NCBI RefSeq assembly: GCF_001748285.1
Contig: NZ_BDGT01000019.1
Location: forward strand, 1 to 64,000
Source: Thermogemmatispora onikobensis
Lineage (GTDB): Bacteria; Chloroflexota; Ktedonobacteria; Ktedonobacterales; Ktedonobacteraceae
Length of the DNA: 64,000 nucleotides
Direction: 5' to 3'
The notes below the pieces were generated by a model, which saw only the letters and a program-made list of their open reading frames with translations, ran no database searches and had not been told where the DNA came from. Below, one piece after another: positions 1 to 64,000 of the stretch. Position 1 is the stretch's first letter. The number at the start of each line of letters is the position of its first letter. A program made the translations under genes and the position numbers.

Positions 1-2559
1 CGGCGCCAGGGGACCATCCTCCAGCAGGCGCTCACAGGCGGCCTTTTCATCAAGATAGCAGGGAGCGCCCAACAAACGGGCTACGGCCTGAGCCTCGCTC
101 ACCGCCCACGGCAGGCGTCCGCGATCGGAGAGGCCCAGCACCAGTGCCTGGCGCAATGCCTGACGGCTGGTCCTCCGGCGCTGACCGCGGCGTCGGCAGA
201 CCTCCAGCAGTTCCAGCGACGGCAGATATGAGACCGCCACCCGCTCTACCAGGAACTGCACACCGTCGAAAAGGCAGTGGAACGGCAGATAGTGCAGCAG
301 GCCATAGGGAACCACCAGCAGGCGCTCACAGGAGTAGAGGGCCGGAAGCACCGGATCTAGCAGGAGATGATAGAGCTTTTGCAATAGGCCCAGACAGTTC
401 TCTTGTAGCTCCTCCAGCTCGGGGATCGCCTGCTCAACAGGGCCCGCCGCCGCCTGTCCTGCCAGATCGAGGTTCAGGCGCCAGAGCGCATAGAGGCGCT
501 CTAGCTCAGCCAAGGCTCCGCGCAGGCGGCGCCAGCGCAAGTGGCCCTCCGCCAGCGAAAAGACATAGAGATCCTCCCCAGCCAGATAGTACTCCAGCAC
601 CACGGTACGCGGTTCCAGGGCACCTTGCAGCTCCGCCAGGCGCGCCAGCCAACCTTCCTCCGCCTTTTCCGCCGTCCGTGAGGGCCGTGTGCTGCCCACG
701 GCTGGCAGCCCGAGCTGTTCCAGCAAACGCTCGATCTGTCGCTCGCGCCGGCGCATCTCCTGACGAGCGTGCGCCGGGTCCAGCGCGCGCAGGCGCATAA
801 TAGCAGTATCGCTCAGATCAATCGCCTGCTCAGTTCCATAGACAAGCGAACTGAACCAGGCCTGCTCTTCACGCAGGCGCGCCAGCTCTTCCAGCAGCGC
901 CTCCACCTCTGGCTGCCCCGACCGCTCGACGTGGACCCGAATCTCAACTGTATTGCGCAGATAGTCGCCGAGCACCCGCGACTTGGCCCGCTCGACGTAG
1001 CCCAAAGCCTGGGCCCCCTCTCCACGGCGCAAGGCCAGGCGGACCGCTCTCTCATAAAGCGTTCGCTTATCTTCCAGAAAGCTGGCGCGCGCATCAAAGA
1101 CCAGGCGCCCCTGAATCTCTTCGATCCCCCGAACCGCCCGCGCATAGGCCCGAGCAGCCTCATCCAGGGCTCCGCGTCGTTCCGCCAGCTGACCGCGTAA
1201 ATCTTCACAGCGATAGACCAGCTCCAGCAGACCCTGCTCGTCTGCCATCCTCAGCGCCTGAGCGCAGAGGGAATCAGCCAATGCCTCGTCGCCGCGGCTC
1301 ATGGCAATCTGGGCCTGCAACAAGAGGGCCCGCGCCAACTGGGGCAAGGCCGCCTGTCTGGAGAAGGCCGTCGCTGCCAGGCGCACCGCTGCCAGGCTCT
1401 CCTCCAGCCGTCCGCTGGCAAACAAGAGTTCCGCCTGCAAGAGTGCCAGCGAGGCCGCCGGCACCTCCAGGCCACTAGCCTCCAAGAGCGTGCGCGCCTG
1501 CGCACAGAGAGTTTCCGCACGCAGCAGCTCCTGCATTGCCAGCGCCGCCTGTGCCTGCCACATCAAAGCCAGCGCCAGGTGATGGCGCCCACGACCGCCA
1601 GGAACCGTGCGGAAAAAAACAGCCGCCTTCTCCGCCAGCTCAGCCGCCTCCTGAACCCGATTCAGGCGGAGCAGGCAATAACAGGTCTCGCAGGCCACCT
1701 CAGCGGCAGCCAGCTCCAGCCCATGCCGCAGAAAAGTCGCCCGACTGCGCTCAAAGAGGGCAAGCGCGCGACTAAAATGGCCCTGAGCCGCATAGATCTG
1801 GGCCATATTCAGCTCCTGACGCGCGACCGCCAGCTCCTGACCGCGATAGGTGGCGAAGACGGCCCGGGCCTGCTCATGCAGCGCCAGGGCCTGGCGGAGC
1901 TGCCCCAGAGCGGCCAGCGTCACCGCCTTATTGGCCCAGGCACGAGCCAGAGGCAACTCGACCCCCTCACCGTGACGGCGATAGGCCTCGATGGCCCGTT
2001 CAAAAAGACCAAGGGCCTGGTCGTAGTGACCAAGCTCATAGTGGACGATGGCCGCAGTGGCATCCATCTGACCAACTCGCAACCAATTGCCCTGCCGAAG
2101 AAAGATCGCTCGCGCCGCCGCTGCGTCCTGCAGGGCCTCCTGGAAGCGGCCCAGCTGGAGACAGACTGCAATCCGTCCACTGCGCGTGCGTGCCCAGCCG
2201 AGCTGATCGTTGCAGACCAGAAATTCGGCTCCAGCTGCATCGAAATTCCTCAGCGCCTCCTCATCACGTTCCAGGCGCCGCAGGGCCTCGGCTCGGGTCA
2301 GCAAGCCAAGCCCCCGATAGTCGCGCCTCCCCGTGCATTCACCAATCAGCAGCAGATGAGCAGCCAGGCGCAATGAAAGCTGCGGATCATCATGCCAGCG
2401 TCGGTCGGCCTCCCGCTTCAGCCACATCACCAGACGACCCAGGGCTTCCGGGTCCAGCGAGGGAAGCCCCTCCCTCAGCAAGCGCTGGCCCTCTTTCTCG
2501 TCCGCCCTCAAGAGCAGCTCAGCGAGCAGTTCCCAGTGTGCCATCACAGAACGTCCCAT
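1..2559 (-). CDS. TPR-CHAT domain protein (caspase-like protease), 3' end missing
   Basis: The minus-strand frame is open for 853 codons from ATG 2559 (second ATG 2544; an in-frame TGA lies 21 nt upstream) to the window edge, so the C-terminus is missing. The N-terminal and middle parts are helical with TPR-like repeats such as LGHYDQALGLFERAIEAYRR and LGQLRQALALHEQARAVF. Around residue 520 comes ERAKSRVLGDYL, typical just before CHAT domains. The CHAT fold begins near residue 650 (VVLEYYLAGEDLYVFSL) and continues with VVPYGLLHYLPFHCLFDG and LVERVAVSYLPSLELL. The catalytic His and Cys of CHAT proteases normally lie further downstream, so they cannot be checked. CHAT domains are caspase-fold cysteine proteases in bacterial signalling and immunity. 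It follows a sigma factor and a zinc-finger protein on the same strand, which suggests a signalling cascade. Family is sure; substrate is unknown. Confidence 0.88.
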   Translation of the reverse strand, partial: MGRSVMAHWELLAELLLRADEKEGQRLLREGLPSLDPEALGRLVMWLKREADRRWHDDPQLSLRLAAHLLLIGECTGRRDYRGLGLLTRAEALRRLERDEEALRNFDAAGAEFLVCNDQLGWARTRSGRIAVCLQLGRFQEALQDAAAARAIFLRQGNWLRVGQMDATAAIVHYELGHYDQALGLFERAIEAYRRHGEGVELPLARAWANKAVTLAALGQLRQALALHEQARAVFATYRGQELAVARQELNMAQIYAAQGHFSRALALFERSRATFLRHGLELAAAEVACETCYCLLRLNRVQEAAELAEKAAVFFRTVPGGRGRHHLALALMWQAQAALAMQELLRAETLCAQARTLLEASGLEVPAASLALLQAELLFASGRLEESLAAVRLAATAFSRQAALPQLARALLLQAQIAMSRGDEALADSLCAQALRMADEQGLLELVYRCEDLRGQLAERRGALDEAARAYARAVRGIEEIQGRLVFDARASFLEDKRTLYERAVRLALRRGEGAQALGYVERAKSRVLGDYLRNTVEIRVHVERSGQPEVEALLEELARLREEQAWFSSLVYGTEQAIDLSDTAIMRLRALDPAHARQEMRRRERQIERLLEQLGLPAVGSTRPSRTAEKAEEGWLARLAELQGALEPRTVVLEYYLAGEDLYVFSLAEGHLRWRRLRGALAELERLYALWRLNLDLAGQAAAGPVEQAIPELEELQENCLGLLQKLYHLLLDPVLPALYSCERLLVVPYGLLHYLPFHCLFDGVQFLVERVAVSYLPSLELLEVCRRRGQRRRTSRQALRQALVLGLSDRGRLPWAVSEAQAVARLLGAPCYLDEKAACERLLEDGPLAP

Positions 2560-2718
2560 TCTTGGACCAGGCCGATCTCAATCATCAAGGCTCACAGTGA
2601 GCAAAACAACAGAAGGAAGAAATGAAAGAAACCCAAGATAGATGAGAGGGGGAAAGGTTAATAGCGAGCCCGAGCCAACGCCCCCCTTTCATCCTCTCCT
2701 TCATTCAGTCAGCCAGAT

Positions 2719-2732
2719 TCCAAACGTTTGGA
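2719..2732. promoter_or_regulatory. 14-bp perfect palindrome upstream of the CHAT gene
   Basis: TCCAAACGTTTGGA is a perfect palindrome in the 277-nt gap between the zinc-finger protein and the TPR-CHAT gene. It lies about 160 nt upstream of the CHAT start. It could be an operator or part of a transcript hairpin. No clear -35/-10 pair was recognised beside it. Confidence 0.35.
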
Positions 2733-2836
2733 GGGCCAGAAAATCACGCAGCAGGAGCCAGGGGAAGCGAAAGGAGAGAGGTCGCTGAGCAAAGGCCGCC
2801 GACAGAAGCAGGTGGTGGAGAGCGAGCACGACCACG

Positions 2837-3775
2837 CTACTCTGGGGCTGCGAGCTGCAGCGACTCAATGACCACGATGCCTTCTGGGAACTGCAATTCG
2901 AGAGTATAGGTCTCCGGGGCCAGAGAGGAGAAGAGGAAATTGCCCAACTCATCGATTCTACCAGAGCGCACAGCTCCCGAAGCGGCGGTCAGGCGCACCG
3001 GTGTCCCCTGGAGGGCCTCCAGAGCCATGCCCTTGCGCGTCACAAAGCCGATCAGCTCCAGGCCATCCTGGCGCGAAGAGCCGTGTTCTACATGGAGAGA
3101 AATGCTAAAATCCTCAGCGCTATAGCGCCGCGGCCAGAGGGTCCCAGCCTGTTCGGCCTGGGCCAGGTCGCGCTGGTAGGCCAGGCGCGGCTGAGGAGCC
3201 AGCAAGGTAGCCACAATGCGGCGCACGCCGGCAGCCATCTGCTCGCCCAGCGATGGGCGGCCCGTGCGAGCGGAGGCCAGGGGATGGGTTTGAGGAGAAG
3301 GGCCATCATCCAGGGGCCAGGAAGAAGGCCAGGGCAGCGCCTCCTCCATCTCAGTCTCAGCTGGCGTCTCTTCTTCCTGCTCCAGAGCCAGCGAGGCAGC
3401 CAGCTCCAATTCGGCGAGGTCCAGCTCAGAGAGTGGGGAAGCCTCCGCCAGCCGAGTCTCGGAGGCCAGAAAATGGGAGAGGACCGCCAGCTCCGCCGCA
3501 CAATGCTGGCAAGTGGCCAGATGGAAACGCACCGCCACAGCGACCTCCTTGTTGAGCAGGCCGAGATAATACTCGCCGAGCACCTGAGCCGGGGGACAAT
3601 CCCAACGATAGAGCGACTGAAGCAAAGTTAACTCAAGGCGGCGATAGCTCTCCACCCGGGTTGCACAGGTGGGGCAAGTAGCCAGGTGCTCCAGCACAGC
3701 AGGTCGCACCTCCTCGCCGGCCAGATAGGCAAGCATCTCTTCGTCGCTGATAGCACCCCGTTGACGACATTCCAT
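2837..3775 (-). CDS. Zinc-finger (HC2-type) putative anti-sigma protein with C-terminal beta-sandwich
   Basis: 312 aa from ATG 3775, chosen because AGAGGA lies 7 nt upstream; the frame stays open to GTG 4036 but that part is low-complexity and has no convincing RBS. Near residues 28-35 there is HLATCPTC and near 85-92 HLATCQHC: two HxxxCxxC motifs like those of ZAS anti-sigma factors. An acidic, Pro-rich linker follows (about 110-180), then a C-terminal domain resembling carboxypeptidase-regulatory-like beta-sandwiches (GTPVRLTAASG, GRIDELGNFLFSSLAPETYTLEL). No membrane segment is visible, so it is probably cytosolic. It lies between an ECF-like sigma gene and a CHAT protease gene. Binding the sigma factor and being cleaved by the protease is an inference from context; no sequence feature proves it. 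Confidence 0.78.
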   Translation of the reverse strand: MECRQRGAISDEEMLAYLAGEEVRPAVLEHLATCPTCATRVESYRRLELTLLQSLYRWDCPPAQVLGEYYLGLLNKEVAVAVRFHLATCQHCAAELAVLSHFLASETRLAEASPLSELDLAELELAASLALEQEEETPAETEMEEALPWPSSWPLDDGPSPQTHPLASARTGRPSLGEQMAAGVRRIVATLLAPQPRLAYQRDLAQAEQAGTLWPRRYSAEDFSISLHVEHGSSRQDGLELIGFVTRKGMALEALQGTPVRLTAASGAVRSGRIDELGNFLFSSLAPETYTLELQFPEGIVVIESLQLAAPE

Positions 3776-4246
3776 GAGCGTTTCCTCTGACTGAACTGGA
3801 TAAGACTGACTGGCAGCGGCATCACCCAGCTCTCCTGACCGAGAGCTCCGCACCTCCACCCAGGCCCTCAGCTCACAGGAGCAGCGAGACCGAAGCAGCC
3901 ATCCGCTTTCTTTCTTTCTTTCTTTCTTTCCTGCTTCTTCCCTCAATCTGGTTTGAGCAACCAGCACAGAACCGACCGGCGTCAGAAGTTGGGAGGTAGG
4001 CCGTCTGCCTGTCTGCTTTCCTGTCTTCACCACCAATAAACGGCTACCCTTGCGATTTTAACGCCTTTGGCAGCTGCCTGCAAGAGCAAGGCAGGGAAGT
4101 TGTTCCTCACTCCGCGAGTCCCTCGGGGCCCCGCTGCGCTCACTGTATCTCACCGCGCCTCACCAGGCACCTCGTCGACCTTCGCAGGCACTAGCGTCTG
4201 CCTGTGAACGGCAAGAGTGAAGGAAGAGGGGCCAGGCTAACCGGCG
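3776..4246. other. Intergenic leader between sigma and zinc-finger genes
   Basis: 471 nt without a supported gene. It contains the (TTTC)6 tract and, on the minus strand, an 87-codon in-frame upstream extension of the zinc-finger protein (GTG 4036) that I do not accept as coding. No clear promoter was recognised, so the zinc-finger gene may be read through from the sigma gene. Confidence 0.5.
3907..3930. repeat. (TTTC)6 tetranucleotide microsatellite
   Basis: Six exact TTTC units (GAAA on the transcribed minus strand), preceded by a C. The tract lies about 130 nt upstream of the chosen ATG of the zinc-finger protein, inside the possible upstream extension. A change in unit number would shift that upstream frame, or alter leader length. 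Confidence 0.9.
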
Positions 4247-5038
4247 CTAACCCTGGCTGCCCTTCATGAGAGCCTGCAAGCGGCGATTGCGACGGAGGCG
4301 ATCGAGCATATTGCGCTTCAGGCGATAGACATCGTTCACCGAAGGGAAGAGATGCTGAAAGCGCAGACAGATCTCTGAAGGTTTCAAGCCCTGAACATAG
4401 GCCAGATAGATCAGCATGCGCTCCTCCTCGCTATGCAACTCTTCCAGGATCACCTGCCAGAGATCCTGAGCCGAGAGCTGAGCCACCACCTCCTCGGCGG
4501 GATCGGCGACCGCCGGCTCGTGCTCCAGAGCCTCCAGCGTCTGCTCAAGCTGCTGGAGCTGTTGCGCACGCCCCTCATCGGTCACCACACTGTGCACACA
4601 CATCTTAAGATACTTCAAGAGAGCGGCCAGGGTCTCGAACTGCTGGACACGGCTCGGAGTCAGTGCCTGGGCAAACTTCGCAAAGACCAGATTCACCAGC
4701 GACTGGCCCCCATCATGCACCAGCAAAGGGGAGGCTGCCGGATGCTGATGTACCCAACTCAAGACCAGGGGGGCATACTGCTGATAGAGGCAGGCCCAGG
4801 CCTCTTCATCGCGCAGCATCAAGGCCCGACGGAACAGCTCCAGACAGTAGCGATCGTCGGCGCGCTTCTGCTTCAGAAAGCGGCTCGTCTCCTCGGCACA
4901 GGCTCGCGCCAGAGCGGGAACCGACCATTGCCCCAAAGGTAACAGGCGCTCATCCGCCTCTGGCCGGGCCGCAGCGCCGCTCGTGACCTCCGGTTGCGAG
5001 CCGATCTCGCCATGAGAAGAAGAGCCGGGAGACTCCAT
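4247..5038 (-). CDS. ECF-like sigma-70 family RNA polymerase sigma factor
   Basis: 263 aa. The first ~50 residues are a low-complexity extension. Residues about 60-130 look like sigma region 2 (LELFRRALMLRDEEAWACLYQQY). A variable linker follows, and residues about 185-255 form a region-4-like HTH (EERMLIYLAYVQGLKPSEIC, then DVYRLKRNMLDRLRRNRRL). It is longer than a typical 180-200-aa ECF factor. The start has AGGGAGGAG about 11 nt upstream, and a consensus-like promoter lies at 5133-5161. It is the first gene of a minus-strand series with a zinc-finger protein and a TPR-CHAT protease. It likely directs RNA polymerase to an unknown regulon under control of its neighbours. Confidence 0.8.
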   Translation of the reverse strand: MESPGSSSHGEIGSQPEVTSGAAARPEADERLLPLGQWSVPALARACAEETSRFLKQKRADDRYCLELFRRALMLRDEEAWACLYQQYAPLVLSWVHQHPAASPLLVHDGGQSLVNLVFAKFAQALTPSRVQQFETLAALLKYLKMCVHSVVTDEGRAQQLQQLEQTLEALEHEPAVADPAEEVVAQLSAQDLWQVILEELHSEEERMLIYLAYVQGLKPSEICLRFQHLFPSVNDVYRLKRNMLDRLRRNRRLQALMKGSQG

Positions 5039-5132
5039 AAGCAGACGCTCCTCCCTGAGTGCAGGCCGTAGTGAGCGCTCACCAGCCCCAACCAGCTACC
5101 AAGCCTGGCTGGCTGCGTGCAAACGCTCTTGC

Positions 5133-5161
5133 AGTATAGCATCAGCCGCGGCGGCTGGCAA
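5133..5161 (-). promoter_or_regulatory. Sigma-70-type promoter of the sigma/zinc-finger/CHAT cluster
   Basis: On the minus strand TTGCCA (5161-5156), a 17-nt spacer, then TATACT (5138-5133). Transcription would start near 5126, giving an 88-nt leader to the sigma ATG. It resembles the housekeeping consensus rather than an ECF-type promoter, so simple autoregulation is not indicated. Confidence 0.65.
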
Positions 5162-5515
5162 GCCCGAGCTGCTCCCTCCTGCCCGCCAGTCTGCGGGCAT
5201 CCGTACTACCCGTACGCCTCTCTACCCCCCCCCAGCGGCCCGCCTCCTGTCCTCTCTTGTCCCTCTTGTTTCTCTATACCAATTCAGTACCTTCAAGACT
5301 GACCTGGCCTTCCCCGAAATACCAACCATGCAGATTTTATCACAGCAGGCACCTGGAACAGAAACAGCCCCTGACGTGCTAAGAAAGATATCCCAGAAGA
5401 TGCGCCGGGGATGGTACATTTACCTTGCCTATGCTATCATAGATTGACGGTTGCTGCCGACATTCGTCTCAACGGGGAGCGGAGAGCGGCCATCATCGGG
5501 CAGAGCGAGGCACCC
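5162..5515. other. Divergent intergenic region
   Basis: 354 nt between the sigma-factor promoter and the DUF4388 gene. It has a C9 run near 5225 and a more AT-rich stretch around 5310-5450 that probably holds the rightward promoter of the DUF4388 gene, but no good -35/-10 pair was assigned. The frame of the DUF4388 protein is open back to ATG 5411. Confidence 0.4.
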
Positions 5516-6235
5516 ATGCCACAGCAACGACAGACAGTCACTAATCGGCTCGCCGACGTGATCGAGGTCGTTCAGTTAGGACGTAAGACGGGCCTGCTGA
5601 CGGTCGAGCGTGGGGAAGGCACAGCATTGGAAGAGGGTGCCATCACTTTTGTGCATGGACAGCCTGTGCAGGCACGACTCGGGCCACATAGCGGCGTCGA
5701 AGCCCTCAGACGCTTGAAGCTCTGGGGTCCTTGTCGCTTTGCTTTCGTACCTTTCAGCCCTCCTTCATCCCCACTCCCACCTTTGCTCGATGGGCACGCT
5801 ACTCCCGGCTCACTGCCGGCTCTCCCGCAGCGCCAGGGGACCGATCCGCGCTTGCGCCGGATGCCCGCTTCCCCACCTTCAGGCCCGCTCGGCTCGCTGC
5901 CCTTTCCCAAAACGGGCACAGGCCCTGCTACGGGCCCACGGGCAACCCCTCCGCTGCCCCCGCGCCAGACCGAGCCTAGCCCGGACAGGTGGGTGCCCCT
6001 GCCCGGCAGCGGGATGTTCTCCCGCGCCCCAAGCCGCGTGCCGCTCTACGGCGACGCCTTGCAGCGCCTGGAACAGCTCGGCTTCTCACGTGCCCATCGC
6101 CGGCTCTACTTGCTGATCGATGGCACCCGCACACCCGCCGAGCTGGCCCGCCTGATGGGCCGCAGCGAGGATGAAGTCCTGCGCCTGCTCGCCGATCTGG
6201 AGCATGCCGGCTTCGTGGCCCCTTCTTCGTCGTAA
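5516..6235 (+). CDS. DUF4388 domain protein with C-terminal winged-helix-like domain
   Basis: 239 aa from ATG 5516 with GCGAGGCA upstream; an upstream in-frame ATG (5411) is possible but less likely. Residues about 8-90 match the DUF4388 (PATAN-like) pattern: NRLADVIEVVQLGRKTGLLTV, EEGAITFVHGQPVQARLG and a Phe-rich end. A Pro/Gly/Ser-rich linker of about 80 residues follows. The C-terminus (LLIDGTRTPAELARLMGRSE ... LLADLEHAGFV) looks like a small winged helix. DUF4388 proteins occur in bacterial signalling networks, with no fixed biochemical activity. It lies upstream of a Cache sensor protein on the same strand, so a linked signalling role is possible. Confidence 0.75.
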   Translation: MPQQRQTVTNRLADVIEVVQLGRKTGLLTVERGEGTALEEGAITFVHGQPVQARLGPHSGVEALRRLKLWGPCRFAFVPFSPPSSPLPPLLDGHATPGSLPALPQRQGTDPRLRRMPASPPSGPLGSLPFPKTGTGPATGPRATPPLPPRQTEPSPDRWVPLPGSGMFSRAPSRVPLYGDALQRLEQLGFSRAHRRLYLLIDGTRTPAELARLMGRSEDEVLRLLADLEHAGFVAPSSS

Positions 6236-6553
6236 TTCATTCATTCAAGGATGAATACCTGTTAATAATAAATAATAGGCATCTTTTTCGACAAGAGAGA
6301 GGATCTGGCGCCCAACAAGCGCCAACCCTGGCCTCCCTCCCTCGGCCCAGCCTGGCAGCCAGACCTTGCTTCGCCAGTCGCAACGCCAGGGACCTTGTGT
6401 AATAGCTCGCCTCCGCCTGGACCGGCGGAGGTCGAGGCCGCGACAGGCCAGGTCTCTTCATCCAGTAGGACGCTGCCAGCATCAGTATGTCAGTGCCAGT
6501 AGACCGGGGCGCCGCTGGCCGCCCCCTGGATACCAAAGGACGGGTTTTCTCCC
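6236..6553. other. Intergenic region with GC-rich hairpin
   Basis: 318 nt between the DUF4388 and Cache genes. It starts with an AT-rich stretch (6240-6285) and contains a perfect 8-bp inverted repeat, CCTCCGCC (6410-6417) and GGCGGAGG (6424-6431), with a 6-nt loop and no following T-run. No gene is supported. Confidence 0.55.
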
Positions 6554-8071
6554 ATGCGTGATCAAGCGATATCGTCATATCGCCGGCGGGGCCTCTCCCT
6601 GACCGCGCGCGTCTCTTTGCTCCTGGTTTTTGTCGCCATCGTTCCGCTGCTCATCACCATCGTCGTCAGCCAGTTCATCTCTCTTCCTGCGCTGACTACG
6701 CAGGCCCGCACCTCTCTGGATACCGATTCCAGCGAGCGCGTGCAGCTGATCAGTAACTACCTGAATGAACGCCTGCTTGATGCCGAGACCCTCGTCCAGG
6801 TCCCCTCGGTGATCCAGTTCTTGCTCGCTCCTCCCGCCCAGCGCGAAGATCCGAACTTCAGCGTTCATTCACTCTACGCTCTCCAGGCGGGAATCAATCG
6901 CGATAACCGCTATGTGCTTTGGTGTCTCTTTGATGCTCAAGGCCACCTGGTACAGTACTGGCCGACGAACGTCCATCCGCAGAACCGCGGCCAGTCCCTC
7001 GTGCCTCTCCCCTACCTGCGGCGCGTCGACGCCAACCAGCTCTTTATCTCCGGCGTCTACTACGACAGCGCCCACAATAAGGCTTCGGTCGATATTTACG
7101 CTCCCATCACCTATCAGAAGCATGTGATCGGTTTTCTACGCGCTTCGTTGAATATCGATTTTATCTGGGACACGGTCAACAGTGAGACCGGCGCCAATGG
7201 GCCGGGCAGCTATGCTTTCTTGCTCGACGAGCGCGGGGTGCGCATCGCTGATCCCAATCCCGCACGCCGCTTCAAGGCTGTGGCCCCTCTCGCGGCCCAA
7301 GAGATGCAGGATATCAAGACTGAGGGCCTCTATGGCCTGCAGGGCGATCAGGACAGCCTGCCGCTGCTGGCCGACAGCACGCTGGCCCAGTCGCTGCATA
7401 GTAGCCAGACCTCTTCTTCCTTCGAGGCTACTCCTGCCAGCGAGCACGAGCCGTACGAGATTCTGCGCCACAAGATGACGGTTGTTCCCTGGACCTACTA
7501 TGTGCTGAGCCCGGTCAGCACGGTGACGGCAGTGGTGAATAACCAGATGGTGAGCACTATTGTGATCGCGGCGGCCATGCTCTTGCTGGCCTCCTTTGTT
7601 GGCCTCTGGCTCGGACAGCGCATCACGCAGCCGATTCTGCGCTCGGTTGACCACCTGCGCCGCAGCAGTGAGTCGCTGCAAACGCTGGCGGCCAAGCAGC
7701 AGAGTTCGTCGAGCGAACAGCAGTGGGTGATCGATTCCGCCCAGGTGGGTCTGCAATCGGTGCAGTATTATACGGATGCGAGCAATGTGGCCGCACGTCA
7801 GTTGACCTCAATGGTGACGGAGCTGCTCCAGCGCTGGCCTCAGCTTGATGCTCGCACGGCCCAGCGAGCCTTGCAGGAGATGGCTACTACGGCGCGCTAT
7901 ATTGAGCAGGCCATCCAGTATCAGGAGACGAGCAACCAGAAGCTGGCAACGGCGATTAAGGTGACAACGCAGGTGAGCGAGCAGCTCGCGGCAGGCGCGA
8001 CGTCGGCGACGAGCGCCGCCGAGCAGCTGGAGCAGGTGGTGCGCCAGCTCCGCCGCGTGGTTGGCCGCTAG
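6554..8071 (+). CDS. Membrane sensor protein with Cache domain, HAMP-like region and C-terminal coiled coil
   Basis: 505 aa. A membrane segment lies at about 20-42 (VSLLLVFVAIVPLLITIVV). An extracytoplasmic region of about 290 residues follows with dCache-like features (YALQAGINRDNRYVLWCLFDAQG, FISGVYYDSAHNKASVDIYAPI, IGFLRASLNIDFIWDTV, SYAFLLDERGVRIADP). A second membrane segment (TIVIAAAMLLLASFVGLWLG, about 335-355) leads to a HAMP-like stretch (ITQPILRSVDHLRRSS) and a Gln/Ala/Ser-rich coiled coil to the end. This matches chemoreceptor or sensor topology, but the conserved chemoreceptor hairpin tip, a kinase domain and a cyclase domain are all absent. The output partner is unknown. Confidence 0.75.
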   Translation: MRDQAISSYRRRGLSLTARVSLLLVFVAIVPLLITIVVSQFISLPALTTQARTSLDTDSSERVQLISNYLNERLLDAETLVQVPSVIQFLLAPPAQREDPNFSVHSLYALQAGINRDNRYVLWCLFDAQGHLVQYWPTNVHPQNRGQSLVPLPYLRRVDANQLFISGVYYDSAHNKASVDIYAPITYQKHVIGFLRASLNIDFIWDTVNSETGANGPGSYAFLLDERGVRIADPNPARRFKAVAPLAAQEMQDIKTEGLYGLQGDQDSLPLLADSTLAQSLHSSQTSSSFEATPASEHEPYEILRHKMTVVPWTYYVLSPVSTVTAVVNNQMVSTIVIAAAMLLLASFVGLWLGQRITQPILRSVDHLRRSSESLQTLAAKQQSSSSEQQWVIDSAQVGLQSVQYYTDASNVAARQLTSMVTELLQRWPQLDARTAQRALQEMATTARYIEQAIQYQETSNQKLATAIKVTTQVSEQLAAGATSATSAAEQLEQVVRQLRRVVGR

Positions 8072-8201
8072 CTGCCCGCGCTTTCTTCTTGGAGTTCGCA
8101 GGGCAATAGCTCAACGAGAGAGCAGTGGCAGGACGGTGCCGCGTCCGCGCGCGCATCGTCCTGTCGTTTTGTGAGCGCATGACGATGGAGGGTGTGGAAT
8201 C

Positions 8202-8873
8202 ATGTCCATCCAGTTTAGAGGAGAGCAGGCCGGCGAGCTGGTGCCGCTTGGTCCTATTGTACGCCTCCAGGTGCAGACGGCTCCGCTGAAGGTCGCCGGG
8301 GGCGAGGAAGGGCTGCGCTACGATCCCGCTCCGCTGCGGTCAGTGGCCCAGCTCTGGCTGTCTGTGGATGGCGTTTTCGCCCTACTGCCAGATGGCAGCC
8401 GCCTGCTCGATGTCCACCATCGAGCCTATCCGCGTTCACGCAATCGCAGCGGTAAGAATGGCGTGTCACTAGGCTTTACAGCCCATTACCAGGCGATGCG
8501 CACCCGCTTCGGGGAGCATGTGACGGACGGCTGCGCCGGCGAGAATATTTTGATCGCTACTGAGCAGCCGCTGCGCCTGGAGCAGATCGAGCATGGACTC
8601 CTGATTGTGAGAGCCTCTAGAGCACAGCCAGTCGCGCTGACCCGGCTGCGCGTGGCGACGCCTTGTCTGGAGTTTACGCGCTTTGCTCTGGGTCCAGAGG
8701 CCTGGTTTGCCTCTTCGCCGGAGCTGAAGGCGGCCCTGCAGTTTCTGGACCGGGGTCAGCGCGGCTTCTATGCAACCTGCCTTTCAGAGGAGGCGGTGGC
8801 TATCTCCTGCGGCGACCAGGTCTTTGCTTTGCCAGCCCCGGGAACGGGACGGGCAGAGGCCGCCGCAGGGTGA
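8202..8873 (+). CDS. MOSC domain protein
   Basis: 223 aa from ATG 8202 with GGAGGG about 10 nt upstream. Residues about 50-130 carry MOSC-like features: VDGVFALLPDGSRLLDVHHRAYPRSRNR, the NGVSLGFTAHYQAMRTRFGEH stretch and the typical GCAGENILI motif. MOSC domains are sulfur-carrier domains related to the molybdenum-cofactor sulfurase C-terminus; stand-alone versions such as YiiM and YuaD act in metal-sulfur or detoxification chemistry. Two Cys residues lie near the C-terminus (FYATCLSEEAVAISCG), but whether either is the sulfur carrier is unknown. It converges with the ABC permease gene 18 nt away, so the neighbours give no clue to function. Confidence 0.7.
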   Translation: MSIQFRGEQAGELVPLGPIVRLQVQTAPLKVAGGEEGLRYDPAPLRSVAQLWLSVDGVFALLPDGSRLLDVHHRAYPRSRNRSGKNGVSLGFTAHYQAMRTRFGEHVTDGCAGENILIATEQPLRLEQIEHGLLIVRASRAQPVALTRLRVATPCLEFTRFALGPEAWFASSPELKAALQFLDRGQRGFYATCLSEEAVAISCGDQVFALPAPGTGRAEAAAG

Positions 8874-8891
8874 ATAGAACAGGTCCGCTGC

Positions 8892-9662
8892 TTAGGCGAC
8901 CGCCCGCTTGAGAGAGCACAGACCCCAGAAGAGGGCCAGGAGCGCGAAGGCGCCGGCACAAAGGTAGCCCTGCCAGACGGCTACGTCACCTAGCCTACCC
9001 AGGAAGAGGGCCCGCGCCCCATCCACAACATAGGCAAAGGGATTGAAGTGGGCTATCGCCCGCAATGGAGGGGGTGCCAGCGTCAGGGGCAGTAAGACGC
9101 CCGAGAGCAGCAGAAGCGGGACACTGACCATGTTGAGCAGGGACGAGAGGGCCTCAGCACTGCGCAAGAGAAAGGCCAGGGCATAGGAGCAGGCCGCCAG
9201 GCCCAGACCTAGCAGAACAAGCAGCAGGAGCGCCAGTAAGAGGCTACCAGGAGAGACTCGCAGCCCGAGCGGTAGGGCAATGAGACAGATCAGCAGCACC
9301 TGGATGAGCAGGGTCATTATGTCGAGCAGCACGCGGCTGAGCAAGAGAGCCGCCCGCGGTATAGGCGTAACAAGCAGACGCTCAATGAAGCCGCCCTGCA
9401 GTTCGACCACAAGCCCAAAGCCAACATAGCCTGTCCCAAAGAGGGCCATCATGACCAGGAGTCCAGGAACGTAGAAGGTCATGGCTTCTCCCGCCGCTAT
9501 GGCCGGGATGCCGCTGAGGTTCTGCAGCAAGGGCGCAAAGAGGAGGAGATAACACAGCGGCTGAAAGAGGCCAAAGATGACCCAGATAGGATGACGCCAG
9601 GTCTGCCGGGCCTGGCGCAGCCAGAGATACCATACACTAGAGAAGAGAGACATGCTGCTCAC
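8892..9662 (-). CDS. ABC-2 type transporter permease (DrrB-like)
   Basis: 256 aa. The sequence is a classic six-helix ABC-2 permease: PIWVIFGLFQPLCYLLLFAPLL, MTFYVPGLLVMMALFGTGYVG, then EGFIERLLVTPIPR-like coupling motif seen here as GGFIERLLVTPIPRAALL, LLALLLLVLLGLGLAACSYALAF, a gate segment (VSVPLLLLSGVLLPL) and a C-terminal helix. The GTG start at 9662 overlaps the stop of the ATPase gene by 4 nt (GTGA), showing translational coupling. An ATG three codons later (9653) is an alternative start. It probably forms a dimer with two ATPase subunits to export a hydrophobic drug or lipid. The operator in front of the ATPase gene should control both genes. Confidence 0.9.
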   Translation of the reverse strand: MSSMSLFSSVWYLWLRQARQTWRHPIWVIFGLFQPLCYLLLFAPLLQNLSGIPAIAAGEAMTFYVPGLLVMMALFGTGYVGFGLVVELQGGFIERLLVTPIPRAALLLSRVLLDIMTLLIQVLLICLIALPLGLRVSPGSLLLALLLLVLLGLGLAACSYALAFLLRSAEALSSLLNMVSVPLLLLSGVLLPLTLAPPPLRAIAHFNPFAYVVDGARALFLGRLGDVAVWQGYLCAGAFALLALFWGLCSLKRAVA

Positions 9663-10678
9663 TTTCCTTTCCAGGCGAAGGCAGACCAGGCACCAGGGCT
9701 GGCTGCCTCAGCCTGGGCCTTCTTCAGAGAGCGACCGGTATAGCGGTAGAAGACGTCATCCAACGAGGGCCGTTCCAGAACCAGACTGCTGACGGTCAGA
9801 CCAGCCTCTTCTAACAGACGTAGCACAGCAGGAAGGGCGCTTTCCCCATGCTCAACAGAGAGGCGGAGCTGCTCGCTGTCTTCCTGGTGAACAGCCCGGA
9901 CAAAGGGGCAGGTGCCCAGAAGATCGCTCGCTTGCTGTCTGACGTTGGCCGATGCAGATGGCGCCAGGGTGAGGATGAGGGTCTCACCTGCGCTCTCTTG
10001 CTTGAGCCGGGTAGGACTGCCATCAGCGATGATGCTCCCCTTATCGATGATCGCCACGCGCGTGCAGAGCTGATCAGCCTCGTCAAGATAGTGGGTGGTC
10101 AGAACGATGGTGGCCCCCTGCGCTCGCAGACCGCTCAGACAGTCCCAGAGCTGCCGCCGACTGACTGGATCAAGACCAAGGCTCGGTTCATCGAGCAGGA
10201 GCAGAGGAGGACGATGCACCAGGCCCAGCGCCAGATCGAGACGCCGACGCTGGCCGCCCGAGAGGGAGCTGACTGGCCTGCCGGCCAGGTCATTCAGCTC
10301 CAGCTGCTCTAACACTTCGCTCACCCGCCGCCACGCTGCTTGGCCTCGCAGGCCATACAGATGGACTTGCAAGAGGAGGTCTTGAAAAACTGTTGCCTGG
10401 ATATCCGTACCTCCTTGTTGACCGATATAGCCGAGAGCACGGCGAACGCGCTCCGGGTGACGCCGCGGATCGGCTCCGGCAATGGTCACGCTTCCCCGGT
10501 CCGGCTGGAGCAAGGTGGCCAGTATCCGCAGCAGGGTGGTCTTGCCCGCCCCGTTCGGCCCAAGAAGACCAAAACATTCCCCCTCCGAGACGCTCAGAGA
10601 GAGACCCCGCAGGGCTTCAACGCTGCGACCTCGCCAGCGATAGCTTTTCCAGAGGTTGCTGACTCTGATGAGAGACAT
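9659..10678 (-). CDS. ABC transporter ATP-binding protein, daunorubicin-resistance (DrrA) type
   Basis: 339 aa from ATG 10678; AAAGGAG lies 11 nt upstream. Walker A is GPNGAGKTT, the signature is LSGGQRRR, Walker B is LLLLDEP followed by SLGLDP, and the switch His is in LTTHYLDEADQL. The C-terminal ~90 residues carry the DrrA-like regulatory domain ending in LERPSLDDVFYRYTGRSL. It energises the permease that overlaps its stop codon. A TetR gene is directly upstream on the same strand, and an operator at 10706-10726 overlaps the presumed promoter (TTAACT, 17-nt spacer, TATGTA). Drug efflux is the likely role; the substrate cannot be told. Confidence 0.93.
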   Translation of the reverse strand: MSLIRVSNLWKSYRWRGRSVEALRGLSLSVSEGECFGLLGPNGAGKTTLLRILATLLQPDRGSVTIAGADPRRHPERVRRALGYIGQQGGTDIQATVFQDLLLQVHLYGLRGQAAWRRVSEVLEQLELNDLAGRPVSSLSGGQRRRLDLALGLVHRPPLLLLDEPSLGLDPVSRRQLWDCLSGLRAQGATIVLTTHYLDEADQLCTRVAIIDKGSIIADGSPTRLKQESAGETLILTLAPSASANVRQQASDLLGTCPFVRAVHQEDSEQLRLSVEHGESALPAVLRLLEEAGLTVSSLVLERPSLDDVFYRYTGRSLKKAQAEAASPGAWSAFAWKGK

Positions 10679-10705
10679 CGCTGTGCCTTCTCCTTTCGCT
10701 TTTAT

Positions 10706-10726
10706 ATACATACCGAATGTATGTAT
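10706..10726 (-). promoter_or_regulatory. TetR operator 1, at the ABC exporter promoter
   Basis: ATACATAC, 5 nt, GTATGTAT: a 21-bp inverted repeat (9-bp arms when extended by a base each side). It covers the -10 (TATGTA at 10712-10707) and most of the spacer of a leftward promoter whose -35 is TTAACT (10735-10730). It matches operator 2 at 11388-11408 in 19 of 21 positions, so both are bound by the same regulator. Confidence 0.8.
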
Positions 10727-10746
10727 ACGAGTTAAAAAAAACTGGC

Positions 10747-11358
10747 TCAGGAACGACGCAGGCCGCGAATGAAGATCTCGACGGCCTCGGTAGCGTAGGC
10801 ACGCAGAGAAAAGGCGCTGGGATTGAGAAGCCAGAGGCTACTCAGGCCAACAATCAGGCTGTAGGCGGCGGTGGCCGCCTGCTCGGGAACGACCTCGGCG
10901 CGAATCTCGCCGGCCTCACGGGCGCGGCGCAGTAGAGCGGCAAAGTGGGCAATGCTGGCCTGAACAGCCTGCACCTTTTCCTCGATGCCGCTCTGCAGCT
11001 CGGGTAGCATACCTGTGCGCATAGTAGTTAGCTCCAACATAGCTCGAAAGTCGGCATCCTCTTCAGGGTAGCTGAGCCAGGCCAGCAGGATTGCTCGTAG
11101 CGTCTCCAGCGGGGCGCTGTCGCGCCGATAAAGCGGCAGCAGCTTGCGCGCGGCCCGCTCGTACTGCTCGCGCACCAGGGTATTGAACAGATCGGCCTTG
11201 CTGCCAAAATGCCACTGGATGGCTCCACGTGTGGTCCCGGCCCGGCGCGCAACTTCCTCTAGAGTAGTGGCCGCATAGCCGTGTTCCAGAAAACAGCTCA
11301 GGGCTGCCCGGAGCAGCTGCTCACGTGTCTGGGCCGCCGCTTCCCGCGTTCTCCTCAT
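10747..11358 (-). CDS. TetR/AcrR family transcriptional repressor
   Basis: 203 aa. The N-terminal HTH is typical: TREQLLRAALSCFLEHGYAATTLEEVARRAGTTRGAIQWHFGSKADLF (about 11-55). The C-terminal ligand-binding and dimer domain resembles the AcrR-type TetR_C family. The gene lies just upstream of the ABC exporter genes on the same strand, with one operator in front of each. The arrangement points to a drug-sensing repressor controlling its own gene and the exporter. Confidence 0.92.
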   Translation of the reverse strand: MRRTREAAAQTREQLLRAALSCFLEHGYAATTLEEVARRAGTTRGAIQWHFGSKADLFNTLVREQYERAARKLLPLYRRDSAPLETLRAILLAWLSYPEEDADFRAMLELTTMRTGMLPELQSGIEEKVQAVQASIAHFAALLRRAREAGEIRAEVVPEQAATAAYSLIVGLSSLWLLNPSAFSLRAYATEAVEIFIRGLRRS

Positions 11359-11387
11359 CGCTCGCTCCCTCTCACCTCTCTAAATAC

Positions 11388-11408
11388 ATACATACCACAT
11401 GTATGTAT
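11388..11408 (-). promoter_or_regulatory. TetR operator 2, at the tetR promoter
   Basis: ATACATAC, 5 nt, GTATGTAT, extending to an 11-bp-arm inverted repeat at 11383-11409. It fills the space between a minus-strand -35 TTGACA (11417-11412) and -10 TATGTA (11394-11389; 17-nt spacer). It lies 30 nt upstream of the repressor ATG; operator 1 lies 28 nt upstream of the ABC ATG. This indicates autorepression by the same mechanism. Confidence 0.8.
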
Positions 11409-11494
11409 TCTTGTCAAGGGAAAAGCTAGAGCTGATCAGCAAGCTGCCAGGTGAGACACCGCCGCCGCCGCTCAGCGTGAGCGGCGGCACCACT

Positions 11495-13966
11495 TTATTC
11501 GCCATAGGGTACCCAGATATTTTTGACCTGGGTCGCCTCGCGCAGAAACTCCTCGCCCTCGCCCTGGACGGGGTCGAGCCAATCGCGCGGATGGCCATAG
11601 TTGACCCAGGTACGCTTCATATTGCTGGCCGCGGCCAGCTCAACGCGCTTGCAGCCCTCGGCGCTGCCGAAGTACCAGACCGCCTCGACATCCTCGTGTT
11701 CGGCCAGGACCTGAACGAGCGGCTCGCGTTCGCCGGTGACGATATTGATGGCCCCGGCAGGCACATCGGAGGTCTCGAAGACCTGGTAGCAGTCGGTGGC
11801 GCTCAGTGGAGCCTGTGGCGAAGGGATCACCACCAGTGTATTACCCATCGCCAGCGCGGGGGCCGCCAGCGAGAGGAAGCCCAGCAGCGGAAACTCATCG
11901 GGGCAGGCCATGCCGATGACTCCTACTGGCTCACGCACGGCCAGGACCATCCCACGCAACGGTGGGCGGTGAATGCTGCCCTCGAACTTGTCGCACCAGG
12001 CGGCATAGCTGAAGAGGCGCGCGATGGCAGCCTGCACTTCTGCTGCGGCATCTGCATAGGGGCGGCCTGTCTGCTGGACCAGACGCAGAGCAAACTCTTG
12101 CTCGCGTGCGGCCAGGTTCTCAGCAATGTAGAAGAGGACCTGGGCCCGCTGGTGGGGAGAGGCTCCGCTCCAGGCGCGCGCCTTGTGGGCTGCCTCGACG
12201 GCATTGCGGATGTCCTTGCGGTTGCCAGCACCAACCTGGCCGATGATCATGCCCTGGGGATCGCGCACCGGCAGGCTGTAGCCGCTATCGGGGCGGACCT
12301 GCCTGCCGCCGATGAAGAGCTTGGGGGTGCGATCGATCGGCGGGATGCGCCCCGCCAGATCAGCAAAGACCTCGCTGCCGGCCAGAGCCACGCCATTGCT
12401 ACCATGCTCAGCATGGCCGTTACCGCTATGGGCCTTGCTCTCGCCACTCGCCGAGGTCTCGGCCAGCCCACGGCGGCGCCCCGAGCGGGCCGCGGCGCCT
12501 TCCCAGCGAGGACGGACATACTCATAGAGGCCCTCCTTGCCACCCTCGCGTCCAAAGCCGCTCTCGCGATAGCCGCCGAAGCCACAGGCTGCGTCGAAGA
12601 GGTTGGTGGCGTTGATCCAGACGGTGCCCGCCTCTAAGCGTGCAGCCACCTCGAGGGCCAGGTTGATATTCTCGCTCCAGACGCTGGCCGCCAGACCATA
12701 GCGCGTGTTGTTGGCCAGCGTCACCGCTTCCTCCGGTGTACGGAAGGTCATGGCAACAAGCACGGGACCAAAGATCTCAACCTGGGCAATGGTCATGGCC
12801 GGAGCCACATTGGTGAAGAGGGTCGGCGGGAAGAAATAGCCCTCGCGTGGGCAGGCTGTCGACGGCTGCCAGAGCTGGGCCCCTTCTTCGACCCCGCGCT
12901 CGACCAGGCGGCGGATCTCGCGCAGCTGGGCCTCCGAGACGATCGCTCCGATATCGATGGCCTTATCCAGCGGATCGCCAACGCGCAGCTTTTCCATGCG
13001 CGCTCGCACCTTGGCGAGCAGGCGATCGGCGATGCTCTCCTGGACCAACAGGCGCGAGCCAGCGCAGCAGACCTGACCCTGGTTAAACCAGATGGCATCG
13101 ACGACGCCTTCGACCACGCTGTCCAGGTCAGCGTCCTCAAAGACCACGAAAGGCGATTTGCCGCCCAGCTCTAGCGAGAGGCGCTTGCCAGAGCCGGCGG
13201 TCGCCCGGCGAATGGCACGACCTACCTCGGTAGAGCCGGTGAAGGCGATCTTGTTGACGTCGGGATGACGCACCAGAGCCTCGCCAACCTGCCCAGCCTC
13301 GCCGGTCACAATGTTGACAACCCCTGGCGGCAGACCAACCTCTTCGACAATCTCGGCGAATTTCATGGCCGTCAGGGGAGTGTAGCGCGCCGGCTTGAGG
13401 ACGACTGTATTGCCCATTGCCAGGGCTGGCGCTACTTTCCAGGCCAGCATGAGCAGGGGGAAGTTCCAGGGAATGATCTGCCCCACGACCCCTAGCGGCT
13501 CGTAGCCAGCCAGCTCGCTCTCCATGAGCTGGGCCCAACCAGCATGATAGTAGAAATGGCGCGCAACCAGCGGAATATCGATGTCGCGCGTCTCGCGAAT
13601 TGGCTTCCCATTATCCAGCGTCTCCAGAACCGCGAGCAGACGCGCATGCTTCTGTATATGGCGGGCAATGGCATAGAGGTAGCGCGCCCGCACATGGCCG
13701 GGGGTCTTGCTCCAGCTCGGGAAAGCCCGCCGCGCCGCGGCTACCGCGGCATCGACATCGGCAGCGTTGCCCGCGGCGACTCGCGCCAGAACTTTGCCCG
13801 TGGCCGGATTGATGGTCTCCAGATACTGACCGCTGGCCGGCTTGACCCGGCGATTGTTGATGAACAGGTCAAAGGGCTGGTGCTGGGCCAGCCACTGCAG
13901 GGCAGGCTCTGCCGTCTCGGGCGCCGGCCCATACTCCATTGATTCGAACAGCTCTAAGATACTCAT
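11495..13966 (-). CDS. Tandem aldehyde dehydrogenase, ALDH16-like, with degenerate second domain
   Basis: 823 aa. Residues about 35-490 form a complete NAD(P)-dependent ALDH: IPWNFPLLMLAWK, FTGSTEVGRAI, LELGGKSPFVV with the general-base Glu, GQVCCAG with the catalytic Cys, EIFGPVL and GFGGYRESGFGREGG. After a linker of about 50 residues, a second ALDH-type domain starts near 545 (PKLFIGGRQVRPDSGYSLPVRDP). It keeps nucleotide-domain features (GVIGMACPDEFPLL, INIVTGE) but lacks the LELGGK and GQxC motifs and is shortened. Tandem domains with one dead copy are the hallmark of ALDH16. Bacterial ALDH16 enzymes are active through the first domain. The physiological aldehyde is unknown. Confidence 0.88.
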   Translation of the reverse strand: MSILELFESMEYGPAPETAEPALQWLAQHQPFDLFINNRRVKPASGQYLETINPATGKVLARVAAGNAADVDAAVAAARRAFPSWSKTPGHVRARYLYAIARHIQKHARLLAVLETLDNGKPIRETRDIDIPLVARHFYYHAGWAQLMESELAGYEPLGVVGQIIPWNFPLLMLAWKVAPALAMGNTVVLKPARYTPLTAMKFAEIVEEVGLPPGVVNIVTGEAGQVGEALVRHPDVNKIAFTGSTEVGRAIRRATAGSGKRLSLELGGKSPFVVFEDADLDSVVEGVVDAIWFNQGQVCCAGSRLLVQESIADRLLAKVRARMEKLRVGDPLDKAIDIGAIVSEAQLREIRRLVERGVEEGAQLWQPSTACPREGYFFPPTLFTNVAPAMTIAQVEIFGPVLVAMTFRTPEEAVTLANNTRYGLAASVWSENINLALEVAARLEAGTVWINATNLFDAACGFGGYRESGFGREGGKEGLYEYVRPRWEGAAARSGRRRGLAETSASGESKAHSGNGHAEHGSNGVALAGSEVFADLAGRIPPIDRTPKLFIGGRQVRPDSGYSLPVRDPQGMIIGQVGAGNRKDIRNAVEAAHKARAWSGASPHQRAQVLFYIAENLAAREQEFALRLVQQTGRPYADAAAEVQAAIARLFSYAAWCDKFEGSIHRPPLRGMVLAVREPVGVIGMACPDEFPLLGFLSLAAPALAMGNTLVVIPSPQAPLSATDCYQVFETSDVPAGAINIVTGEREPLVQVLAEHEDVEAVWYFGSAEGCKRVELAAASNMKRTWVNYGHPRDWLDPVQGEGEEFLREATQVKNIWVPYGE

Positions 13967-14233
13967 AGCAGTGATGCGCCCCCTCCCTCAACGTCTCGCA
14001 AGAGAGCCGACGACAGGCCATCGGCACGGGCTATTGTATCCCGCCTCGCACCCCGGCGGCAAGTCCCCAGAAGTCCCCAGCTCACCACACCAGCCCGTCC
14101 CCCCACAGCAGGCGCACGGGCAGTCAAACGCGGCTAAGATGACGACGGCAGCCTCGCGCCTCTTCTCTTCAGACCATGTTCACAGAGGGTAGAGAGAGGA
14201 GTCTAGAACAGCCCGGGTTCTTACGTGGGTTAC

Positions 14234-15760
14234 TTACTGACTGGGAGGGAAGCCGGGCGAGAGGGACCACAGGCCGCTCTCACCTGTAAAATGGTTGTTT
14301 TCATCATGAACTTCGAAGCTCCCAGCCATCTGGCTCCCGACCTTGATCATGCCCTCGAAGACCAGGCTAGCCTTGCCGCCGTAAATAGACACCGTAAAAT
14401 GGATGACACCTTGCTGATTCAGCGTTCCTGAGCAAGGCCCACTCTGTCCCAGGCCACTGAAAAAGCCCGAGAAGCGACCTTGATGCTGCTGCAGGTGTGA
14501 AAGCACCAGCAGAGTGCGTGTGCTGGTCAGCAGATCCTGGGCAGTGCCTACATAATCGGTAAAGAGAGCCGGATAGGGATAGGCATCACCTGCCAGAGGC
14601 ACCTGTGACGTGGCTTTGGCCGGCGCGCTCCCTGGGGCCGTCGACGACTGGGGCGCTAAGGAGCGCGCGACGAGCGAGTGCAGCGGGCTGCTCAGGCCAA
14701 TCGCTACCGCTCCTGCTACCAGTGTCAGCACCAGAGCCAGGATGAGTGCGCTCAGCACCAGGCGGCGCCGCCGACGATGTGCCTGCCGGAGATTCTCCTG
14801 GGCCTTGCGTTCCGGGAATAACTCGGTCGAGGCTGCCATCGCCTCCAGCGAGGGCGTTGCTTCCCCGGGGGCCGTGGTCGCCTCTGGATCGAGGCGGGCG
14901 TGGCTGACGACAGCGCGCCAGAAGTCGCGCACACTGGCAAAGCGCTCCTGGCTGTTCAGCGCCAGGGCGCACTGGAGATCTTCGCTGACGGCACGCGGCA
15001 GCCCGGGCACCAGCTCGTGAGCGGGTCGTAGGGGATCACGCTCCGCTCCGTTTTGGAGGAGAAGCACGCGCTCAAAGGCATCGCAGGGAAACTGGCCCGT
15101 TAACAGTGTATAGAGCGTCGCCCCCAGTCCATAGACATCGGTGCGCACATCAGTCCTCCCTCGCCCCCCATACTGCTCCGGCGCCGCGTAACCAGGGGTT
15201 CCCTGACGAATCGTGGTCGTCATACCATCGGGAATATAGAGCTTGGCCAGGCCGAAATCGACCAGCACGGCCCCACGTCCAGCGGCAGGCACAATGATAT
15301 TCGATGGCTTGATATCGCGATGGATGACGGGTGGCTGCTGGCTATGCAAATAGTCAAGAGCATCGATGATCGGCTCCAGAGTCGTCAGTAGATGCGCTAA
15401 CGGGATGCGACGTCCAGGAGCAAGGCGTCGCAGTTCCTCCAGGTTGGCACCACGAATATAATCCATCACTAAATAGCTACGCTGGCTGCGTACGTCTTCG
15501 AAAAAGCGGTAGACCCGCGGCAAGGCCGGATGCTGCAAACGCATCAGCAAGCTGGCCTCCAGGGCCAGACTGCGCCGCTCACGCTCGGTGGTTGTGACGA
15601 CCTCTTTGAGGGCGAAGAGCCTGCCGGAGCCACGTAGTTCCATCACCAGGTAGACCGAACCGAATCCCCCAGTGCCCAGGCAAGCTTCGACACGATAGCG
15701 GGCCTGGGCAGGATCTTTAATGATAGACCCTGTTCTTAGCCTGGTCTGTGTCCTCTGCAT
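14234..15760 (-). CDS. Membrane-anchored Ser/Thr protein kinase (Hanks type)
   Basis: 508 aa from ATG 15760, supported by GGAG 8 nt upstream and a promoter whose start point falls near 15800. That excludes the longer frame to 15868. The kinase domain (about 20-290) has GTGGFGSVY, the Lys in ALKEVV, HRDIKPSN, VDFGLAKL and TPGYAAPEQYGG, so all catalytic residues are present. A membrane helix (LVLSALILALVLTLVAGAVAIGL) follows near 355-378. The C-terminal ~125 residues are extracytoplasmic, of unknown fold, with a beta-rich appearance and no PASTA repeats. The divergent neighbour is a pentapeptide membrane protein. Confidence 0.9.
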   Translation of the reverse strand: MQRTQTRLRTGSIIKDPAQARYRVEACLGTGGFGSVYLVMELRGSGRLFALKEVVTTTERERRSLALEASLLMRLQHPALPRVYRFFEDVRSQRSYLVMDYIRGANLEELRRLAPGRRIPLAHLLTTLEPIIDALDYLHSQQPPVIHRDIKPSNIIVPAAGRGAVLVDFGLAKLYIPDGMTTTIRQGTPGYAAPEQYGGRGRTDVRTDVYGLGATLYTLLTGQFPCDAFERVLLLQNGAERDPLRPAHELVPGLPRAVSEDLQCALALNSQERFASVRDFWRAVVSHARLDPEATTAPGEATPSLEAMAASTELFPERKAQENLRQAHRRRRRLVLSALILALVLTLVAGAVAIGLSSPLHSLVARSLAPQSSTAPGSAPAKATSQVPLAGDAYPYPALFTDYVGTAQDLLTSTRTLLVLSHLQQHQGRFSGFFSGLGQSGPCSGTLNQQGVIHFTVSIYGGKASLVFEGMIKVGSQMAGSFEVHDENNHFTGESGLWSLSPGFPPSQ

Positions 15761-15805
15761 CGCTGACTCCAGCTTATCGACACGCTTGGGTACAATATCT
15801 GTTCC

Positions 15806-15834
15806 ATTATACGAACCGCCCGATAGATAAACAA
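15806..15834 (-). promoter_or_regulatory. Promoter of the Ser/Thr kinase gene
   Basis: On the minus strand TTGTTT (15834-15829), 17-nt spacer, TATAAT (15811-15806). The predicted start near 15800 gives a 40-nt leader to ATG 15760 and decides that start. Confidence 0.7.
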
Positions 15835-15862
15835 GGGTTATGCAATGATCTTGCTCTCCAAC

Positions 15863-15906
15863 GCTCACTTGCTATCCTGGCAAAATGTGAGCTTCGTGAT
15901 CACGAA
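15863..15906. promoter_or_regulatory. Inverted repeats in the kinase/pentapeptide divergent region
   Basis: Two abutting symmetric elements: an imperfect hairpin with GCTCAC...GTGAGC arms (15863-15892), and a perfect 14-bp palindrome TTCGTGATCACGAA (15893-15906). They sit upstream of the kinase promoter, between two divergent genes, as expected for a shared operator. Confidence 0.5.
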
Positions 15907-16036
15907 CACGACATTGCAACCGCAGAGATAACAAAGTTGCACCCTCTGCTCTGGTATGCTTTTGCCAGGATGACAGGAGAGAAAACTGGGCTTTTGCAGA
16001 CAGGCCGTCCACTATCACTGCACGGAGACCGGGCAG

Positions 16037-17326
16037 ATGAGCGATCCAGAGCATTTAGCTATACTCAAGCAGGGTGTGCACGCCTGGAACCATTGGCGTC
16101 AGCAGGCGCAGCCCCTGATATTTTGGAGGCCATCCCCTCTCTATGGCCAGGGACCAGACCTTAGCGGCGCCGATCTGCGCGAAGCAGACCTGGCCGGCAT
16201 TAATCTCGACCATACGAATTTGCGCGGCGCCAATCTGAGCGAGGCCAATCTGAAAGGTGCCAGCCTGCTTCTGGCCGATCTGCGTAACGCTAATCTCCAG
16301 CGGGCTAATCTCTGCCGGGCCCGTGTAACTGCCGATCTGCGCAACGCGGATCTACGTGGGGCCCTTCTGGCGGGCGCGGATCTGCGCGGCTCCTGGCTCG
16401 ATGTGAGTATCAGATTGGAGGGAGTTCTTTTGCAGGACGCTGAGCACGGCAGCACACGGCTTGCTGGCCTTGACTGGTCGCAGGTCAAGCTGGCAGCCAT
16501 CGATTGGGAGCAGGTCACTATCCTGGGCGATGAAGAGCTGCTCTTTGCTCCATTACAGCCCGGAGACGCGCCGATCGCTCTGAATAAGCGCCTGGAGGAA
16601 TACGAGCGTCTCTGGCAGTATGAGAGCGCGATCCGCTCCTACGAGTCCCTCAGCCAGGCTTTGCAGGAGCAGGGATTGCCAGCCCTGGCTACACGCTTCC
16701 GGGAACGGGCGCGCTTGCTTCGACAGCACCCGGAATATCGAGAACTTCGGCAACACCATCGAAAAGAGCGCAGCCTGAGAGCAGCCCTGGACACGGCCAT
16801 TGCACTACTGAGGTGGGGAAGCCTTCCAGGCGGCCTGGCCCTGGCTAGCTGGGGCCTGGCTCTGGTTCTCTGGCAGCACTGGCCTGGTCTGGTTCCTTTG
16901 CTGCTGGGCATGCTCGTCTTTGCCAGCAGCTTGTTTTCGGAGCTCAGAGAGAGAAAGCCTGCTGTTCCCCGGAGCCTGGTCCTGGCGCAAGTCCTCGCAA
17001 CGACGGGGCTGGTCGCCAGCATAGCGCTCTTCGTGCTGGGTCCACTCCTGCTCGTTGCTCGGAAGGCGGGAGTCGCCGTGAGCCTCTTGCTCTCCCTCTT
17101 CGGAGGAAGCCTCTATCTGGTGAGCATCTTCAGCCTACGCTCTCAGCAAGGCTCCTCCATCTTCGCTCGCTTCTCTGTGATAAGTCTCCTCCCGCTCTGC
17201 ATCCTCCTGCTTCCTGGCCTGCTATGTATCGTTGGACCATCTTCCTCGCGCCCTGCGATGCTCTTTGAATCGCTGATCTTACTCCTCCTTGCTTCTTCAA
17301 AATTCTTGATAGGGAGAGCACAGTGA
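16037..17326 (+). CDS. Pentapeptide-repeat protein with C-terminal membrane domain
   Basis: 429 aa. Residues about 38-125 are tandem A(D/N)LXX repeats ([17 protein letters not shown] and on), forming a right-handed beta-helix of roughly four coils. A charged helical linker (about 160-255; [27 protein letters not shown]) follows. It resembles helical linkers found between pentapeptide repeats and channels. The last ~170 residues contain five or six hydrophobic segments, such as [23 protein letters not shown]-type helices, and [18 protein letters not shown]. It is probably an integral membrane protein with a cytosolic repeat domain. Function is unknown. It is divergent from the Ser/Thr kinase, which hints that it could be a kinase target. 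Confidence 0.75.
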
Positions 17327-17511
17327 TCTATGCAGAGCAGTATTTTCAGAGCAGATTGCAGCTGTCAGGGGCTACAGAGAGAATGCCTGATGCAAAAATT
17401 TCACTTTACTCGTAACCATCATTGTCCGTTCTATCACCAGAAAGCACTTCTGTTTGGGAGCAAGCCCAACCGACCAAAGGGAGGGACAAGTCGATCTCAG
17501 GAGGAGAGTTT

Positions 17512-18366
17512 ATGAGAAACAGCCCCCATCGCCATCCCAAGATGGGCAGCCTTCTAGGGCTGCTTGCCGTGCTCTGTTTTGCTGCGCTCGCCTGGGCCCC
17601 GGGTCTCGGCTTCGCCCAGAAGGCAGCGGCCTCCCCCTCGGCCTTTGTGCGTATCATGCATGCCTCACCCGATATCGGTGTGGCCGACGTCTTTCTCGAT
17701 GGGCAGCGGGCCTTGAGCAACTTCCAGTTCGGCACGGTCACCGACTATCTGGCCATCCCACCAGGGCCACACAAGGTGCAGGTGGCGCTGATCGGCAAGG
17801 GACCAGATGCAGCGGTGATTACGCAGACCCTGTCAGTTGAGCCAGGCTTCGCTTATACGGTGGCGGCTATTGGTGTCCAGGCGACTGGCTTATCGCTGGT
17901 GGTTTTCAAGGAGGATAATAGTCTGGCCACCGGCAAGGCCAAGTTGCGCTTCTATCACCTCTCGCCCGAGGGCGGGCCGGCCACGCTGACCGCCAATGGT
18001 GCTCCGCTGATTAAGAATCTGCAGTATCTGCAGGCCAGTGACTACACTCTCCTGGCCCCAGGGCGCTACACCTTCGATGTGGACCTGGCGCAGCAACACA
18101 TCTCTCAGCAGACAACGCTGGAGGTGGCTGCCAACCAGATTACCAGTATTTTCAGCATCGGGCTACCGCTGGGGACGCCAAAGCTGGAGCTGGTAGCGCG
18201 TCAGGTTGCGGGAACGCCCGGCCTGCCAGACACCGGTAGCGACCCCGGAACCTCTGCCAATCCGTCTGCTCAGGTCGGCGTGCCTGTGGCCTTGCCGCTG
18301 GTCCTGACACTGCTCTTGCTTTTGATCGGTGGATCGACAACTCTCTTGCTGCGCAGCCGACGCTAA
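17512..18366 (+). CDS. DUF4397 surface protein with LPDTG cell-wall sorting tail
   Basis: 284 aa from ATG 17512, preceded by an excellent AGGAGGAGA site 4-5 nt away. A signal peptide lies at 1-40 (LLGLLAVLCFAALAWAPGLGFAQKAAA). The body has two DUF4397-like parts: FVRIMHASPDIGVADVFLDG and the related LRFYHLSPEGGPATLTANG. The C-terminus has LPDTG (238-242), a Pro/Ser/Gly spacer, a membrane helix (about 259-278) and RSRR. This fits a sortase substrate, although the spacer between LPDTG and the helix is longer (about 16 residues) than usual. The next gene encodes a sortase, supporting the reading. The biochemical role of DUF4397 is unknown. Confidence 0.85.
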   Translation: MRNSPHRHPKMGSLLGLLAVLCFAALAWAPGLGFAQKAAASPSAFVRIMHASPDIGVADVFLDGQRALSNFQFGTVTDYLAIPPGPHKVQVALIGKGPDAAVITQTLSVEPGFAYTVAAIGVQATGLSLVVFKEDNSLATGKAKLRFYHLSPEGGPATLTANGAPLIKNLQYLQASDYTLLAPGRYTFDVDLAQQHISQQTTLEVAANQITSIFSIGLPLGTPKLELVARQVAGTPGLPDTGSDPGTSANPSAQVGVPVALPLVLTLLLLLIGGSTTLLLRSRR

Positions 18367-18460
18367 AAGTAGACGGAGGCAGAAGGCGCGGTCACAGGTT
18401 CAAGACCGCGGTCGGCGTTGGCAGCCGAGGAGTCTTCTCTCAGGCAGAAGGATACCTGGG

Positions 18461-19084
18461 TTGCAGTTGCTGCTGAGGGCCTGCTCTCTGTTGTTGGCTG
18501 TCTTGCTCTTGCTGACCAGCTGTGGCACGCCCGGAGCGGCCCTTGTTCAAACTCACGTCCGCGATGGTCAACCGCTGGTGGTGGGAGAGGCCAGCCTTCC
18601 TGATCACTCGCCGCGCGCACAGAGCGGGCCGCCAGGGCTGCCGACCCATCTGCGCATCCCGACCATCGGCGTGAATGCCACCATCGAGGCGGTCGGGGTA
18701 ACGGCCAGCGGCGAGCTAGAGGTGCCAGCGCGCCAACCCTGGGATGATGTGGGCTGGTATCGGCTCGGCCCGCGCCCCGGCGAGCGTGGCAGCGCGGTTA
18801 TCGATGGCCATCTCGATCGTCCCGGGGGAGCGCCAGCTGTCTTTTGGCGCCTGCGCGAGTTGCAGCCGGGCGCCCTTGTTCAGGTGCTCGATAGCCAGGG
18901 GCACTGGTGGTCTTTCCGGGTGCGCACGCTGGCCTACTATCCCCCGCAGCAGGCCCCTTTGCAGCAGATTTTCGCCGATACCAGTGGCCACTACCTCAAT
19001 CTGATCACCTGCGCTGGCGACTGGATCGCCAGCGAGCATCAGACACAGCTTCGCCTTGTCGTCTATACAACACTGGTCACTTGA
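18461..19084 (+). CDS. Sortase (class E/F-like) with lipoprotein-like signal
   Basis: 207 aa from TTG 18461, chosen because AGAAGGAT lies about 8 nt upstream and it yields a clean signal (LLLRACSLLLAVLLLLTSC). The frame is open back to GTG 18329, which would overlap the DUF4397 gene. The sortase domain starts near residue 60 (LRIPTIGVNATIEAVGV). The catalytic His is H117 (VIDGHLDRPG), the Cys is C184 (LNLITCAGDW) and the Arg is R198 (TQLRLVVY). LLTSC resembles a lipobox, so it may be lipid-anchored instead of held by a helix. It probably attaches the LPDTG protein encoded just upstream to the cell wall. Confidence 0.85.
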   Translation: MQLLLRACSLLLAVLLLLTSCGTPGAALVQTHVRDGQPLVVGEASLPDHSPRAQSGPPGLPTHLRIPTIGVNATIEAVGVTASGELEVPARQPWDDVGWYRLGPRPGERGSAVIDGHLDRPGGAPAVFWRLRELQPGALVQVLDSQGHWWSFRVRTLAYYPPQQAPLQQIFADTSGHYLNLITCAGDWIASEHQTQLRLVVYTTLVT

Positions 19085-19160
19085 ACGCGGGACAGGCAGG
19101 CCCCCGTCCACGTCAGGCCGGCGAGCCGGCTCTTTCGGTCATGACCCTGAGCCTGGATCA

Positions 19161-20243
19161 CTAGACCAGGGGATTATAGTGAGCGGCGGCGTAATGGCCG
19201 GTGACGAAGTAGGAGAGCTGGCGCTCGATGTCGGAGAGCAGCCCACTGGCTCCAATGCGGAAGAGGCGACCGCTGAGCCACTCATCGCCTAGCTCTTCTT
19301 TCATGAGGATCAGCCAGTCGAGGGCCGTCTTGGCGCTGCGAATGCCGCCAGCAGGCTTCAGGCCAACCCGATAGCCCGTGCGCTCGTAGTACTCGCGGAT
19401 GGCGCGCGTCATGACCAGGCCCACCGGCAGAGTCGCATTGACGGCTTCCTTGCCGGTAGAGGTCTTAATGAAATCAGCCCCAGCCATCATGCAGACCAGA
19501 CTGGCCATGCCAACGTTGCGCAGCGTGGCCAGCTCGTGCGTGGCCAGGATGGTCTTCATGTGGGCTTCGCCACAGGCAATGCGGAAGGCTCGCACTTCGT
19601 CATAGAGGGCCTGCCAGTTGCCGGTCAGGACGTGGGCACGCGAGATGACCACGTCGATCTCACGAGCACCGGCACGCACCGAAGCCGCGATTTCTGCCAG
19701 CTTTTGGTCCAGCGCGATCTGGCCGGCAGGGAAGCCAGTGGAAACGGCGGCCACAGGAATCTGGGTACCGCGCAGGGCCGCCACAGCCACCGGGACCAGG
19801 TTGTGATAGACGCAGACTGCCGCTACCTGGACACGCTCCTCGGGGACTCCAAGCGCCTCCAGCAGCTCGCTGCGCACAGGATGGCGCGCTTTGGCACACA
19901 GCCGGCGCACCGTGCCGGGCGTGTCGTCCCCAGCCAGGGTGGTGAGGTCCAGACAGGTGATGGCTCGAAGCAGCCAGGCAGCCTGCCATTCGCGCTTGAC
20001 GGTGCGGCGCGTCGGCAGAGTGGCCGCCCGGCGCTCGACGGCGCTGCGATTGGCGCGCACTTCCCGCAGCCAGCCCAGATCAAGCGGCACACCAGGATTA
20101 CGTGTATCTCGTGGCTGGCCTTGCTCTTCTTGAGCGGGCGCCGGCTGCTGCTCTGGATGCGCACTTACGCTTTGCTCTTGCGCCTCTGGCTCTCTTTTAA
20201 TGGTAGTCACTGCTCTTCCCCCCATAACATTGGTGGGCTCCAC
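19161..20243 (-). CDS. deoC: Deoxyribose-phosphate aldolase
   Basis: 360 aa from GTG 20243; GTG 20210 has a better GGGGGGAAG site and is a likely alternative. DeoC cleaves 2-deoxyribose 5-phosphate to glyceraldehyde 3-phosphate and acetaldehyde. The Schiff-base Lys is in ADFIKTSTGK, and other family motifs are TCLDLTTLAGDDT, VCVYHNLVPVA, STGFPAGQ, EIDVVISRA and GLKPAGGIRSAKTALDW. The enzyme is longer than the short (~220 aa) bacterial type because of about 80 extra N-terminal residues and an extended C-terminus. It matches the DeoB gene at 45341 in pathway, though it is 25 kb away. Confidence 0.93.
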   Translation of the reverse strand: MEPTNVMGGRAVTTIKREPEAQEQSVSAHPEQQPAPAQEEQGQPRDTRNPGVPLDLGWLREVRANRSAVERRAATLPTRRTVKREWQAAWLLRAITCLDLTTLAGDDTPGTVRRLCAKARHPVRSELLEALGVPEERVQVAAVCVYHNLVPVAVAALRGTQIPVAAVSTGFPAGQIALDQKLAEIAASVRAGAREIDVVISRAHVLTGNWQALYDEVRAFRIACGEAHMKTILATHELATLRNVGMASLVCMMAGADFIKTSTGKEAVNATLPVGLVMTRAIREYYERTGYRVGLKPAGGIRSAKTALDWLILMKEELGDEWLSGRLFRIGASGLLSDIERQLSYFVTGHYAAAHYNPLV

Positions 20244-20394
20244 TTGCAGGCTGGCGCTGCCCCAGACGGGTTCTCACTGGACGCGCCAGCACCAACAGTT
20301 GCCCAACCTGAGTCGAAGGCCCGCTTCGCTTCAGCTCCCTTCGCTTCTTTGCCCTCTATCATCTTGCACGAGCCAGGCTTTGTCAAGGTGCCGC

Positions 20395-22119
20395 TCACTT
20401 GCTTGTCTGCCGCAACGGCTCGGACGAGAACGAAGGTGAGGGCGAAGCAGCCGGGGGAATGACCGGCAGGACCAGAGCCGAAGGATGAGCATGATCGTGG
20501 TAGATGCGCTGCTCGGCCACCGCCATCTCGCTGGTCAGGCCCAGCGTCGCCCCGGTATTCAGATTGCGGTCGTACTTGGGGAAGGCGCTAGAGCTGAGCT
20601 GGAGGCCAATACGATGGCCCGCCTTGAAGAGCTGAGCCGTGTTCCAGCAGTCGATCTCATAGCGATAGATGCGACCTGGCTCGATCAGCGTGGGATGCTC
20701 CATGCCTTCGCGGAAGCGAGCGCGGACCATGCCGTCGCAGAGGCGCTGACGAAAGCCGTTCGGCCAGACGTCGAAGAGCATGGCCATAAAGTCGGTATCG
20801 GGCGCTGACGAGGAGGCGTACAGCTCAAGGCGCACGGGGCCTGTGACCTCCAGGTCCTCTCGAAGCGGCTCGCTGACATAGACCAGCACGTCATCACGGC
20901 GCTGGATAGCGGCGTAATCGTCGGGGCCACCGATCTGCATCGAGGTTGGCTCAGTGATGAAAGGCACGGGCCGCGCAGGATCGTAGCGGTAGCTGTCATA
21001 CGGCTCATCGGCCTCGGGAGGCCTGGTAGAGAGGTGCCCATCGCCAAAACCGCTGTTGGCAGCCCCGCCGCTGTGCAGGTAGAAGCGTGTCCAGCGCGTA
21101 CGCGCCAGAGGCCACTCCTGCTCATCGCGCCAGTAATTGGCCCCCATGATGAAAAGGCGCACCGGTGCCGGCGGCGGCTCCAGGCGGCGCCCCTTGAGGA
21201 AGCGATCGAACCAGCGTCGTTCTTCGGCATCGAGGTCGATCAGAGCCTGGGGGCCGAAGTCGATCTCTCCAAGCCGCCTGCTCGCGTTCACCTGGTGGCC
21301 CCAGGGACCCATGAGCAGGCGCTGATTGGTGCGGGCTGCGGGTGTCGCGGCGCGCGTGGTCATCCCAATGTAATTGAGCGGGGTGCCGATCTGCTCGTCA
21401 TCGTACCAACCGGAGATATGCAGCACCGGCACAGCCAGCTCTTCAAAGCGGCGCTGGTAGCAAAGGGGCAACCAGTAGTCATCAAGTGCGGCATGAGCGA
21501 TCTGTTCGCGCCAGTTGGGATTGAAGCGCCCGGCGCGCTCATCCATTGTCAGCAGGGGGAGATGCCAATAGACCTGTTCCCAGTTGACCAGCTCCATTGG
21601 CTGATTGACGCGCCCGCTGACGTAGTGCTCCCAGCAGAGGTGCATGGGACTGGGAAGGCCGGTCGGTATCTCGACAAAGGGGTCGGAGGGCGCGACCAGC
21701 ACCACCATCGCCTTGAGATGAGGCGGCTGCTCCAGAGCTGCGAGCCACTGAATGCGGCCCGCGTAGGAGGCGCCCAGCGTGCCTACATTGCCATCGCACC
21801 AGTCCTGAGCAGCACACCATTCGATGGCATCGTAGCCATCAGGTCCCTCATGGCGATAAGGGACGAATTCGCCGTCAGAGTCGCCGCGTCCCCGTACGTC
21901 CATCGCCACAAAGGCATAGCCATAGCGCACAAAGGCCAGGGCCCGCTGAGCTACTTGCGCCTGGGCTTTTAGATAGGGCGTGCGCAGGAGAATCGCCGGC
22001 CACGGCCCCTTGCCCTGGATCGGCAGATAGACATCGGCGGAGAGCGTGACCCCGTCGCGCAGCGGGACGCGACGGTTGAAGAGCACGCGCGCCTGATTTG
22101 GCACCGAGAGAGGCATCAC
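20395..22119 (-). CDS. CocE/NonD family (X-Pro dipeptidyl-peptidase S15) hydrolase
   Basis: 574 aa from GTG 22119 (ATG 22116 is next). The alpha/beta-hydrolase part has VPLRDGVTLSADVYLP, AILLRTPY, FVAMDVRGRGDSDG and the nucleophile elbow GASYAG (Ser). A cap and a His region (GPWGHQ) follow. The C-terminal jelly-roll domain (from about 345; DDVLVYVSEPLREDLEVTGPVRLELY) is the usual X-Pro dipeptidyl-peptidase C-terminal domain. Substrates of the family include cocaine, acyl esters and peptides, and the one here cannot be told. DUF169 lies upstream on the same strand, 159 nt away. Confidence 0.9.
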   Translation of the reverse strand: MMPLSVPNQARVLFNRRVPLRDGVTLSADVYLPIQGKGPWPAILLRTPYLKAQAQVAQRALAFVRYGYAFVAMDVRGRGDSDGEFVPYRHEGPDGYDAIEWCAAQDWCDGNVGTLGASYAGRIQWLAALEQPPHLKAMVVLVAPSDPFVEIPTGLPSPMHLCWEHYVSGRVNQPMELVNWEQVYWHLPLLTMDERAGRFNPNWREQIAHAALDDYWLPLCYQRRFEELAVPVLHISGWYDDEQIGTPLNYIGMTTRAATPAARTNQRLLMGPWGHQVNASRRLGEIDFGPQALIDLDAEERRWFDRFLKGRRLEPPPAPVRLFIMGANYWRDEQEWPLARTRWTRFYLHSGGAANSGFGDGHLSTRPPEADEPYDSYRYDPARPVPFITEPTSMQIGGPDDYAAIQRRDDVLVYVSEPLREDLEVTGPVRLELYASSSAPDTDFMAMLFDVWPNGFRQRLCDGMVRARFREGMEHPTLIEPGRIYRYEIDCWNTAQLFKAGHRIGLQLSSSAFPKYDRNLNTGATLGLTSEMAVAEQRIYHDHAHPSALVLPVIPPAASPSPSFSSEPLRQTSK

Positions 22120-22278
22120 TGTGTGTCCTTCCTCGCCTATTGTGCTGTGGTCTCATAGCAAATATCAGCAGCTATAGCCGCTGGCGCTCCGCAGCGGCAG
22201 GCAAGCTTGCGAAGCGCCAGCGAGAAAAGAAAAGAGAAGCAAAGCAGGCATGCTTTCTTCTTCTTCTGTCCCCGTCGC

Positions 22279-22986
22279 TCAGGCGGGGAAGCTCGCCTTC
22301 TGCTGAGCGTGGAAGGGCGCCAGGGCCTCATTGGCCGTGACGCTTCCCTCCAGGCGCGCAACCAGCTGGGCGAAGTGGCTCCCTGGAAAGGCCAGCACCA
22401 TCTGGGACGGCTCCATGCCCACATAGGTGCGCGCCCCCACACAGCCGAAGCTGAGAGAAGGCTGGCCTGTGCGCAACGTGCGGGGAATGATCCCACAGGT
22501 TGGGCGCCCAAAGGCGAGCTGGCCCCCTTCCAGCCAATTGGCCGCACCTTGGGCCTCGGCGACCAGCATGGTCTGCCGGGCATTCAAGAGCGCCAGCACG
22601 ATATCTGGCTCGACAGGGAAGCGATCGAGACGCCCATAGATAATGGCCGTGTGCTCCTTCTCCACAACCGGCAGACCGCGCAGCTCCTCGGGAGAGAAGT
22701 AGCCAACGTTGGCCATTGTCTGCACGAGCGCGCGCGCCCGCTCGTCGAGGGCGTCGGGTGAGAGGAAGCCCATTGTGATCATCCCGATAGGGCACTGCTG
22801 ATGATCGTCAGCGGTTGCATAGAAGACGCCCTGTTCGGCCAGGCGCCAGAAGGTGCAGGCCGAGGGGACCCCCGTAGTCGTATGCTCAATCCCTGGGGGC
22901 ACCTCCTCGACAAAGGCCAACCCTACCGGGGGCCTGACCAGCTCTAACAAGGCAGTAAAGCGCTCTACTAAATCCCGATCGATCAC
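22279..22986 (-). CDS. DUF169 family protein
   Basis: 235 aa. The sequence has DUF169 features: PPVGLAFVEEVPPGIE, ACTFWRLA, QQCPIGMITMGF and a late GRPTCGIIPRTL with a conserved Cys, plus FGCVGARTY. Several conserved Cys residues (C44, C65, about C163 and C181) suggest metal or redox chemistry, but none is demonstrated. The ATG is at 22986 and the ORF fills the usual family length (~230 aa). It sits 88 nt downstream of RNase HI on the same strand and 159 nt before the CocE-type hydrolase. There is no known function for the family. Confidence 0.8.
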   Translation of the reverse strand: MIDRDLVERFTALLELVRPPVGLAFVEEVPPGIEHTTTGVPSACTFWRLAEQGVFYATADDHQQCPIGMITMGFLSPDALDERARALVQTMANVGYFSPEELRGLPVVEKEHTAIIYGRLDRFPVEPDIVLALLNARQTMLVAEAQGAANWLEGGQLAFGRPTCGIIPRTLRTGQPSLSFGCVGARTYVGMEPSQMVLAFPGSHFAQLVARLEGSVTANEALAPFHAQQKASFPA

Positions 22987-23074
22987 ACAAAACCATCCTT
23001 CCCAGAAACAGAGACCAGAAGCAGAAACGCCTCAGCCGCTCAGCGATCAGTCAGCGGTCCCCATCAGCTTCCTC

Positions 23075-23929
23075 TCAAAGCATGCGGCGAGCGCGGGCAG
23101 AGAGACCCTTGAGCCAATTCCGCTGGCCCGCCGTCGGAGCAAAGTCCGGGTAGCGCAAGCGCTGGGCCATGTTATACAGAAACTGGCGCTCGTTGTCTCT
23201 GAGCGCGATGCGCCCGCTCTCCAGCAGCGTCAGCAGCTCCTGGACCTGATCGCGCATGAGGGCCAGCTCAGAGGCCGAGGGTCGCACCTCGTCCGCCGTT
23301 TCCCGCCCACTTCTGCGCGGATCAGCTTCGAACCTGGCGCCAGAACGGGCCTCCGGCTGCTGCGAGCGCAGCCACTGCTCGTAAGCGGCGCGATCATCTT
23401 GCCAGGCGCCCAGTCCGGCCAGCTCATCGGCGCGCTCATTGAGGGCCTGCCCGGCGTGACCGCGCACCCAGCTAAAGGACAAAGGAGCTGTACGGTGATT
23501 GGCCAGCCACCGGAACAGCTGCCAGAGGTCGGGGTTCATACGCGCCTTGTAGTCTCCCGTCGCCACCTTGATCGTGTACTGACTGTCGCTCCAGATCTTG
23601 AGCGGGCGATCCGGCGGGGCCAGGCTCAGCGCTGCCAGCAAGGCTGCAATTTCAGCCCGGTTATTAGTCGTTGTGACCGAGGGAGGAATATGTCCGTGGG
23701 CCTCGATGCGTTCGGCAGGGAGCTCGGTCAGCGGCAGATCGAGCCGCTCGACCGGCACCAGAATAGCGCTCCAACCAGCGGGACCTCCCGGATTCTTGAT
23801 GCAGGCTCCATCGGTATAGGCGACGACCGCTGGCCTTCTTCTGAGGGCCGAGCGCACTTCCTCAGCTGAAAAGCCGGCCAGCGCCTCTTTGACCGAACGC
23901 CACTCCAGCGATTCTGTCTCCTGACTCAC
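23075..23929 (-). CDS. rnhA: Ribonuclease HI with C-terminal extension
   Basis: 284 aa from GTG 23929 (weak RBS). Residues about 28-175 form the RNase HI domain, which degrades RNA in RNA-DNA hybrids. Acidic active-site residues are seen in YTDGAC (Asp), NRAEIAAL (Glu), SDSQYT (Asp) and NERADELA (Asp). The C-terminal ~100 residues (from about 190) are charged and helical with no recognised domain. RNase HI is usually about 150 aa, so this long tail is notable. The tail has an ELALMRDQVQELLTLLESGRIAL helix. Confidence 0.92.
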   Translation of the reverse strand: MSQETESLEWRSVKEALAGFSAEEVRSALRRRPAVVAYTDGACIKNPGGPAGWSAILVPVERLDLPLTELPAERIEAHGHIPPSVTTTNNRAEIAALLAALSLAPPDRPLKIWSDSQYTIKVATGDYKARMNPDLWQLFRWLANHRTAPLSFSWVRGHAGQALNERADELAGLGAWQDDRAAYEQWLRSQQPEARSGARFEADPRRSGRETADEVRPSASELALMRDQVQELLTLLESGRIALRDNERQFLYNMAQRLRYPDFAPTAGQRNWLKGLSARARRML

Positions 23930-24381
23930 TCACTGCACCATTCAACCTGTTAATCAATCATAGCCGCGCCCACTCGTCCCACCTCACCCACGCGCGCCAG
24001 CGCCGAGAGAGGTAAGGGGCAACGGCTGCCATTCGACGATGGCAAACAGTACGGCCCCATGATACGGCCCGGAGGGGCCTGCCGTCAAGCAAGCCGTCTC
24101 TGTAGAGAACAAGGGGGCAGCCGGTTCGAGGCAGGTCGCGACCGGGCCAAACGAGATTGTCAGGCACACCCAGCTGAGGAGATAGCATTGCCCTCGTGCG
24201 TGCGCAGCGTTGGCGGGCGGCCAGGGCCTCCAGCAGGTCCAGCAGCCCATTGAGGGAGGGGGAAGGGGAGAGAGGGAGAGAGCGCCGGAACGTGACTCAA
24301 GGCGCGGGTGGCAGGTCCGTTCTGCCGCCGACAGTACTCGCGCTGGCAGCAGAACGGACCTATCAACGCTAGCGGAGAGAG
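23930..24381. other. Intergenic region downstream of transketolase
   Basis: 452 nt with no supported gene. It contains the 12-bp perfect inverted repeat at 24314-24360 (listed separately). Several short frames exist in both strands but lack recognisable motifs and good ribosome binding sites. Confidence 0.5.
24314..24360. repeat. 12-bp perfect inverted repeat (stem-loop) after transketolase
   Basis: GGTCCGTTCTGC (24314-24325) and GCAGAACGGACC (24349-24360) with a 23-nt loop. It lies 22 nt downstream of the transketolase stop codon on the transcribed minus strand. No U-tract follows, so it may be an RNA-stabilising stem or a factor-dependent terminator. Confidence 0.75.
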
Positions 24382-26247
24382 CTAGTGATGAATCAGCGCC
24401 TTGACCGCTTGAGCGATATGGTGGGCATCGATGCCGGCTTCTTCCAGCTGCTCCATAGGCTTGGCCGAGCCAGGCATCTCCTGGACAGCCAGCTTGACCA
24501 CGCGCGGCAGCGGCCCAGCGCGCTGTGTAAAGGCCTCCAGCACCGCCTCGCCCAGGCCACCCTCCGGCCAGTGATCTTCAACCGTCACAATGCGCTGCTT
24601 CGTCTCATCAGCTGCCTGAAACAGCGTCTCCTCATCGATCGGCTTGACCGAATAGGCATCGATCACTCGCACCAGAATGCCCTCGGACTTCAGGTACTCA
24701 TAGGCCTTGAGGGCCTCGTGGACCGTGATACCAGCCGCCACGATCGTGGCCTGATCATTCTCCGAGCTGCGCAGCACCTTACTCCCACCGATGGGAAACT
24801 CCTCATCGGGGCTATAGATCACCGGCGTCTTCTCGCGCGTTGTGCGCAGATAGACGATGCCACCGTGCTCCGCCATCTGAGCCACCAGCTTCGCCGTCTG
24901 GTTGGCATCGCAAGGATAGAGCACCGTGCTGCCGAAGACGGCCCGCATCATGGCCAGGTCCTCCAGGCCCATCTGAGAAGGCCCATCCTCACCGATCGAA
25001 ACACCGGCGTGCGAGCCACAGAGACGGATATTGGCGCGCGAAATGGCCCCCATACGGATAAAGTCATAGGCGCGCGTCAGGAAGGCCGCGAAGGTCGAGG
25101 CGAAGGGAATGCGCTGGCGGACGCTCATGGCGATGGCCGTCGCGATCATTTGCTGCTCCGCGATGTACTGCTCAAAGTAGCGCTCGGGGTAGGCTTTGGC
25201 GAACTCCTCAGCGTAGGTCGAGTTGCTGACTTCGCCATCGAGGGCCACCACCTCAGGATAGGCCGCCCCCAAAGCCTTGAGTACATCGCCATAGGCCCTG
25301 CGCGTAGGCACTTCCTGACCACTAGCGTAGCGCGGCAGTTCCAGAGGCTTGCGCTCGCCCGCAGCAGCCGGCTGCAGATTCTCGGGCTTCTGTACCGTGA
25401 AGATCTGGCTGCGCACATGAGGCAGCTCGGTCAGGGCCTTCTCCTCCTGCTCCTTGCTGAGGGCCTTGCCATGCCAGCCCTCGGCATTCTCCAGGAACGA
25501 GACCCCTTTGCCTTTGACCGTGCGGGCGATGATCAGCGTGGGGGCCCCTTCCGCCTTCATGGCCTGGGCATAGGCACGATCGATCTCCTCGTAGTTATGC
25601 CCATCGATGACCAGCGCCCGCCAGCCGAAAGCCTCAGCTCGCTCAGCGTAGGCTGCTGTATTCCAGCCCAGCATCGTCTCGCCGCGCTGGCCCAGGCGAT
25701 TGCAGTCGAGAATTCCAATCAGATTATCCAGCTTATAGTGAGCGGCATGCTCGATGGCCTCCCAGACCGAGCCTTCGGCCATCTCGCTATCTCCCAGCAG
25801 CACCCAGACGCGATACGGCAGCTTATCCAGATACTTGCCGGCCAGGGCGATCCCCACACCGATCGGCAGACCCTGGCCAAGGGAGCCGGTCGCCACCTCC
25901 ACCCAGGGCAAGACCGGCGTCGGGTGCCCCTCTAACCGGCTACCGCGCTTGCGCAGGGTCAGGAACTCCTCGTCGGTAACGGCACCCGCCGCCTTGTACA
26001 TGGCATAGAGCAGCGGCGCCGCATGGCCCTTGGAGAAGATCAGATGGTCGTTGTTCGGATGGTGTGGATTGTCAAAGTCGTAGCGCAGATAGCTGACCAG
26101 CAGGACTGCCATCAAATCGGCGGCAGAGAGCGAGGAGGTCGGATGTCCCGAGCCTGCCGCGGTCGTACAGCGAATACTATCTACGCGCAACTGCTGAGCA
26201 AGGTTGGTCCATTGCTCAACCTGAGTCTGAGCCTGAGTTGTTGTCAT
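24382..26247 (-). CDS. tkt: Transketolase
   Basis: 621 aa. It transfers two-carbon units between pentose and hexose phosphates using thiamine diphosphate. N-terminal part: DSIRCTTAAGSGHPTSSLSAADLMAVLL, SKGHAAPLLYAMYKAAG, GSLGQGLPIGVGIALAGKYL, and the ThDP motif GDSEMAEGSVWEA...N. The pyrimidine-binding region has FASTFAAFLTRAYDFIRMGAISRANIRLCGSHAGVSIGEDGPSQM. The C-terminal domain ends the protein. The 621-aa length and the HIS-rich N-terminus fit the animal/short-type transketolase of many Chloroflexota. The gene stands alone; it would serve pentose produced by nucleoside and pentose catabolism. Confidence 0.95.
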   Translation of the reverse strand: MTTTQAQTQVEQWTNLAQQLRVDSIRCTTAAGSGHPTSSLSAADLMAVLLVSYLRYDFDNPHHPNNDHLIFSKGHAAPLLYAMYKAAGAVTDEEFLTLRKRGSRLEGHPTPVLPWVEVATGSLGQGLPIGVGIALAGKYLDKLPYRVWVLLGDSEMAEGSVWEAIEHAAHYKLDNLIGILDCNRLGQRGETMLGWNTAAYAERAEAFGWRALVIDGHNYEEIDRAYAQAMKAEGAPTLIIARTVKGKGVSFLENAEGWHGKALSKEQEEKALTELPHVRSQIFTVQKPENLQPAAAGERKPLELPRYASGQEVPTRRAYGDVLKALGAAYPEVVALDGEVSNSTYAEEFAKAYPERYFEQYIAEQQMIATAIAMSVRQRIPFASTFAAFLTRAYDFIRMGAISRANIRLCGSHAGVSIGEDGPSQMGLEDLAMMRAVFGSTVLYPCDANQTAKLVAQMAEHGGIVYLRTTREKTPVIYSPDEEFPIGGSKVLRSSENDQATIVAAGITVHEALKAYEYLKSEGILVRVIDAYSVKPIDEETLFQAADETKQRIVTVEDHWPEGGLGEAVLEAFTQRAGPLPRVVKLAVQEMPGSAKPMEQLEEAGIDAHHIAQAVKALIHH

Positions 26248-26407
26248 CAGCCAATCCTCTTGCCTTCCTTATGTGTGTGTGTCGTTCTCTTGCTACTCGA
26301 CGAATACGGTTCTATTGTAGGACAACTGCCCCCCTCGGGCAAGCTGATGCTCGTTCGCTCACACTGCCAGAGTGCTTCCTTGCACCAGGTTACTCCACGC
26401 TCTATGC

Positions 26408-26435
26408 GTGAGTGAGTGAGTGAGTGAGTAAGTGA
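26408..26435. repeat. (GTGA)5-GTAA-GTGA tetranucleotide repeat
   Basis: Five exact GTGA units (26408-26427), then GTAA and GTGA. It lies in the 206-nt gap between transketolase and the alcohol dehydrogenase, downstream of the latter's stop on the minus strand. A short TG run is also present near 26275. Confidence 0.85.
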
Positions 26436-26453
26436 GACGGGAAGCCGGCCTGA

Positions 26454-27521
26454 TCAGCCGCCGCCAGCCTCGCCAGCCAGAATCACAACCTTGAGCGCCT
26501 CGCCTGGTTGGGCCACCAAACGGAAAGCCTGCGCCGCCTCCTGCAGGGGGAAACGGTGAGTGATGACGCTTTCGGCGCGGACCCGTCCCGTGGCCAGCAA
26601 GTCAAGGGCCTGGCGCGTCTCATAGGGGCCGGCAGAGTAACTGGTACGCAGCGTAATCTCGCGGAAGAATAGCTCGTTTGGTGTAACGGGAAGCTGCTCC
26701 TCCGGCGGCGGCGGCGCAAAGAGCAGCACCGTGCCGCCCGGTCCCACGAGATCCAACCCCTGACGCATGGCCTGGACCTTCGACGGCGTCACAATGACCA
26801 CATCGGGCTTGCGCCCCTCGTTGGCGGCGAGCACACGCGGCAGCAGCGGCTCCCCTTCTGGATCAAAGGCCAGGTCGGCCCCTGCCTCTAGTGCCCGCTG
26901 GCGTCGGTAGGCAATCGGGTCCACAACCATTACACGCACAGCTCCTCGTAGGCGCGCCAGCTGGGCAAGCATGATGCCATTGCTGCCTGCCCCTAGAATG
27001 AGGACACGATCGCCGGCCTGGATCATGGCGCGCTCAATACCGCGAATACAACAGGCCAGCGGCTCGATCAACGTGGCCGCCTCGAAAGAGAGCGAGGCGG
27101 GTAGCGGCAGAACGTCGCGTTCAACGTTGGGAGCAGGGACCCGAATATATTCGGCCAGGCCCCCGGGATCAAGACGGGTAGCGCGGAAGGTCGGACATTG
27201 TGAGAAGGCTCCTCGCTGGCAATAGTGGCAGACCATGCACGGCACATGATGGTGCACAAAGACACGGTCTCCCACCTTGAACTGCTCCACGCCCTCCCCA
27301 ACAGCCTCGACTACGCCCACCGGCTCGTGACCAGGATAGAGCGGGGCCCGCGGGCGCATATACCACTCCATGACATCGCTGGCGCAGATGCCACAGGCCA
27401 CCAGTCGCACCAGCAGCTCGCCGGGACCGATGGCCGGCTCCGGCAGCTCCACGACCCGCACGTCCTGGTTGCTGTGATACTCAACGGCACGCATACTGCT
27501 CGTTCGCCCCCGCCCGCTCAT
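26454..27521 (-). CDS. Zinc-dependent alcohol dehydrogenase (medium-chain reductase)
   Basis: 355 aa from ATG 27521, chosen because it overlaps the cupin stop by 4 nt (ATGA). The catalytic zinc ligands are in CGICASD and GHEPVG, and the structural zinc site is CMVCHYCQRGAFSQC (C-x2-C-x2-C-x7-C). The NAD(P) fold is at VLILGAGSNGIMLAQLA. The family covers sorbitol/threonine-type dehydrogenases; the substrate is probably a polyol or secondary alcohol. Coupled translation with the cupin protein suggests a shared pathway. Confidence 0.92.
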   Translation of the reverse strand: MSGRGRTSSMRAVEYHSNQDVRVVELPEPAIGPGELLVRLVACGICASDVMEWYMRPRAPLYPGHEPVGVVEAVGEGVEQFKVGDRVFVHHHVPCMVCHYCQRGAFSQCPTFRATRLDPGGLAEYIRVPAPNVERDVLPLPASLSFEAATLIEPLACCIRGIERAMIQAGDRVLILGAGSNGIMLAQLARLRGAVRVMVVDPIAYRRQRALEAGADLAFDPEGEPLLPRVLAANEGRKPDVVIVTPSKVQAMRQGLDLVGPGGTVLLFAPPPPEEQLPVTPNELFFREITLRTSYSAGPYETRQALDLLATGRVRAESVITHRFPLQEAAQAFRLVAQPGEALKVVILAGEAGGG

Positions 27522-27898
27522 CTTTTGGCCGGGACGACGCACAGGAAGCCAAAGGCTTCGTCGCCCAGGGCAAAGAATTGATGAATCTCGTTGCCCGGAA
27601 TATAGATGGCATCGCCTGCGCGCACCTCGTGCTCTTCGTCACCCAGGCGCAGGCGCGCCCGCCCATGCAGCACATAGACGCCGTGATCATGGGCATGCTG
27701 GTCCAGCGAGGTATGCCCGCCCGGCTGCACAGCAAAATAGCGCAGATGGAAGTTCTGCGCTCCTTCGTCGTTGCCGATCAGGATCTGGCGCGTTGCATCC
27801 TTGGCCCGGCTATTCTCCGGTCCATAGGCCCGCACCGGTACGCCTTCCCAGCGCAGCTCTCCTTGCTCCTGAGACTGGAGACGATGAATCACACCCAT
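27518..27898 (-). CDS. Cupin domain protein
   Basis: 126 aa. Cupin motif 1 is seen as GGHTSLDQHAHDHGVYVLHG with metal-ligand His residues and motif 2 as AGDAIYIPGNEIHQF. These small cupins bind a metal and act as sugar-phosphate isomerases or as sensors; the fine function cannot be told. Its stop codon overlaps the start of the zinc alcohol dehydrogenase gene, forming a two-gene unit. Upstream lies a strongly structured intergenic region, then the PTS enzyme I gene. Confidence 0.88.
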   Translation of the reverse strand: MGVIHRLQSQEQGELRWEGVPVRAYGPENSRAKDATRQILIGNDEGAQNFHLRYFAVQPGGHTSLDQHAHDHGVYVLHGRARLRLGDEEHEVRAGDAIYIPGNEIHQFFALGDEAFGFLCVVPAKR

Positions 27899-28027
27899 GC
27901 AAATCTACTCCTCTTGCACAGCTTAACAGCTCATCACCTGGCCAGCTGCTCGCAGCCCTCATACCCCAAGCTACACGGCTCCGTCCCCAATGGGGGGCCA
28001 GCTTTCAGCCAGAGAGATCGACAGGCC

Positions 28028-28166
28028 GACAGGCAGGCCGACAGACAGGTCAACAGAGAAAGAGAACAGGCGGACTGCCTCAACTGGCCCGGGCCTGGCC
28101 TCACCACCCTCACCACCGGGCATGAGGCCCCGTCTGTCTGTCTGTCTGTCTGTCGGCCTGCCTGTC
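28028..28166. repeat. 21-bp perfect inverted repeat bounding a structured intergenic region
   Basis: The 21 nt at 28028-28048 are exactly complementary to those at 28146-28166 (core GGCAGGCC and CTGTCTGTC). The right arm is part of a TCTG tetranucleotide run (28131-28154). The 97-nt loop contains the palindrome GGCCCGGGCC (28086-28095). It fills most of the 308-nt gap (27899-28206) between the enzyme I stop and the cupin start, both on the minus strand. It would fold as a long RNA stem after the enzyme I gene. Confidence 0.85.
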
Positions 28167-28206
28167 TGGTCCGCTCGTCTGCCTTTGTTGCTGCCGTCTG
28201 CCCAGC

Positions 28207-30066
28207 TTACGCTATAGATTCTAGCATATGCTGCAGCTCAGCGGCGCTCTCAGCCTGCAGCAGGCGCTGGGCCTGCTCTCGCCAATAGGCCAGGGGCTGA
28301 CGCGCGAGCCGCTCCTTGACGGCCAGCAGAGCTGGCGGGTTCATGCTCAGCTCGCGGACCCCGAGGCCGACCAGCAAAGGACCGATCAGGGGATCGCCCG
28401 CCAGCTCGCCACAGACGGCGACCAGGCGCCCATGTTGCTGACCGGCCCGCGCCACCTGGGCAATGGCCCGCCAGACCGCTGGCTCCAGGCGCCCAAAGAG
28501 CGAGGCTACGCGCCCATTGGTGCGATCGACCGCCATGACGTATTGATAGAGATCATTGGTGCCGATGCTAAAGAAATCGACTGCGCGCGCCAGGACATCG
28601 GCCATCAAGGCGGCAGCAGGCGTCTCGACCATGATGCCAACCGCCGGCCTCGGCGTGAGCTGTAGCCCCTGCCCCTCCAGCTCGGCGAGTACCTCCTCAG
28701 TGAGAGCACGCAGGCGTCGCACCTCTTCCAGAGTGGCAATCATAGGAAACATAATCTGCAGGGTAATACCCGTAGCGTGAGCGGCGCGCAGCAAAGCCCG
28801 CAGCTGCTGGCGAAGCAGCTCTTCATGGCAGAGATGGATACGCGCCCCGCGCAGACCAAGGGCCGGATTGGCTTCCTGCAGCGATCCAATGAGCACTTCC
28901 AGCGCTGGAAAGGGCTTGTCAGCCCCTGCGTCGAGCGTGCGGGCAATGATGGTCTTGCCTGCCGGCTGCCCGGCGGCGAAGGCGTGGAAGAGACGTCGAT
29001 AGGCCGTCTCCTGCTCCTCTTCGTCGGGGAACTGCTCCCGACCACCAAAGAGAAACTCAGTGCGCAGCAAGCCAATCCCCTCGGCCCCCAAGGCGGCAGC
29101 CTGCTTTGCTCCCTCCTCATCGCCTACGTTGGCAAAGATGGCAACTGGGGTCCCATCAGCGGTCGCGCCCGGACGCCCGCGCCAACGCTCACGTTGCTGC
29201 TGTCGCTCTGCTCGTTCCTGCTGTTGCTGCTGCACCCTTTGCTGCAGTTCACGCTCCTGCTCGGGCGTCAGCTGCAGATAGAGCAGGCCGCGCCCGCCGT
29301 CCAGGGCAATACGCTGACCGGGCGTCAGTTGAGCAAAGAGATCGGGAGAGAGGCCGCTGACGGCAGGAATCTCCAGAGAGCGGGCGATAATGGCGGCGTG
29401 GGTCGTCGGGCCACCGAACACAGTGCAAATACCGGCCACAAGCTTTGGATCAAGAGTAGCGGTATCGGAAGGTGTCAGATCGTCAGCGACAAGAATCACC
29501 GGCTCCCGCACACTGGCGGGCTGGGGCAGCAGAGAAGTAGCAGGGGTTCCCGAAAGCAGGCGCAGGACTCTTCCGGTGGCGTCGCGCACATCGCTGGCGC
29601 GCGCCGCCAGCAGTTCATCGTCGAGTGCGGCCAGGACCTGGGCATTCTCCTCGGCAACCTCGCGTAGGGCCTGCTCGGCGGAAAGACTCTGCTGGCTGAT
29701 GCGCTCAATAGCGGCATCCAGGATTTCAGGGTCCTGCAGAATCAACTGATGAGCCTCAAAAATAGCGGCCTCTTCCTTGCCCACCGTGCGCGCAACCTGG
29801 GCGGTCAAAGCCTGCAGCTCGGCCACTGCCTGCTCAACTGCCGCACGCAGGCGCTGCTGCTCCTCGGCGACCTGGTCCGGCGTCAGCTTGCGGCCCTTGC
29901 CTGCAGCCGCTGGCTGAGGTTGAGATGGCTGTTGCAGGGCAGGAGAATGGTAGAGCCAGATCGGTCCGACAGCCAGGCCGGGCGAGAGCGGGACGAGGCG
30001 AAGCGGAAGCGGGACCGAAGACGGGGAAGGGGTGGGCGCCTGGAATGTCTGTTCATGCTCAGACAC
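28207..30066 (-). CDS. ptsI: PTS enzyme I (phosphoenolpyruvate-protein phosphotransferase)
   Basis: 619 aa from GTG 30066, chosen for the AGGAGG site 10 nt upstream; the frame is open back to 30165. The enzyme transfers phosphate from PEP to a His carrier. Motifs: a PGLAVGP start, phosphohistidine site GGPTTHAAIIARSLEIPAV (His), the PEP-binding part GAEGIGLLRTEFLFGGREQFPDEEEQ, and IMVETPAAALMADVLA, FSIGTNDLYQYVMAVDRTN and VCGELAGDP near the C-terminus. It has about 45 extra residues at the N-terminus (Pro/Ser rich) compared with a normal ~570 aa. No HPr or sugar-specific PTS gene is in the window, so its phosphate acceptor is unclear. Confidence 0.9.
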   Translation of the reverse strand: MSEHEQTFQAPTPSPSSVPLPLRLVPLSPGLAVGPIWLYHSPALQQPSQPQPAAAGKGRKLTPDQVAEEQQRLRAAVEQAVAELQALTAQVARTVGKEEAAIFEAHQLILQDPEILDAAIERISQQSLSAEQALREVAEENAQVLAALDDELLAARASDVRDATGRVLRLLSGTPATSLLPQPASVREPVILVADDLTPSDTATLDPKLVAGICTVFGGPTTHAAIIARSLEIPAVSGLSPDLFAQLTPGQRIALDGGRGLLYLQLTPEQERELQQRVQQQQQERAERQQQRERWRGRPGATADGTPVAIFANVGDEEGAKQAAALGAEGIGLLRTEFLFGGREQFPDEEEQETAYRRLFHAFAAGQPAGKTIIARTLDAGADKPFPALEVLIGSLQEANPALGLRGARIHLCHEELLRQQLRALLRAAHATGITLQIMFPMIATLEEVRRLRALTEEVLAELEGQGLQLTPRPAVGIMVETPAAALMADVLARAVDFFSIGTNDLYQYVMAVDRTNGRVASLFGRLEPAVWRAIAQVARAGQQHGRLVAVCGELAGDPLIGPLLVGLGVRELSMNPPALLAVKERLARQPLAYWREQAQRLLQAESAAELQHMLESIA

Positions 30067-30401
30067 AGTGACACAACCTCCTGAGAATCGCAGCCGCGGA
30101 TGGTGCCAACCCTGCGGCGGGTAGCGATGGGCGCGCCTGGCGCTGCGCGTGGGCATCGGTGCCAAACTGAAATGATGTTCTTATTATCCGGCAAAAATGG
30201 TGGGGGTGCAAGAGCGATCGCTTCTCAACCTTTCCAGCAGGCAGGGGGCAGAGCAGGCTCCTGCCCAGGTCGGCCCGGCCTTACCGGTCGCTCCGATGGC
30301 GCCTGAAGGAGCGAGGCCTGTTTACAGGACGCTCAGCAACGGTATATACTCCTCAGCGAAGCCACCAGAAGGCGACTTCTTACGAGAGTCGGGAGGAACC
30401 A
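30067..30401. other. Divergent intergenic region, enzyme I / diacylglycerol kinase
   Basis: 335 nt between the two divergent starts. It contains the rightward promoter at 30321-30350. The minus-strand promoter for enzyme I was not resolved; an AT-rich patch at 30170-30200 is the best candidate area. Confidence 0.45.
30321..30350 (+). promoter_or_regulatory. Promoter of the diacylglycerol kinase-like gene
   Basis: TTTACA (30321-30326), 18-nt spacer, TATACT (30345-30350). It would start transcription near 30357, leaving a 45-nt leader to ATG 30402. Confidence 0.55.
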
Positions 30402-31463
30402 ATGCCGGGCAAACGCCATGCTATCGTGATCCACAGTCCCCATTCTGGCCGGGCCCCGCAGCTTGAAGAAGCCCTCAAGTTGCTGCAAGAGGCTGGCATC
30501 GAGCTGGTGAGAGTTGAGCCGATTACGAGCCTGAACGAGCTACCCCCGCAGGGGGCTACCTGGCTGGCCCAGGGCATCGATCTGGCCATCGCGGCAGGAG
30601 GCGACGGCCTGGTCGGCGGCATGATCAGGCACGTGATCAAAACTGGGCCGCGGCTGGCCATCCTGCCACTGGGCACGGCCAACGACACTGCCCGCTCGCT
30701 GGCCATTCCCCAGGACCTGGCCGGTGCTGTCGAGGTAATTGTGGCCGGCCAGGAGGCGGCGGTCGACGTCGGCATGGCCCTTCCGACAGCGGCCTCTTCT
30801 TCAGCCTCTGGCCTTAGCGACGAGGAGGAGGCCGGGAGCGACTACTTCTGTCATACCCTCACGATCGGGCTGAATGTCGAATTCGCGCGCCTTGCGACCA
30901 GCAGCGAGATGCGCGAGCGTTTCGGCGCCATGACCTACCCAGTGGCGGCGCTGGAAGCTCTGCGTGCACACGAGCCGCTAGAAGTGGTTCTGAAGTTTGA
31001 GGGGCTTTCCGGGCCTGCTTCCGCCAGGCAGTCGGAGGACGAGCTGCGCTATCAGGTGCTGCAGGTCGCGGTGATCAATGCCCCTGTCTTTGGCGGCCCG
31101 CTGCAGCTCAGCATTCCAGGCGCCAGCGTGACTGACCACTTGCTCGATATTGTCGCGGTCCAGGGACCGGACTGGAAGGAAATCGCGGCGGCCATCGGCC
31201 AGCTCTTCGCGGGCAGTGAGGGCACGCAGGGCGAGGCAAGCGCAGGGACGACTCGTCACCCCGCCGAGTTGACAACCTTGCCGGGCTTGCATCACTGGAG
31301 AGCTTCCAGTGTCACGATCAGCACGCCCGCCGGACCTTGCGAGGTGACTCTGGATGGCGAGGTCAAGGGGCAAACCCCCATCACTGTCCGTATTGCACCC
31401 GAGCCTCTGCAGGTCCTGGTGCCAGCAAGCTGGCAAGCTCAGACCGCTGAGGCTGGCCGGTGA
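30402..31463 (+). CDS. Diacylglycerol kinase family lipid kinase
   Basis: 353 aa with a strong GGGAGGAACC site. The N-terminal DAGK catalytic domain has IHSPHSGRAPQLEEALKLL, the nucleotide-binding GGDGLVGGMI (family motif GGDGTxxxxxxG, with Leu replacing Thr) and LPLGTANDTARSL. The C-terminal beta-sandwich is typical of YegS/DgkB proteins and carries the Asp-rich phosphorylation centre (DVAVD-like: EVIVAGQEAAVDVGMA). A short poly-Ser/Glu insert occurs at about 130-150. The substrate is either diacylglycerol, sphingosine-like lipid or phosphatidylglycerol. It is presumably cytosolic with membrane contact. Confidence 0.87.
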   Translation: MPGKRHAIVIHSPHSGRAPQLEEALKLLQEAGIELVRVEPITSLNELPPQGATWLAQGIDLAIAAGGDGLVGGMIRHVIKTGPRLAILPLGTANDTARSLAIPQDLAGAVEVIVAGQEAAVDVGMALPTAASSSASGLSDEEEAGSDYFCHTLTIGLNVEFARLATSSEMRERFGAMTYPVAALEALRAHEPLEVVLKFEGLSGPASARQSEDELRYQVLQVAVINAPVFGGPLQLSIPGASVTDHLLDIVAVQGPDWKEIAAAIGQLFAGSEGTQGEASAGTTRHPAELTTLPGLHHWRASSVTISTPAGPCEVTLDGEVKGQTPITVRIAPEPLQVLVPASWQAQTAEAGR

Positions 31464-31674
31464 GTGGCTCTGTGATACCAGAAGTAGAGCCAGGCCCTAG
31501 ACCAAACAACAGAGGCTCAGCCACAGCTGATCAGATGACGGCAATGACCTGTTCTCCTGGCTGTGCCCGACGGCTCCGGCTGCTTCCATCCACGGGCACG
31601 ACAACCGTCCTGCTCTGACTTGTTCAGGAGCAGGGAGGACGCCGCCGGCAGAAGAACGGAGGGAGGGAGCAACA

Positions 31675-32631
31675 ATGCGCATCGTTTCCTTGCTTGCCAG
31701 CGCCACAGAGATGGTGGCCGCCCTTGGATGCACCGAGCAACTGGTGGGGCGCTCGCACGAGTGTGACTATCCACCCGAAGTCCAGCGCCTGCCCGCCCTG
31801 AGCCGTCCTGTGATCGATATCAGCACCAGTAGCGCCGGCATCGATGCCCAGATTCGTCAGCTTGCTGACACGCGCCGGGTCGGAGATGAGGCAGCCCTCC
31901 AGGCGCTGAGCATTTATCAGATCGACGTCGCCCGCCTCCAGGAGCTGCGGCCAGATGTGATCTTGACCCAGACCCAGTGCGAGGTCTGCGCCGTCAGCGA
32001 GCGCGATGTCAGCGAGGCGGTCCGGCAGCTGACGGGCCTGCAGCCCCGCATTGTTTCTCTGGCCCCTTATCGCCTCAGCGATGTCTGGGAGGACCTGCGG
32101 CGTGTTGGGGTGGCCCTTGGGCGCGCAGCTGAGGCCGAGGCCCTGATCACCGGCTACCAGCAACGCCTGGAGGAGCTGCGCCAGCGTTGCGCTCGCCTGA
32201 GCGCCGGGCGAGGACAGGCTCCCCGCGTGGCCGTTCTGGAATGGCTCGATCCCTTGATGGGAGCCGGCAACTGGACCCCCGAGCTGATCGTCTATGCCGG
32301 CGGCGAGCCCGTCTTGAGCGCCAGCGGGCAACACGCCCCCTGGATTAGCTGGGACGAGCTGCGCCAGGCCGATCCAGAGGTGCTGATCCTCTCGCCCTGT
32401 GGCTTCGATGTGAAGCGCACGCGGCAAGACGCCGCCCTGCTCCAACAGCATCCCCTCTGGCCGGAGCTGCGCGCCGTGCGCGAGGGGCGCGTTTACCTCA
32501 TCGATGGAAACCATTATCTGAATCGCTCCGGGCCACGCCTGGTCGAGTCAGCAGAACTGATTGCCCGAGCGTTGTGGGGAGAGGATGCGGGGATAGCGCT
32601 GCCGGCAGAGGGCTGGCAGCCTTTGCGTTAA
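31675..32631 (+). CDS. Cobalamin-binding (BtuF-like) periplasmic-binding-fold protein
   Basis: 318 aa from ATG 31675 with GGAGGGAGC upstream. The fold is the BtuF/helical-backbone metal receptor type: MRIVSLLASATEMVAALG, LVGRSHECDYP, LQELRPDVILTQTQCEVCAV, then APYRLSDVWEDLRRVGVALG and a C-terminal domain with the ISWDELRQADPEVLILSPCGF motif. It lacks a signal peptide and lipobox, so it would be cytosolic, as in other bacterial members annotated as cobalamin-binding proteins. No ABC permease or ATPase lies beside it. Function as a cobalamin receptor is inferred. Confidence 0.85.
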   Translation: MRIVSLLASATEMVAALGCTEQLVGRSHECDYPPEVQRLPALSRPVIDISTSSAGIDAQIRQLADTRRVGDEAALQALSIYQIDVARLQELRPDVILTQTQCEVCAVSERDVSEAVRQLTGLQPRIVSLAPYRLSDVWEDLRRVGVALGRAAEAEALITGYQQRLEELRQRCARLSAGRGQAPRVAVLEWLDPLMGAGNWTPELIVYAGGEPVLSASGQHAPWISWDELRQADPEVLILSPCGFDVKRTRQDAALLQQHPLWPELRAVREGRVYLIDGNHYLNRSGPRLVESAELIARALWGEDAGIALPAEGWQPLR

Positions 32632-32891
32632 GCGTCGTCGCGCGGAAGCGACCAGTGGAGGGTGAAGAAGACAATCCAGGGCCGCCCTCCAAGGCTTGTC
32701 CATTGTCTGAACAAGACGACCTTCCTGAGTCGGGCAACGTCCTCACCAATATGGCCAGGATGAGCCGCCCAGAGCAGCGCAGGAAGGCGGCAAGCACAAG
32801 AGGCGGCCCTTTGCGGCTCTCCTCCTGCCTGCCACTGGCACGTGTACCGGCGAGAGGAGCAAGAGCCAGAGCACCAGTCGGCTGGCGCTTG

Positions 32892-33152
32892 CTACGACTG
32901 CTCGCCCTGCCTGGGCGCGGAGGCCCAGAAGATTGCGACGACAAAGAGGGCGAACAGGAGAATCAGGAACCCCATCAGGCCGTCGATGATGGGGGCCAGG
33001 CTGAATTGAAAGAGGCCGGCGGCGGCAAAGAGCAAGACGACACAGATCCCCACGACGGGGAAGAGCAAGAGCCAATTGTAGCGCCGCGCTGGATCGGCAG
33101 CCCGCCGGCGCCGGCTCGGTAGCGGTGTATAATCAGACTCCAGTGGCTCCAT
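32892..33152 (-). CDS. Small two-helix membrane protein
   Basis: 86 aa from ATG 33152 (AAAGG 6-7 nt upstream); the frame is open to 33245. A charged N-terminus with a run of five Arg (LPSRRRRAADPARRY) precedes two membrane helices: LLLFPVVGICVVLLFAAAGLF and IIDGLMGFLILLFALFVVAIFW. No family is recognised. It probably has both ends in the cytoplasm. The 260-nt region to the left and 300-nt to the right hold no other gene. Confidence 0.6.
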   Translation of the reverse strand: MEPLESDYTPLPSRRRRAADPARRYNWLLLFPVVGICVVLLFAAAGLFQFSLAPIIDGLMGFLILLFALFVVAIFWASAPRQGEQS

Positions 33153-33452
33153 GAAACGCCTTTCTACGGCAGCGAGCGCAGGCCGCGAGGCCGCGCCACC
33201 AGGAAGGGACCGGCACCTTCTCTGGCTCACGCCATCGACTTGCACTCGCAGCGGATGATTTCATCTCAGCTCAGTTCCTGGTGAACCAGCGGCGCCAACA
33301 TGGGCAGCCCCGGGCTGAGGCCTCGTCTCGTTCGGTTCACCGGCCCTTATTATAGTGCTTCCTGAGCGGGAAAGCAACTCTGCTGACAGCCCCGGCTGGC
33401 TGCCAGCGAGGGGGTCCGTTGACAGTCAACAGCCTGCCTCCTCCCAACCACG

Positions 33453-33656
33453 CTACGGCGTGCAGCGCCGACCGGACTCGGGAGAGCAGTGAAGCGAACG
33501 CCTGACCGAAATAAAGGGAAGCGGGCGCAAACGGTTGAGATAGCGACGCAGCTCCAGAGCATTGACATGATAGGTGGACCCTTTCACCGTAGCAGGGATT
33601 CGGCCTTCAGCAATGGCAGTACAGAGGTCGGCAATGGTCAGGACACGCTCGGGCAT
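33453..33656 (-). CDS. Small protein with HTH/excisionase-like N-terminus
   Basis: 67 aa with a very good GGAGGT site 6-7 nt upstream of ATG 33656. The first ~45 residues (MPERVLTIADLCTAIAEGRIPATVKG then VNALELRRYLNRLRP) look like a DNA-binding MerR/excisionase-type winged helix. The last 17 residues look non-conserved. Upstream, on its own strand, are a hairpin (33689-33708) and an IS605-derived mini-element. The gene may be a small regulator; no family was matched with confidence. Confidence 0.55.
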   Translation of the reverse strand: MPERVLTIADLCTAIAEGRIPATVKGSTYHVNALELRRYLNRLRPLPFISVRRSLHCSPESGRRCTP

Positions 33657-33688
33657 GAGGTACCTCCATAAAGACGTGTCGCCGGGGA

Positions 33689-33708
33689 CCCCTGGATGAA
33701 TCCAGGGG
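33689..33708 (-). promoter_or_regulatory. Hairpin in the leader of the small HTH gene
   Basis: CCCCTGGA (33689-33696), 4-nt loop, TCCAGGGG (33701-33708), 30-50 nt upstream of the ATG at 33656. It is similar to the hairpins seen at the ends of IS605-type elements, and lies just outside the mini-element at 33738-33948, so its origin may be shared. Confidence 0.6.
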
Positions 33709-33737
33709 GAAAACGGCTCTCTGCTTGCGCCGTTGAC

Positions 33738-33948
33738 ATTTCAGTCTCCCCGTGGGAGAATACTCCTCGTGAGACCAAAGGCACTGACATGCAGTCAGCA
33801 ATGGCTTCGTCTCACCCGGCAGAGGGGCAGGTCAACCCAGCCACAGTGCTTTCCTGTTCTGCGGGGCAGTGGGCTGCCGTCAACCAGCCTGAAGCCCGGG
33901 CCGATGCGGCTGCGGGCAAGCCCCTGGCTTGAGCCGGGGGTCGTTGAC
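33738..33948 (+). mobile_element. IS200/IS605-derived mini-element (PATE-like)
   Basis: It follows a TTGAC at 33733-33737. The left hairpin is TCTCCC-CGT-GGGAGA (33745-33759). Near the right there is a tnpB 3' tail, WAAVNQPEARADAAAGKPLA then stop, ending at 33932. A right-end hairpin CCCCTGGC-TTGA-GCCGGGGG follows (33921-33940), then TTGAC again (33944-33948). Target-adjacent pentanucleotides plus subterminal hairpins fit an IS605-type element that lost its transposase and nearly all of tnpB. The same tail recurs in the tnpB remnant at 41682-41745. Confidence 0.6.
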
Positions 33949-34211
33949 GAGGACTGTGCACTCGCAGCCGGCCAGTCTCACCCGCCCACTCCGTGCGCTG
34001 CGCACCCTCCCGACAGGCCCTCTTTCCCCCTCTTCTTCGCGCGCGTCGGCGAGCCGGGCACGATCTACTTACTCTCATCTAGCCACACGCACCATTACCG
34101 GCGTCGGTTTCAGTGCATTCACTCTATCTATTAAGAAAAACACAGCAAACACACACTTTATTTCCACAACGAGGCGCTATGCTGCAAAGCAGGCTACAAG
34201 AAAAGCAGACG
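33949..34211. other. Intergenic region downstream of the histidine kinase
   Basis: 263 nt between the mini-element and the histidine kinase stop. It has an AT-rich stretch (34115-34170) with no gene. No structure was found that would be a good terminator. Confidence 0.4.
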
Positions 34212-35897
34212 CTACTGCTGCTCCTGCCGCCCTTGAAGAACAAGCTGGCTCTCAGGCTCGTCCATGCCCACCCTGCTGAGCCGTGTCCACTGCCGACCAG
34301 TTTGAGACGGTTCTGGTTCGTGCGAAGCCGCCGGCCTCTGCTGGGAGATGAGGCCGGAATCGCTGGGGACGGCAGGAAGATAGAGGATAAAGCAACTGCC
34401 CTCTGAGAGCACGCTGGTGGCCGCCACTCTGCCCTGCATCGCCTCTACCCACTCCTTGACCAGGGCCAGGCCCAGGCCGCTGCCGCTGCCATCGCGACGC
34501 AGCTTGCTGGAAGCCTGATAAAAGCGCTCCCAGATCCGCGGCAACTCCTCGGGGGGGATACCCTCGCCCGTATCGCGCACCTGAATCACCACCTCATGCC
34601 CCTCCTGAGAGACTGCCACGGCCACAATGCCCCCCGGCGGCGTATGGCGAATGCCGTTGTGCAGCAGATTCTGCAGGGCCTGAGCGAGACGCTCGGGATC
34701 AACCAGAGCCAGGGGACCCACTGGAGGAGTCTCTGCCACCACCTGCACCCGTCCGCTCTGCCAGGCCAGCGGCGCGCGCGCCTCTACCAGGCGGCGTACC
34801 AGCTCTCCCACATCGGTCGGCACGCAGCGCAAGGTGAGACGCCCAACCTCAGCGCAGGCCAAGGCAAAGAGGTCTTCCACCAGCCGTTGCAGGCGCAGCA
34901 CCTCAGCCTCCATCACCTCCAGATCCCGTGGCAGCGATTCCGGCAGCTCGCCGCGGTCCAGGCGCCGCAGGGCCGCCTCCAGATAGCCCCGCACGGTAGC
35001 GACGGGTGTGCGCAGCTCATGGGAGACGGCGGCCACCAGCTCGCGCTGGGTCTTGAGCAGTCCAGCCACGGTATCGCGCTCCCGCTTCAGCTCGCGCAGG
35101 GCCCGCTCCAGGTCGATGGCCATCGCGTTAAAGTCGGCCTGCAGTTGAGCTACTTCATCCTCGCCTTCGACAGGCACGCGCACCTCATAGTTGCCCTGGC
35201 GCAAGGCATGGGCAGCCTCCGCCAGCACGCGCAGACGGGCCGTGGTCCGCCGGACCACCAGGTAGGAAAAGAAAGCCGTCGGGGGAATCACCGCCAGTAA
35301 AGCGATGAGCGACATCAGCCCGAGCACCATCGTGATCGAGATGAGCAGGGCCAGATCTCTCACGTTGGAGAGGATCAGCAGATCGAAGAGGAGAATGACC
35401 AGCCCCGCTGCTAGCAGGACCATCATGGCGTGAGCGTGAGTCAAGGCCCACAAGAGTTGTTTGCGCCGCAGGCGGCTCCACAGAAAGAGCAGGCACAGGC
35501 AGCCACGCCAGACAATATAACCAACCAGGGTGGCCAACGCCATTCCCAACACGAACACAGGGAACATGGGCAGCCTGGGGAAGAAGAGCCTGGTCCCCAG
35601 CCGAGACCCCAGACTCAGCAGGAGAAAGGGCAGTCCAGCGAGCAACAAGAGAAGCAGCACCCCCCAGGCCAACTCGCGCGCGCAGCGCCGCCTCCAGGGT
35701 GGGGGTCCAAGCTCGGCGCGCAGGGCGAAGTAGCCCATCCCGAAAGGCGCCAATAGCACCAGGCTAAACTCACGTCCCGTCTCCGTAGCAGACACCAGAC
35801 GGATAAAGCCGCTCAGCAGTGAAGCAAACACGACAGCTTCGAACAGAGCGCGTCTGCGTGTGGCCCCCAACCAGAGCTTCGTCCATCTTTCTTTCAT
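34212..35897 (-). CDS. Sensor histidine kinase
   Basis: 561 aa; its ATG overlaps the stop of the response regulator by 4 nt. The first ~215 residues contain about six membrane helices. Residues about 222-270 form a HAMP domain (VVRRTTARLRVLAEAAHALRQGNYEVRVPVEGEDEVAQLQADFNAMA). The H-box is AAVSHELRTPVATVRGYL (phospho-His). The catalytic domain has QNLLHNGIRHTPPGG, VRDTGEGIPPEELPRIWERFYQ and GSGLGLALVKEWVEAM. The ~60-residue tail after the catalytic domain is hydrophilic. It pairs with the upstream OmpR-type regulator; the signal may be sensed in the membrane, since there is no large extracellular loop. Confidence 0.94.
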   Translation of the reverse strand: MKERWTKLWLGATRRRALFEAVVFASLLSGFIRLVSATETGREFSLVLLAPFGMGYFALRAELGPPPWRRRCARELAWGVLLLLLLAGLPFLLLSLGSRLGTRLFFPRLPMFPVFVLGMALATLVGYIVWRGCLCLLFLWSRLRRKQLLWALTHAHAMMVLLAAGLVILLFDLLILSNVRDLALLISITMVLGLMSLIALLAVIPPTAFFSYLVVRRTTARLRVLAEAAHALRQGNYEVRVPVEGEDEVAQLQADFNAMAIDLERALRELKRERDTVAGLLKTQRELVAAVSHELRTPVATVRGYLEAALRRLDRGELPESLPRDLEVMEAEVLRLQRLVEDLFALACAEVGRLTLRCVPTDVGELVRRLVEARAPLAWQSGRVQVVAETPPVGPLALVDPERLAQALQNLLHNGIRHTPPGGIVAVAVSQEGHEVVIQVRDTGEGIPPEELPRIWERFYQASSKLRRDGSGSGLGLALVKEWVEAMQGRVAATSVLSEGSCFILYLPAVPSDSGLISQQRPAASHEPEPSQTGRQWTRLSRVGMDEPESQLVLQGRQEQQ

Positions 35898-36622
35898 CGC
35901 TCTCCTCCCGCCCTTGAGGGGCTATGCGCACGCCAGCGATAGCCTACGCCCCAGACCGTTTCGATGGCTTCCCCCAGCGCTCCCAGCTTCTTGCGCAGGC
36001 GCAGCACAGTATTATCCACCGAGCGATCGCCACCGACATAGCTCTCACCCCAGACCGTATCAAGGAGGTAAGCGCGGCTGAAGGCCCGTCCGGGACTGCG
36101 CAGGAAGAGATGAAGGAGTTCAAACTCAGTCGGACTGAGATCGAGCGGCTGGCCGTCCAGGGTCACTAAATGGGCCTGGGCGTCGAGGCAGAGCGGTCCA
36201 TCGATAAGGGGTCGCTCCGCCCGGGCCAGGTCGCGCTGCAGCATCTGCTGAATCAGCTCGGCACGGCGCAGGAGCGCATGCACCCGCGCTAACAGCTCAC
36301 GCATGCTAAAAGGCTTGGTCAGGTAATCGTCGGCCCCCAGCTCCAGACCTACCACGCGATCGGTCTCCTCACTCCGTGCCGTCAACATGAGCACGGGGGT
36401 GGGCGCTTGCTGACGCAGGCGGCGCAGCACCTCCAGACCATCCATGCGCGGAAGCATCCAGTCCAGAATGACGAGCGCAGGGCGTTGCTCCTCATGCAGG
36501 CGTAACGCTTCGACGCCATCGGGAGCATAGAGGACCTCGTAGCCGTCCGCTTTCAGTTCGCGAATAATGAGCTGCGCCAGATCCTGCGCATCCTCAACAA
36601 GCAAGAGCTTCTTCATGGCCAT
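35894..36622 (-). CDS. OmpR/PhoB family response regulator
   Basis: 242 aa. The receiver (about 1-125) has VEDAQDLAQ, the phospho-Asp in LVILDWMLPRMDG, and MLTARSEE and LTKPFSM. The DNA-binding winged helix (about 140-230) has LSPTEFELLHLFLRSPGRAFSRAYLLDTVWGESY and SVDNTVLRLRKKLG. It lies between a membrane protein gene (8 nt upstream) and its kinase (4-nt overlap). A four-box array with 11-bp phase upstream of the operon (37344-37383) fits binding by this regulator family, so autoregulation is likely. Confidence 0.95.
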   Translation of the reverse strand: MAMKKLLLVEDAQDLAQLIIRELKADGYEVLYAPDGVEALRLHEEQRPALVILDWMLPRMDGLEVLRRLRQQAPTPVLMLTARSEETDRVVGLELGADDYLTKPFSMRELLARVHALLRRAELIQQMLQRDLARAERPLIDGPLCLDAQAHLVTLDGQPLDLSPTEFELLHLFLRSPGRAFSRAYLLDTVWGESYVGGDRSVDNTVLRLRKKLGALGEAIETVWGVGYRWRAHSPSRAGGER

Positions 36623-36629
36623 TCTTCAA

Positions 36630-37313
36630 TCACTTCAGTATGATCTCCCGCTTCTGGCCAACCAGGGCCAGAGCCAGGCGGCCTACCACTGGCATCAGGT
36701 AGAAGCGCCGGCGTGCTCCCTGAATCATGCCAATGAGCCAGCCCGTCACGGCCGCCGCCTGCAGTATGACAGACAGTAGCAGCCAGGACCAGATGGCCAG
36801 AGTGTGCAGGGAAGACGAGTACCACCAGAAGTAGTGGCGGCCCACATAGATGAGTGCCATCAGCATGGATACATCAATGAGAGTGATCAGTCCAAAAAAG
36901 AACAACGATTGCAGGGCATGAAAACGCACCAGACGGCTCCGGCTACCAAAGAGCAGAACCAACAGACCCGAGAGCCAGCCACCCAGGTAACTCAGCATGC
37001 CCAAGACGGCTTCAGCACTCTCTGAGGGCGGCGACTCGTCTACAGCCTCTGCAGTCCCTGACCGGTGGTTTGTGAAGGGGAACTGGTCAGCAACGGCGGC
37101 GTCCATGAGCAGCTCCTGCTGCTGAAAGCTTTCCTTTTCTCCATACAGGCCCTCGAAAGGAGACCTGGTCTGCCAAACAGTGGCCTGATCCTTTCTTCCG
37201 TCATCCAACACGAGAACGATGCTCCTTTCTTCTCCTGGCATCATAGCTGCGCGGTCCAGGTTTGAATCCGCTACTCTCACGCCTCCAGGCGACGAGCACA
37301 CGCAGGCAGCCAT
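36630..37313 (-). CDS. DUF4870-like membrane protein
   Basis: Up to 227 aa. The start is uncertain: ATG 37313 has no RBS; GTG 37211 has AAAGGAG; ATG 37106 (157 aa) has AGGAGCTGCTC directly before it and is the most economical choice. The conserved part begins near residue 95: EAVLGMLSYLGGWLSGLLVLLF, RLVRFHALQSLFFFGLITLI, then two more hydrophobic segments. The RFHALQSLF motif is characteristic of DUF4870/Tic20-like small membrane proteins. It is the first gene of an operon with the response regulator and kinase, so it may take part in sensing. Confidence 0.75.
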   Translation of the reverse strand: MAACVCSSPGGVRVADSNLDRAAMMPGEERSIVLVLDDGRKDQATVWQTRSPFEGLYGEKESFQQQELLMDAAVADQFPFTNHRSGTAEAVDESPPSESAEAVLGMLSYLGGWLSGLLVLLFGSRSRLVRFHALQSLFFFGLITLIDVSMLMALIYVGRHYFWWYSSSLHTLAIWSWLLLSVILQAAAVTGWLIGMIQGARRRFYLMPVVGRLALALVGQKREIILK

Positions 37314-37343
37314 CTCTGTCAGGAAAGGAGTCTAGTCCTGAGT

Positions 37344-37383
37344 TGTCATGGCCGTATCGAATTTTTGTCGCAATTCTGTCGCA
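37344..37383 (-). promoter_or_regulatory. Four direct half-sites with 11-bp phase (OmpR/PhoB-type array)
   Basis: On the + strand TGTCGCA (37377-37383) and TGTCGCA (37366-37372) are identical 7-mers 11 bp apart. Weaker matches TATCGAA (37355-37361) and TGTCATG (37344-37350) keep the same 11-bp phase. Downstream on the minus strand, a possible -10 (TAGACT, 37334-37329) lies 9 nt after the last box. Direct repeats of about 11 bp are the usual binding sites of OmpR/PhoB regulators, and this operon encodes one. Confidence 0.65.
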
Positions 37384-37523
37384 GCCGCCTGCCTGGTGGA
37401 AGCAGGGCAGAGGAGCAATAAGACACAGCGGAGAGGGCTGGGGGTCGGAGCCAGCCGGCGGGAGCAGACCAGGGAGGCACAGCGAGCGCGGGCGGCCCGA
37501 CGGAGCAGGCAAGAAGAGAGGCC

Positions 37524-38393
37524 CTAGCACGGCGGCCCCTGGCGAATCCTCCGGCGCATGGCCTCCAGCGGCCATTGCTGCCAGGTACCCCAGCGCTCTG
37601 GCACAATATTCTCGACCCACCAGGTAACCCCGACGCGGGCGTAGGCCGCCACCAGCGCTCGATCAGCCTCGGGGTCCTCCCCGGAGCTGACCCCGAAATG
37701 CACCACTTCAAACGGTCCCGGCTGCGAGCGCAACTGCTGTAGGGCCGCCACAATCTCGGCCATCGTCTCGGACGAGAGCATCTCGGTCAGGGCCAGATCA
37801 CGCCCAATGGGAATGAAGCCATCCCAGCGGACCGCGCGGCGCAGCGGAGCGCGATTGGGCCACATGCCGGCCACCCAGATCGGAATACGCGGCTGTTGAA
37901 GAGGTGGCGGCAAAAAGTGCGCTTCCAGAATATGGTAGTAGCGCCCCTCAAAATGGAAGGGCTGGCCACTCCACAGACCACTGAGGATAGCCAGGCCCTC
38001 ATCGAGCATGGCCCCCAGGACCTTCAGATCCGAAGGCTCCCCCAGGGCTGCAAAATCAAAGTAGCCACCACCCAGTCCCACGCCCAAGACCAGGCGCCCG
38101 CCCGAAAGATGATCGAGGGTCACCGCCTGACGGGCCAGCTCCCAGGGACGGCGCCGCGGCAGCGGCGTCACCAGTGGGCCGAAACGCAGACGCTGCGTTT
38201 GCAGCGCGATGGCCGTCAAGGTCACCCAAACCTCCGCCAGCGGATCGCTGGTCGGCGCCAGGGTCGTGCGCGCAATCTGATCCCAGAGAAAGAAGCCATC
38301 CCAGCCGGCAGCCTCTGCCTCCTGGGCCAGATCACACAGCAAACGCACATCGGCGAAGGGGCCAAAATTGGGGAGATGCAGACCGTAGAGCAT
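37524..38393 (-). CDS. LLM-class flavin-dependent oxidoreductase (luciferase-like)
   Basis: 289 aa. The sequence has the bacterial-luciferase-like TIM-barrel pattern: YGLHLPNFGPFADVRLLCDLAQEAEAAGWDGFFLWDQI, RLRFGPLVTPLPRRRPWELARQAVTLDHLSGGRLVLGVGLG, FHFEGRYYHI and PIWVAGMWPN. Members use reduced flavin (FMNH2 or F420) to act on small organic substrates. The specific substrate and cofactor are not evident. It has 132 nt before the tRNA-His region. Confidence 0.92.
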   Translation of the reverse strand: MLYGLHLPNFGPFADVRLLCDLAQEAEAAGWDGFFLWDQIARTTLAPTSDPLAEVWVTLTAIALQTQRLRFGPLVTPLPRRRPWELARQAVTLDHLSGGRLVLGVGLGGGYFDFAALGEPSDLKVLGAMLDEGLAILSGLWSGQPFHFEGRYYHILEAHFLPPPLQQPRIPIWVAGMWPNRAPLRRAVRWDGFIPIGRDLALTEMLSSETMAEIVAALQQLRSQPGPFEVVHFGVSSGEDPEADRALVAAYARVGVTWWVENIVPERWGTWQQWPLEAMRRRIRQGPPC

Positions 38394-38490
38394 CGTTCAT
38401 CACGCAGAAGGGCTAGCAGGACCGGGTAGAGCCGGTCTGCGACCTTTGTCGGTCGCAGGCACCGGCCAACGTAAGGCAAATAAAAAAAGG

Positions 38491-38564
38491 GGTGACCGAT
38501 GGGGCTCGAACCCACAACCGCTGGAGCCACAATCCAGAGCTCTACCGATTGAGCTACGGCCACC
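38491..38564 (-). tRNA. tRNA-His (anticodon GTG)
   Basis: On the minus strand: acceptor GTGGCCG pairs with CGGTCAC (one G-U), D-arm AGCTC...GAGC, anticodon stem CTGGA/TCCAG with loop TTGTGGC (anticodon GTG), and T-arm with GGTTCGAGCCCC. A G precedes position 1 (38564), as needed for the G-1 of tRNA-His, and the discriminator is C (38491). CCA is not encoded. A T-run (38482-38488 on minus) follows as terminator. Confidence 0.95.
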
Positions 38565-38593
38565 GTGTCGCTTCTGCGATTACACGCACAGCC

Positions 38594-38622
38594 AGTATAG
38601 CGGAGAGTTTGTCGGCTGTCAA
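38594..38622 (-). promoter_or_regulatory. Consensus promoter of tRNA-His
   Basis: TTGACA (38622-38617), 17-nt spacer, TATACT (38599-38594), about 30 nt upstream of the tRNA. It is near-perfect for a housekeeping sigma factor. Confidence 0.85.
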
Positions 38623-38769
38623 TAGTCAATAGGGCAGGGACCAGAATCCAGCGCTGGCCTGGCCTGCCAATCTCCAATCTCCAGGCCAGCACTGCATCTG
38701 CCCCGTCAGCCAGTCGGGGGCTGAACAAGCCAGGAAGGAGAGAAGAGGAGCGTGACCCGGCCCCTCCCA

Positions 38770-40239
38770 TCAAGGGGAGACCTCATCGAGGCGACGCAGG
38801 CGCGTGGCCGTGCCGAACTGAGCGATCACCGCCGCGACTATCAGACAGCCAGCGATGATCAGGAAGATACTGAGCGGACCCAGTGTCGGAATCAAAGGCG
38901 GAATGACCAGCAGGCCCACGCTGCCCCCGAGATGGCCAACGCCATCGACCAGCGCGAAGCCCGTGGCACGCGCTCGCGTTGGATAGTGCTCGGTTGACCA
39001 GGTGTAGGTCATTGGCACCCAGAGATTGAAGCCGAAAAAGAGCACGATCGAGCCGAGGACCGCCACGACGAAATTGCCAGCTCCGCCCAGAGCAATCAGC
39101 AGACAACCAATGAGGGTCAGCAGCGCCGCCACTGGCAGCCAGTATTTGCGTTCCAGCAGCTCGCCGAAGGCATAGTCAAAGATAGCCACCAGCACGAAGC
39201 CCAGCGAGCCAATGGCCACGATCAAACCGGCCTCCGGCGGAGGGAATTTCAGAGCCGCCAGCAGGGAAGTCAGACCCGCGGCAATTGCATAGACTGTAAT
39301 ATACCCGATGAACCAGACAACAAAGAGGAAGAGCGTGCGGAGCAGATAGAGGCGATTACCAAAGATCTCGACATAGGGTATCCGGCCCGGCTGCGTCTCG
39401 ACCGGAATCTCGGAAGGCGCGGGTAGCTCGCCAATGCGAGCCAGGGCCTGTGCCTCCATTTGCGCGACCACGCCTGCCGCCGCCTCGACCCGCCCTTGCG
39501 AGATCAGCCAGCGCGGCGACTCATGGAGCTGGAAGCGCATGAGGATGCCGATCAGCGCCAGTAAGGCCCCGATGCCGTACATCAGGCGCCAGCCGAAGGT
39601 AAAGCCAGGCCCAGCCAGGGCGAAGGGCAGCCCCAAAGGAAACGCCTCGGGCTGCGTGGTGAGCAGCAGCCCCAGCCAGACCCCTAGAAAGGCACCCAGC
39701 GAGGACATGATAAAGATCAGCGAGGTATAGCGCGCTCGTCCCCCGCTCGGCGCCACCTCGTTAATATAGGTGTTCACAAGAGCCAGGTCCGCCCCAACGC
39801 CAATACCCGTGATGGTGCGCGCAACGATAAAGTTCACATAATCACCAACCAGGGCATTGTAGAGCGAGCCCAGCCCGGTGATGACCATCGTGACCAGCAG
39901 CATATCGCGCCGCCCAAGGCGGTCCGCCAGCGGACTCAGGATGAGAGTGCCAATCACATAGCCCACCAGGTTGAGCAGCACCGGCAGACCCAGGTAGTTG
40001 GCCGCCGATTCAGGGGTGCAGCCTGGGACGATCTGGATACAGGTCTGGATGAAGGAGACGTTGATGTCGAAAATGTCGAAGAAGGTGAAGAGGAAGCCAG
40101 CCCCGATAATGCCAATGTAGAGATAGGGTAAGGCCCAAATAGGGATACGGTCAAGACGCGCTACCACCGCAGCGGCTGTGCTGCTCGGGCCACTCGCCCC
40201 ACCCACGGAGCGCGAGGGATTGCCTGCTTCGGAAGCCAT
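38770..40239 (-). CDS. MFS transporter (sugar/metabolite:proton symporter type)
   Basis: 489 aa from ATG 40239, set by the AAGGAGG site 5 nt upstream. About 12 membrane helices are visible. Motifs: the loop motif DRLGRRDMLL after helix 2, RTITGIGVGADLALVNTYINEVAPSGGRARY in helix 4-5, and a cytoplasmic loop with RWLISQGRVEAAAGVV between helices 6 and 7. These fit the sugar-porter and related metabolite families. The transported substrate is unknown. A long, largely non-coding stretch lies upstream. Confidence 0.92.
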   Translation of the reverse strand: MASEAGNPSRSVGGASGPSSTAAAVVARLDRIPIWALPYLYIGIIGAGFLFTFFDIFDINVSFIQTCIQIVPGCTPESAANYLGLPVLLNLVGYVIGTLILSPLADRLGRRDMLLVTMVITGLGSLYNALVGDYVNFIVARTITGIGVGADLALVNTYINEVAPSGGRARYTSLIFIMSSLGAFLGVWLGLLLTTQPEAFPLGLPFALAGPGFTFGWRLMYGIGALLALIGILMRFQLHESPRWLISQGRVEAAAGVVAQMEAQALARIGELPAPSEIPVETQPGRIPYVEIFGNRLYLLRTLFLFVVWFIGYITVYAIAAGLTSLLAALKFPPPEAGLIVAIGSLGFVLVAIFDYAFGELLERKYWLPVAALLTLIGCLLIALGGAGNFVVAVLGSIVLFFGFNLWVPMTYTWSTEHYPTRARATGFALVDGVGHLGGSVGLLVIPPLIPTLGPLSIFLIIAGCLIVAAVIAQFGTATRLRRLDEVSP

Positions 40240-40939
40240 ACTTGCCTCCTTCTCTGGCGCAGACGCGGCTGTCATTGCCAGCCAGCCAGAATATATGAAC
40301 AACGCTGCTACAATCCGTTCGTTCTGGCCCGATGAGGCATGTCCGCTGGCCCGATACTCTCTCTATAAGCAAGCAACCTGTTGTATAACATTGTACCTGT
40401 GCTGCTCATGTGTGTCAAGGGAGGAAGCAGCAGGACAGGAAGCGAAAGGCAGGATCGTCAGCCATTCCCTGGGCGCGGATGCCACAGGCAACAGGAGAAG
40501 ACTTGACATCGGCCCGGTCCTGCCATACACTCTATGGAGCCAACAGTACTTTATCGCCACCTTCGATGACGAGGAGACGTGCAAGGTCCGTGAGCTGACC
40601 GATCGTGACGCATCAAGGAGGTGCTGCCGATCTTCGAGGAGGCTCGGGAGGATCAGCCGCCGGCTGGCGGATGCTGGTAGGCTGGCAGGCAGACAGACCC
40701 GGGTCTCCTGGACAGCGGGGTATCTGAGCGGGCTGATCCCCGGTCCGCCTTCCCTCGCTCTGGCCGCAGCAATGGCAATGGTAGAGGCTGCATCACTGGC
40801 ACCTGCCCGGGCGGCGCGGCGCAGAGGCAGCCCACCAGCCGGAGCGCCTCCTCCCGGGGTCCAGCCCCTCCTTCGTCCAGCAGAGCAGACTGGAAGAAGG
40901 CAGATGCCAGGTATAGCCAGCGAGAAGGAGCGTATCGTC
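40240..40939 (+). other. 700-nt gene-poor region with candidate promoter and broken ORF
   Basis: A rightward promoter candidate is TTGACA (40503-40508), 17-nt spacer, TACACT (40526-40531). Shortly downstream two frames read as one protein if a shift is allowed: TFDDEETCKVRELTDRD near 40560-40615, then IKEVLPIFEEAREDQPPAGG in another frame to about 40680. This may be a frameshifted gene relic. Nothing else is supported. The possible MFS promoter is in the AT-rich patch near 40380-40400. Confidence 0.35.
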
Positions 40940-41745
40940 ATGGTGCAGGTGCGGCGCACGATCCCGATCCTGCAGCCTCCGGGCGACAACCTGCGTCGGA
41001 CCCTGATTGTCTTCCAGACAGACGAGCGGCAGCCCTCGGCCCTCTGCATCAGCGGCGGCAATCGCCTCCGAGCCGTGGCCTCGCATCAGGTCTGCCGCCT
41101 TGAGGTCAAGGGCCAGCTCACTGCCCCGATGACCTGTCCGGCCACCCACTCGATTGACATCGCCTGCCAGAGCGCCCGGCGCAACCGTTACCCCCCACGG
41201 CTCCCGTTTCAGTCTCGCCGGGGGGAGGCGTTGCTTCTGATCAGGTTGTGGAAACGCGAGGCCAGCCTGCAACCCTCCAGCTCCCTCCCGCCCTGGACCA
41301 GTACCGCGCCGGGTCCAAGCGACGCAGGCGCTGACCATCGACAGCCTTACAAGGCCAGAGCCAGAGGAGCACGCGGTACGACTGCTGGGGCGGCTCGCCA
41401 TCACCTCGGAAGGACCAGACCCGCAGTCCCCTCTCGCTTCCAGACCGGACCAGGGAACAGAAGCCTGCAGGGTAGAGTAGAGGAGGGAATTGCTCTCACT
41501 GAGTCAAATGCGCTGGTGGCAGTCGATGGATAGGAGTGGATGGTGCTCCTTGCGAGTGGGGAAGGCTGCACAGGCGCGCAATTGGCGCCTGGCAAAAACA
41601 TGGAGCAGGAGCAGGAACAGGAGCAGGCAGATATTAATGCTGCTCGGAGTATTCGAGCGCGCTTTACTCAGTTGCAGCTATGTGGGCTGCCGTCAACCAG
41701 CCCCAAGCCCGAGCCGCTGAGGTTGCGGGCCAACCGCCTGCTTAA
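40940..41745 (+). pseudogene. tnpB (IS605 OrfB) remnant
   Basis: A start with AAGGAG (40926-40931) leads to MVQVRRTIPILQPPGDNLRRTLIVF, resembling a TnpB N-terminus. In the same frame QLTAPMTCPATHSIDIACQSARRN and RLPFQSRRGEALLLI resemble the early TnpB region. Later the frame is lost, and the end is MWAAVNQPQARAAEVAGQPPA then stop (41745), shared with the mini-element at 33738-33948. Total length is about 0.8 kb against ~1.2 kb for an intact gene, with frame breaks and no RuvC motif found. It is a decayed IS200/IS605 accessory gene. Confidence 0.6.
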
Positions 41746-41838
41746 GTAAGTGGGCGAGTGGGCGGCGGACGGTTTGACAGAAAGGCGCTAGTAGAGCAAA
41801 CAGGCCGGTTCTTTGTAGCAGAAAGGGCACGTGGCTAC

Positions 41839-42555
41839 ATGGTTCACCATACGTCAGAGGAGATCAAGAGCAATCAGGCCAGGGAAGGAGAAACCGATCT
41901 CTCTCAGTTACCGGAAGTTCCTCCCGGCATGCTGATTCCGGCGCCCAGCAGCACGCCGCGCAAGCGCACGCGCTGGCCGGATGCCATCGATGTGATCTTT
42001 GAGAAAGATCCTGCCTGTAACAATATCTTTGAGGCGTTGCTCTACCAGGGGCTGTGGGCCATTTTCTTCCACCGCATCGCACATTTTCTCTATAATTTGC
42101 ATATCCCTGTCATTCCTCGCCTGATCTCGCAGTTCGCGCGCCTCGTCACCGGAGGCATTGAGATTCACCCGGGCGCCAAGATCGGGAAGCGCTTCTTTAT
42201 CGACCACGGCGCAGGTGTGGTGATCGGCGAGACTGCCGAGATTGGCAACAATGTCATGCTCTACCACCAGGTGACGCTCGGCGCCACTGGCTGGTGGCGG
42301 CCAGGTCCTGGGCGCAAGCAGAAGCGCCATCCAACCATCGAGGATGATGTCACCATCGGCGTGGGGGCCGCTATTCTTGGGCCAATTACGATCGGGCGCG
42401 GCAGCAAGATCGGCGCAATGGCCCTGGTCCTCGAATCGGTGCCGCCCAACTCCGTAGTGGCAGCCAAGCCTGCTGAGCTGTTGGTGAAGAGCGGTGAGCC
42501 CCTGGCCAAGCATGAGGAACTCACACAAGGGTGGGAGATGGATTATCAGATTTAA
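41839..42555 (+). CDS. cysE: Serine O-acetyltransferase
   Basis: 238 aa from ATG 41839 (the frame is open to GTG 41758). CysE makes O-acetylserine, the direct precursor of cysteine. The N-terminal helical part has [37 protein letters not shown]. The C-terminal left-handed beta-helix has [70 protein letters not shown] and VVAAKPAE. The catalytic His region is [11 protein letters not shown]. Loop insert [13 protein letters not shown] is typical. A terminator follows at 42693. Confidence 0.95.
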
Positions 42556-42692
42556 GTCCGACCGTGAGCAGCGCGCCTGGTCAGGTCTGGTCTGCCGCCT
42601 TCCCGACAAACCGGCTGACCATGACCGTCCTGGCTCATTGGGCTACTCCAGCCAGAGCGCTTCTCGGCGCAGACAGACTCTCTCTCCCTGAT

Positions 42693-42742
42693 GACGCGGG
42701 CGGGCCCTGGCCTGGCACCCGCCGCCTGCCCGCGTCTTTGCT
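42693..42742 (+). terminator. Terminator downstream of cysE
   Basis: GACGCGGGC (42693-42701) and GCCCGCGTC (42728-42736) form a perfect 9-bp stem, followed by a T-rich tail TTTGCTTTC. It stands between cysE and the convergent nucleoside hydrolase. Confidence 0.65.
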
Positions 42743-42839
42743 TTCTTCCTGCCTCGGCCTCTGCATCGGCGACCCTGCTGCCCCCTGCTGCTGTCGCCAG
42801 GCGCGACGTCGACCGACCGAAGCGACCAGCTCCCTGGCT

Positions 42840-43796
42840 TCACTCCTCGCCGGGGTGCTCCTCCTCATAGCCTGCCAGGGTCTCAATCAGCAACTCCCAG
42901 AAGCGAGGCGCGTCGAGGCCATAACCAACCCAGGCGTTGGCCCGCCGGCCCAGCACCCCATAGACATCGCAGACAGTTCGCCCGAGCGTGTACTCGCCGC
43001 GCGTCTCAACAGCCACGTACATGCTATGCCTGCTGACAAGGGTCGGATCGATCAGGGCCGCTACCGCGCAGGGATCATGCACCGGTGGCGCCGCGAAGCC
43101 AAAGACCCGACGATAAGTGGCTCCGAAAAATTCGAGCAACTGGCAGACGAAGGAGGGCACCGGGCGTCCAAGGTTGCGCAGGCGCTCAAGGATGGACGGC
43201 GTGGCCAACGCCTGGTGAGTCACCTCCAGCGGAATCATCGTGATTGGGCAACCGCTGTTAAAGACGATGGCCGCAGCCTCGGGATCGAAGTAGATGTTGA
43301 ATTCGGCAGCGGGGGTAACATTCCCCAGGCCAATGGCGCCGCCCATCAGATAGAGGCCCTTGAGGCGCGAGAGGATCGCCGGCTCGCGCGTGATGGCGCT
43401 GGCCACGTTGGTGAGCGGCCCTGTGGCAACCAACACCACGTCATCCGTGCTACGCACCAGATCGATGATGAGATCGACAGCATGCTCGGGGACAGGTTCG
43501 CGCTCAGGTTGCGGTAAGGCCGGCCCGTCAAGACCCGACTCGCCGTGAATATCTGCGGCATGACGCGCCTCTCTCACCAGCGGCTGCGCCATGCCTCTGG
43601 CCACTGGCACATCGCGGATGCGCGCCAGAGCGCAGACGCTGAGGGCGTTGCGCGTGGTCTTTTCCACTGTCTGATTGCCAGCCACAGTGGTAATGGCCAG
43701 CAGCTCTAGCTTCGGGTGACGCGCCGCCAGCAGCAAGGCGATCGCATCGTCGTGCCCTGGGTCGCAGTCGAGAATGATCTTCTGCTTCTTCTCCAT
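42840..43796 (-). CDS. Nucleoside hydrolase (IunH family)
   Basis: 318 aa from ATG 43796 (AGAGG upstream); the frame is open to 44240 but the family N-terminus begins here. It hydrolyses the N-glycosidic bond of ribonucleosides, releasing ribose. The Ca2+-binding Asp cluster is IILDCDPGHDDAIALLLA. Other family signatures are ITTVAGNQTVEKTTRNAL, LVATGPLTNVA, LYLMGGA, AAEFNIYFDPEAA and VHDPCAVAAL with the final metal-binding Asp. Substrate range (inosine-uridine or purine-specific) cannot be told. It is divergent from the PFK gene. Confidence 0.93.
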   Translation of the reverse strand: MEKKQKIILDCDPGHDDAIALLLAARHPKLELLAITTVAGNQTVEKTTRNALSVCALARIRDVPVARGMAQPLVREARHAADIHGESGLDGPALPQPEREPVPEHAVDLIIDLVRSTDDVVLVATGPLTNVASAITREPAILSRLKGLYLMGGAIGLGNVTPAAEFNIYFDPEAAAIVFNSGCPITMIPLEVTHQALATPSILERLRNLGRPVPSFVCQLLEFFGATYRRVFGFAAPPVHDPCAVAALIDPTLVSRHSMYVAVETRGEYTLGRTVCDVYGVLGRRANAWVGYGLDAPRFWELLIETLAGYEEEHPGEE

Positions 43797-44130
43797 TGCA
43801 GTTCCTCTCTCTGTCCTATGGCAAGGGCGCACTCTTCTCCATTGACCGGCAGCGGGAGCGGGGAAGAATCCGGCCCGCCCAGCCAGCCCCCTTCCGCCCA
43901 GGGAGACCAGGCGCTGAGCGGCAGCCGCTCCCTCGCTCCTGCTGCGGCGGACAGAACGATTGTACCACCCGCTACAACAAAGGAGCGGCGTGAGAGAGAA
44001 GGAGGCCAGGCCGGGCTGAATTGGTCTGCCTTCCTGCTTGTGGCCCCCGCCGCTCGGAGAGTATCTTTCGCGCGCTCCTCTTGCTATAATGGCCGCAGAA
44101 CAACTCGTTTTGGGGGTTTGTTTGACAAAG
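43797..44130 (+). promoter_or_regulatory. Divergent promoter region, nucleoside hydrolase / PFK
   Basis: 334 nt. For PFK the -10 TATAAT is at 44085-44090 with a poor -35 near TATCTT (44062-44067, 17-nt spacer). Transcription would start near 44097, so the open frame upstream of 44131 is untranslated. The leftward promoter was not resolved. Confidence 0.5.
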
Positions 44131-45327
44131 ATGGCCCGCGCCAACCTGCTCATCGGCCAGTCAGGAGGCGCCACCGCTGTGATCAACGCCAGCCTGGTCG
44201 GAGCCGTAGAGGCCGCGCTGGCGAGTGAGCGAGTGGCCAATGTCTACGGCATGCTCCACGGCATCGAAGGCTTCCTCAAAGAGGAGCTGATCGACCTGGG
44301 CCGCCAACCGGCGGAGCTGTGGCCGCGCCTGCGCGAGACGCCTTCCGCCGCCCTGGGAACCTGCCGCTATCGCCTGCGCGACGAGGACCTGGAGCGCGCC
44401 TTAGCGCTGCTGCGCCGCTACGAGATCCGCTATCTGCTCTACATTGGCGGCAACGACTCAGCGGATACGCTCCACCGCCTGGCTCTCGCCGCCCAAGACA
44501 GCGGCTACGAGCTGCAGGCGATCAGCATTCCCAAAACCATCGACAACGATTTGCCGCTGACCGACCACTGTCCCGGCTACGGCAGCGCCGCCCGCTTCAT
44601 CGCTCTGACGACACTCGATTCGAGCCTCAATACGTCCTCTATTCCCTGGCACTACCCCGTCAAGGTGATCGAGACGATGGGACGCGACGCGGGTTGGCTG
44701 GCCGCGGCCTCGGCGCTGCTCAAGGAGGACGAAAGCGAGCCACCGCACCTGATCCTGGTGCCCGAGCGTCCTTTTCGCCGGAACGAGTTTCTGGCCCGTG
44801 TCGAAGCCATTCAGCGCCGCCTGGGCTACGTCGTGGTCGTGGTAGCCGAAACGGTCCGCGACGAGAGCGGGCGCCCGCTGGGCAGCCTGGGCGCCCTGGG
44901 AGTCGACGCCTTCGGCCATCCCCTGCTCAGCGGCGCTGCCCAATATCTGGTAGAATCAGTCAGAAGCCAGCTCGGCCTGCGGGCACGCTTCGATAAGCCC
45001 GGCGATTTGCAGCGGATGGCCAGCGCCTACGTCTCGCCAGTCGATCGCGCGGAGGCGCTGCTGGTGGGACGCCAGGCTGTCCTGGCCGCGCTTGCAGGGG
45101 AGAGTGACCAGATGGTAACCTTGCAACGCGAGGAGGGACCAGTCTATGGCTGCACAACCGGCCTGGCTCCGCTGGCGGCGATTGCCAATGAGAAGCGCTG
45201 TCTGCCAGCCGAGTATCTGGACGAAAATGGGATGATGATCACAGAGGCCTTTCGACGCTATGCGCTGCCATTGCTGGGTGAGCTTCCACCGCGCTATGCG
45301 CAGCTTGCGCCCATAAAGGTCAGGTGA
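44131..45327 (+). CDS. pfp: 6-phosphofructokinase, PPi-dependent type
   Basis: 398 aa from ATG 44131, fixed by the -10 at 44085-44090. The glycine-rich N-terminus is LLIGQSGGATAVINASLVGAV. The phosphoryl-donor region is GGNDSADTL and the substrate loop is PKTIDNDLPLTDHCPGYGSA. ATP-dependent enzymes have GGDG and PGTIDND at these points; Asp after GGN and Lys in PKTIDND are the marks of pyrophosphate-dependent (PFP) enzymes. It would interconvert fructose 6-phosphate and fructose 1,6-bisphosphate reversibly. It is the first gene of a four-gene plus-strand unit with deoB, a GNAT and a phosphomannomutase. Confidence 0.9.
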   Translation: MARANLLIGQSGGATAVINASLVGAVEAALASERVANVYGMLHGIEGFLKEELIDLGRQPAELWPRLRETPSAALGTCRYRLRDEDLERALALLRRYEIRYLLYIGGNDSADTLHRLALAAQDSGYELQAISIPKTIDNDLPLTDHCPGYGSAARFIALTTLDSSLNTSSIPWHYPVKVIETMGRDAGWLAAASALLKEDESEPPHLILVPERPFRRNEFLARVEAIQRRLGYVVVVVAETVRDESGRPLGSLGALGVDAFGHPLLSGAAQYLVESVRSQLGLRARFDKPGDLQRMASAYVSPVDRAEALLVGRQAVLAALAGESDQMVTLQREEGPVYGCTTGLAPLAAIANEKRCLPAEYLDENGMMITEAFRRYALPLLGELPPRYAQLAPIKVR

Positions 45328-45340
45328 AAGAAGAAAGACA

Positions 45341-46522
45341 ATGGGGTCATTGAAACGCGCAATTCTGGTTGTACTGGATGGCGTTGGGGCTGGAGCTAAT
45401 CCTGATGCGGCGGCCTACGGCGATGAGGGCGCCAGCTCGCTGGAGCACTGCGCCCAGGCCGTCGGCGGGCTGGAGCTGCCCAACCTGGGCCGCGCCGGCT
45501 TCGGCAACATCACGCCGATCCTGGGTACGCCTCCGAGGGCTGACGCCGACGGCTCGTGGGGCCGCATGAGCGAGCAGGGAGCCGGCAAGGACAGCACAAC
45601 CGGCCACTGGGAGATCACCGGGCTGATCCTGCGCCAACCCTTCCCAACCTACCCACATGGCTTCCCGTCCGAACTGATCGCCCGCTTCGAGGCAGCCATC
45701 GGACGCAAGGTCCTGGGCAACAAGCCTGCCTCGGGCACCGAGATCATCAAAGAGCTGGGCGAGGAGCATCTGCGCACCGGCTACCCAATCGTCTATACCT
45801 CAGCCGACAGCGTCTTCCAGATCGCCGCTCACCAGGATGTGATTCCCCTGGAGGAGCTGTATCGCATCTGCCAGATCGCACGCTCGCTGCTGGTCGGCGA
45901 GCACGCCGTGGGGCGCGTCATCGCTCGCCCCTTCACCGGTACACCCGGCCACTTCGTGCGCACCGAGCACCGGCGTGACTACTCGCTGCCGCCCACCGGC
46001 CCTACCCTCCTCGACCATCTGCAGGCCCGTGGCTACTCCGTCATCGGCCTCGGCAAGATCGAGGATCTCTTTGCCGGGCGGGGCCTGACTGCCAGCGAGC
46101 ACACTGAGACCAATCGCGCTGGCATGGAGGCCGCCCTGCGCTGGCTAGAGCGCGATTTTACTGGCCTGCTCTTTGTCAATCTGGTGGAATTTGACCAGCT
46201 GTGGGGCCACCGGCGCGATAGCCACGGCTACGCTCAGGCTCTGCGCGCGGTCGACCACTGGTTCGGCCTCGTACGCCAGCGCCTCCAGCCGGGCGACGCC
46301 CTCTTCTTCACCGGCGACCACGGCGTTGATCCAACCTACCGCGGTACCGACCATACGCGCGAACAGGTACCGCTGCTGGCCTACGGACCAGCCGTGCACC
46401 CCGGCCTCGATCTGGGAGTGCGCGCCACCTTCGCCGATCTGGGACAGACTATCGCTCAGGCCTTCAACGTCGAGCCGCTGGCCGCCGGCACCAGCTTTGC
46501 ACAGGAACTGGGACTGCTATGA
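45341..46522 (+). CDS. deoB: Phosphopentomutase
   Basis: 393 aa, 13 nt after the PFK stop. DeoB moves phosphate from C1 to C5 of (deoxy)ribose. It belongs to the alkaline-phosphatase fold: VVLDGVGAGANPDA (metal Asp), the phospho-Thr region GKDSTTGHWE, SADSVFQIAAHQDV, GLGKIEDLFAG and FFTGDHGVDPTYRGTDHTREQVPLLAYG with the metal His/Asp. Length equals the family norm. It completes a nucleoside path with the neighbouring nucleoside hydrolase and the distant deoC. Confidence 0.95.
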   Translation: MGSLKRAILVVLDGVGAGANPDAAAYGDEGASSLEHCAQAVGGLELPNLGRAGFGNITPILGTPPRADADGSWGRMSEQGAGKDSTTGHWEITGLILRQPFPTYPHGFPSELIARFEAAIGRKVLGNKPASGTEIIKELGEEHLRTGYPIVYTSADSVFQIAAHQDVIPLEELYRICQIARSLLVGEHAVGRVIARPFTGTPGHFVRTEHRRDYSLPPTGPTLLDHLQARGYSVIGLGKIEDLFAGRGLTASEHTETNRAGMEAALRWLERDFTGLLFVNLVEFDQLWGHRRDSHGYAQALRAVDHWFGLVRQRLQPGDALFFTGDHGVDPTYRGTDHTREQVPLLAYGPAVHPGLDLGVRATFADLGQTIAQAFNVEPLAAGTSFAQELGLL

Positions 46523-47082
46523 CCGATCGACAACTGCGGAACGATGCTTACCCGCTCCTGCATGGGGAGCGCGTCTATCTGCGCCGCCCCCAGCAGAGCG
46601 ACGCGCCCCTGGTCTTCGCCTGGGAGCGCGATGACGAGGTGTGGCGCTACGATCCCCACCGGCCCTACTCGGAGACCCTGGAGGAGTTCTTGCCGATCTT
46701 CGAGCGCAATTATGTGATAGGCAATGGACGCCAGTTCTGGTTTATCATAGAGGACGAACATCACGTTCCTATCGGGACCATCACTTACTTCAACCTGGAT
46801 TACCGCCTGCGCCAGGCCGAGATCGGCCTCGGCCTCGGCGAGAAGAGCCGCTGGGGTCAGGGCTACGGCCCGGAGGCCATCCGCACGCTGGTTCGCTACC
46901 TCTTCGAGACGCTCGGCCTGGTGCGCGTCTATGCCGAAACCGCTCAGGCCAATCAACCGGCCAGACGAGCCTTTGCCAAGGCCGGCTTTACTGAGGTCGG
47001 CCAGATCTTCGATCCGCGCAGCACCGGGGCCCCCTGGATGCTGCTGGAAATCGTCAAAACAGAGGAAACTGGAGCCTCATGA
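46519..47082 (+). CDS. GNAT family N-acetyltransferase (RimJ/RimL-like)
   Basis: 187 aa. It has the GNAT pattern: GERVYLRRPQQSDAPLVFAWERD, IGTITYFNLDYRLRQAEIGLGLGEKSRWGQGYGPEAIRTLVRYLFETLGLVRVYAETAQANQPARRAFAKAGFTEVG. The acetyl-CoA loop is the RWGQGYGPEA stretch (R/Q-x-x-G-x-G/A). Start and stop overlap deoB and the mutase by 4 nt each (ATGA), so its translation is tightly coupled to sugar-phosphate enzymes. The acceptor amine is unknown. Confidence 0.9.
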   Translation: MTDRQLRNDAYPLLHGERVYLRRPQQSDAPLVFAWERDDEVWRYDPHRPYSETLEEFLPIFERNYVIGNGRQFWFIIEDEHHVPIGTITYFNLDYRLRQAEIGLGLGEKSRWGQGYGPEAIRTLVRYLFETLGLVRVYAETAQANQPARRAFAKAGFTEVGQIFDPRSTGAPWMLLEIVKTEETGAS

Positions 47083-48449
47083 GCACAACACCGTCTTCTC
47101 AGATACCGATAGATCCGAGCATCTTTAAAGCCTACGACGTGCGCGGGATCTATGGCCGCGACCTGACCGACGAGGCAGCTTATATCATCGGGCGGGCCGC
47201 CGCCCTCTACCTGGGTGTGCCCGAGATCGCCGTGGGACGCGATATGCGCCTCTCGTCACCAGCGCTGGCCACGGCCCTGATCCGCGGGATCACCGACCAG
47301 GGCGTCAACGCGATCGAGCTGGGCCTGACCACCACCGATGAACTCTACTTCGCCGTCGGGAAGTTCAATTATCCAGCAGGTGTGATGATCACGGCCTCTC
47401 ATAACCCCGGCGAGTACAACGGCATGAAGTTCTGCCGGGCCCAGGCGGCTCCGATCAGCTTGGATAGCGGCCTAGCCGAGATCCGCGATCTGGCGCTGCG
47501 CGGTCAGTTCCCTGAGCCAGCGCACAAAGGTCAGGTCATCCAGCGCGATGTGACCGACGACTACGTGGCGCACGCCCTCTCATTCATCGATGTCAGCAAG
47601 GTCAGGCCACTCAAGGTGGTCATCGACGCCGGCAACGGCATGGCCGGCCTGATCATGCCGCGCGTCTTCCAGCATCTGCCCTGCGAGTTGATCCCTCTCT
47701 ACTTCGAGCTGGATGGCCACTTCCCGAATCACCCGGCCAGCCCGATCGAACCAGAGAATATGGTCGATGTGCAGCGCAAGGTCCGCGAAGTGGGGGCCGA
47801 TTTGGGCGCCGCCTTCGATGGCGATGCCGATCGCATGTTCCCCGTCGATGAGCAGGGCAACGTCATCGATGGATCAATGGTGACCGCTCTGGTAGCCCAG
47901 AGTCTCTTGCGCAAGCATCCGGGGTCGACCATCCTTTACAACCTGATCGTCTCGCGTAGCGTGCCCGAGCTGATCGAGCGCCTGGGGGGGAAGGCCGTGC
48001 GCACGCGCGTGGGGCACTCCTATATCAAGGCCCAGATGCGCGAGCTGAACGCCATCTTCGGCGGCGAGCACTCTGGCCATTTCTACTTCCGCGATAACTG
48101 GTACGCCGATTCTGGCTTGATCGCCTTCCTGCTGCTGCTCGAACTGGTCTCTATCGAGAATAAGCCGCTCTCGGAGCTGATCAAGCCGCTCAATACGCGC
48201 GTGCGCAGCGGCGAGATCAATAGCCGCGTCAGCGATGTTCAGGGAAAGCTAGAGGCCCTGGTCGAACGCTACGGTCCCCAGGCGCGTTCGGTCGATCGGC
48301 TCGATGGCATCACGCTCGATTTCGGCGACTGGTGGTTCAATGTGCGTCCCTCGAATACGGAGCCGCTCCTGCGCTTGAATGTGGAGGCCAATACGCGCGA
48401 GCTGATGGAGGCCAAGCGCGACGAGCTGCTGGCCTTTATCCGCTCCTGA
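47079..48449 (+). CDS. Phosphomannomutase/phosphoglucomutase
   Basis: 456 aa. An alpha-D-phosphohexomutase family member. The phosphoserine loop is MITASHNPGEYNGMK, the metal loop is AAFDGDADRMFPVDE, the sugar-binding loop is GGEHSGHFYFRDNWYAD and the C-terminal phosphate-binding loop is VRPSNTEPLLRLNVEA. The GEHSGH motif fits enzymes that take mannose or glucose phosphates. It is the last gene of the unit and its start overlaps the GNAT stop by 4 nt. A long hairpin follows at 48533. Confidence 0.93.
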   Translation: MSTTPSSQIPIDPSIFKAYDVRGIYGRDLTDEAAYIIGRAAALYLGVPEIAVGRDMRLSSPALATALIRGITDQGVNAIELGLTTTDELYFAVGKFNYPAGVMITASHNPGEYNGMKFCRAQAAPISLDSGLAEIRDLALRGQFPEPAHKGQVIQRDVTDDYVAHALSFIDVSKVRPLKVVIDAGNGMAGLIMPRVFQHLPCELIPLYFELDGHFPNHPASPIEPENMVDVQRKVREVGADLGAAFDGDADRMFPVDEQGNVIDGSMVTALVAQSLLRKHPGSTILYNLIVSRSVPELIERLGGKAVRTRVGHSYIKAQMRELNAIFGGEHSGHFYFRDNWYADSGLIAFLLLLELVSIENKPLSELIKPLNTRVRSGEINSRVSDVQGKLEALVERYGPQARSVDRLDGITLDFGDWWFNVRPSNTEPLLRLNVEANTRELMEAKRDELLAFIRS

Positions 48450-48532
48450 GCACTTCGGCTGCGCTTCTGACGGGCGGAGGCCACTACCGATAAAGATGGC
48501 GCTCTTCCGTTCAGAAAAGAACTCAGACAGGC

Positions 48533-48576
48533 GCGGGCAAGCTGCCCCCGTTTCGCCAGGGGAGCGGCTTGCCCGC
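48533..48576. terminator. Stem-loop between convergent genes
   Basis: GCGGGCAAGC (48533-48542) and GCTTGCCCGC (48567-48576): a perfect 10-bp stem, with a nested CCCC/GGGG pair in the loop. It is in the gap between the mutase (plus) and a membrane protein gene (minus), so it could end transcription from both sides. There is no T-run. Confidence 0.55.
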
Positions 48577-48637
48577 GGGCGGCGAACCCGGGCCAGGCGG
48601 CTGACGGCCCTCATCGCCCTTCGTTGCGAGACGCCAC

Positions 48638-49699
48638 TCAAAGCTGCACAGTGTAATCGTTGCCGCCCTGACCATACTGGTAGAGGAAGCGTAAGGTGAG
48701 ACTATGCAGGCCCGCCGGGGCACTGAACATCACACGGCCCTTTACCTGATGCGCACCCGGCTGGAAGCTGGTGGGCAGGGTGCTATCAAGCGGAGCCCGC
48801 ACATTACCATCGAGGACCAGGCGCAAGTAGTCGAAGCCTGGCCCGGGATTGATGGCCACCCCATTGGGGTTGTCAACGCGAAAGTTGAAGATGTAGTACT
48901 GCTGACCAGCTTTGACTTGGCCCCAGCCACTATAAGCAAACTGGCGCTCCACACTGACCAGGTGATAGGTCAGATAGAGACCCGGTTGCGCATTATAGGT
49001 GTAGGAGATGGAGAGGTTCTGAGGATAGACTTTGCCGCTATAGCTGGCCGCATCAAAGGGACCGCTGAAAGGGATGACGACCAGCGACTCGTTGAGCGTG
49101 GTTGAGCCAAGCTGGAGCTTGAGTTGCTCCAGCCGGGTTCCCCGGGGAACGGGGAAATCTAGCCAGCCATCGGCGCTCTTGCCGGGCGCCAGGGCTACCG
49201 CCAGACCAACATTGCTCGGCGCGATCGGCTTCTGGCCTGGGACCAGAAGACGAGCAGCATCATAGTAGATGACCGAGATTTGGGTACTTCCCTCATTCAC
49301 TACGTGGAGATGGAGACGCACCTGGGCCGGCCCGGGCCGGATCAGGTCGTCGCCAAAGGCACTGGCATATTGGGCATCAACCACCTGGAAAGTTAGGCCG
49401 GCATAGGGCGCCGCCCGGGCTACGCGCAGAGTGGTAATGGCCGGGGCCGGCGTTGTGGTCTCCGGGGCAAGTTCGAGGCTGTGCAGCCAGCCCCAGACGA
49501 AGAGCCCCGTGCCCCCCAGGGCGAGCAGAGCCACAATTAAGACCAACGCCAGCCAGAGACGCTGCCACGACGGTTTTTCCTCACCAGGACCCGGACGCCG
49601 TTTGCTGCCCGGACCAGCCTCCGGGCGTGGAGGACGCTCCGGCGCTGGCCACGGGCCAGAGTGCCCAGTTGGAGAAGCCAGAGAATGGAGATCAGACAT
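48638..49699 (-). CDS. Membrane-anchored protein with extracytoplasmic beta-sandwich domain
   Basis: 353 aa from ATG 49699 (frame open to 49816). A Pro/Gly-rich cytosolic N-terminus (about 1-45) is followed by one membrane helix (LWLALVLIVALLALGGTGLFVWGWL). The outside part has two repeats of Ig-like/DUF4352-like beta-strands (FQVVDAQYASAFGDDL...VRLHLHVVNEGSTQISVIYYDAARLLVPGQ, and YSYTYNAQPGLYLTYHLVSVERQF). No enzymatic motif is seen. Its function may be in adhesion or signalling; the neighbours do not help. Confidence 0.65.
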   Translation of the reverse strand: MSDLHSLASPTGHSGPWPAPERPPRPEAGPGSKRRPGPGEEKPSWQRLWLALVLIVALLALGGTGLFVWGWLHSLELAPETTTPAPAITTLRVARAAPYAGLTFQVVDAQYASAFGDDLIRPGPAQVRLHLHVVNEGSTQISVIYYDAARLLVPGQKPIAPSNVGLAVALAPGKSADGWLDFPVPRGTRLEQLKLQLGSTTLNESLVVIPFSGPFDAASYSGKVYPQNLSISYTYNAQPGLYLTYHLVSVERQFAYSGWGQVKAGQQYYIFNFRVDNPNGVAINPGPGFDYLRLVLDGNVRAPLDSTLPTSFQPGAHQVKGRVMFSAPAGLHSLTLRFLYQYGQGGNDYTVQL

Positions 49700-50261
49700 A
49701 CGAACCGTTTTGCCCCCTCTTTTGCTCGCTTTAGAGAACGTTCTTCCTCGCTTTTTTGGCCCCTGGGAGAGCCGTTCAGGTATTTCTACTATAGAAAAGA
49801 ACCGAACCACTGCCATTGTAGCAGGTTTCCTCAGCGTTGACAGCTTTTTCGGGCAGTGATAGCATTGGAGTTGCTCCTCTCCTCACTGCCATGCCAGACA
49901 GCCCACAGTGAAGAGAGCGAGCCAAGCGCACCGCGCGCAAGAGAGGCTGGCCTTCTGTCACGTCAAGACATCCTCGAGCGCGGTGCCCAGCCATCTATCT
50001 GATCCGATCTGCCGGCGCGCTCCGTCCGCGCCGCGCGGCTTCCGCACGCATCTGCCCCCAGCCTGGCAGCCGCTCGCCGGCTGGGGTCCGGGCAGGGTTC
50101 GAGCCAGGTCGGGCGCGGCTGGCCAGCACGCACGGTCGTTGCGACCCCCGCGCAGCGCACTCATCACTTAGAGCGCCCGCTCAGAACAGGAAAAGAGAGC
50201 AGGAAGGCAGAGGGACACCGCGCGCACGACGCAAAGGACAGACAGACAAAGGAGTACGTAT
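49700..50261 (+). other. Upstream region of sucC with promoter candidate
   Basis: 562 nt. A rightward promoter candidate is TTGACA (49837-49842), 17-nt spacer, TAGCAT (49860-49865), which would give a leader of about 390 nt before sucC. Nothing else was recognised. A GC-rich stretch (50000-50160) shows some short inverted segments. The ORFs in it are not supported. Confidence 0.45.
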
Positions 50262-51412
<1,151 letters not shown>

Positions 51413-51416
<4 letters not shown>

Positions 51417-52288
51417 GCATTCTACTCGATGAGCATACCCGTGTCATTGTCCAGGGTATTACCGGACGCGAGGGGAGCTATCACACGACTCGCATGCTGG
51501 AGGCCGGCACGAAGGTGGTGGCCGGCGTGACACCCGGGAAGGGCGGCCAGAGCGCCTGCGGCCTGCCAGTCTTCGATACGGTGGCCGAGGCCAAGGCGGC
51601 CACCGACGCCAACGCCAGCTGTATCTTCGTCCCACCCGCCGGGGCCGCCGATGCCATCATGGAGGCCGCCAGCGCCGGCATTAAGCTGATCGTCTGCATT
51701 ACTGAGTTCATTCCCGTGCTGGATACGGCCCGCGCCATGCTGGTGGTGCGCGAGCATGGGGCTACCCTGATCGGCCCGAACTGCCCCGGCCTCTGCACCC
51801 CCGGCCAGGGGAAAATCGGGATCATGCCCTACCAGATCTTTACTCCCGGCCCCGTCGGCTTCATCTCCCGCTCAGGAACACTGACCTACGAGGTCGTGGC
51901 CCTGCTCACCGAGGCCGGCATCGGCCAGTCAACCTGCATCGGCATCGGCGGCGACCCGATCATCGGCTCAACCTTTGTCGACCACCTGAAGCTGTTCGAG
52001 CAGGACCCGCAAACGCAGGCCGTGGTCTTCTGCGGCGAGATCGGTGGCAGCGATGAGGAGGACGCCGCCGAGTTCATCAAGACGATGAAGAAGCCGGTGG
52101 TGGCCTTTATCTCAGGTCGTACCGCTCCTCCAGGCAAACGCATGGGCCACGCAGGCGCCATTATCTCGGGCAATACGGGCACAGCTCAGGGAAAGGTGGC
52201 AGCCCTGCAGGCCGCCGGTGTGCCAGTCGCAGAGACCATCTTCGATATTCCCGAGCTGGTCAAGACAGCCCTGGCCAGGCAGGTGTAG
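51413..52288 (+). CDS. sucD: Succinate-CoA ligase subunit alpha
   Basis: 291 aa from ATG 51413, overlapping sucC by 4 nt. The CoA-binding Rossmann domain has [19 protein letters not shown] and [17 protein letters not shown] and [12 protein letters not shown] are the family signature, and [27 protein letters not shown] contains the phospho-His (GHAGAI). It works as an alpha-beta dimer or heterotetramer with SucC. An imperfect palindrome follows the stop codon at 52336-52360. Confidence 0.96.
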
Positions 52289-52335
52289 CCTCGGCTGAGC
52301 TACGCCCTGGACAGCCTCCACGAGGAGCACTGGAT

Positions 52336-52360
52336 GGGCCGGACCTGATCAGGCCGGCCC
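52336..52360. terminator. Palindromic stem after sucCD
   Basis: GGGCCGG, A, CCTGATCAGG, CCGGCCC: an almost perfect 25-nt palindrome, 48 nt after the sucD stop. It could act as a terminator or be a protected 3' end; no U-tract follows. Confidence 0.5.
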
Positions 52361-52567
52361 GCACCCAATCAGCCCAGGGTCCGTTACACTACTACTCTTA
52401 TTCCTGCGCGTGGGTCGCAGCCCTGGTCTCGCTCTAGCGATTCACGAGCAGCCAAGCGCAGCTACAAAGACGCTGATGCGAGGAGTGGCCCCTGGCCTCC
52501 GGCCCCCACCCCGGACAATCCCACTAGCTGGGAGCTGGGGCCAGTCCCCGCCTGGCGAAGAGGAGAG

Positions 52568-53770
52568 ATGACAACAGCACTCGTCTACGACCCGATCTTC
52601 TTAGAGCATATTACGCCGCGCCGGCACCCCGAGCGCCCCGAACGTCTGCAGCGAGCAATGGCAGTGCTGGAGGCCCTCGGCTGGCTCCAGCGGGAAGGAC
52701 TGGTCCTACTCCCACCACGCGAGGCCAGCGAGGATGAGCTGGCTCTGGCCCACGATCGCCTCTACATCCGCGCAGTGCGCGCCGCGGCAGAGCGCGCCGC
52801 CCGCGAAGCCGCCGCTGGCGGACGGGTCTCCCATTTCTTTGCGCCAGAGACCTTCGTCTCCGGTCGCTCCTATGAGGCCGCGGCTAAGGCCGCCGGCGCC
52901 GGCCTCACCGCCATCGACGCCCTCTTCAAAGGCGAGATCGATAATGCCTACTGCCTGGTCCGCCCGCCCGGCCACCACGCCGAGTACGACGAGGCCCTGG
53001 GCTTCTGCCTCTTCAATAACGTTGCTATCGCCGCCCGCTACGCCATCGAGCACTATGGCCTCGAACGAGTGATGATCATCGATTTCGATGTTCATCACGG
53101 CAATGGGACCCAGAACATCTTTTATCGTGATCCGCGCGTCCTCTACTTCTCAACCCATCAGGCCCCGTTCTATCCAGGCACAGGACGCTCGGACGAGCGC
53201 GGCGAGGGGGAGGGCCTGGGCACGACCATCAACGTGCCATTGCCGGCCACGACCGGCTTTGAGATCTATGAGCCGGTCTTTCGTCAGGTGATGGCACCCG
53301 CCGCCGACCGCTTTCAGCCACAGCTGATCCTGGTATCGGCAGGCTTCGACGCCCACTGGAAAGATCCCCTGGCTAACATGTATCTGTCGACCGCTGGCTT
53401 CGCTCAGCTGATGATGATCATCATCGAACTGGCGAAATATCTCTGCGATGGCCGGCTGATCATGATCCAGGAGGGCGGCTACGATCTGCAGGCAAACGCG
53501 GCCTGCGTCGCTACCAGCATTAACTTGCTGCTGGGCGACGACGCCGCTGTCGATAGCCTTGGGCCGGCCCCGGAGAAGCCTTTCCGCATCAATACGGATG
53601 TGCTCATTGCTGAGCTGCGGCGCATCCACAAGCTGACTGGCTACCGCATGCGCAATGCACCGCGGCCAGACATCGCCAGGCTACGACGCGAGGTCAAAGG
53701 ACCAGAGGCGGAGATCCCCGCCAGCGATCCCGCCAGCAGCAACGGCAAGGGAACGGATGGCAATCCCTGA
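52568..53770 (+). CDS. Histone deacetylase family protein (acetylpolyamine/acetoin amidohydrolase type)
   Basis: 400 aa with GAGGAG upstream. Zinc-dependent deacetylase motifs: RHPERPERLQRAM, CLVRPPGHHAEYDEALGFCLFNNVAIAARYA, IDFDVHHGNGTQNIFY (Asp-His zinc ligands), YPGTG, LVSAGFDAHWKDPLA (Asp ligand) and IQEGGYDL. Bacterial homologues deacetylate polyamines or small amides or acetylated proteins. The last ~50 residues are low complexity. A GNAT gene starts 45 nt downstream, so an acetylation/deacetylation pair is possible. Confidence 0.93.
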   Translation: MTTALVYDPIFLEHITPRRHPERPERLQRAMAVLEALGWLQREGLVLLPPREASEDELALAHDRLYIRAVRAAAERAAREAAAGGRVSHFFAPETFVSGRSYEAAAKAAGAGLTAIDALFKGEIDNAYCLVRPPGHHAEYDEALGFCLFNNVAIAARYAIEHYGLERVMIIDFDVHHGNGTQNIFYRDPRVLYFSTHQAPFYPGTGRSDERGEGEGLGTTINVPLPATTGFEIYEPVFRQVMAPAADRFQPQLILVSAGFDAHWKDPLANMYLSTAGFAQLMMIIIELAKYLCDGRLIMIQEGGYDLQANAACVATSINLLLGDDAAVDSLGPAPEKPFRINTDVLIAELRRIHKLTGYRMRNAPRPDIARLRREVKGPEAEIPASDPASSNGKGTDGNP

Positions 53771-53815
53771 CTGAGCGAGCCAGGGCAATGATGCCACTAT
53801 GACCAAGGAGGCCCC

Positions 53816-54700
53816 ATGCAGACAGGTTCGCAGCACGTGCGTCCTCTGACCTCCTGCGATCTCGCCCACGTTCAGAAGCTCCTGCTGTTCTCAGACTACG
53901 TCTACCAGCGCTTCACAGCCCCGGAGCTACCGCTCCTCCTGGAGCACTACCCCGCCTGCGGTCTCTTCCACGACGAGCAGCTGGAGAGCTTCCTGCTCTT
54001 GCAGGCTGTGAATCCGCCCGTGGCCTGGATCGGCGGCTTCGGCGTGAGCTGGAGCGAACATCGGCGCGCCTTCGAACACCTTGACCGCTTGCTGGCCTAT
54101 CTGCAACCCGGCCTGCAGGCGCGCGGCGTCACGCAGCTCTATTATTCGGGCAACGACCTGGATCAAGATTGGCTGCGCACACCGCTGCTGAGGCGTGGCT
54201 TTGAGCTGCATGCTCTTCTCTACGCCTACGATAAATTCGACTATCGCGTCCCCACCTCCGGCAACCAGGAGATTACCGTGCGCAGCGTGCGCAGCAGCGA
54301 CTTCGAGGCTCTTTGCGAGATCGAGCGGCTCTGCTTCGCCCCGCTCTGGCGCTACGATGCTCCGGCCTTCGCCGACATCGCCGCTACTCATCCCTACTTC
54401 GTCGTGGCGGAGCTGGCGGGGCAGATCGTCGGCTACCAGTTCAATACCGTCGATGAGGGCTATGGCTACCTGATCCGCATCGCCGTCCATCCGGCCTTCA
54501 ACGGACAGGGCATCGGCGCCCGCCTGATGGCCGAGGCGATCAGCTTCTTTGCCGGCGCGCACGTCCGTCGTATCATGCTCAATACCCAGGAGGATAACCA
54601 GCGGGCCCACCGCCTCTACGAGTGGTTCGGCTTCGTGCGGATGCCTCAGCGCGGCTTCATTCTGCGCAAAGAGTTGCCCGCCATGAACACCTCCTGCTGA
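53816..54700 (+). CDS. GNAT family N-acetyltransferase
   Basis: 294 aa with an AAGGAGG site 4 nt before the ATG. The C-terminal half (about 143-290) is the GNAT domain: ITVRSVRSSDFEALCEIERLCFAPLWRY, YFVVAELAGQIVGYQFN, GYLIRIAVHPAFNGQGIGARLMAEAISFF and MLNTQEDNQRAHRLYEWFGFVR. The acetyl-CoA loop is GQGIGA. The N-terminal half resembles a degenerate GNAT-like domain (PLTSCDLAHVQKLLLF...GFGVSW). It is 45 nt downstream of a deacetylase-family gene, as expected for one transcript. Confidence 0.88.
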   Translation: MQTGSQHVRPLTSCDLAHVQKLLLFSDYVYQRFTAPELPLLLEHYPACGLFHDEQLESFLLLQAVNPPVAWIGGFGVSWSEHRRAFEHLDRLLAYLQPGLQARGVTQLYYSGNDLDQDWLRTPLLRRGFELHALLYAYDKFDYRVPTSGNQEITVRSVRSSDFEALCEIERLCFAPLWRYDAPAFADIAATHPYFVVAELAGQIVGYQFNTVDEGYGYLIRIAVHPAFNGQGIGARLMAEAISFFAGAHVRRIMLNTQEDNQRAHRLYEWFGFVRMPQRGFILRKELPAMNTSC

Positions 54701-54888
54701 GACGATACCTCGCCTTACCCCTGGATGACGTAGGAGAGGAGCAGCAGCGAGCCGAAGAATGGAGAGAGGGAGCCTGGGGCGGCCTGCTGGTCGTGTCTGA
54801 GGCAGGACACGACCCAGGCCACTCGCCACCTCTCTTGCCCGGCTGGCGCGCAAGGAATGGTCCCAAGGCTGACCAGTCTCCTGATCAG

Positions 54889-56757
54889 TTAGAGGCTATA
54901 GACCCCCGTCAGGCGCATGACCTCCAACGGCTCGGAGCGATTCTTGACGGAGACCGTCCCAACATGATCGATCTGCACATGCTGGCGCACACGATGGAAG
55001 GTCGGCGCATTCAAGTAAATATTATTATCGTCGGCCCTGGACTGGAGGCGGGCCGCTACGTTGACGGTATCGCCGATGGCCGTATAGTTCTGAATGCGAC
55101 CGCGCGAGCCTATATTGCCCACGATCGCCAGGCCCGTATTGACCCCAATGCCGAACTTCACAGGCACCTCGTTGGGATGACGACGCGCATAGTCAAGAAT
55201 CGCCTGACGCATCTTCCAGGCCGCGCGCACCGCCCGCAGGGGATGATCGTCCTGTTCCAGCGGGGCATTGAAAATAGCCATCAGCTCATCGCCCCAGAAG
55301 GCCGTCAGCGTCCCCCCTTCATCCCAGATGGCTTCTACCATCAGATCCAGGTAGTTATTGAGGAGATTCATCATCTGCTCCGGCGGGAGCCGCTCGGCCA
55401 GACTGGTATATCCCCGGAGATCAGCGGAGACCACCGAGATCTCGCGGGTCTCCCCACCAAGCTTGAGCGAACGCGGGTCCTCGATCAGACGCTTCACCAC
55501 GCTGGGATGGACATAGCGCCCAAAGAGCGACTTGATCTCACGCGCCTCGGCCTGCGCACGCTTCAGATCGGTGCGGTCGTCAATGACAAGGGCGGTGCCA
55601 ATATGCTGGCCATGCTCATCGCGCAGGGCAGTCACATAGAAATTCATATTAACCCAGCCCAGCCCCGCAACCTCTCCCTCGAAAGCCACCGGCACGCGCG
55701 TCCCATGCTCATGGTGCAGCAACGCCTCCTGTAGCAGCTCAACCAGGCCCAGCTCCGGGAGCGCCCCGAGCACCTCGCGGTAATGCTTACCCAGCACCGC
55801 CCGCTGGTCCAACTTCAGAATCGCGCCCGCTGCCCGGTTGAAGGTCGTGATGATCCCCTGGGGGTCGGTGGTGATCACGCCGTTGGCAATCGAGGCAAAG
55901 ATGTTGTCCATGTACTGCTTATCTTCGTTGACCTGACGCAGGGTGCGCTGCAGGTCAGCGAAGAGGCGGGCATTGTCGATGGCAATGGCCGCCTGATGGC
56001 AGAAGGCAAAGAGCAGGTCGCGCTGCTGTGGGCCAAAAAGGTTGGCACTGATGCGGCTATCGACATAGACAGCTCCAATACAGCGGTCGCGTACTACCAG
56101 CGGCGCGCACATAATGGAGCGAATGCGGTTTTCAATGATACTGCGCTGATCCTTGAGATCCTGGTCTTCCTGAGCATCGCTCGTCAGGATCGGCTGGCGC
56201 GTCTGGACGACGCGATTGACCGTGCTCTGGCTGATGCCCAAGTTGAAGGCATCGCGCTCCAGGCTGCGGGCGTCCTTAGTACGTGCGATCTTAAACTCCA
56301 GCTCGCCCCGGGCATTGAGCAAGGCCAGGAAGCCCCGTTCAGCCCTCACAAAGCTGATCACCTGATCCATGACCAGGCGCAGCACCTCGTCGAACTCCAG
56401 CGTCGAGTTCAAGGTACGCGCGATTTCATAGAGCGTTTCCAACTCATGGCGCTCGCGCTTGAGGGCCGTAATACTGCTGCGCAGCTGCTCCTGCTCACGC
56501 TCTAGCGCTGCTGTCTCGTGGTGTTCCAGCCGTCGCTGGAGACTCAGCATGAGCTGGCTCAGGCGCGACAGCTCCAGATCAGCGCGGCGACTGACCATCA
56601 GGGTCTTACTAAGAAGCTGGACACGTGGATCGCTCAGATGACTGGCATAGGTTCCCTCAACAGCGCGCTCCAGCTCGTGTGTGTGCTCATGTAACTGGCC
56701 AGAAATACGCTTCAGGGTCTCGCTGAGCGAGTGCAGCTCCCCCAGGTCCGTCAACAC
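54889..56757 (-). CDS. GAF-PAS class III adenylate/guanylate cyclase
   Basis: 622 aa. Order: N-terminal coiled coil (about 1-110), GAF (about 115-275; ETLYEIARTLNSTLEFDEVLRLVM, ...IGAVYVDSR), PAS (about 285-400; NIFASIANGVITTDPQGIITTFNRAAGAIL), then the cyclase domain (about 430-610). The first metal Asp is in VVSADLRGYTSLAE, the second in AFWGDELMAIF, and the transition-state residues in GDTVNVAARL (Asn and Arg). Base-specifying residues cannot be fixed by eye. It has no membrane helix and so is likely soluble and regulated by a small ligand on GAF/PAS. Confidence 0.92.
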   Translation of the reverse strand: MLTDLGELHSLSETLKRISGQLHEHTHELERAVEGTYASHLSDPRVQLLSKTLMVSRRADLELSRLSQLMLSLQRRLEHHETAALEREQEQLRSSITALKRERHELETLYEIARTLNSTLEFDEVLRLVMDQVISFVRAERGFLALLNARGELEFKIARTKDARSLERDAFNLGISQSTVNRVVQTRQPILTSDAQEDQDLKDQRSIIENRIRSIMCAPLVVRDRCIGAVYVDSRISANLFGPQQRDLLFAFCHQAAIAIDNARLFADLQRTLRQVNEDKQYMDNIFASIANGVITTDPQGIITTFNRAAGAILKLDQRAVLGKHYREVLGALPELGLVELLQEALLHHEHGTRVPVAFEGEVAGLGWVNMNFYVTALRDEHGQHIGTALVIDDRTDLKRAQAEAREIKSLFGRYVHPSVVKRLIEDPRSLKLGGETREISVVSADLRGYTSLAERLPPEQMMNLLNNYLDLMVEAIWDEGGTLTAFWGDELMAIFNAPLEQDDHPLRAVRAAWKMRQAILDYARRHPNEVPVKFGIGVNTGLAIVGNIGSRGRIQNYTAIGDTVNVAARLQSRADDNNIYLNAPTFHRVRQHVQIDHVGTVSVKNRSEPLEVMRLTGVYSL

Positions 56758-56828
56758 TGTGCGTCCCTCCCTCCGAAGCAGCCAGAAGATGATGAAGATG
56801 AAGATGCCTCTCTTCGCAACGCAGCCTT

Positions 56829-56858
56829 ATTATAGCACAGGGGCAGAGCAGACAAAGA
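56829..56858 (-). promoter_or_regulatory. Promoter of the cyclase gene
   Basis: Minus-strand -10 TATAAT (56834-56829). The -35 is less clear (TTTGTC about 16 nt upstream). The start would fall near 56822, 65 nt before the ATG 56757. The rest of the 246-nt gap to the SDR gene has nothing recognised. Confidence 0.45.
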
Positions 56859-57003
56859 GTGACTATCAACCTGCTCCATGAGAGATACAGGGGAGACGGG
56901 ATAGACCAGCCAGAGCGAGGCCCAGGGCTCTAGCGCCGCCGCGCCTCGCTCCAGACCCAGAGGCATTCTGCGCTCGGTCGCTTGATGGCACAATCAATCT
57001 TGA

Positions 57004-57912
57004 CTAGAGGCCGTCCTTGCCTTTCTGAGCCAGGTAGCTGCGCAGCGAGAGGGGCCGGAAACCAAACTGGCGCTCGACAGCATCGAGGGCCGTGATATTG
57101 TCGAAGGTAAAGAGGGTCAGGGCAGCCCGCGTAATTGGGGGCTTGGGCAGCACCAACTCCATAGCCGTGGCCCCAATGCGAGCCATGAAGAGCGGTAAAG
57201 GCAAGGTGGGACGTCGTACCTGCAGCGTCTCCATCAACAGGTTGATGATTTGGGCAAACGTATAATACTCGGGTCCCCCGACGACAAAGGTCCGCTTGCG
57301 GCTGCCCGCCGGATCGTCTAGCAGGTGCAGAATGACGCTGACGACATCTTCGACATAGATCGGCTGGAAGCGCAGCGAGCCGCCGCCGATCAGGGGCACG
57401 ACTGGCGCGCTGTGGATCAGATCCGCCAGCCCTTTGAAGAAGGGCGCGCCTTTCCCAAAGAGGACGGAGGGCTGCACGATGCTCCATTCGAGGGCACTCT
57501 TTTTGAGGACCTCCTCGGCCAGGTAGCGCCCTTGCATGTAGCTGCCGGGCCGGTCTGGCCTGGTCCCCAGGCCGCTGAGTTCGATCATGCGCCGCACTCC
57601 AGCGGCCAGCGCGGCATTGACCAGGTTGGTGGTACCAGCGACGTTGGTTCCTTCATAGGTATTGCCCGCCGACTGCTTGCGATCGGCAGTCATAAAGGCC
57701 GCATGGATGACAGTGTCAACACCACGCAGGGCCGGCTCCAGCGAGGCCGGATACGTGGTCGCTCCTTCCACCAGCTCGATATGCTCCACTGGCAGGAGCT
57801 GAGCCGCGCGGCGACGATTGCGTACCAGACAGCGCGGTCGCTCGCCGCGCTCGACAAGCCGCTGCACCAGGTGCCTTCCAATAAAGCCAGTTGCACCGGT
57901 AATCAGGATCAT
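57004..57912 (-). CDS. NAD(P)-dependent SDR epimerase-like protein (NDUFA9-like)
   Basis: 302 aa from ATG 57912 (GAGAGAAG upstream); the frame opens to 57963. The Rossmann motif is MILITGATGFIGRHLVQRL. It belongs to the atypical SDR group, with VDTVIHAAFMTAD, a MIELSGLG... middle, the WSIVQPSVLFGKG pattern, and RFQPIYVEDVVSVI. The YxxxK active-site motif is not clearly present in the usual place; only YMQGRYLAEEVLKK is near it. NDUFA9-like SDRs bind NAD(P) but may not be enzymes. No partner genes are adjacent. Confidence 0.88.
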   Translation of the reverse strand: MILITGATGFIGRHLVQRLVERGERPRCLVRNRRRAAQLLPVEHIELVEGATTYPASLEPALRGVDTVIHAAFMTADRKQSAGNTYEGTNVAGTTNLVNAALAAGVRRMIELSGLGTRPDRPGSYMQGRYLAEEVLKKSALEWSIVQPSVLFGKGAPFFKGLADLIHSAPVVPLIGGGSLRFQPIYVEDVVSVILHLLDDPAGSRKRTFVVGGPEYYTFAQIINLLMETLQVRRPTLPLPLFMARIGATAMELVLPKPPITRAALTLFTFDNITALDAVERQFGFRPLSLRSYLAQKGKDGL

Positions 57913-58458
57913 AGCTTCTCTCCTCACTGCTGCCACCTCTGCGCTCTTGCAGCCGCTCTCCACTGGCTGCTAGCTGGCGCTGTGTGACAGACATGCTTTC
58001 TTCGCCAGCGATGGCGAGATCCCTTCAGAAAAGAAGACGTCACAGGAGCCTTCAACAGAGACCACCTCCTTCGAGGAGAGCGGAGCCAGGCTTGCCGACG
58101 ACTACTTCCCCAGAGCAGACAGGCCGCCGTATGACGCTGAACCCGGCAGACAAGCCAGCAGGAGCAATCAGAAGCCAGCCAGATCAGCCAAAACAAGCCT
58201 CGCCTGCCGCTGGCTGGCAGGCGAGACGAAATAGCTCACCCGTTCATCGGTCGCCTGGCCTGCCCCGGCTCGCGCGAATTACAGATTCGCCAGGGCAGCA
58301 GCATCCGATCAGGGAGAAGAGTCAGCAGCAGCCTTCTCCTTCCCTAACCCGGCCCTCGCCAGCCAGGTCCCGAGAACGACAATCTCTCACTAGCTAACGC
58401 TCCCCAGGATCGCCACCAGTAGAGCATCATCGACACCGCTCCTTGGACAAGCCTGCCG
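57913..58458. other. 546-nt intergenic region
   Basis: It holds two hairpins: the strong 58199-58225 stem (listed) and a weak GCGAAT/ATTCGC stem near 58275-58292. No gene with a credible start was found. Confidence 0.45.
58199..58225 (-). terminator. Strong stem-loop downstream of the XRE gene
   Basis: CTCGCCTGCC (58199-58208), 7-nt loop, GGCAGGCGAG (58216-58225). On the minus strand it is followed by GCTTGTTTTGG, so it can act as a terminator for leftward transcription from the XRE gene, 230 nt upstream. Confidence 0.55.
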
Positions 58459-58671
58459 CTATTTCGTGATATTGAGACCGTCCACATGTTCGACCTCAAT
58501 ACGCCGGCCTAGATGGCGCTCCAGCACCTTGAGAATTTTATTGACGGTGACACGTGTTGTCGGGCCACCGTGGCTAATGCGGGTGATCGTTGCTGGTGCA
58601 ATACCCGTCTCGCGGGCCAGCTCTGTCTTTCGGAGGGCTGCTTCAGCGATCAGGTCGTCCAGTGTTGGCAT
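58459..58671 (-). CDS. XRE-family helix-turn-helix regulator
   Basis: 70 aa from ATG 58671 with GGAGAGAGTGAG upstream; the frame opens to 58737. The HTH is KTELARETGIAPATITRISHG (about 16-36). The last third (VNKILKVLERHLGRRIEVEHVD) forms the short Cro/CI-type tail. It resembles a small antitoxin or a phage-like regulator, but no toxin partner was found next to it. The gene lies in an AT-rich island, suggesting foreign origin or simply a promoter region. Confidence 0.75.
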   Translation of the reverse strand: MPTLDDLIAEAALRKTELARETGIAPATITRISHGGPTTRVTVNKILKVLERHLGRRIEVEHVDGLNITK

Positions 58672-59012
58672 CTCACTCTCTCCTTCTCTCTCTTTATAGA
58701 GCAACATTATAATTATAGTATATAACACGAATAACACATTTTCTTAAGAAAGTCAATAAAGAGAAGCAGAGAGGGTTTTCATTATGGATATCTTTTGGCA
58801 GCAAAAGGGAAGCATGTCTTTACACTATATAGAACCGCCTGGCTTGAAGATTTAGGGGAAGGCAGAAGAGGAAATCCCAGGTGAATAGGAACAATGCCGT
58901 TGAACATAAGCACAGCAGTAACCAGGAGGGCTGGAGCGGGTTCGCGGGCAAGAGCGGTTCCCAGAGGTGGCCAGACGGGCCTGGGTAGAGGGAGAGCAGA
59001 CCTGGACCTCCC
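58672..59012 (-). promoter_or_regulatory. AT-rich upstream region of the XRE gene
   Basis: 341 nt, markedly AT-rich from 58680 to 58860. It contains two TATAAT-like boxes on the minus strand (58700-58720) and a perfect palindrome TTTCTTAAGAAA (58740-58751) upstream of them. The palindrome may be a self-regulatory operator. The rest has nothing recognised. Confidence 0.5.
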
Positions 59013-61421
59013 TCAGAGCAGGGTTTCGGCGGGCAGGTGGATACGCACCGCCACGCCCTCATCTGGGCCGCTCTTAATCGTCAGACTGCCGCCGGCAATA
59101 GCCAGGAGAGCGCTATGGGTCAGCAGGCCGCCGCCGGTACCGCTGGTAGTCGCGTCGGCGGCAGCGATCCCCACGCCATCATCAGCCACTATCACCTCCA
59201 GATCGGGATCACAGCGAGCCTGCAGCGTCAGGCGCAGGCGGCGATGGACATCGCTGCCGCGAGCATGGCGAGCGGCATTGCGCAGCGCCTCCTGCACAGC
59301 GGCAAAGATCAGCTCCGCAATGGCGGGCGGTGTTACCTCATCGATGTGTGTCGCTGTCTCTTCATCCACCTGCCAGCAGACCTCATCGAAGGCATCATGA
59401 AAATCCTGCTCCAGCATCGTCCGAATAGCCTGGACCAGCCCCTCGCGCTCCAGGCGATAAGGTGCACCGGGCGTCGTCGCGCGCATCAGGGCCGCCAACT
59501 GACGATGGGCGCTACTCACCAGCCCAACCGCCTCCTCGAGTGCCGCACGGGCCGCCTCCTGACCATCCTGGCGCGTCCCCATACGCAGCGTCTCCAGATG
59601 CAGGAGCGCCAGATGCATCTGAGGCAGAATCTCATCATGCAAAATTCGCCGCTGCTGAGCGCCCAGCAGCTTCACATCGACAATGCGCCGGCGTAGCAAA
59701 GCCGCGACGGCCTGCATCGCCTCATGATCGCCAATTGTATCGAGAATGCGCTGCCCACAGGCCTGGGCCAGATTCATATCCTCCTTAGTGAAGGTCCCAC
59801 CATCCTCGCGCGGCCCCAAAAAGAGGGTCGCCACCAGCCCGCGCTCATCGTAGAGAGGCATCACCCAGCAGACCAACGGCTCGCCGCTCACCAGGCGCAG
59901 GCGTAAGCGATAAGCCAGCGGCGTCCCGGCTCCACGCCCACCCGGGGGACGGCGCGGCACCAGCTTCACCAGGGCATCCGTCTCAGCGGAGGCCGTTCCT
60001 TCGCCGCGGCGCGGCAGCTCCGTTCCATTGAAGCGGGCATCAGCCGGCCAGCGATAGCTAAAGGTGCGGCGCATTGGGCCAGCCAGAATCACCAGGCGCG
60101 CGCAGCGCACCGCCAGGACACTCTGGCAGAGTGAGAAAAAGAGGTTCTCCAGCTCGTGCTCACTCTTCTCCGCGCTCGTATTCAGCCAGTGGCGCAGGCT
60201 CGTACTACTCAAAAAGCGGCCCAGCAAGGCAATATAGCGATCATGAGCCTGGTAGCTGCTCCAGGTAAAGAGAGCGTAGGCCACTGTCGCCAGGCAGGTA
60301 ATGCAGAGCAGCCCACCCAGACTACTATGCGTCAGCGAAACCAAAAGGGCGATGAAGAGCGCCACCGCCGTCGCCACAATGACGATGCCGCGCCACTGCT
60401 CAAAGAAGCCTCGTCGCGCCAGTGGGCGCTCAATCAAGATACCATGACGGACAATCGAGTAGCCGATGACCAAAATGATCAAAGCCACCACCAGGTTGGC
60501 GACCAGATCAAGCACGAGCAGGCCCGGGGGAATGGACCGTAAAGGTGGCACAGCCAGCAGCGGCGCCCCACGCCCCAGCCAGCGCAGCATTGACCACAGC
60601 CCGGCCAGGCCCAGGCCAATAGTCAGGGCCACCATCAGTAAAGCCGCCAGCAGCAAGGCCGGGCGCGCCAGGTGCCAGGAGAGCTGCGGCTCCTCTAACA
60701 ATTCTACCTCCGTAGGATCATCCCAGAAGGCTTCTAACAGGGCCCGCCGCAACGCAGGCCGGGCCCCCCCCCTCCTGCGCGCCCGCAAGCTCAGCCCCAC
60801 AGCCCGCCCGCCGGCCACCACCACCTGCTGAATACGACTGGAAGTAAACCAGGGGCCGATGGCGCAGAAGGCGACATAGACCAGAAACAGGAGCGGCAGC
60901 AGGAAGAGCGGCGAAATCCAGGCCCGCCCCACACTGGGAGGCGGCGCGCTATAGGCCAACAGCTGCAATGTTTCCACAAAGGTAAAGGTCCGGCGATTGA
61001 GCAACAATAGTAAGAGCAGCGCCGTCCCGAGAACGGCCCCTAGAGCCAGCAACCAGGGAATGCGCCGTCGCCAGCCAGCGTTGATCAGCGAGGCATAGTG
61101 CAGGCCGATAGCGAACCAGATATAGGGCACCCAGAGCGCCGGAAACCAGGCGGCCTGCCAGAGCAGATTGAGTAGAGGGCGCAGAGCCGGCTGATCCAGC
61201 GGCAGCGTAATCAGCAGGGCATGCACGAAGAAAAAGAGGGCACTCAGCGCCAGACCCACCACTCCCCAGAGCGTGATACGCGCCCGATGATCACCGTTCA
61301 GCCAGACCGTACTCGCCAGCCAGAGGAAGGTCACCAGATTAAAGATCGAGACCGCCAGCGTCAGCGTGCGCAGCAAGGTGACCGGAGCAAGCAGTGTCTC
61401 AAGAGCCATCATTTCCCTCAC
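59013..61421 (-). CDS. Membrane sensor histidine kinase, NarX/DegS-like
   Basis: 802 aa (ATGs at 61412 and 61409 are alternative starts). About nine membrane helices fill residues 1-400. A GAF-like cytosolic part (about 410-590; RLRLVSGEPLVCWVMPLYDERGLVATLFLG) follows. The His box is RILHDEILPQMHLALLHLE (HisKA_3-like, phospho-His in LHDE). The HATPase domain has AVQEALRNAARHARG and VADDGVGIA. Only 27 nt lie between it and the NarL-type regulator upstream. The signal could be a membrane or lipid cue; no extracellular sensor domain was found. Confidence 0.92.
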   Translation of the reverse strand: MREMMALETLLAPVTLLRTLTLAVSIFNLVTFLWLASTVWLNGDHRARITLWGVVGLALSALFFFVHALLITLPLDQPALRPLLNLLWQAAWFPALWVPYIWFAIGLHYASLINAGWRRRIPWLLALGAVLGTALLLLLLLNRRTFTFVETLQLLAYSAPPPSVGRAWISPLFLLPLLFLVYVAFCAIGPWFTSSRIQQVVVAGGRAVGLSLRARRRGGARPALRRALLEAFWDDPTEVELLEEPQLSWHLARPALLLAALLMVALTIGLGLAGLWSMLRWLGRGAPLLAVPPLRSIPPGLLVLDLVANLVVALIILVIGYSIVRHGILIERPLARRGFFEQWRGIVIVATAVALFIALLVSLTHSSLGGLLCITCLATVAYALFTWSSYQAHDRYIALLGRFLSSTSLRHWLNTSAEKSEHELENLFFSLCQSVLAVRCARLVILAGPMRRTFSYRWPADARFNGTELPRRGEGTASAETDALVKLVPRRPPGGRGAGTPLAYRLRLRLVSGEPLVCWVMPLYDERGLVATLFLGPREDGGTFTKEDMNLAQACGQRILDTIGDHEAMQAVAALLRRRIVDVKLLGAQQRRILHDEILPQMHLALLHLETLRMGTRQDGQEAARAALEEAVGLVSSAHRQLAALMRATTPGAPYRLEREGLVQAIRTMLEQDFHDAFDEVCWQVDEETATHIDEVTPPAIAELIFAAVQEALRNAARHARGSDVHRRLRLTLQARCDPDLEVIVADDGVGIAAADATTSGTGGGLLTHSALLAIAGGSLTIKSGPDEGVAVRIHLPAETLL

Positions 61422-61448
61422 AACAGGCAGATCGACTGAGCGGCCCGG

Positions 61449-62237
61449 CTAAGAAGAGGCCTCCTCTCCCTCGCTGGCATAGAAAGGCACCCACTCGCCC
61501 TTGCGATTCTGCACGTAGGCCACTCCCTGCTCATCCCAGATGATCATGCGATTGAGCGTGTAGATCAGCGTCGCGCGCGCGCGCGCCACCTTCTCATCAA
61601 CCGCTGACTCGCTCAAGCCCCAGGCGGCATAAATGCGTCCATTGGTGCGGCTCACCGCACGCTTATCGTGCAGATTCAGACGGGCCGCAATCTGCTCATT
61701 GGTCATGCCCTGGGCCAGCAGCTCGGCAACACGCAACTCGTTCGGCTCCAACAAGGCGCGCGGCGACTGCTCATCCAGACTGCGCACCTCCTGCACACGG
61801 TCCTCGATCTCGGGATCAACGAAGCTGCGACCACTGATAGCATCACGCAGCAGCGGCACCAGCATGCTCGGCAGCAGATAATTGCTTTTACGAACGTAAG
61901 CGTAGTGCGTTAGAATACCAGAAGCGCGAAACTCGCGATAATACTCATCGTCATCCTGAATCGAATAAAAGACCACCGGCATGCGGGGGCGCTCACGGCG
62001 AATAGCGACCGCCGCCGCCACGCCGCTCATCGCCTTGCGCCCCAGGGCAGGATCACGCAGCTGCACGTCCATGAGGATCACATCCATATCCAGCTCGCAG
62101 GCGCGCGCCACGGCCTCACGTCCCGTGGCGGCCTCACCAACCACCTGGACAGCCCCCGTCGCCTCAAGGCCCTCACGCAGGGCCTTGCGCAAGGGGCCGT
62201 GATCATCGACCAGCAGCAGCTTCATCGGAGCATCCAT
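61449..62237 (-). CDS. NarL/LuxR-family response regulator
   Basis: 262 aa; start ATG 62237 or ATG 62225 (the frame opens to 62288; RBS is weak). The receiver is MKLLLVDDHGPLRKALREGLEATG...VILMDVQLRDP (phospho-Asp in LMDV). It has a longer gap after the Asp than usual, with GRKAMSGVAAAVAIRRERPRMPVVFYS. The LuxR-type HTH (LEPNELRVAELLAQGMTNEQIAARLNLHDKRAVSRTNGRIYAAWG) is followed by an unusual C-terminal tail of ~60 residues (IIWDEQGVAYVQNRKGEWVPFYASE). It pairs with the downstream kinase. Confidence 0.9.
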   Translation of the reverse strand: MDAPMKLLLVDDHGPLRKALREGLEATGAVQVVGEAATGREAVARACELDMDVILMDVQLRDPALGRKAMSGVAAAVAIRRERPRMPVVFYSIQDDDEYYREFRASGILTHYAYVRKSNYLLPSMLVPLLRDAISGRSFVDPEIEDRVQEVRSLDEQSPRALLEPNELRVAELLAQGMTNEQIAARLNLHDKRAVSRTNGRIYAAWGLSESAVDEKVARARATLIYTLNRMIIWDEQGVAYVQNRKGEWVPFYASEGEEASS

Positions 62238-62739
62238 AGCCGGAACGGAAACAGCCCTCCTTTTGGTCCGTTGGGAGCACCAGAGCACAGAGCAACAGCA
62301 CCTTGCCGCTCGGATCAGGCACCATGCCAGGCCAAGGCCACACCTTTCCCTATCTTCCTGCAGACTAGAACGTTCCAGCCCGACGCCAGGGAACAGTGCG
62401 CGCCCTTATTATACACCGCTGCCGTCCTGAGAGAGCAGAACCTCCCAGAAGGCAGGTTAGATGAGGAAAGAAGCGGGCGCAGGAGGGCCAGAAAGCGGGC
62501 GGGCCGACAGCCGGGGGGTGCCCCTTCCTCGCAGGGAAATGCAACAGGCTGTCGGCCCACCTGCCAGCAGATGAGGCGTGGAGAGCGCACCCGCCACCAC
62601 CACCCTGTCTAGCTTCTCCTCAGCAGCTCAACAGAGGAGAAGCCAACGGAGCCAGAGGGGCAGAAGCTGAACGGACGTGGCAGCATCGCGTCAGCAACTG
62701 CCGCCCTTGATTGATCTGAGCGACCAATGTTCTCCAGTC
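62238..62739. other. 502-nt intergenic region upstream of the response regulator
   Basis: It contains a 12-bp perfect inverted repeat at 62501-62558 and a poorly defined promoter region for the regulator. An AT-rich stretch (62400-62415, TTATTATACACC) could be a promoter on the minus strand. No gene is supported. Confidence 0.45.
62501..62558. repeat. 12-bp perfect inverted repeat downstream of the GDSL gene
   Basis: GGGCCGACAGCC (62501-62512) and GGCTGTCGGCCC (62547-62558). The 34-nt loop holds another GGGG/CCCC hairpin. It is 182 nt downstream of the GDSL-hydrolase stop codon. No clear T-run follows. Confidence 0.7.
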
Positions 62740-63576
62740 CTAGTAGCCGGCGGTCTGCTCAAAAGCCTGGGCAATCACCTGGTAGCCCTTGTCCGTTGCA
62801 TGGATGTCGTGGAAGACACTGCACATCCAGGTATAGCTACAAATGTTGTTATTGGGGACAGCGGCCCCTCCAAAGGCAGAAAAGACATCGACGAGCACCC
62901 CAAAGCCCTGGACATCGCTCGCCAGATGCTCATTGAGCTGCTGAGTATAGGGCACCGTGTTGGGGCAGATGTTCTGATAGGGATTGTAATAGTTCATCAC
63001 GAGCACATCGCCCGTCACCTGCCCGTTCACCGTAAGAGCCGCCCGCAGCTGGGGCAGAATCACCTGGCGCAGATTATAGTCCAGCGTCTGCAAGGCACTG
63101 GTGCTGCCAGTGGTATCGATCGCACAGGTCTGCGAGTTCAGATAGGGCAGGACATCATTGGCCCCGATATCCAGGGTCACAGGGCTGACCTGGCCCGGAT
63201 GGGCTCGCAGGAAATTGAGGGCGGCATTCAGCTGAGAACCAACGTAGGGATACTTGCGCAGGAGGGGAAAAGGACATTTGCCGTTGAGGAAGGTGACGCT
63301 GGTCTCGCCCGGACAGGCCAGGTTGACCATGTTGGTTGTGCCATGCGCCTTCAGATCCTGGAAAAAGTAGTTGCTGTAGCCGTGCGTGAAGTCAAGGTCA
63401 GGCTGGAAGCCGAAAGCGAGGGAGTTTCCCAGGACAAGGTAGTACTTCTTTGGGCCGACCAGCTTCAAGCCCTGGGCATGAGCTGCACGCACATCAGGGG
63501 TAAGAATAAAGAGGAGTAGCACGGTCAGGACGAAGGGTAGCACCAGGCGGCAGCAGGAAGGTATGCGTTTACCCAT
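62740..63576 (-). CDS. Secreted SGNH/GDSL-family hydrolase
   Basis: 278 aa. A signal peptide lies at 1-35 (CCRLVLPFVLTVLLLFILTPDVRAAHAQ). Block I is LVLGNSLAFGFQPD, with Asn where most members have Asp before the nucleophile Ser. Block III is DIGANDVLP and the catalytic Asp-His pair is DIHATDKGYQ near the C-terminus. Ser, Asn, Asp and His needed for SGNH chemistry are thus present. It is likely an extracellular esterase or lipase. AAAGGGGGT precedes the ATG. A consensus-like promoter lies at 63648-63676. Confidence 0.88.
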   Translation of the reverse strand: MGKRIPSCCRLVLPFVLTVLLLFILTPDVRAAHAQGLKLVGPKKYYLVLGNSLAFGFQPDLDFTHGYSNYFFQDLKAHGTTNMVNLACPGETSVTFLNGKCPFPLLRKYPYVGSQLNAALNFLRAHPGQVSPVTLDIGANDVLPYLNSQTCAIDTTGSTSALQTLDYNLRQVILPQLRAALTVNGQVTGDVLVMNYYNPYQNICPNTVPYTQQLNEHLASDVQGFGVLVDVFSAFGGAAVPNNNICSYTWMCSVFHDIHATDKGYQVIAQAFEQTAGY

Positions 63577-63647
63577 ACATGACCCCCTTTGGTGTCAGGG
63601 CTAACATTGCAGCAAGCAGTGAGGAAAAGCACACACCCCTGTTACAT

Positions 63648-63676
63648 AGTATACAATCTGAAACAAAATAATACAA
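63648..63676 (-). promoter_or_regulatory. Promoter of the GDSL hydrolase gene
   Basis: Minus strand TTGTAT (63676-63671), 17-nt spacer, TATACT (63653-63648). The start would fall near 63641, leaving a 65-nt leader to ATG 63576. Confidence 0.7.
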
Positions 63677-63779
63677 GACATTACATAGCAAAACAACCGT
63701 TTGTCCCCTGGCAGGCAGCGACAGCGTCAGCCGAGAGGAAGGCCGGGACGGCTCTCGGCGCAGCGGGTTCGACCAGGCC

Positions 63780-63808
63780 TTGACCCAGGCCGCCTTCTCA
63801 GCTATAGT
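63780..63808 (+). promoter_or_regulatory. Rightward promoter candidate
   Basis: TTGACC (63780-63785), 17-nt spacer, TATAGT (63803-63808). It would read toward the right window edge, probably into the partial gene at 63972. Confidence 0.5.
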
Positions 63809-63971
63809 CTTCAGAGAAAGCAAGCGGCAGGTCTCGGCGAGGCCAGACCGGGCAGGCGCAAGAGGCCGGGTCGCGCTCTTTTTCTTCCCCGGTCGATCGG
63901 GAGCGCTTGAGGCAATGAGACAGGTAATGCGGGTATGGAGCAGACGCAGCAGACGGGACAGATAGAACAAA

Positions 63972-64000
63972 TGAGGCAACAGAGCCGCTCGCAGCGCGTT
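63972..64000 (+). CDS. Possible start of a gene leaving the window
   Basis: An ATG at 63972 opens a frame (MRQQSRSQRV) to the edge, about 160 nt downstream of a rightward promoter. The RBS is weak. Only ten residues are visible, so nothing can be said of its product. Confidence 0.25.

Follow-up and report, generated by a model that had tools for sequence, protein, structure and literature searches.

Can a caspase-like protease control a bacterial sigma factor without CRISPR? The question is raised by the left end of a 64,000-nt stretch of Thermogemmatispora onikobensis DNA (the window), where a TPR-CHAT gene lies with the genes for a sigma factor and a zinc-finger protein. It is established that Csx29, a TPR-CHAT, cleaves the sigma inhibitor Csx30 (PMC10028731). 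The original prediction read the three genes, on one strand, as a CRISPR-free analogue of that signalling arm. All three are indeed on the minus strand and, read leftwards, come in the order sigma, zinc-finger protein, TPR-CHAT. Because the TPR-CHAT gene adjoins a sigma factor and its probable inhibitor, the protease probably turns genes on via the inhibitor. The trio is real, conserved and uncharacterised, and it is probably a form of protease-controlled sigma signalling.

Three genes and their conservation

The sigma gene (4247-5038, minus strand) encodes a divergent ECF-type sigma-70 family factor of 263 aa. It matches TIGR02937 with E=3.5e-8 and 33.3 bits, under the curated cut-off of 42.9, and 19 of the 21 family members match this model. 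It has no Pfam match, and hhalign to canonical ECFs gives E=3e-4 with a probability of 41%. The good promoter predicted for this gene is TTGCCA-N17-TATACT with a TG extension (5133..5161, minus strand), which lies 95 bp ahead of the ATG of the sigma gene; it is conserved in all congeners (6 Thermogemmatispora), and several other genera have an extended -10-like element there.

The TPR-CHAT gene runs off the contig end, as had been noticed, so that the window holds its N-terminal 853 aa (1..2559, minus strand; PF12770 and TPRs). The TPR superhelix spans residues about 8-485 (nt 2538-1105, minus strand), and the CHAT domain starts at residue 725 (nt 387-1, minus strand, for the part in the window). 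We find the remaining 144 aa of the CHAT at the start of another contig of the same genome (G000:C11:1-435, plus strand), including the catalytic His (AAHG) and Cys (LSACETG) that the prediction expected in the missing part. Both halves score over the curated PF12770 cut-off of 24 bits, with 61.5 for the N half and 127.6 for the C half. The gap between contigs C19 and C11 corresponds to 12 lost bp, and relative to the orthologue just four residues (LLHI) are absent. The His/Cys dyad motif is present in every complete CHAT among the sigma/zinc-finger loci inspected. The top fold matches of the TPR-CHAT model are separases, and Csx29 also ranks high among its PDB matches.

Co-occurrence of the three genes in relatives holds, and it reaches far beyond the genus. 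The sigma/zinc-finger/TPR-CHAT order is repeated in 11 of the 13 genera searched within the same family, and in loci L038-L062 it is unchanged wherever contigs extend far enough. The zinc-finger protein is found in 34/61 relatives. A second chromosomal locus with the same order appears in six cases (L076, L077, L078, L082, L085, L099), and six loci from other Chloroflexota lineages also have it (L130, L131, L166, L169, L170, L179). In L182/L224 the triplet genes are adjacent, yet divergent. A broad search of other phyla gave matches in Chloroflexota only, and none of four annotated plasmid CHATs (Streptomyces, Caballeronia, Nostoc) has a sigma neighbour. The trio of a caspase-like TPR-CHAT, a sigma factor and a probable inhibitor occurs in soil and hot-spring Chloroflexota. 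Beside the triplet lie two divergent neighbours on the plus strand, a DUF4388 protein (5411..6235), which adjoins the triplet in nine other loci, and a dCache-domain protein (6554..8071), kept in the same nine. Flanking gene order is partly common across Ktedonobacteria and accounts for part of the synteny there, so the flanking-gene linkage test is weak. An assignment to anti-phage defence was considered and dropped, as PADLOC gave no match; no Rfam element was found within 1-9000.

The anti-sigma-like protein and its coupling to the CHAT

The zinc-finger gene (2837..3775, minus strand) encodes an anti-sigma-like protein of 312 aa, with tandem ZAS domains, a linker, an RRIxATL..P segment containing Arg202, and a C-terminal beta-sandwich. 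We take the conserved ATG as its start; the 399-aa ORF begins at an upstream TTG that is not conserved. The tandem ZAS region (3491..3775, minus strand) has the ligands C3, H30, C34, C37 and C60, H85, C89, C92. Both ligand sets are invariant in 24 sequences, 22 of which match zf-HC2; for the window protein that match has 23.6 bits versus a cut-off of 22.2. The protein has the H-x3-C-x2-C pattern with an upstream zinc ligand that defines a ZAS domain, and its gene adjoins that of its sigma. In L222 the two are fused, as sigma, ZAS and beta-sandwich form one 516-aa ORF adjoining a CHAT. This fusion and the tandem zinc sites support an interaction between the sigma factor and the zinc-finger protein, as judged from sequence. 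Among their best PDB sequence matches, which are marginal, are RpoE and ChrR, the partners in one known complex.

The beta-sandwich (residues about 212-308; 2852..3142, minus strand) has a weak CarboxypepD_reg match, and its fold search returns generic Ig/FN3/CnaB-like matches only. A Csx30-like fold was looked for, but Csx30 did not turn up among the sequence or fold matches of the zinc-finger protein, and it is only partly represented in the PDB. Of the double-HxxxCxxC protein originally described, the zinc sites, which prove to be tandem, and the beta-sandwich stand. The acidic linker (residues about 119-157; 3305..3421, minus strand; low pLDDT from 137) does not, in that it is confined to Thermogemmatispora, which makes it an unlikely cleavage site. 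The conserved candidate for CHAT recognition or cleavage is instead the RRIVATLLAPQPRLAYQR segment beside the beta-sandwich (3167..3226, minus strand; Arg202 codon 3172-3170). Arg202 lies within a low-confidence stretch of the predicted structure (196-211) that is probably disordered.

This Arg, immediately ahead of the beta-sandwich, is kept in all 38 non-redundant proteins encoded next to a CHAT; some of these have a canonical ECF sigma, or no sigma, in their vicinity. A CHAT neighbour is found for 46 of 64 anti-sigmas with the C-terminal extension versus none of 12 without it (Fisher p=2.8e-6, uncorrected for relatedness). The tree-aware test of this association is not significant, with seven independent CHAT pairs, about two going the same way and none the opposite way. 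Judged from these co-occurrences, it is the C-terminal half of the anti-sigma, and no other part, that appears to track the CHAT. A strict tie of the Arg202 motif to an adjacent CHAT is rejected: among 18 loci that have the extension and no CHAT beside it, 10 retain the Arg. Eight of the 10 genomes concerned have such a CHAT elsewhere and two (G007, G019) have none; since many comparison genomes likewise contain CHATs, this prediction does not discriminate. A separase-type pocket for a P1 Arg finds no support in the alignment: the separase Asp that reads it is K670 in a Craspase TPR-CHAT (PMC9729208), and by alignment the corresponding position is not acidic here.

A proposed relay and its alternatives

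Gene content, conserved order, an intact dyad, coupling of the C-terminal half to the CHAT, an invariant Arg and a sigma/anti-sigma fusion are observed directly. The reading we favour, at somewhat better than even chances, is a soluble, CRISPR-independent protease relay in which the TPR-CHAT acts on the anti-sigma to free the sigma. The sigma factor would be expressed from its own housekeeping-type promoter and kept inactive by binding of the tandem-ZAS domain, and the C-terminal beta-sandwich would dock on the CHAT domain. A signal taken in by the TPR superhelix would order the His/Cys dyad, and the CHAT would then act near the invariant Arg202, in the flexible stretch that immediately precedes the beta-sandwich. 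The anti-sigma, cut or destabilised, would release the sigma to transcribe its regulon. That the CHAT cleaves the zinc-finger protein is moderately likely; we put a cut exactly after Arg202 at about one chance in three.

Control could also run in reverse, as in securin, with the beta-sandwich and Arg segment being a pseudosubstrate or chaperone that holds the CHAT inactive. The sigma/anti-sigma pair would then control the level or release of the CHAT, which would itself be the output, as a regulated protease or a death effector. We regard this as unlikely, though several observations fit it. Stand-alone beta-sandwich proteins with neither ZAS nor sigma, and with LRG right before the sandwich, adjoin a CHAT in L206 and L207, so the sandwich may act beyond sigma control. 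Within the triplet the CHAT comes last, often followed by an S8 subtilase, and a pseudosubstrate inhibits separase (PMC10317155). Against it, anti-sigmas without a CHAT neighbour are often without sandwich or Arg even though sigma and ZAS remain; this loss fits either direction of control and does not decide between them.

In a non-proteolytic switch, which we hold to be improbable, the TPR-CHAT would be a ligand-sensing docking partner that draws the anti-sigma off the sigma by binding. In DdvA, an anti-sigma of Myxococcus, the CHAT may serve for sensing; the DdvA structures (PDB 8rot, 8rw5; chain named CHAT domain-containing protein) match the CHAT profile with E=5e-10 and rank 10 and 12 with our model. 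His and Cys are kept in every complete CHAT of the sigma/zinc-finger loci that we inspected, and a pure scaffold would not need them, which argues against such a switch. The ZAS sites might themselves be the true sensor, of redox or zinc, with the CHAT a co-regulated passenger gene. The soluble ZAS anti-sigmas ChrR, RshA and RseA of M. tuberculosis answer oxidative stress (PMC8999054), and short tandem-ZAS proteins with a sigma and no CHAT do exist (e.g. L172-L178). However, CHAT neighbours occur with sigmas of different types, with genes in divergent order and with partners that have no ZAS (L217-L219, L182/L224), and it is the C-terminal half of the anti-sigma that tracks the CHAT; we give this sensor reading very little weight.

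Relation to known systems and significance

The relay that we favour resembles the Craspase arm (Csx29, Csx30 and CASP-sigma/RpoE) in that a TPR-CHAT of separase-like fold has a sigma inhibitor, here a probable one, and an ECF-type sigma as its neighbours (PMC10028731); the proposed analogy is supported for gene content and fold. The C-terminal part of the inhibitor goes with the CHAT in both, as shown for Csx30 (PMC10028731) and here by co-occurrence alone. The probable inhibitor here is tandem-ZAS plus beta-sandwich, of about 310 aa versus about 565 for Csx30, and has an invariant Arg at the candidate site, whereas Csx30 sites vary and are not conserved (PMC11106740). The TPR-CHAT falls outside the Csx29 family, with NF041237 scores of 35 bits (window), 60 (complete orthologue) and 35 to 67 overall, against a cut-off of 300. 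The locus has no gRAMP/Cas7-11, as had been said, and we found no gRAMP-sized ORF in the genome; RAMP matches are confined to contigs C8 and C10 and absent from C19 and C11; the ORFs that give them, of 281-455 aa, are ordinary multi-subunit type III genes. The locus probably acts in the way of the Csx29/Csx30/RpoE arm, yet it lies outside type III-E.

Two related arrangements are already described, one around the ECF54 sigma group with CHAT and subtilase, the other that of DdvA, an anti-sigma of Myxococcus. The ECF54 sigma has proteins with carboxypeptidase, subtilase and CHAT domains as its neighbours, and proteolytic regulation has been proposed (PMC8999054). The neighbourhood here is similar, with a CarboxypepD_reg-like sandwich and a CHAT; of 13 distant loci tested, 12 also have a subtilase, and the window locus has none. 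ECF54 is described as without an anti-sigma, whereas our sandwich protein bears tandem ZAS domains. In the DdvS/DdvA pair of Myxococcus xanthus (PMC4374960), an ECF sigma is likewise under an anti-sigma containing a CHAT domain. DdvA is a single transmembrane protein, whereas here ZAS and TPR-CHAT are on separate, apparently soluble ORFs. With ChrR/RsrA-type soluble anti-sigmas the zinc-finger protein shares the HxxxCxxC zinc site, with the upstream ligand about 24-26 residues earlier, and a C-terminal regulatory domain; it differs in having two ZAS in tandem, Cys as first ligand, a beta-sandwich rather than a cupin, and a CHAT partner. Separase shares the superhelix and the CHAT-like caspase-fold protease, but the proposed substrate here is a bacterial anti-sigma, and the Asp that reads the P1 Arg is not conserved by alignment.

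Tentatively, the Csx29-Csx30-RpoE arm could be a captured form of a chromosomal relay that is older and widespread. In that relay TPR-CHATs would cut soluble ZAS or ZAS-less anti-sigmas at an invariant Arg by the beta-sandwich, and sandwich and CHAT would be a portable proteolytic input module on different sigma/anti-sigma pairs. If the relay is true, caspase-like TPR-CHAT proteases would govern bacterial transcription without CRISPR, and the trio would be a likely evolutionary source of the Craspase signalling arm. It would also provide the anti-sigma absent from the ECF54-like CHAT/subtilase neighbourhood, and give a small three-protein system, in cultured thermophilic and soil bacteria, for finding what TPR-CHATs sense.

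The locus and its missing end

All three genes are on the minus strand, inside the window's first 5.2 kb, and are read in the order sigma factor (4247-5038), zinc-finger protein (2837-3775, counted from the conserved ATG) and TPR-CHAT protein (1-2559, running past the contig end). Contig C19, of which the window is the left end, belongs to the 5.56 Mb T. onikobensis genome, whose closest relatives are Thermogemmatispora species. A CHAT search across the genome finds the matching half on contig C11, starting at its first base. Positions 3-136 of the Pfam CHAT model are covered by C19 and positions 149-289 by C11. Set against the unbroken T. carboxidivorans orthologue, which is 1001 aa long, the joined sequence is short by just the four residues LLHI (12 bp). 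AAHG and LSACETG are both on the C11 piece, so the catalytic dyad is present, and the original prediction, which a missing His/Cys would have contradicted, stands on this point. In the sigma/zinc-finger loci inspected, all complete CHATs retain both motifs, His-Gly and S-[AG]-C-E-T. In the predicted structure of a complete orthologue (mean pLDDT 77), CHAT comes after a long superhelix of TPRs; by fold, this model resembles separases best among PDB entries, with Csx29 and DdvA, an anti-sigma of Myxococcus, next, and the CHAT profile search also matches Csx29 and the DdvA entry. The gene after CHAT in the window locus encodes a GBBH-like_N protein, with no subtilase there.

The sigma gene has a TG-extended promoter, TTGCCA-N17-TATACT, 95 bp upstream of its ATG. 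This promoter, identical or near-identical in six Thermogemmatispora genomes and with similar sites ahead of orthologues in several other genera, has a form that suggests a housekeeping sigma factor as its reader. The -10 box (5138-5133) sits within ATGC...GCAT half-sites, a possible operator, also found upstream of orthologous sigma genes in several genera. Divergent to the sigma gene are DUF4388 and dCache genes (5411-8071), which adjoin the triplet in nine other loci across genera.

The zinc-finger protein and its association with CHAT

The zinc-finger protein has two H-x3-C-x2-C sites, each with a Cys 24-26 residues ahead of the His. All eight Cys/His residues are invariant in 24 sequences, consistent with two tandem zinc anti-sigma (ZAS) sites. 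RpoE and ChrR of R. sphaeroides, which are partners in a single solved complex, are among the marginal PDB sequence matches (E=0.1 and 0.25) of the sigma factor and of this protein. As modelled by AlphaFold2 (mean pLDDT 71), the zinc-finger protein has a helical N-terminal half and a confident C-terminal beta-sandwich, with low confidence at 137-182 and 196-211. The acidic linker originally described is present but is an insertion of this genus; the conserved part is another segment, RRIxATLxPxxPxxxxxR, directly ahead of the sandwich.

Among 78 assessable tandem-ZAS loci, CHAT adjoins in 46/64 with the C-terminal extension and in 0/12 without it (Fisher p=2.8e-6, with no correction for relatedness). 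On a concatenated sigma and ZAS tree, CHAT changes 8 times, the Arg before the sandwich 4 and the extension 3, and rows without the Arg or the extension are all CHAT-less; an independent-pairs sign test on this tree gives no significant CHAT association because few pairs differ. In the alignment of the 38 non-redundant proteins encoded immediately upstream of CHAT, the Arg is present in all 38 and is one of just two columns that are fully invariant; its distance to the sandwich varies. It is also retained in 10 of the 18 CHAT-less loci with the extension; a related CHAT is found elsewhere in 8 of those 10 genomes, as it is in many comparison genomes.

Spread of the triplet

The predicted co-occurrence in relatives is borne out: the order is retained in all same-family loci with a long enough contig (L038-L062), spanning 11/13 genera, and triplets also occur outside the class (L130, L131, L166, L169, L170, L179). 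Several genomes have a second chromosomal locus with another sigma/zinc-finger pair, accompanied by CHAT only in some species (L076, L077, L078, L082, L085, L099). Flanking genes are partly common within Ktedonobacteria, so the weight for functional linkage falls on the deep and rearranged cases. CHAT adjoins in divergent orientation in L182 and L224. In L222, next to a CHAT gene, a single 516-aa ORF joins sigma (23-236), ZAS (294-398) and sandwich (422-513). A canonical ECF sigma is upstream of CHAT in L217, L219, L220 and L221, with a protein of the zinc-finger C-terminal type between them in L217, L219 and L220, and L206 and L207 have a stand-alone sandwich protein ahead of CHAT.

Other arrangements were also observed. 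CHAT-adjacent anti-sigma-like proteins in L218 (3816-4397) and L219 (4041-4655) are devoid of ZAS Cys/His ligands and retain the Arg and beta-sandwich. L172-L178, from other Chloroflexota families (f15, f53), have short tandem-ZAS proteins and the same sigma family, without CHAT or sandwich. In Ktedonosporobacter (L075, 5920-7119), CHAT is apparently decaying, with a 100-aa remnant next to an intact sigma/zinc-finger pair.

A proposed soluble protease relay

The best-supported reading of the triplet is a soluble protease relay, in which the ZAS domain would hold the sigma factor, the TPR region would receive a signal, and CHAT, with the sandwich docked on it, would act on the flexible segment around Arg202, presumably by cleavage. 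The main rival is a securin-like control, with CHAT restrained by the sandwich; the data do not separate the two. In a Craspase TPR-CHAT, Lys670 takes the place of the separase Asp that reads a P1 Arg (PMC9729208); the CHAT of this system has a non-acidic residue at the aligned position, so the pocket residue gives no support for cleavage after Arg. Since, in addition, the Craspase cut site varies between orthologues (PMC11106740), Arg202 may be a recognition residue instead of the P1 residue.

The soluble relay would be a functional counterpart of the Csx29/Csx30/sigma arm of type III-E CRISPR (PMC10028731). The system is not a type III-E member, because its Csx29 model score is far below the cut-off and the RAMP genes of the genome are of ordinary size, on contigs other than C19 and C11; contigs C8 and C10 carry ordinary multi-subunit type III RAMP genes. 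In DdvA, a transmembrane anti-sigma, CHAT is part of the same chain; in the present system the parts are separate proteins.

An S8 subtilase is the ORF after CHAT in 12 of the 13 distant loci tested (L063, L076, L077, L166, L179, L206, L208, L212, L216, L217, L218, L224), which suggests a two-protease cassette. A review describes carboxypeptidase, subtilase and CHAT proteins in the neighbourhood of ECF54 sigma factors and reports a proposal that these factors are regulated by proteolysis, with no anti-sigma (PMC8999054). That 'carboxypeptidase' could be the CarboxypepD_reg-like sandwich of this system; if so, the zinc-finger protein would be the missing anti-sigma.
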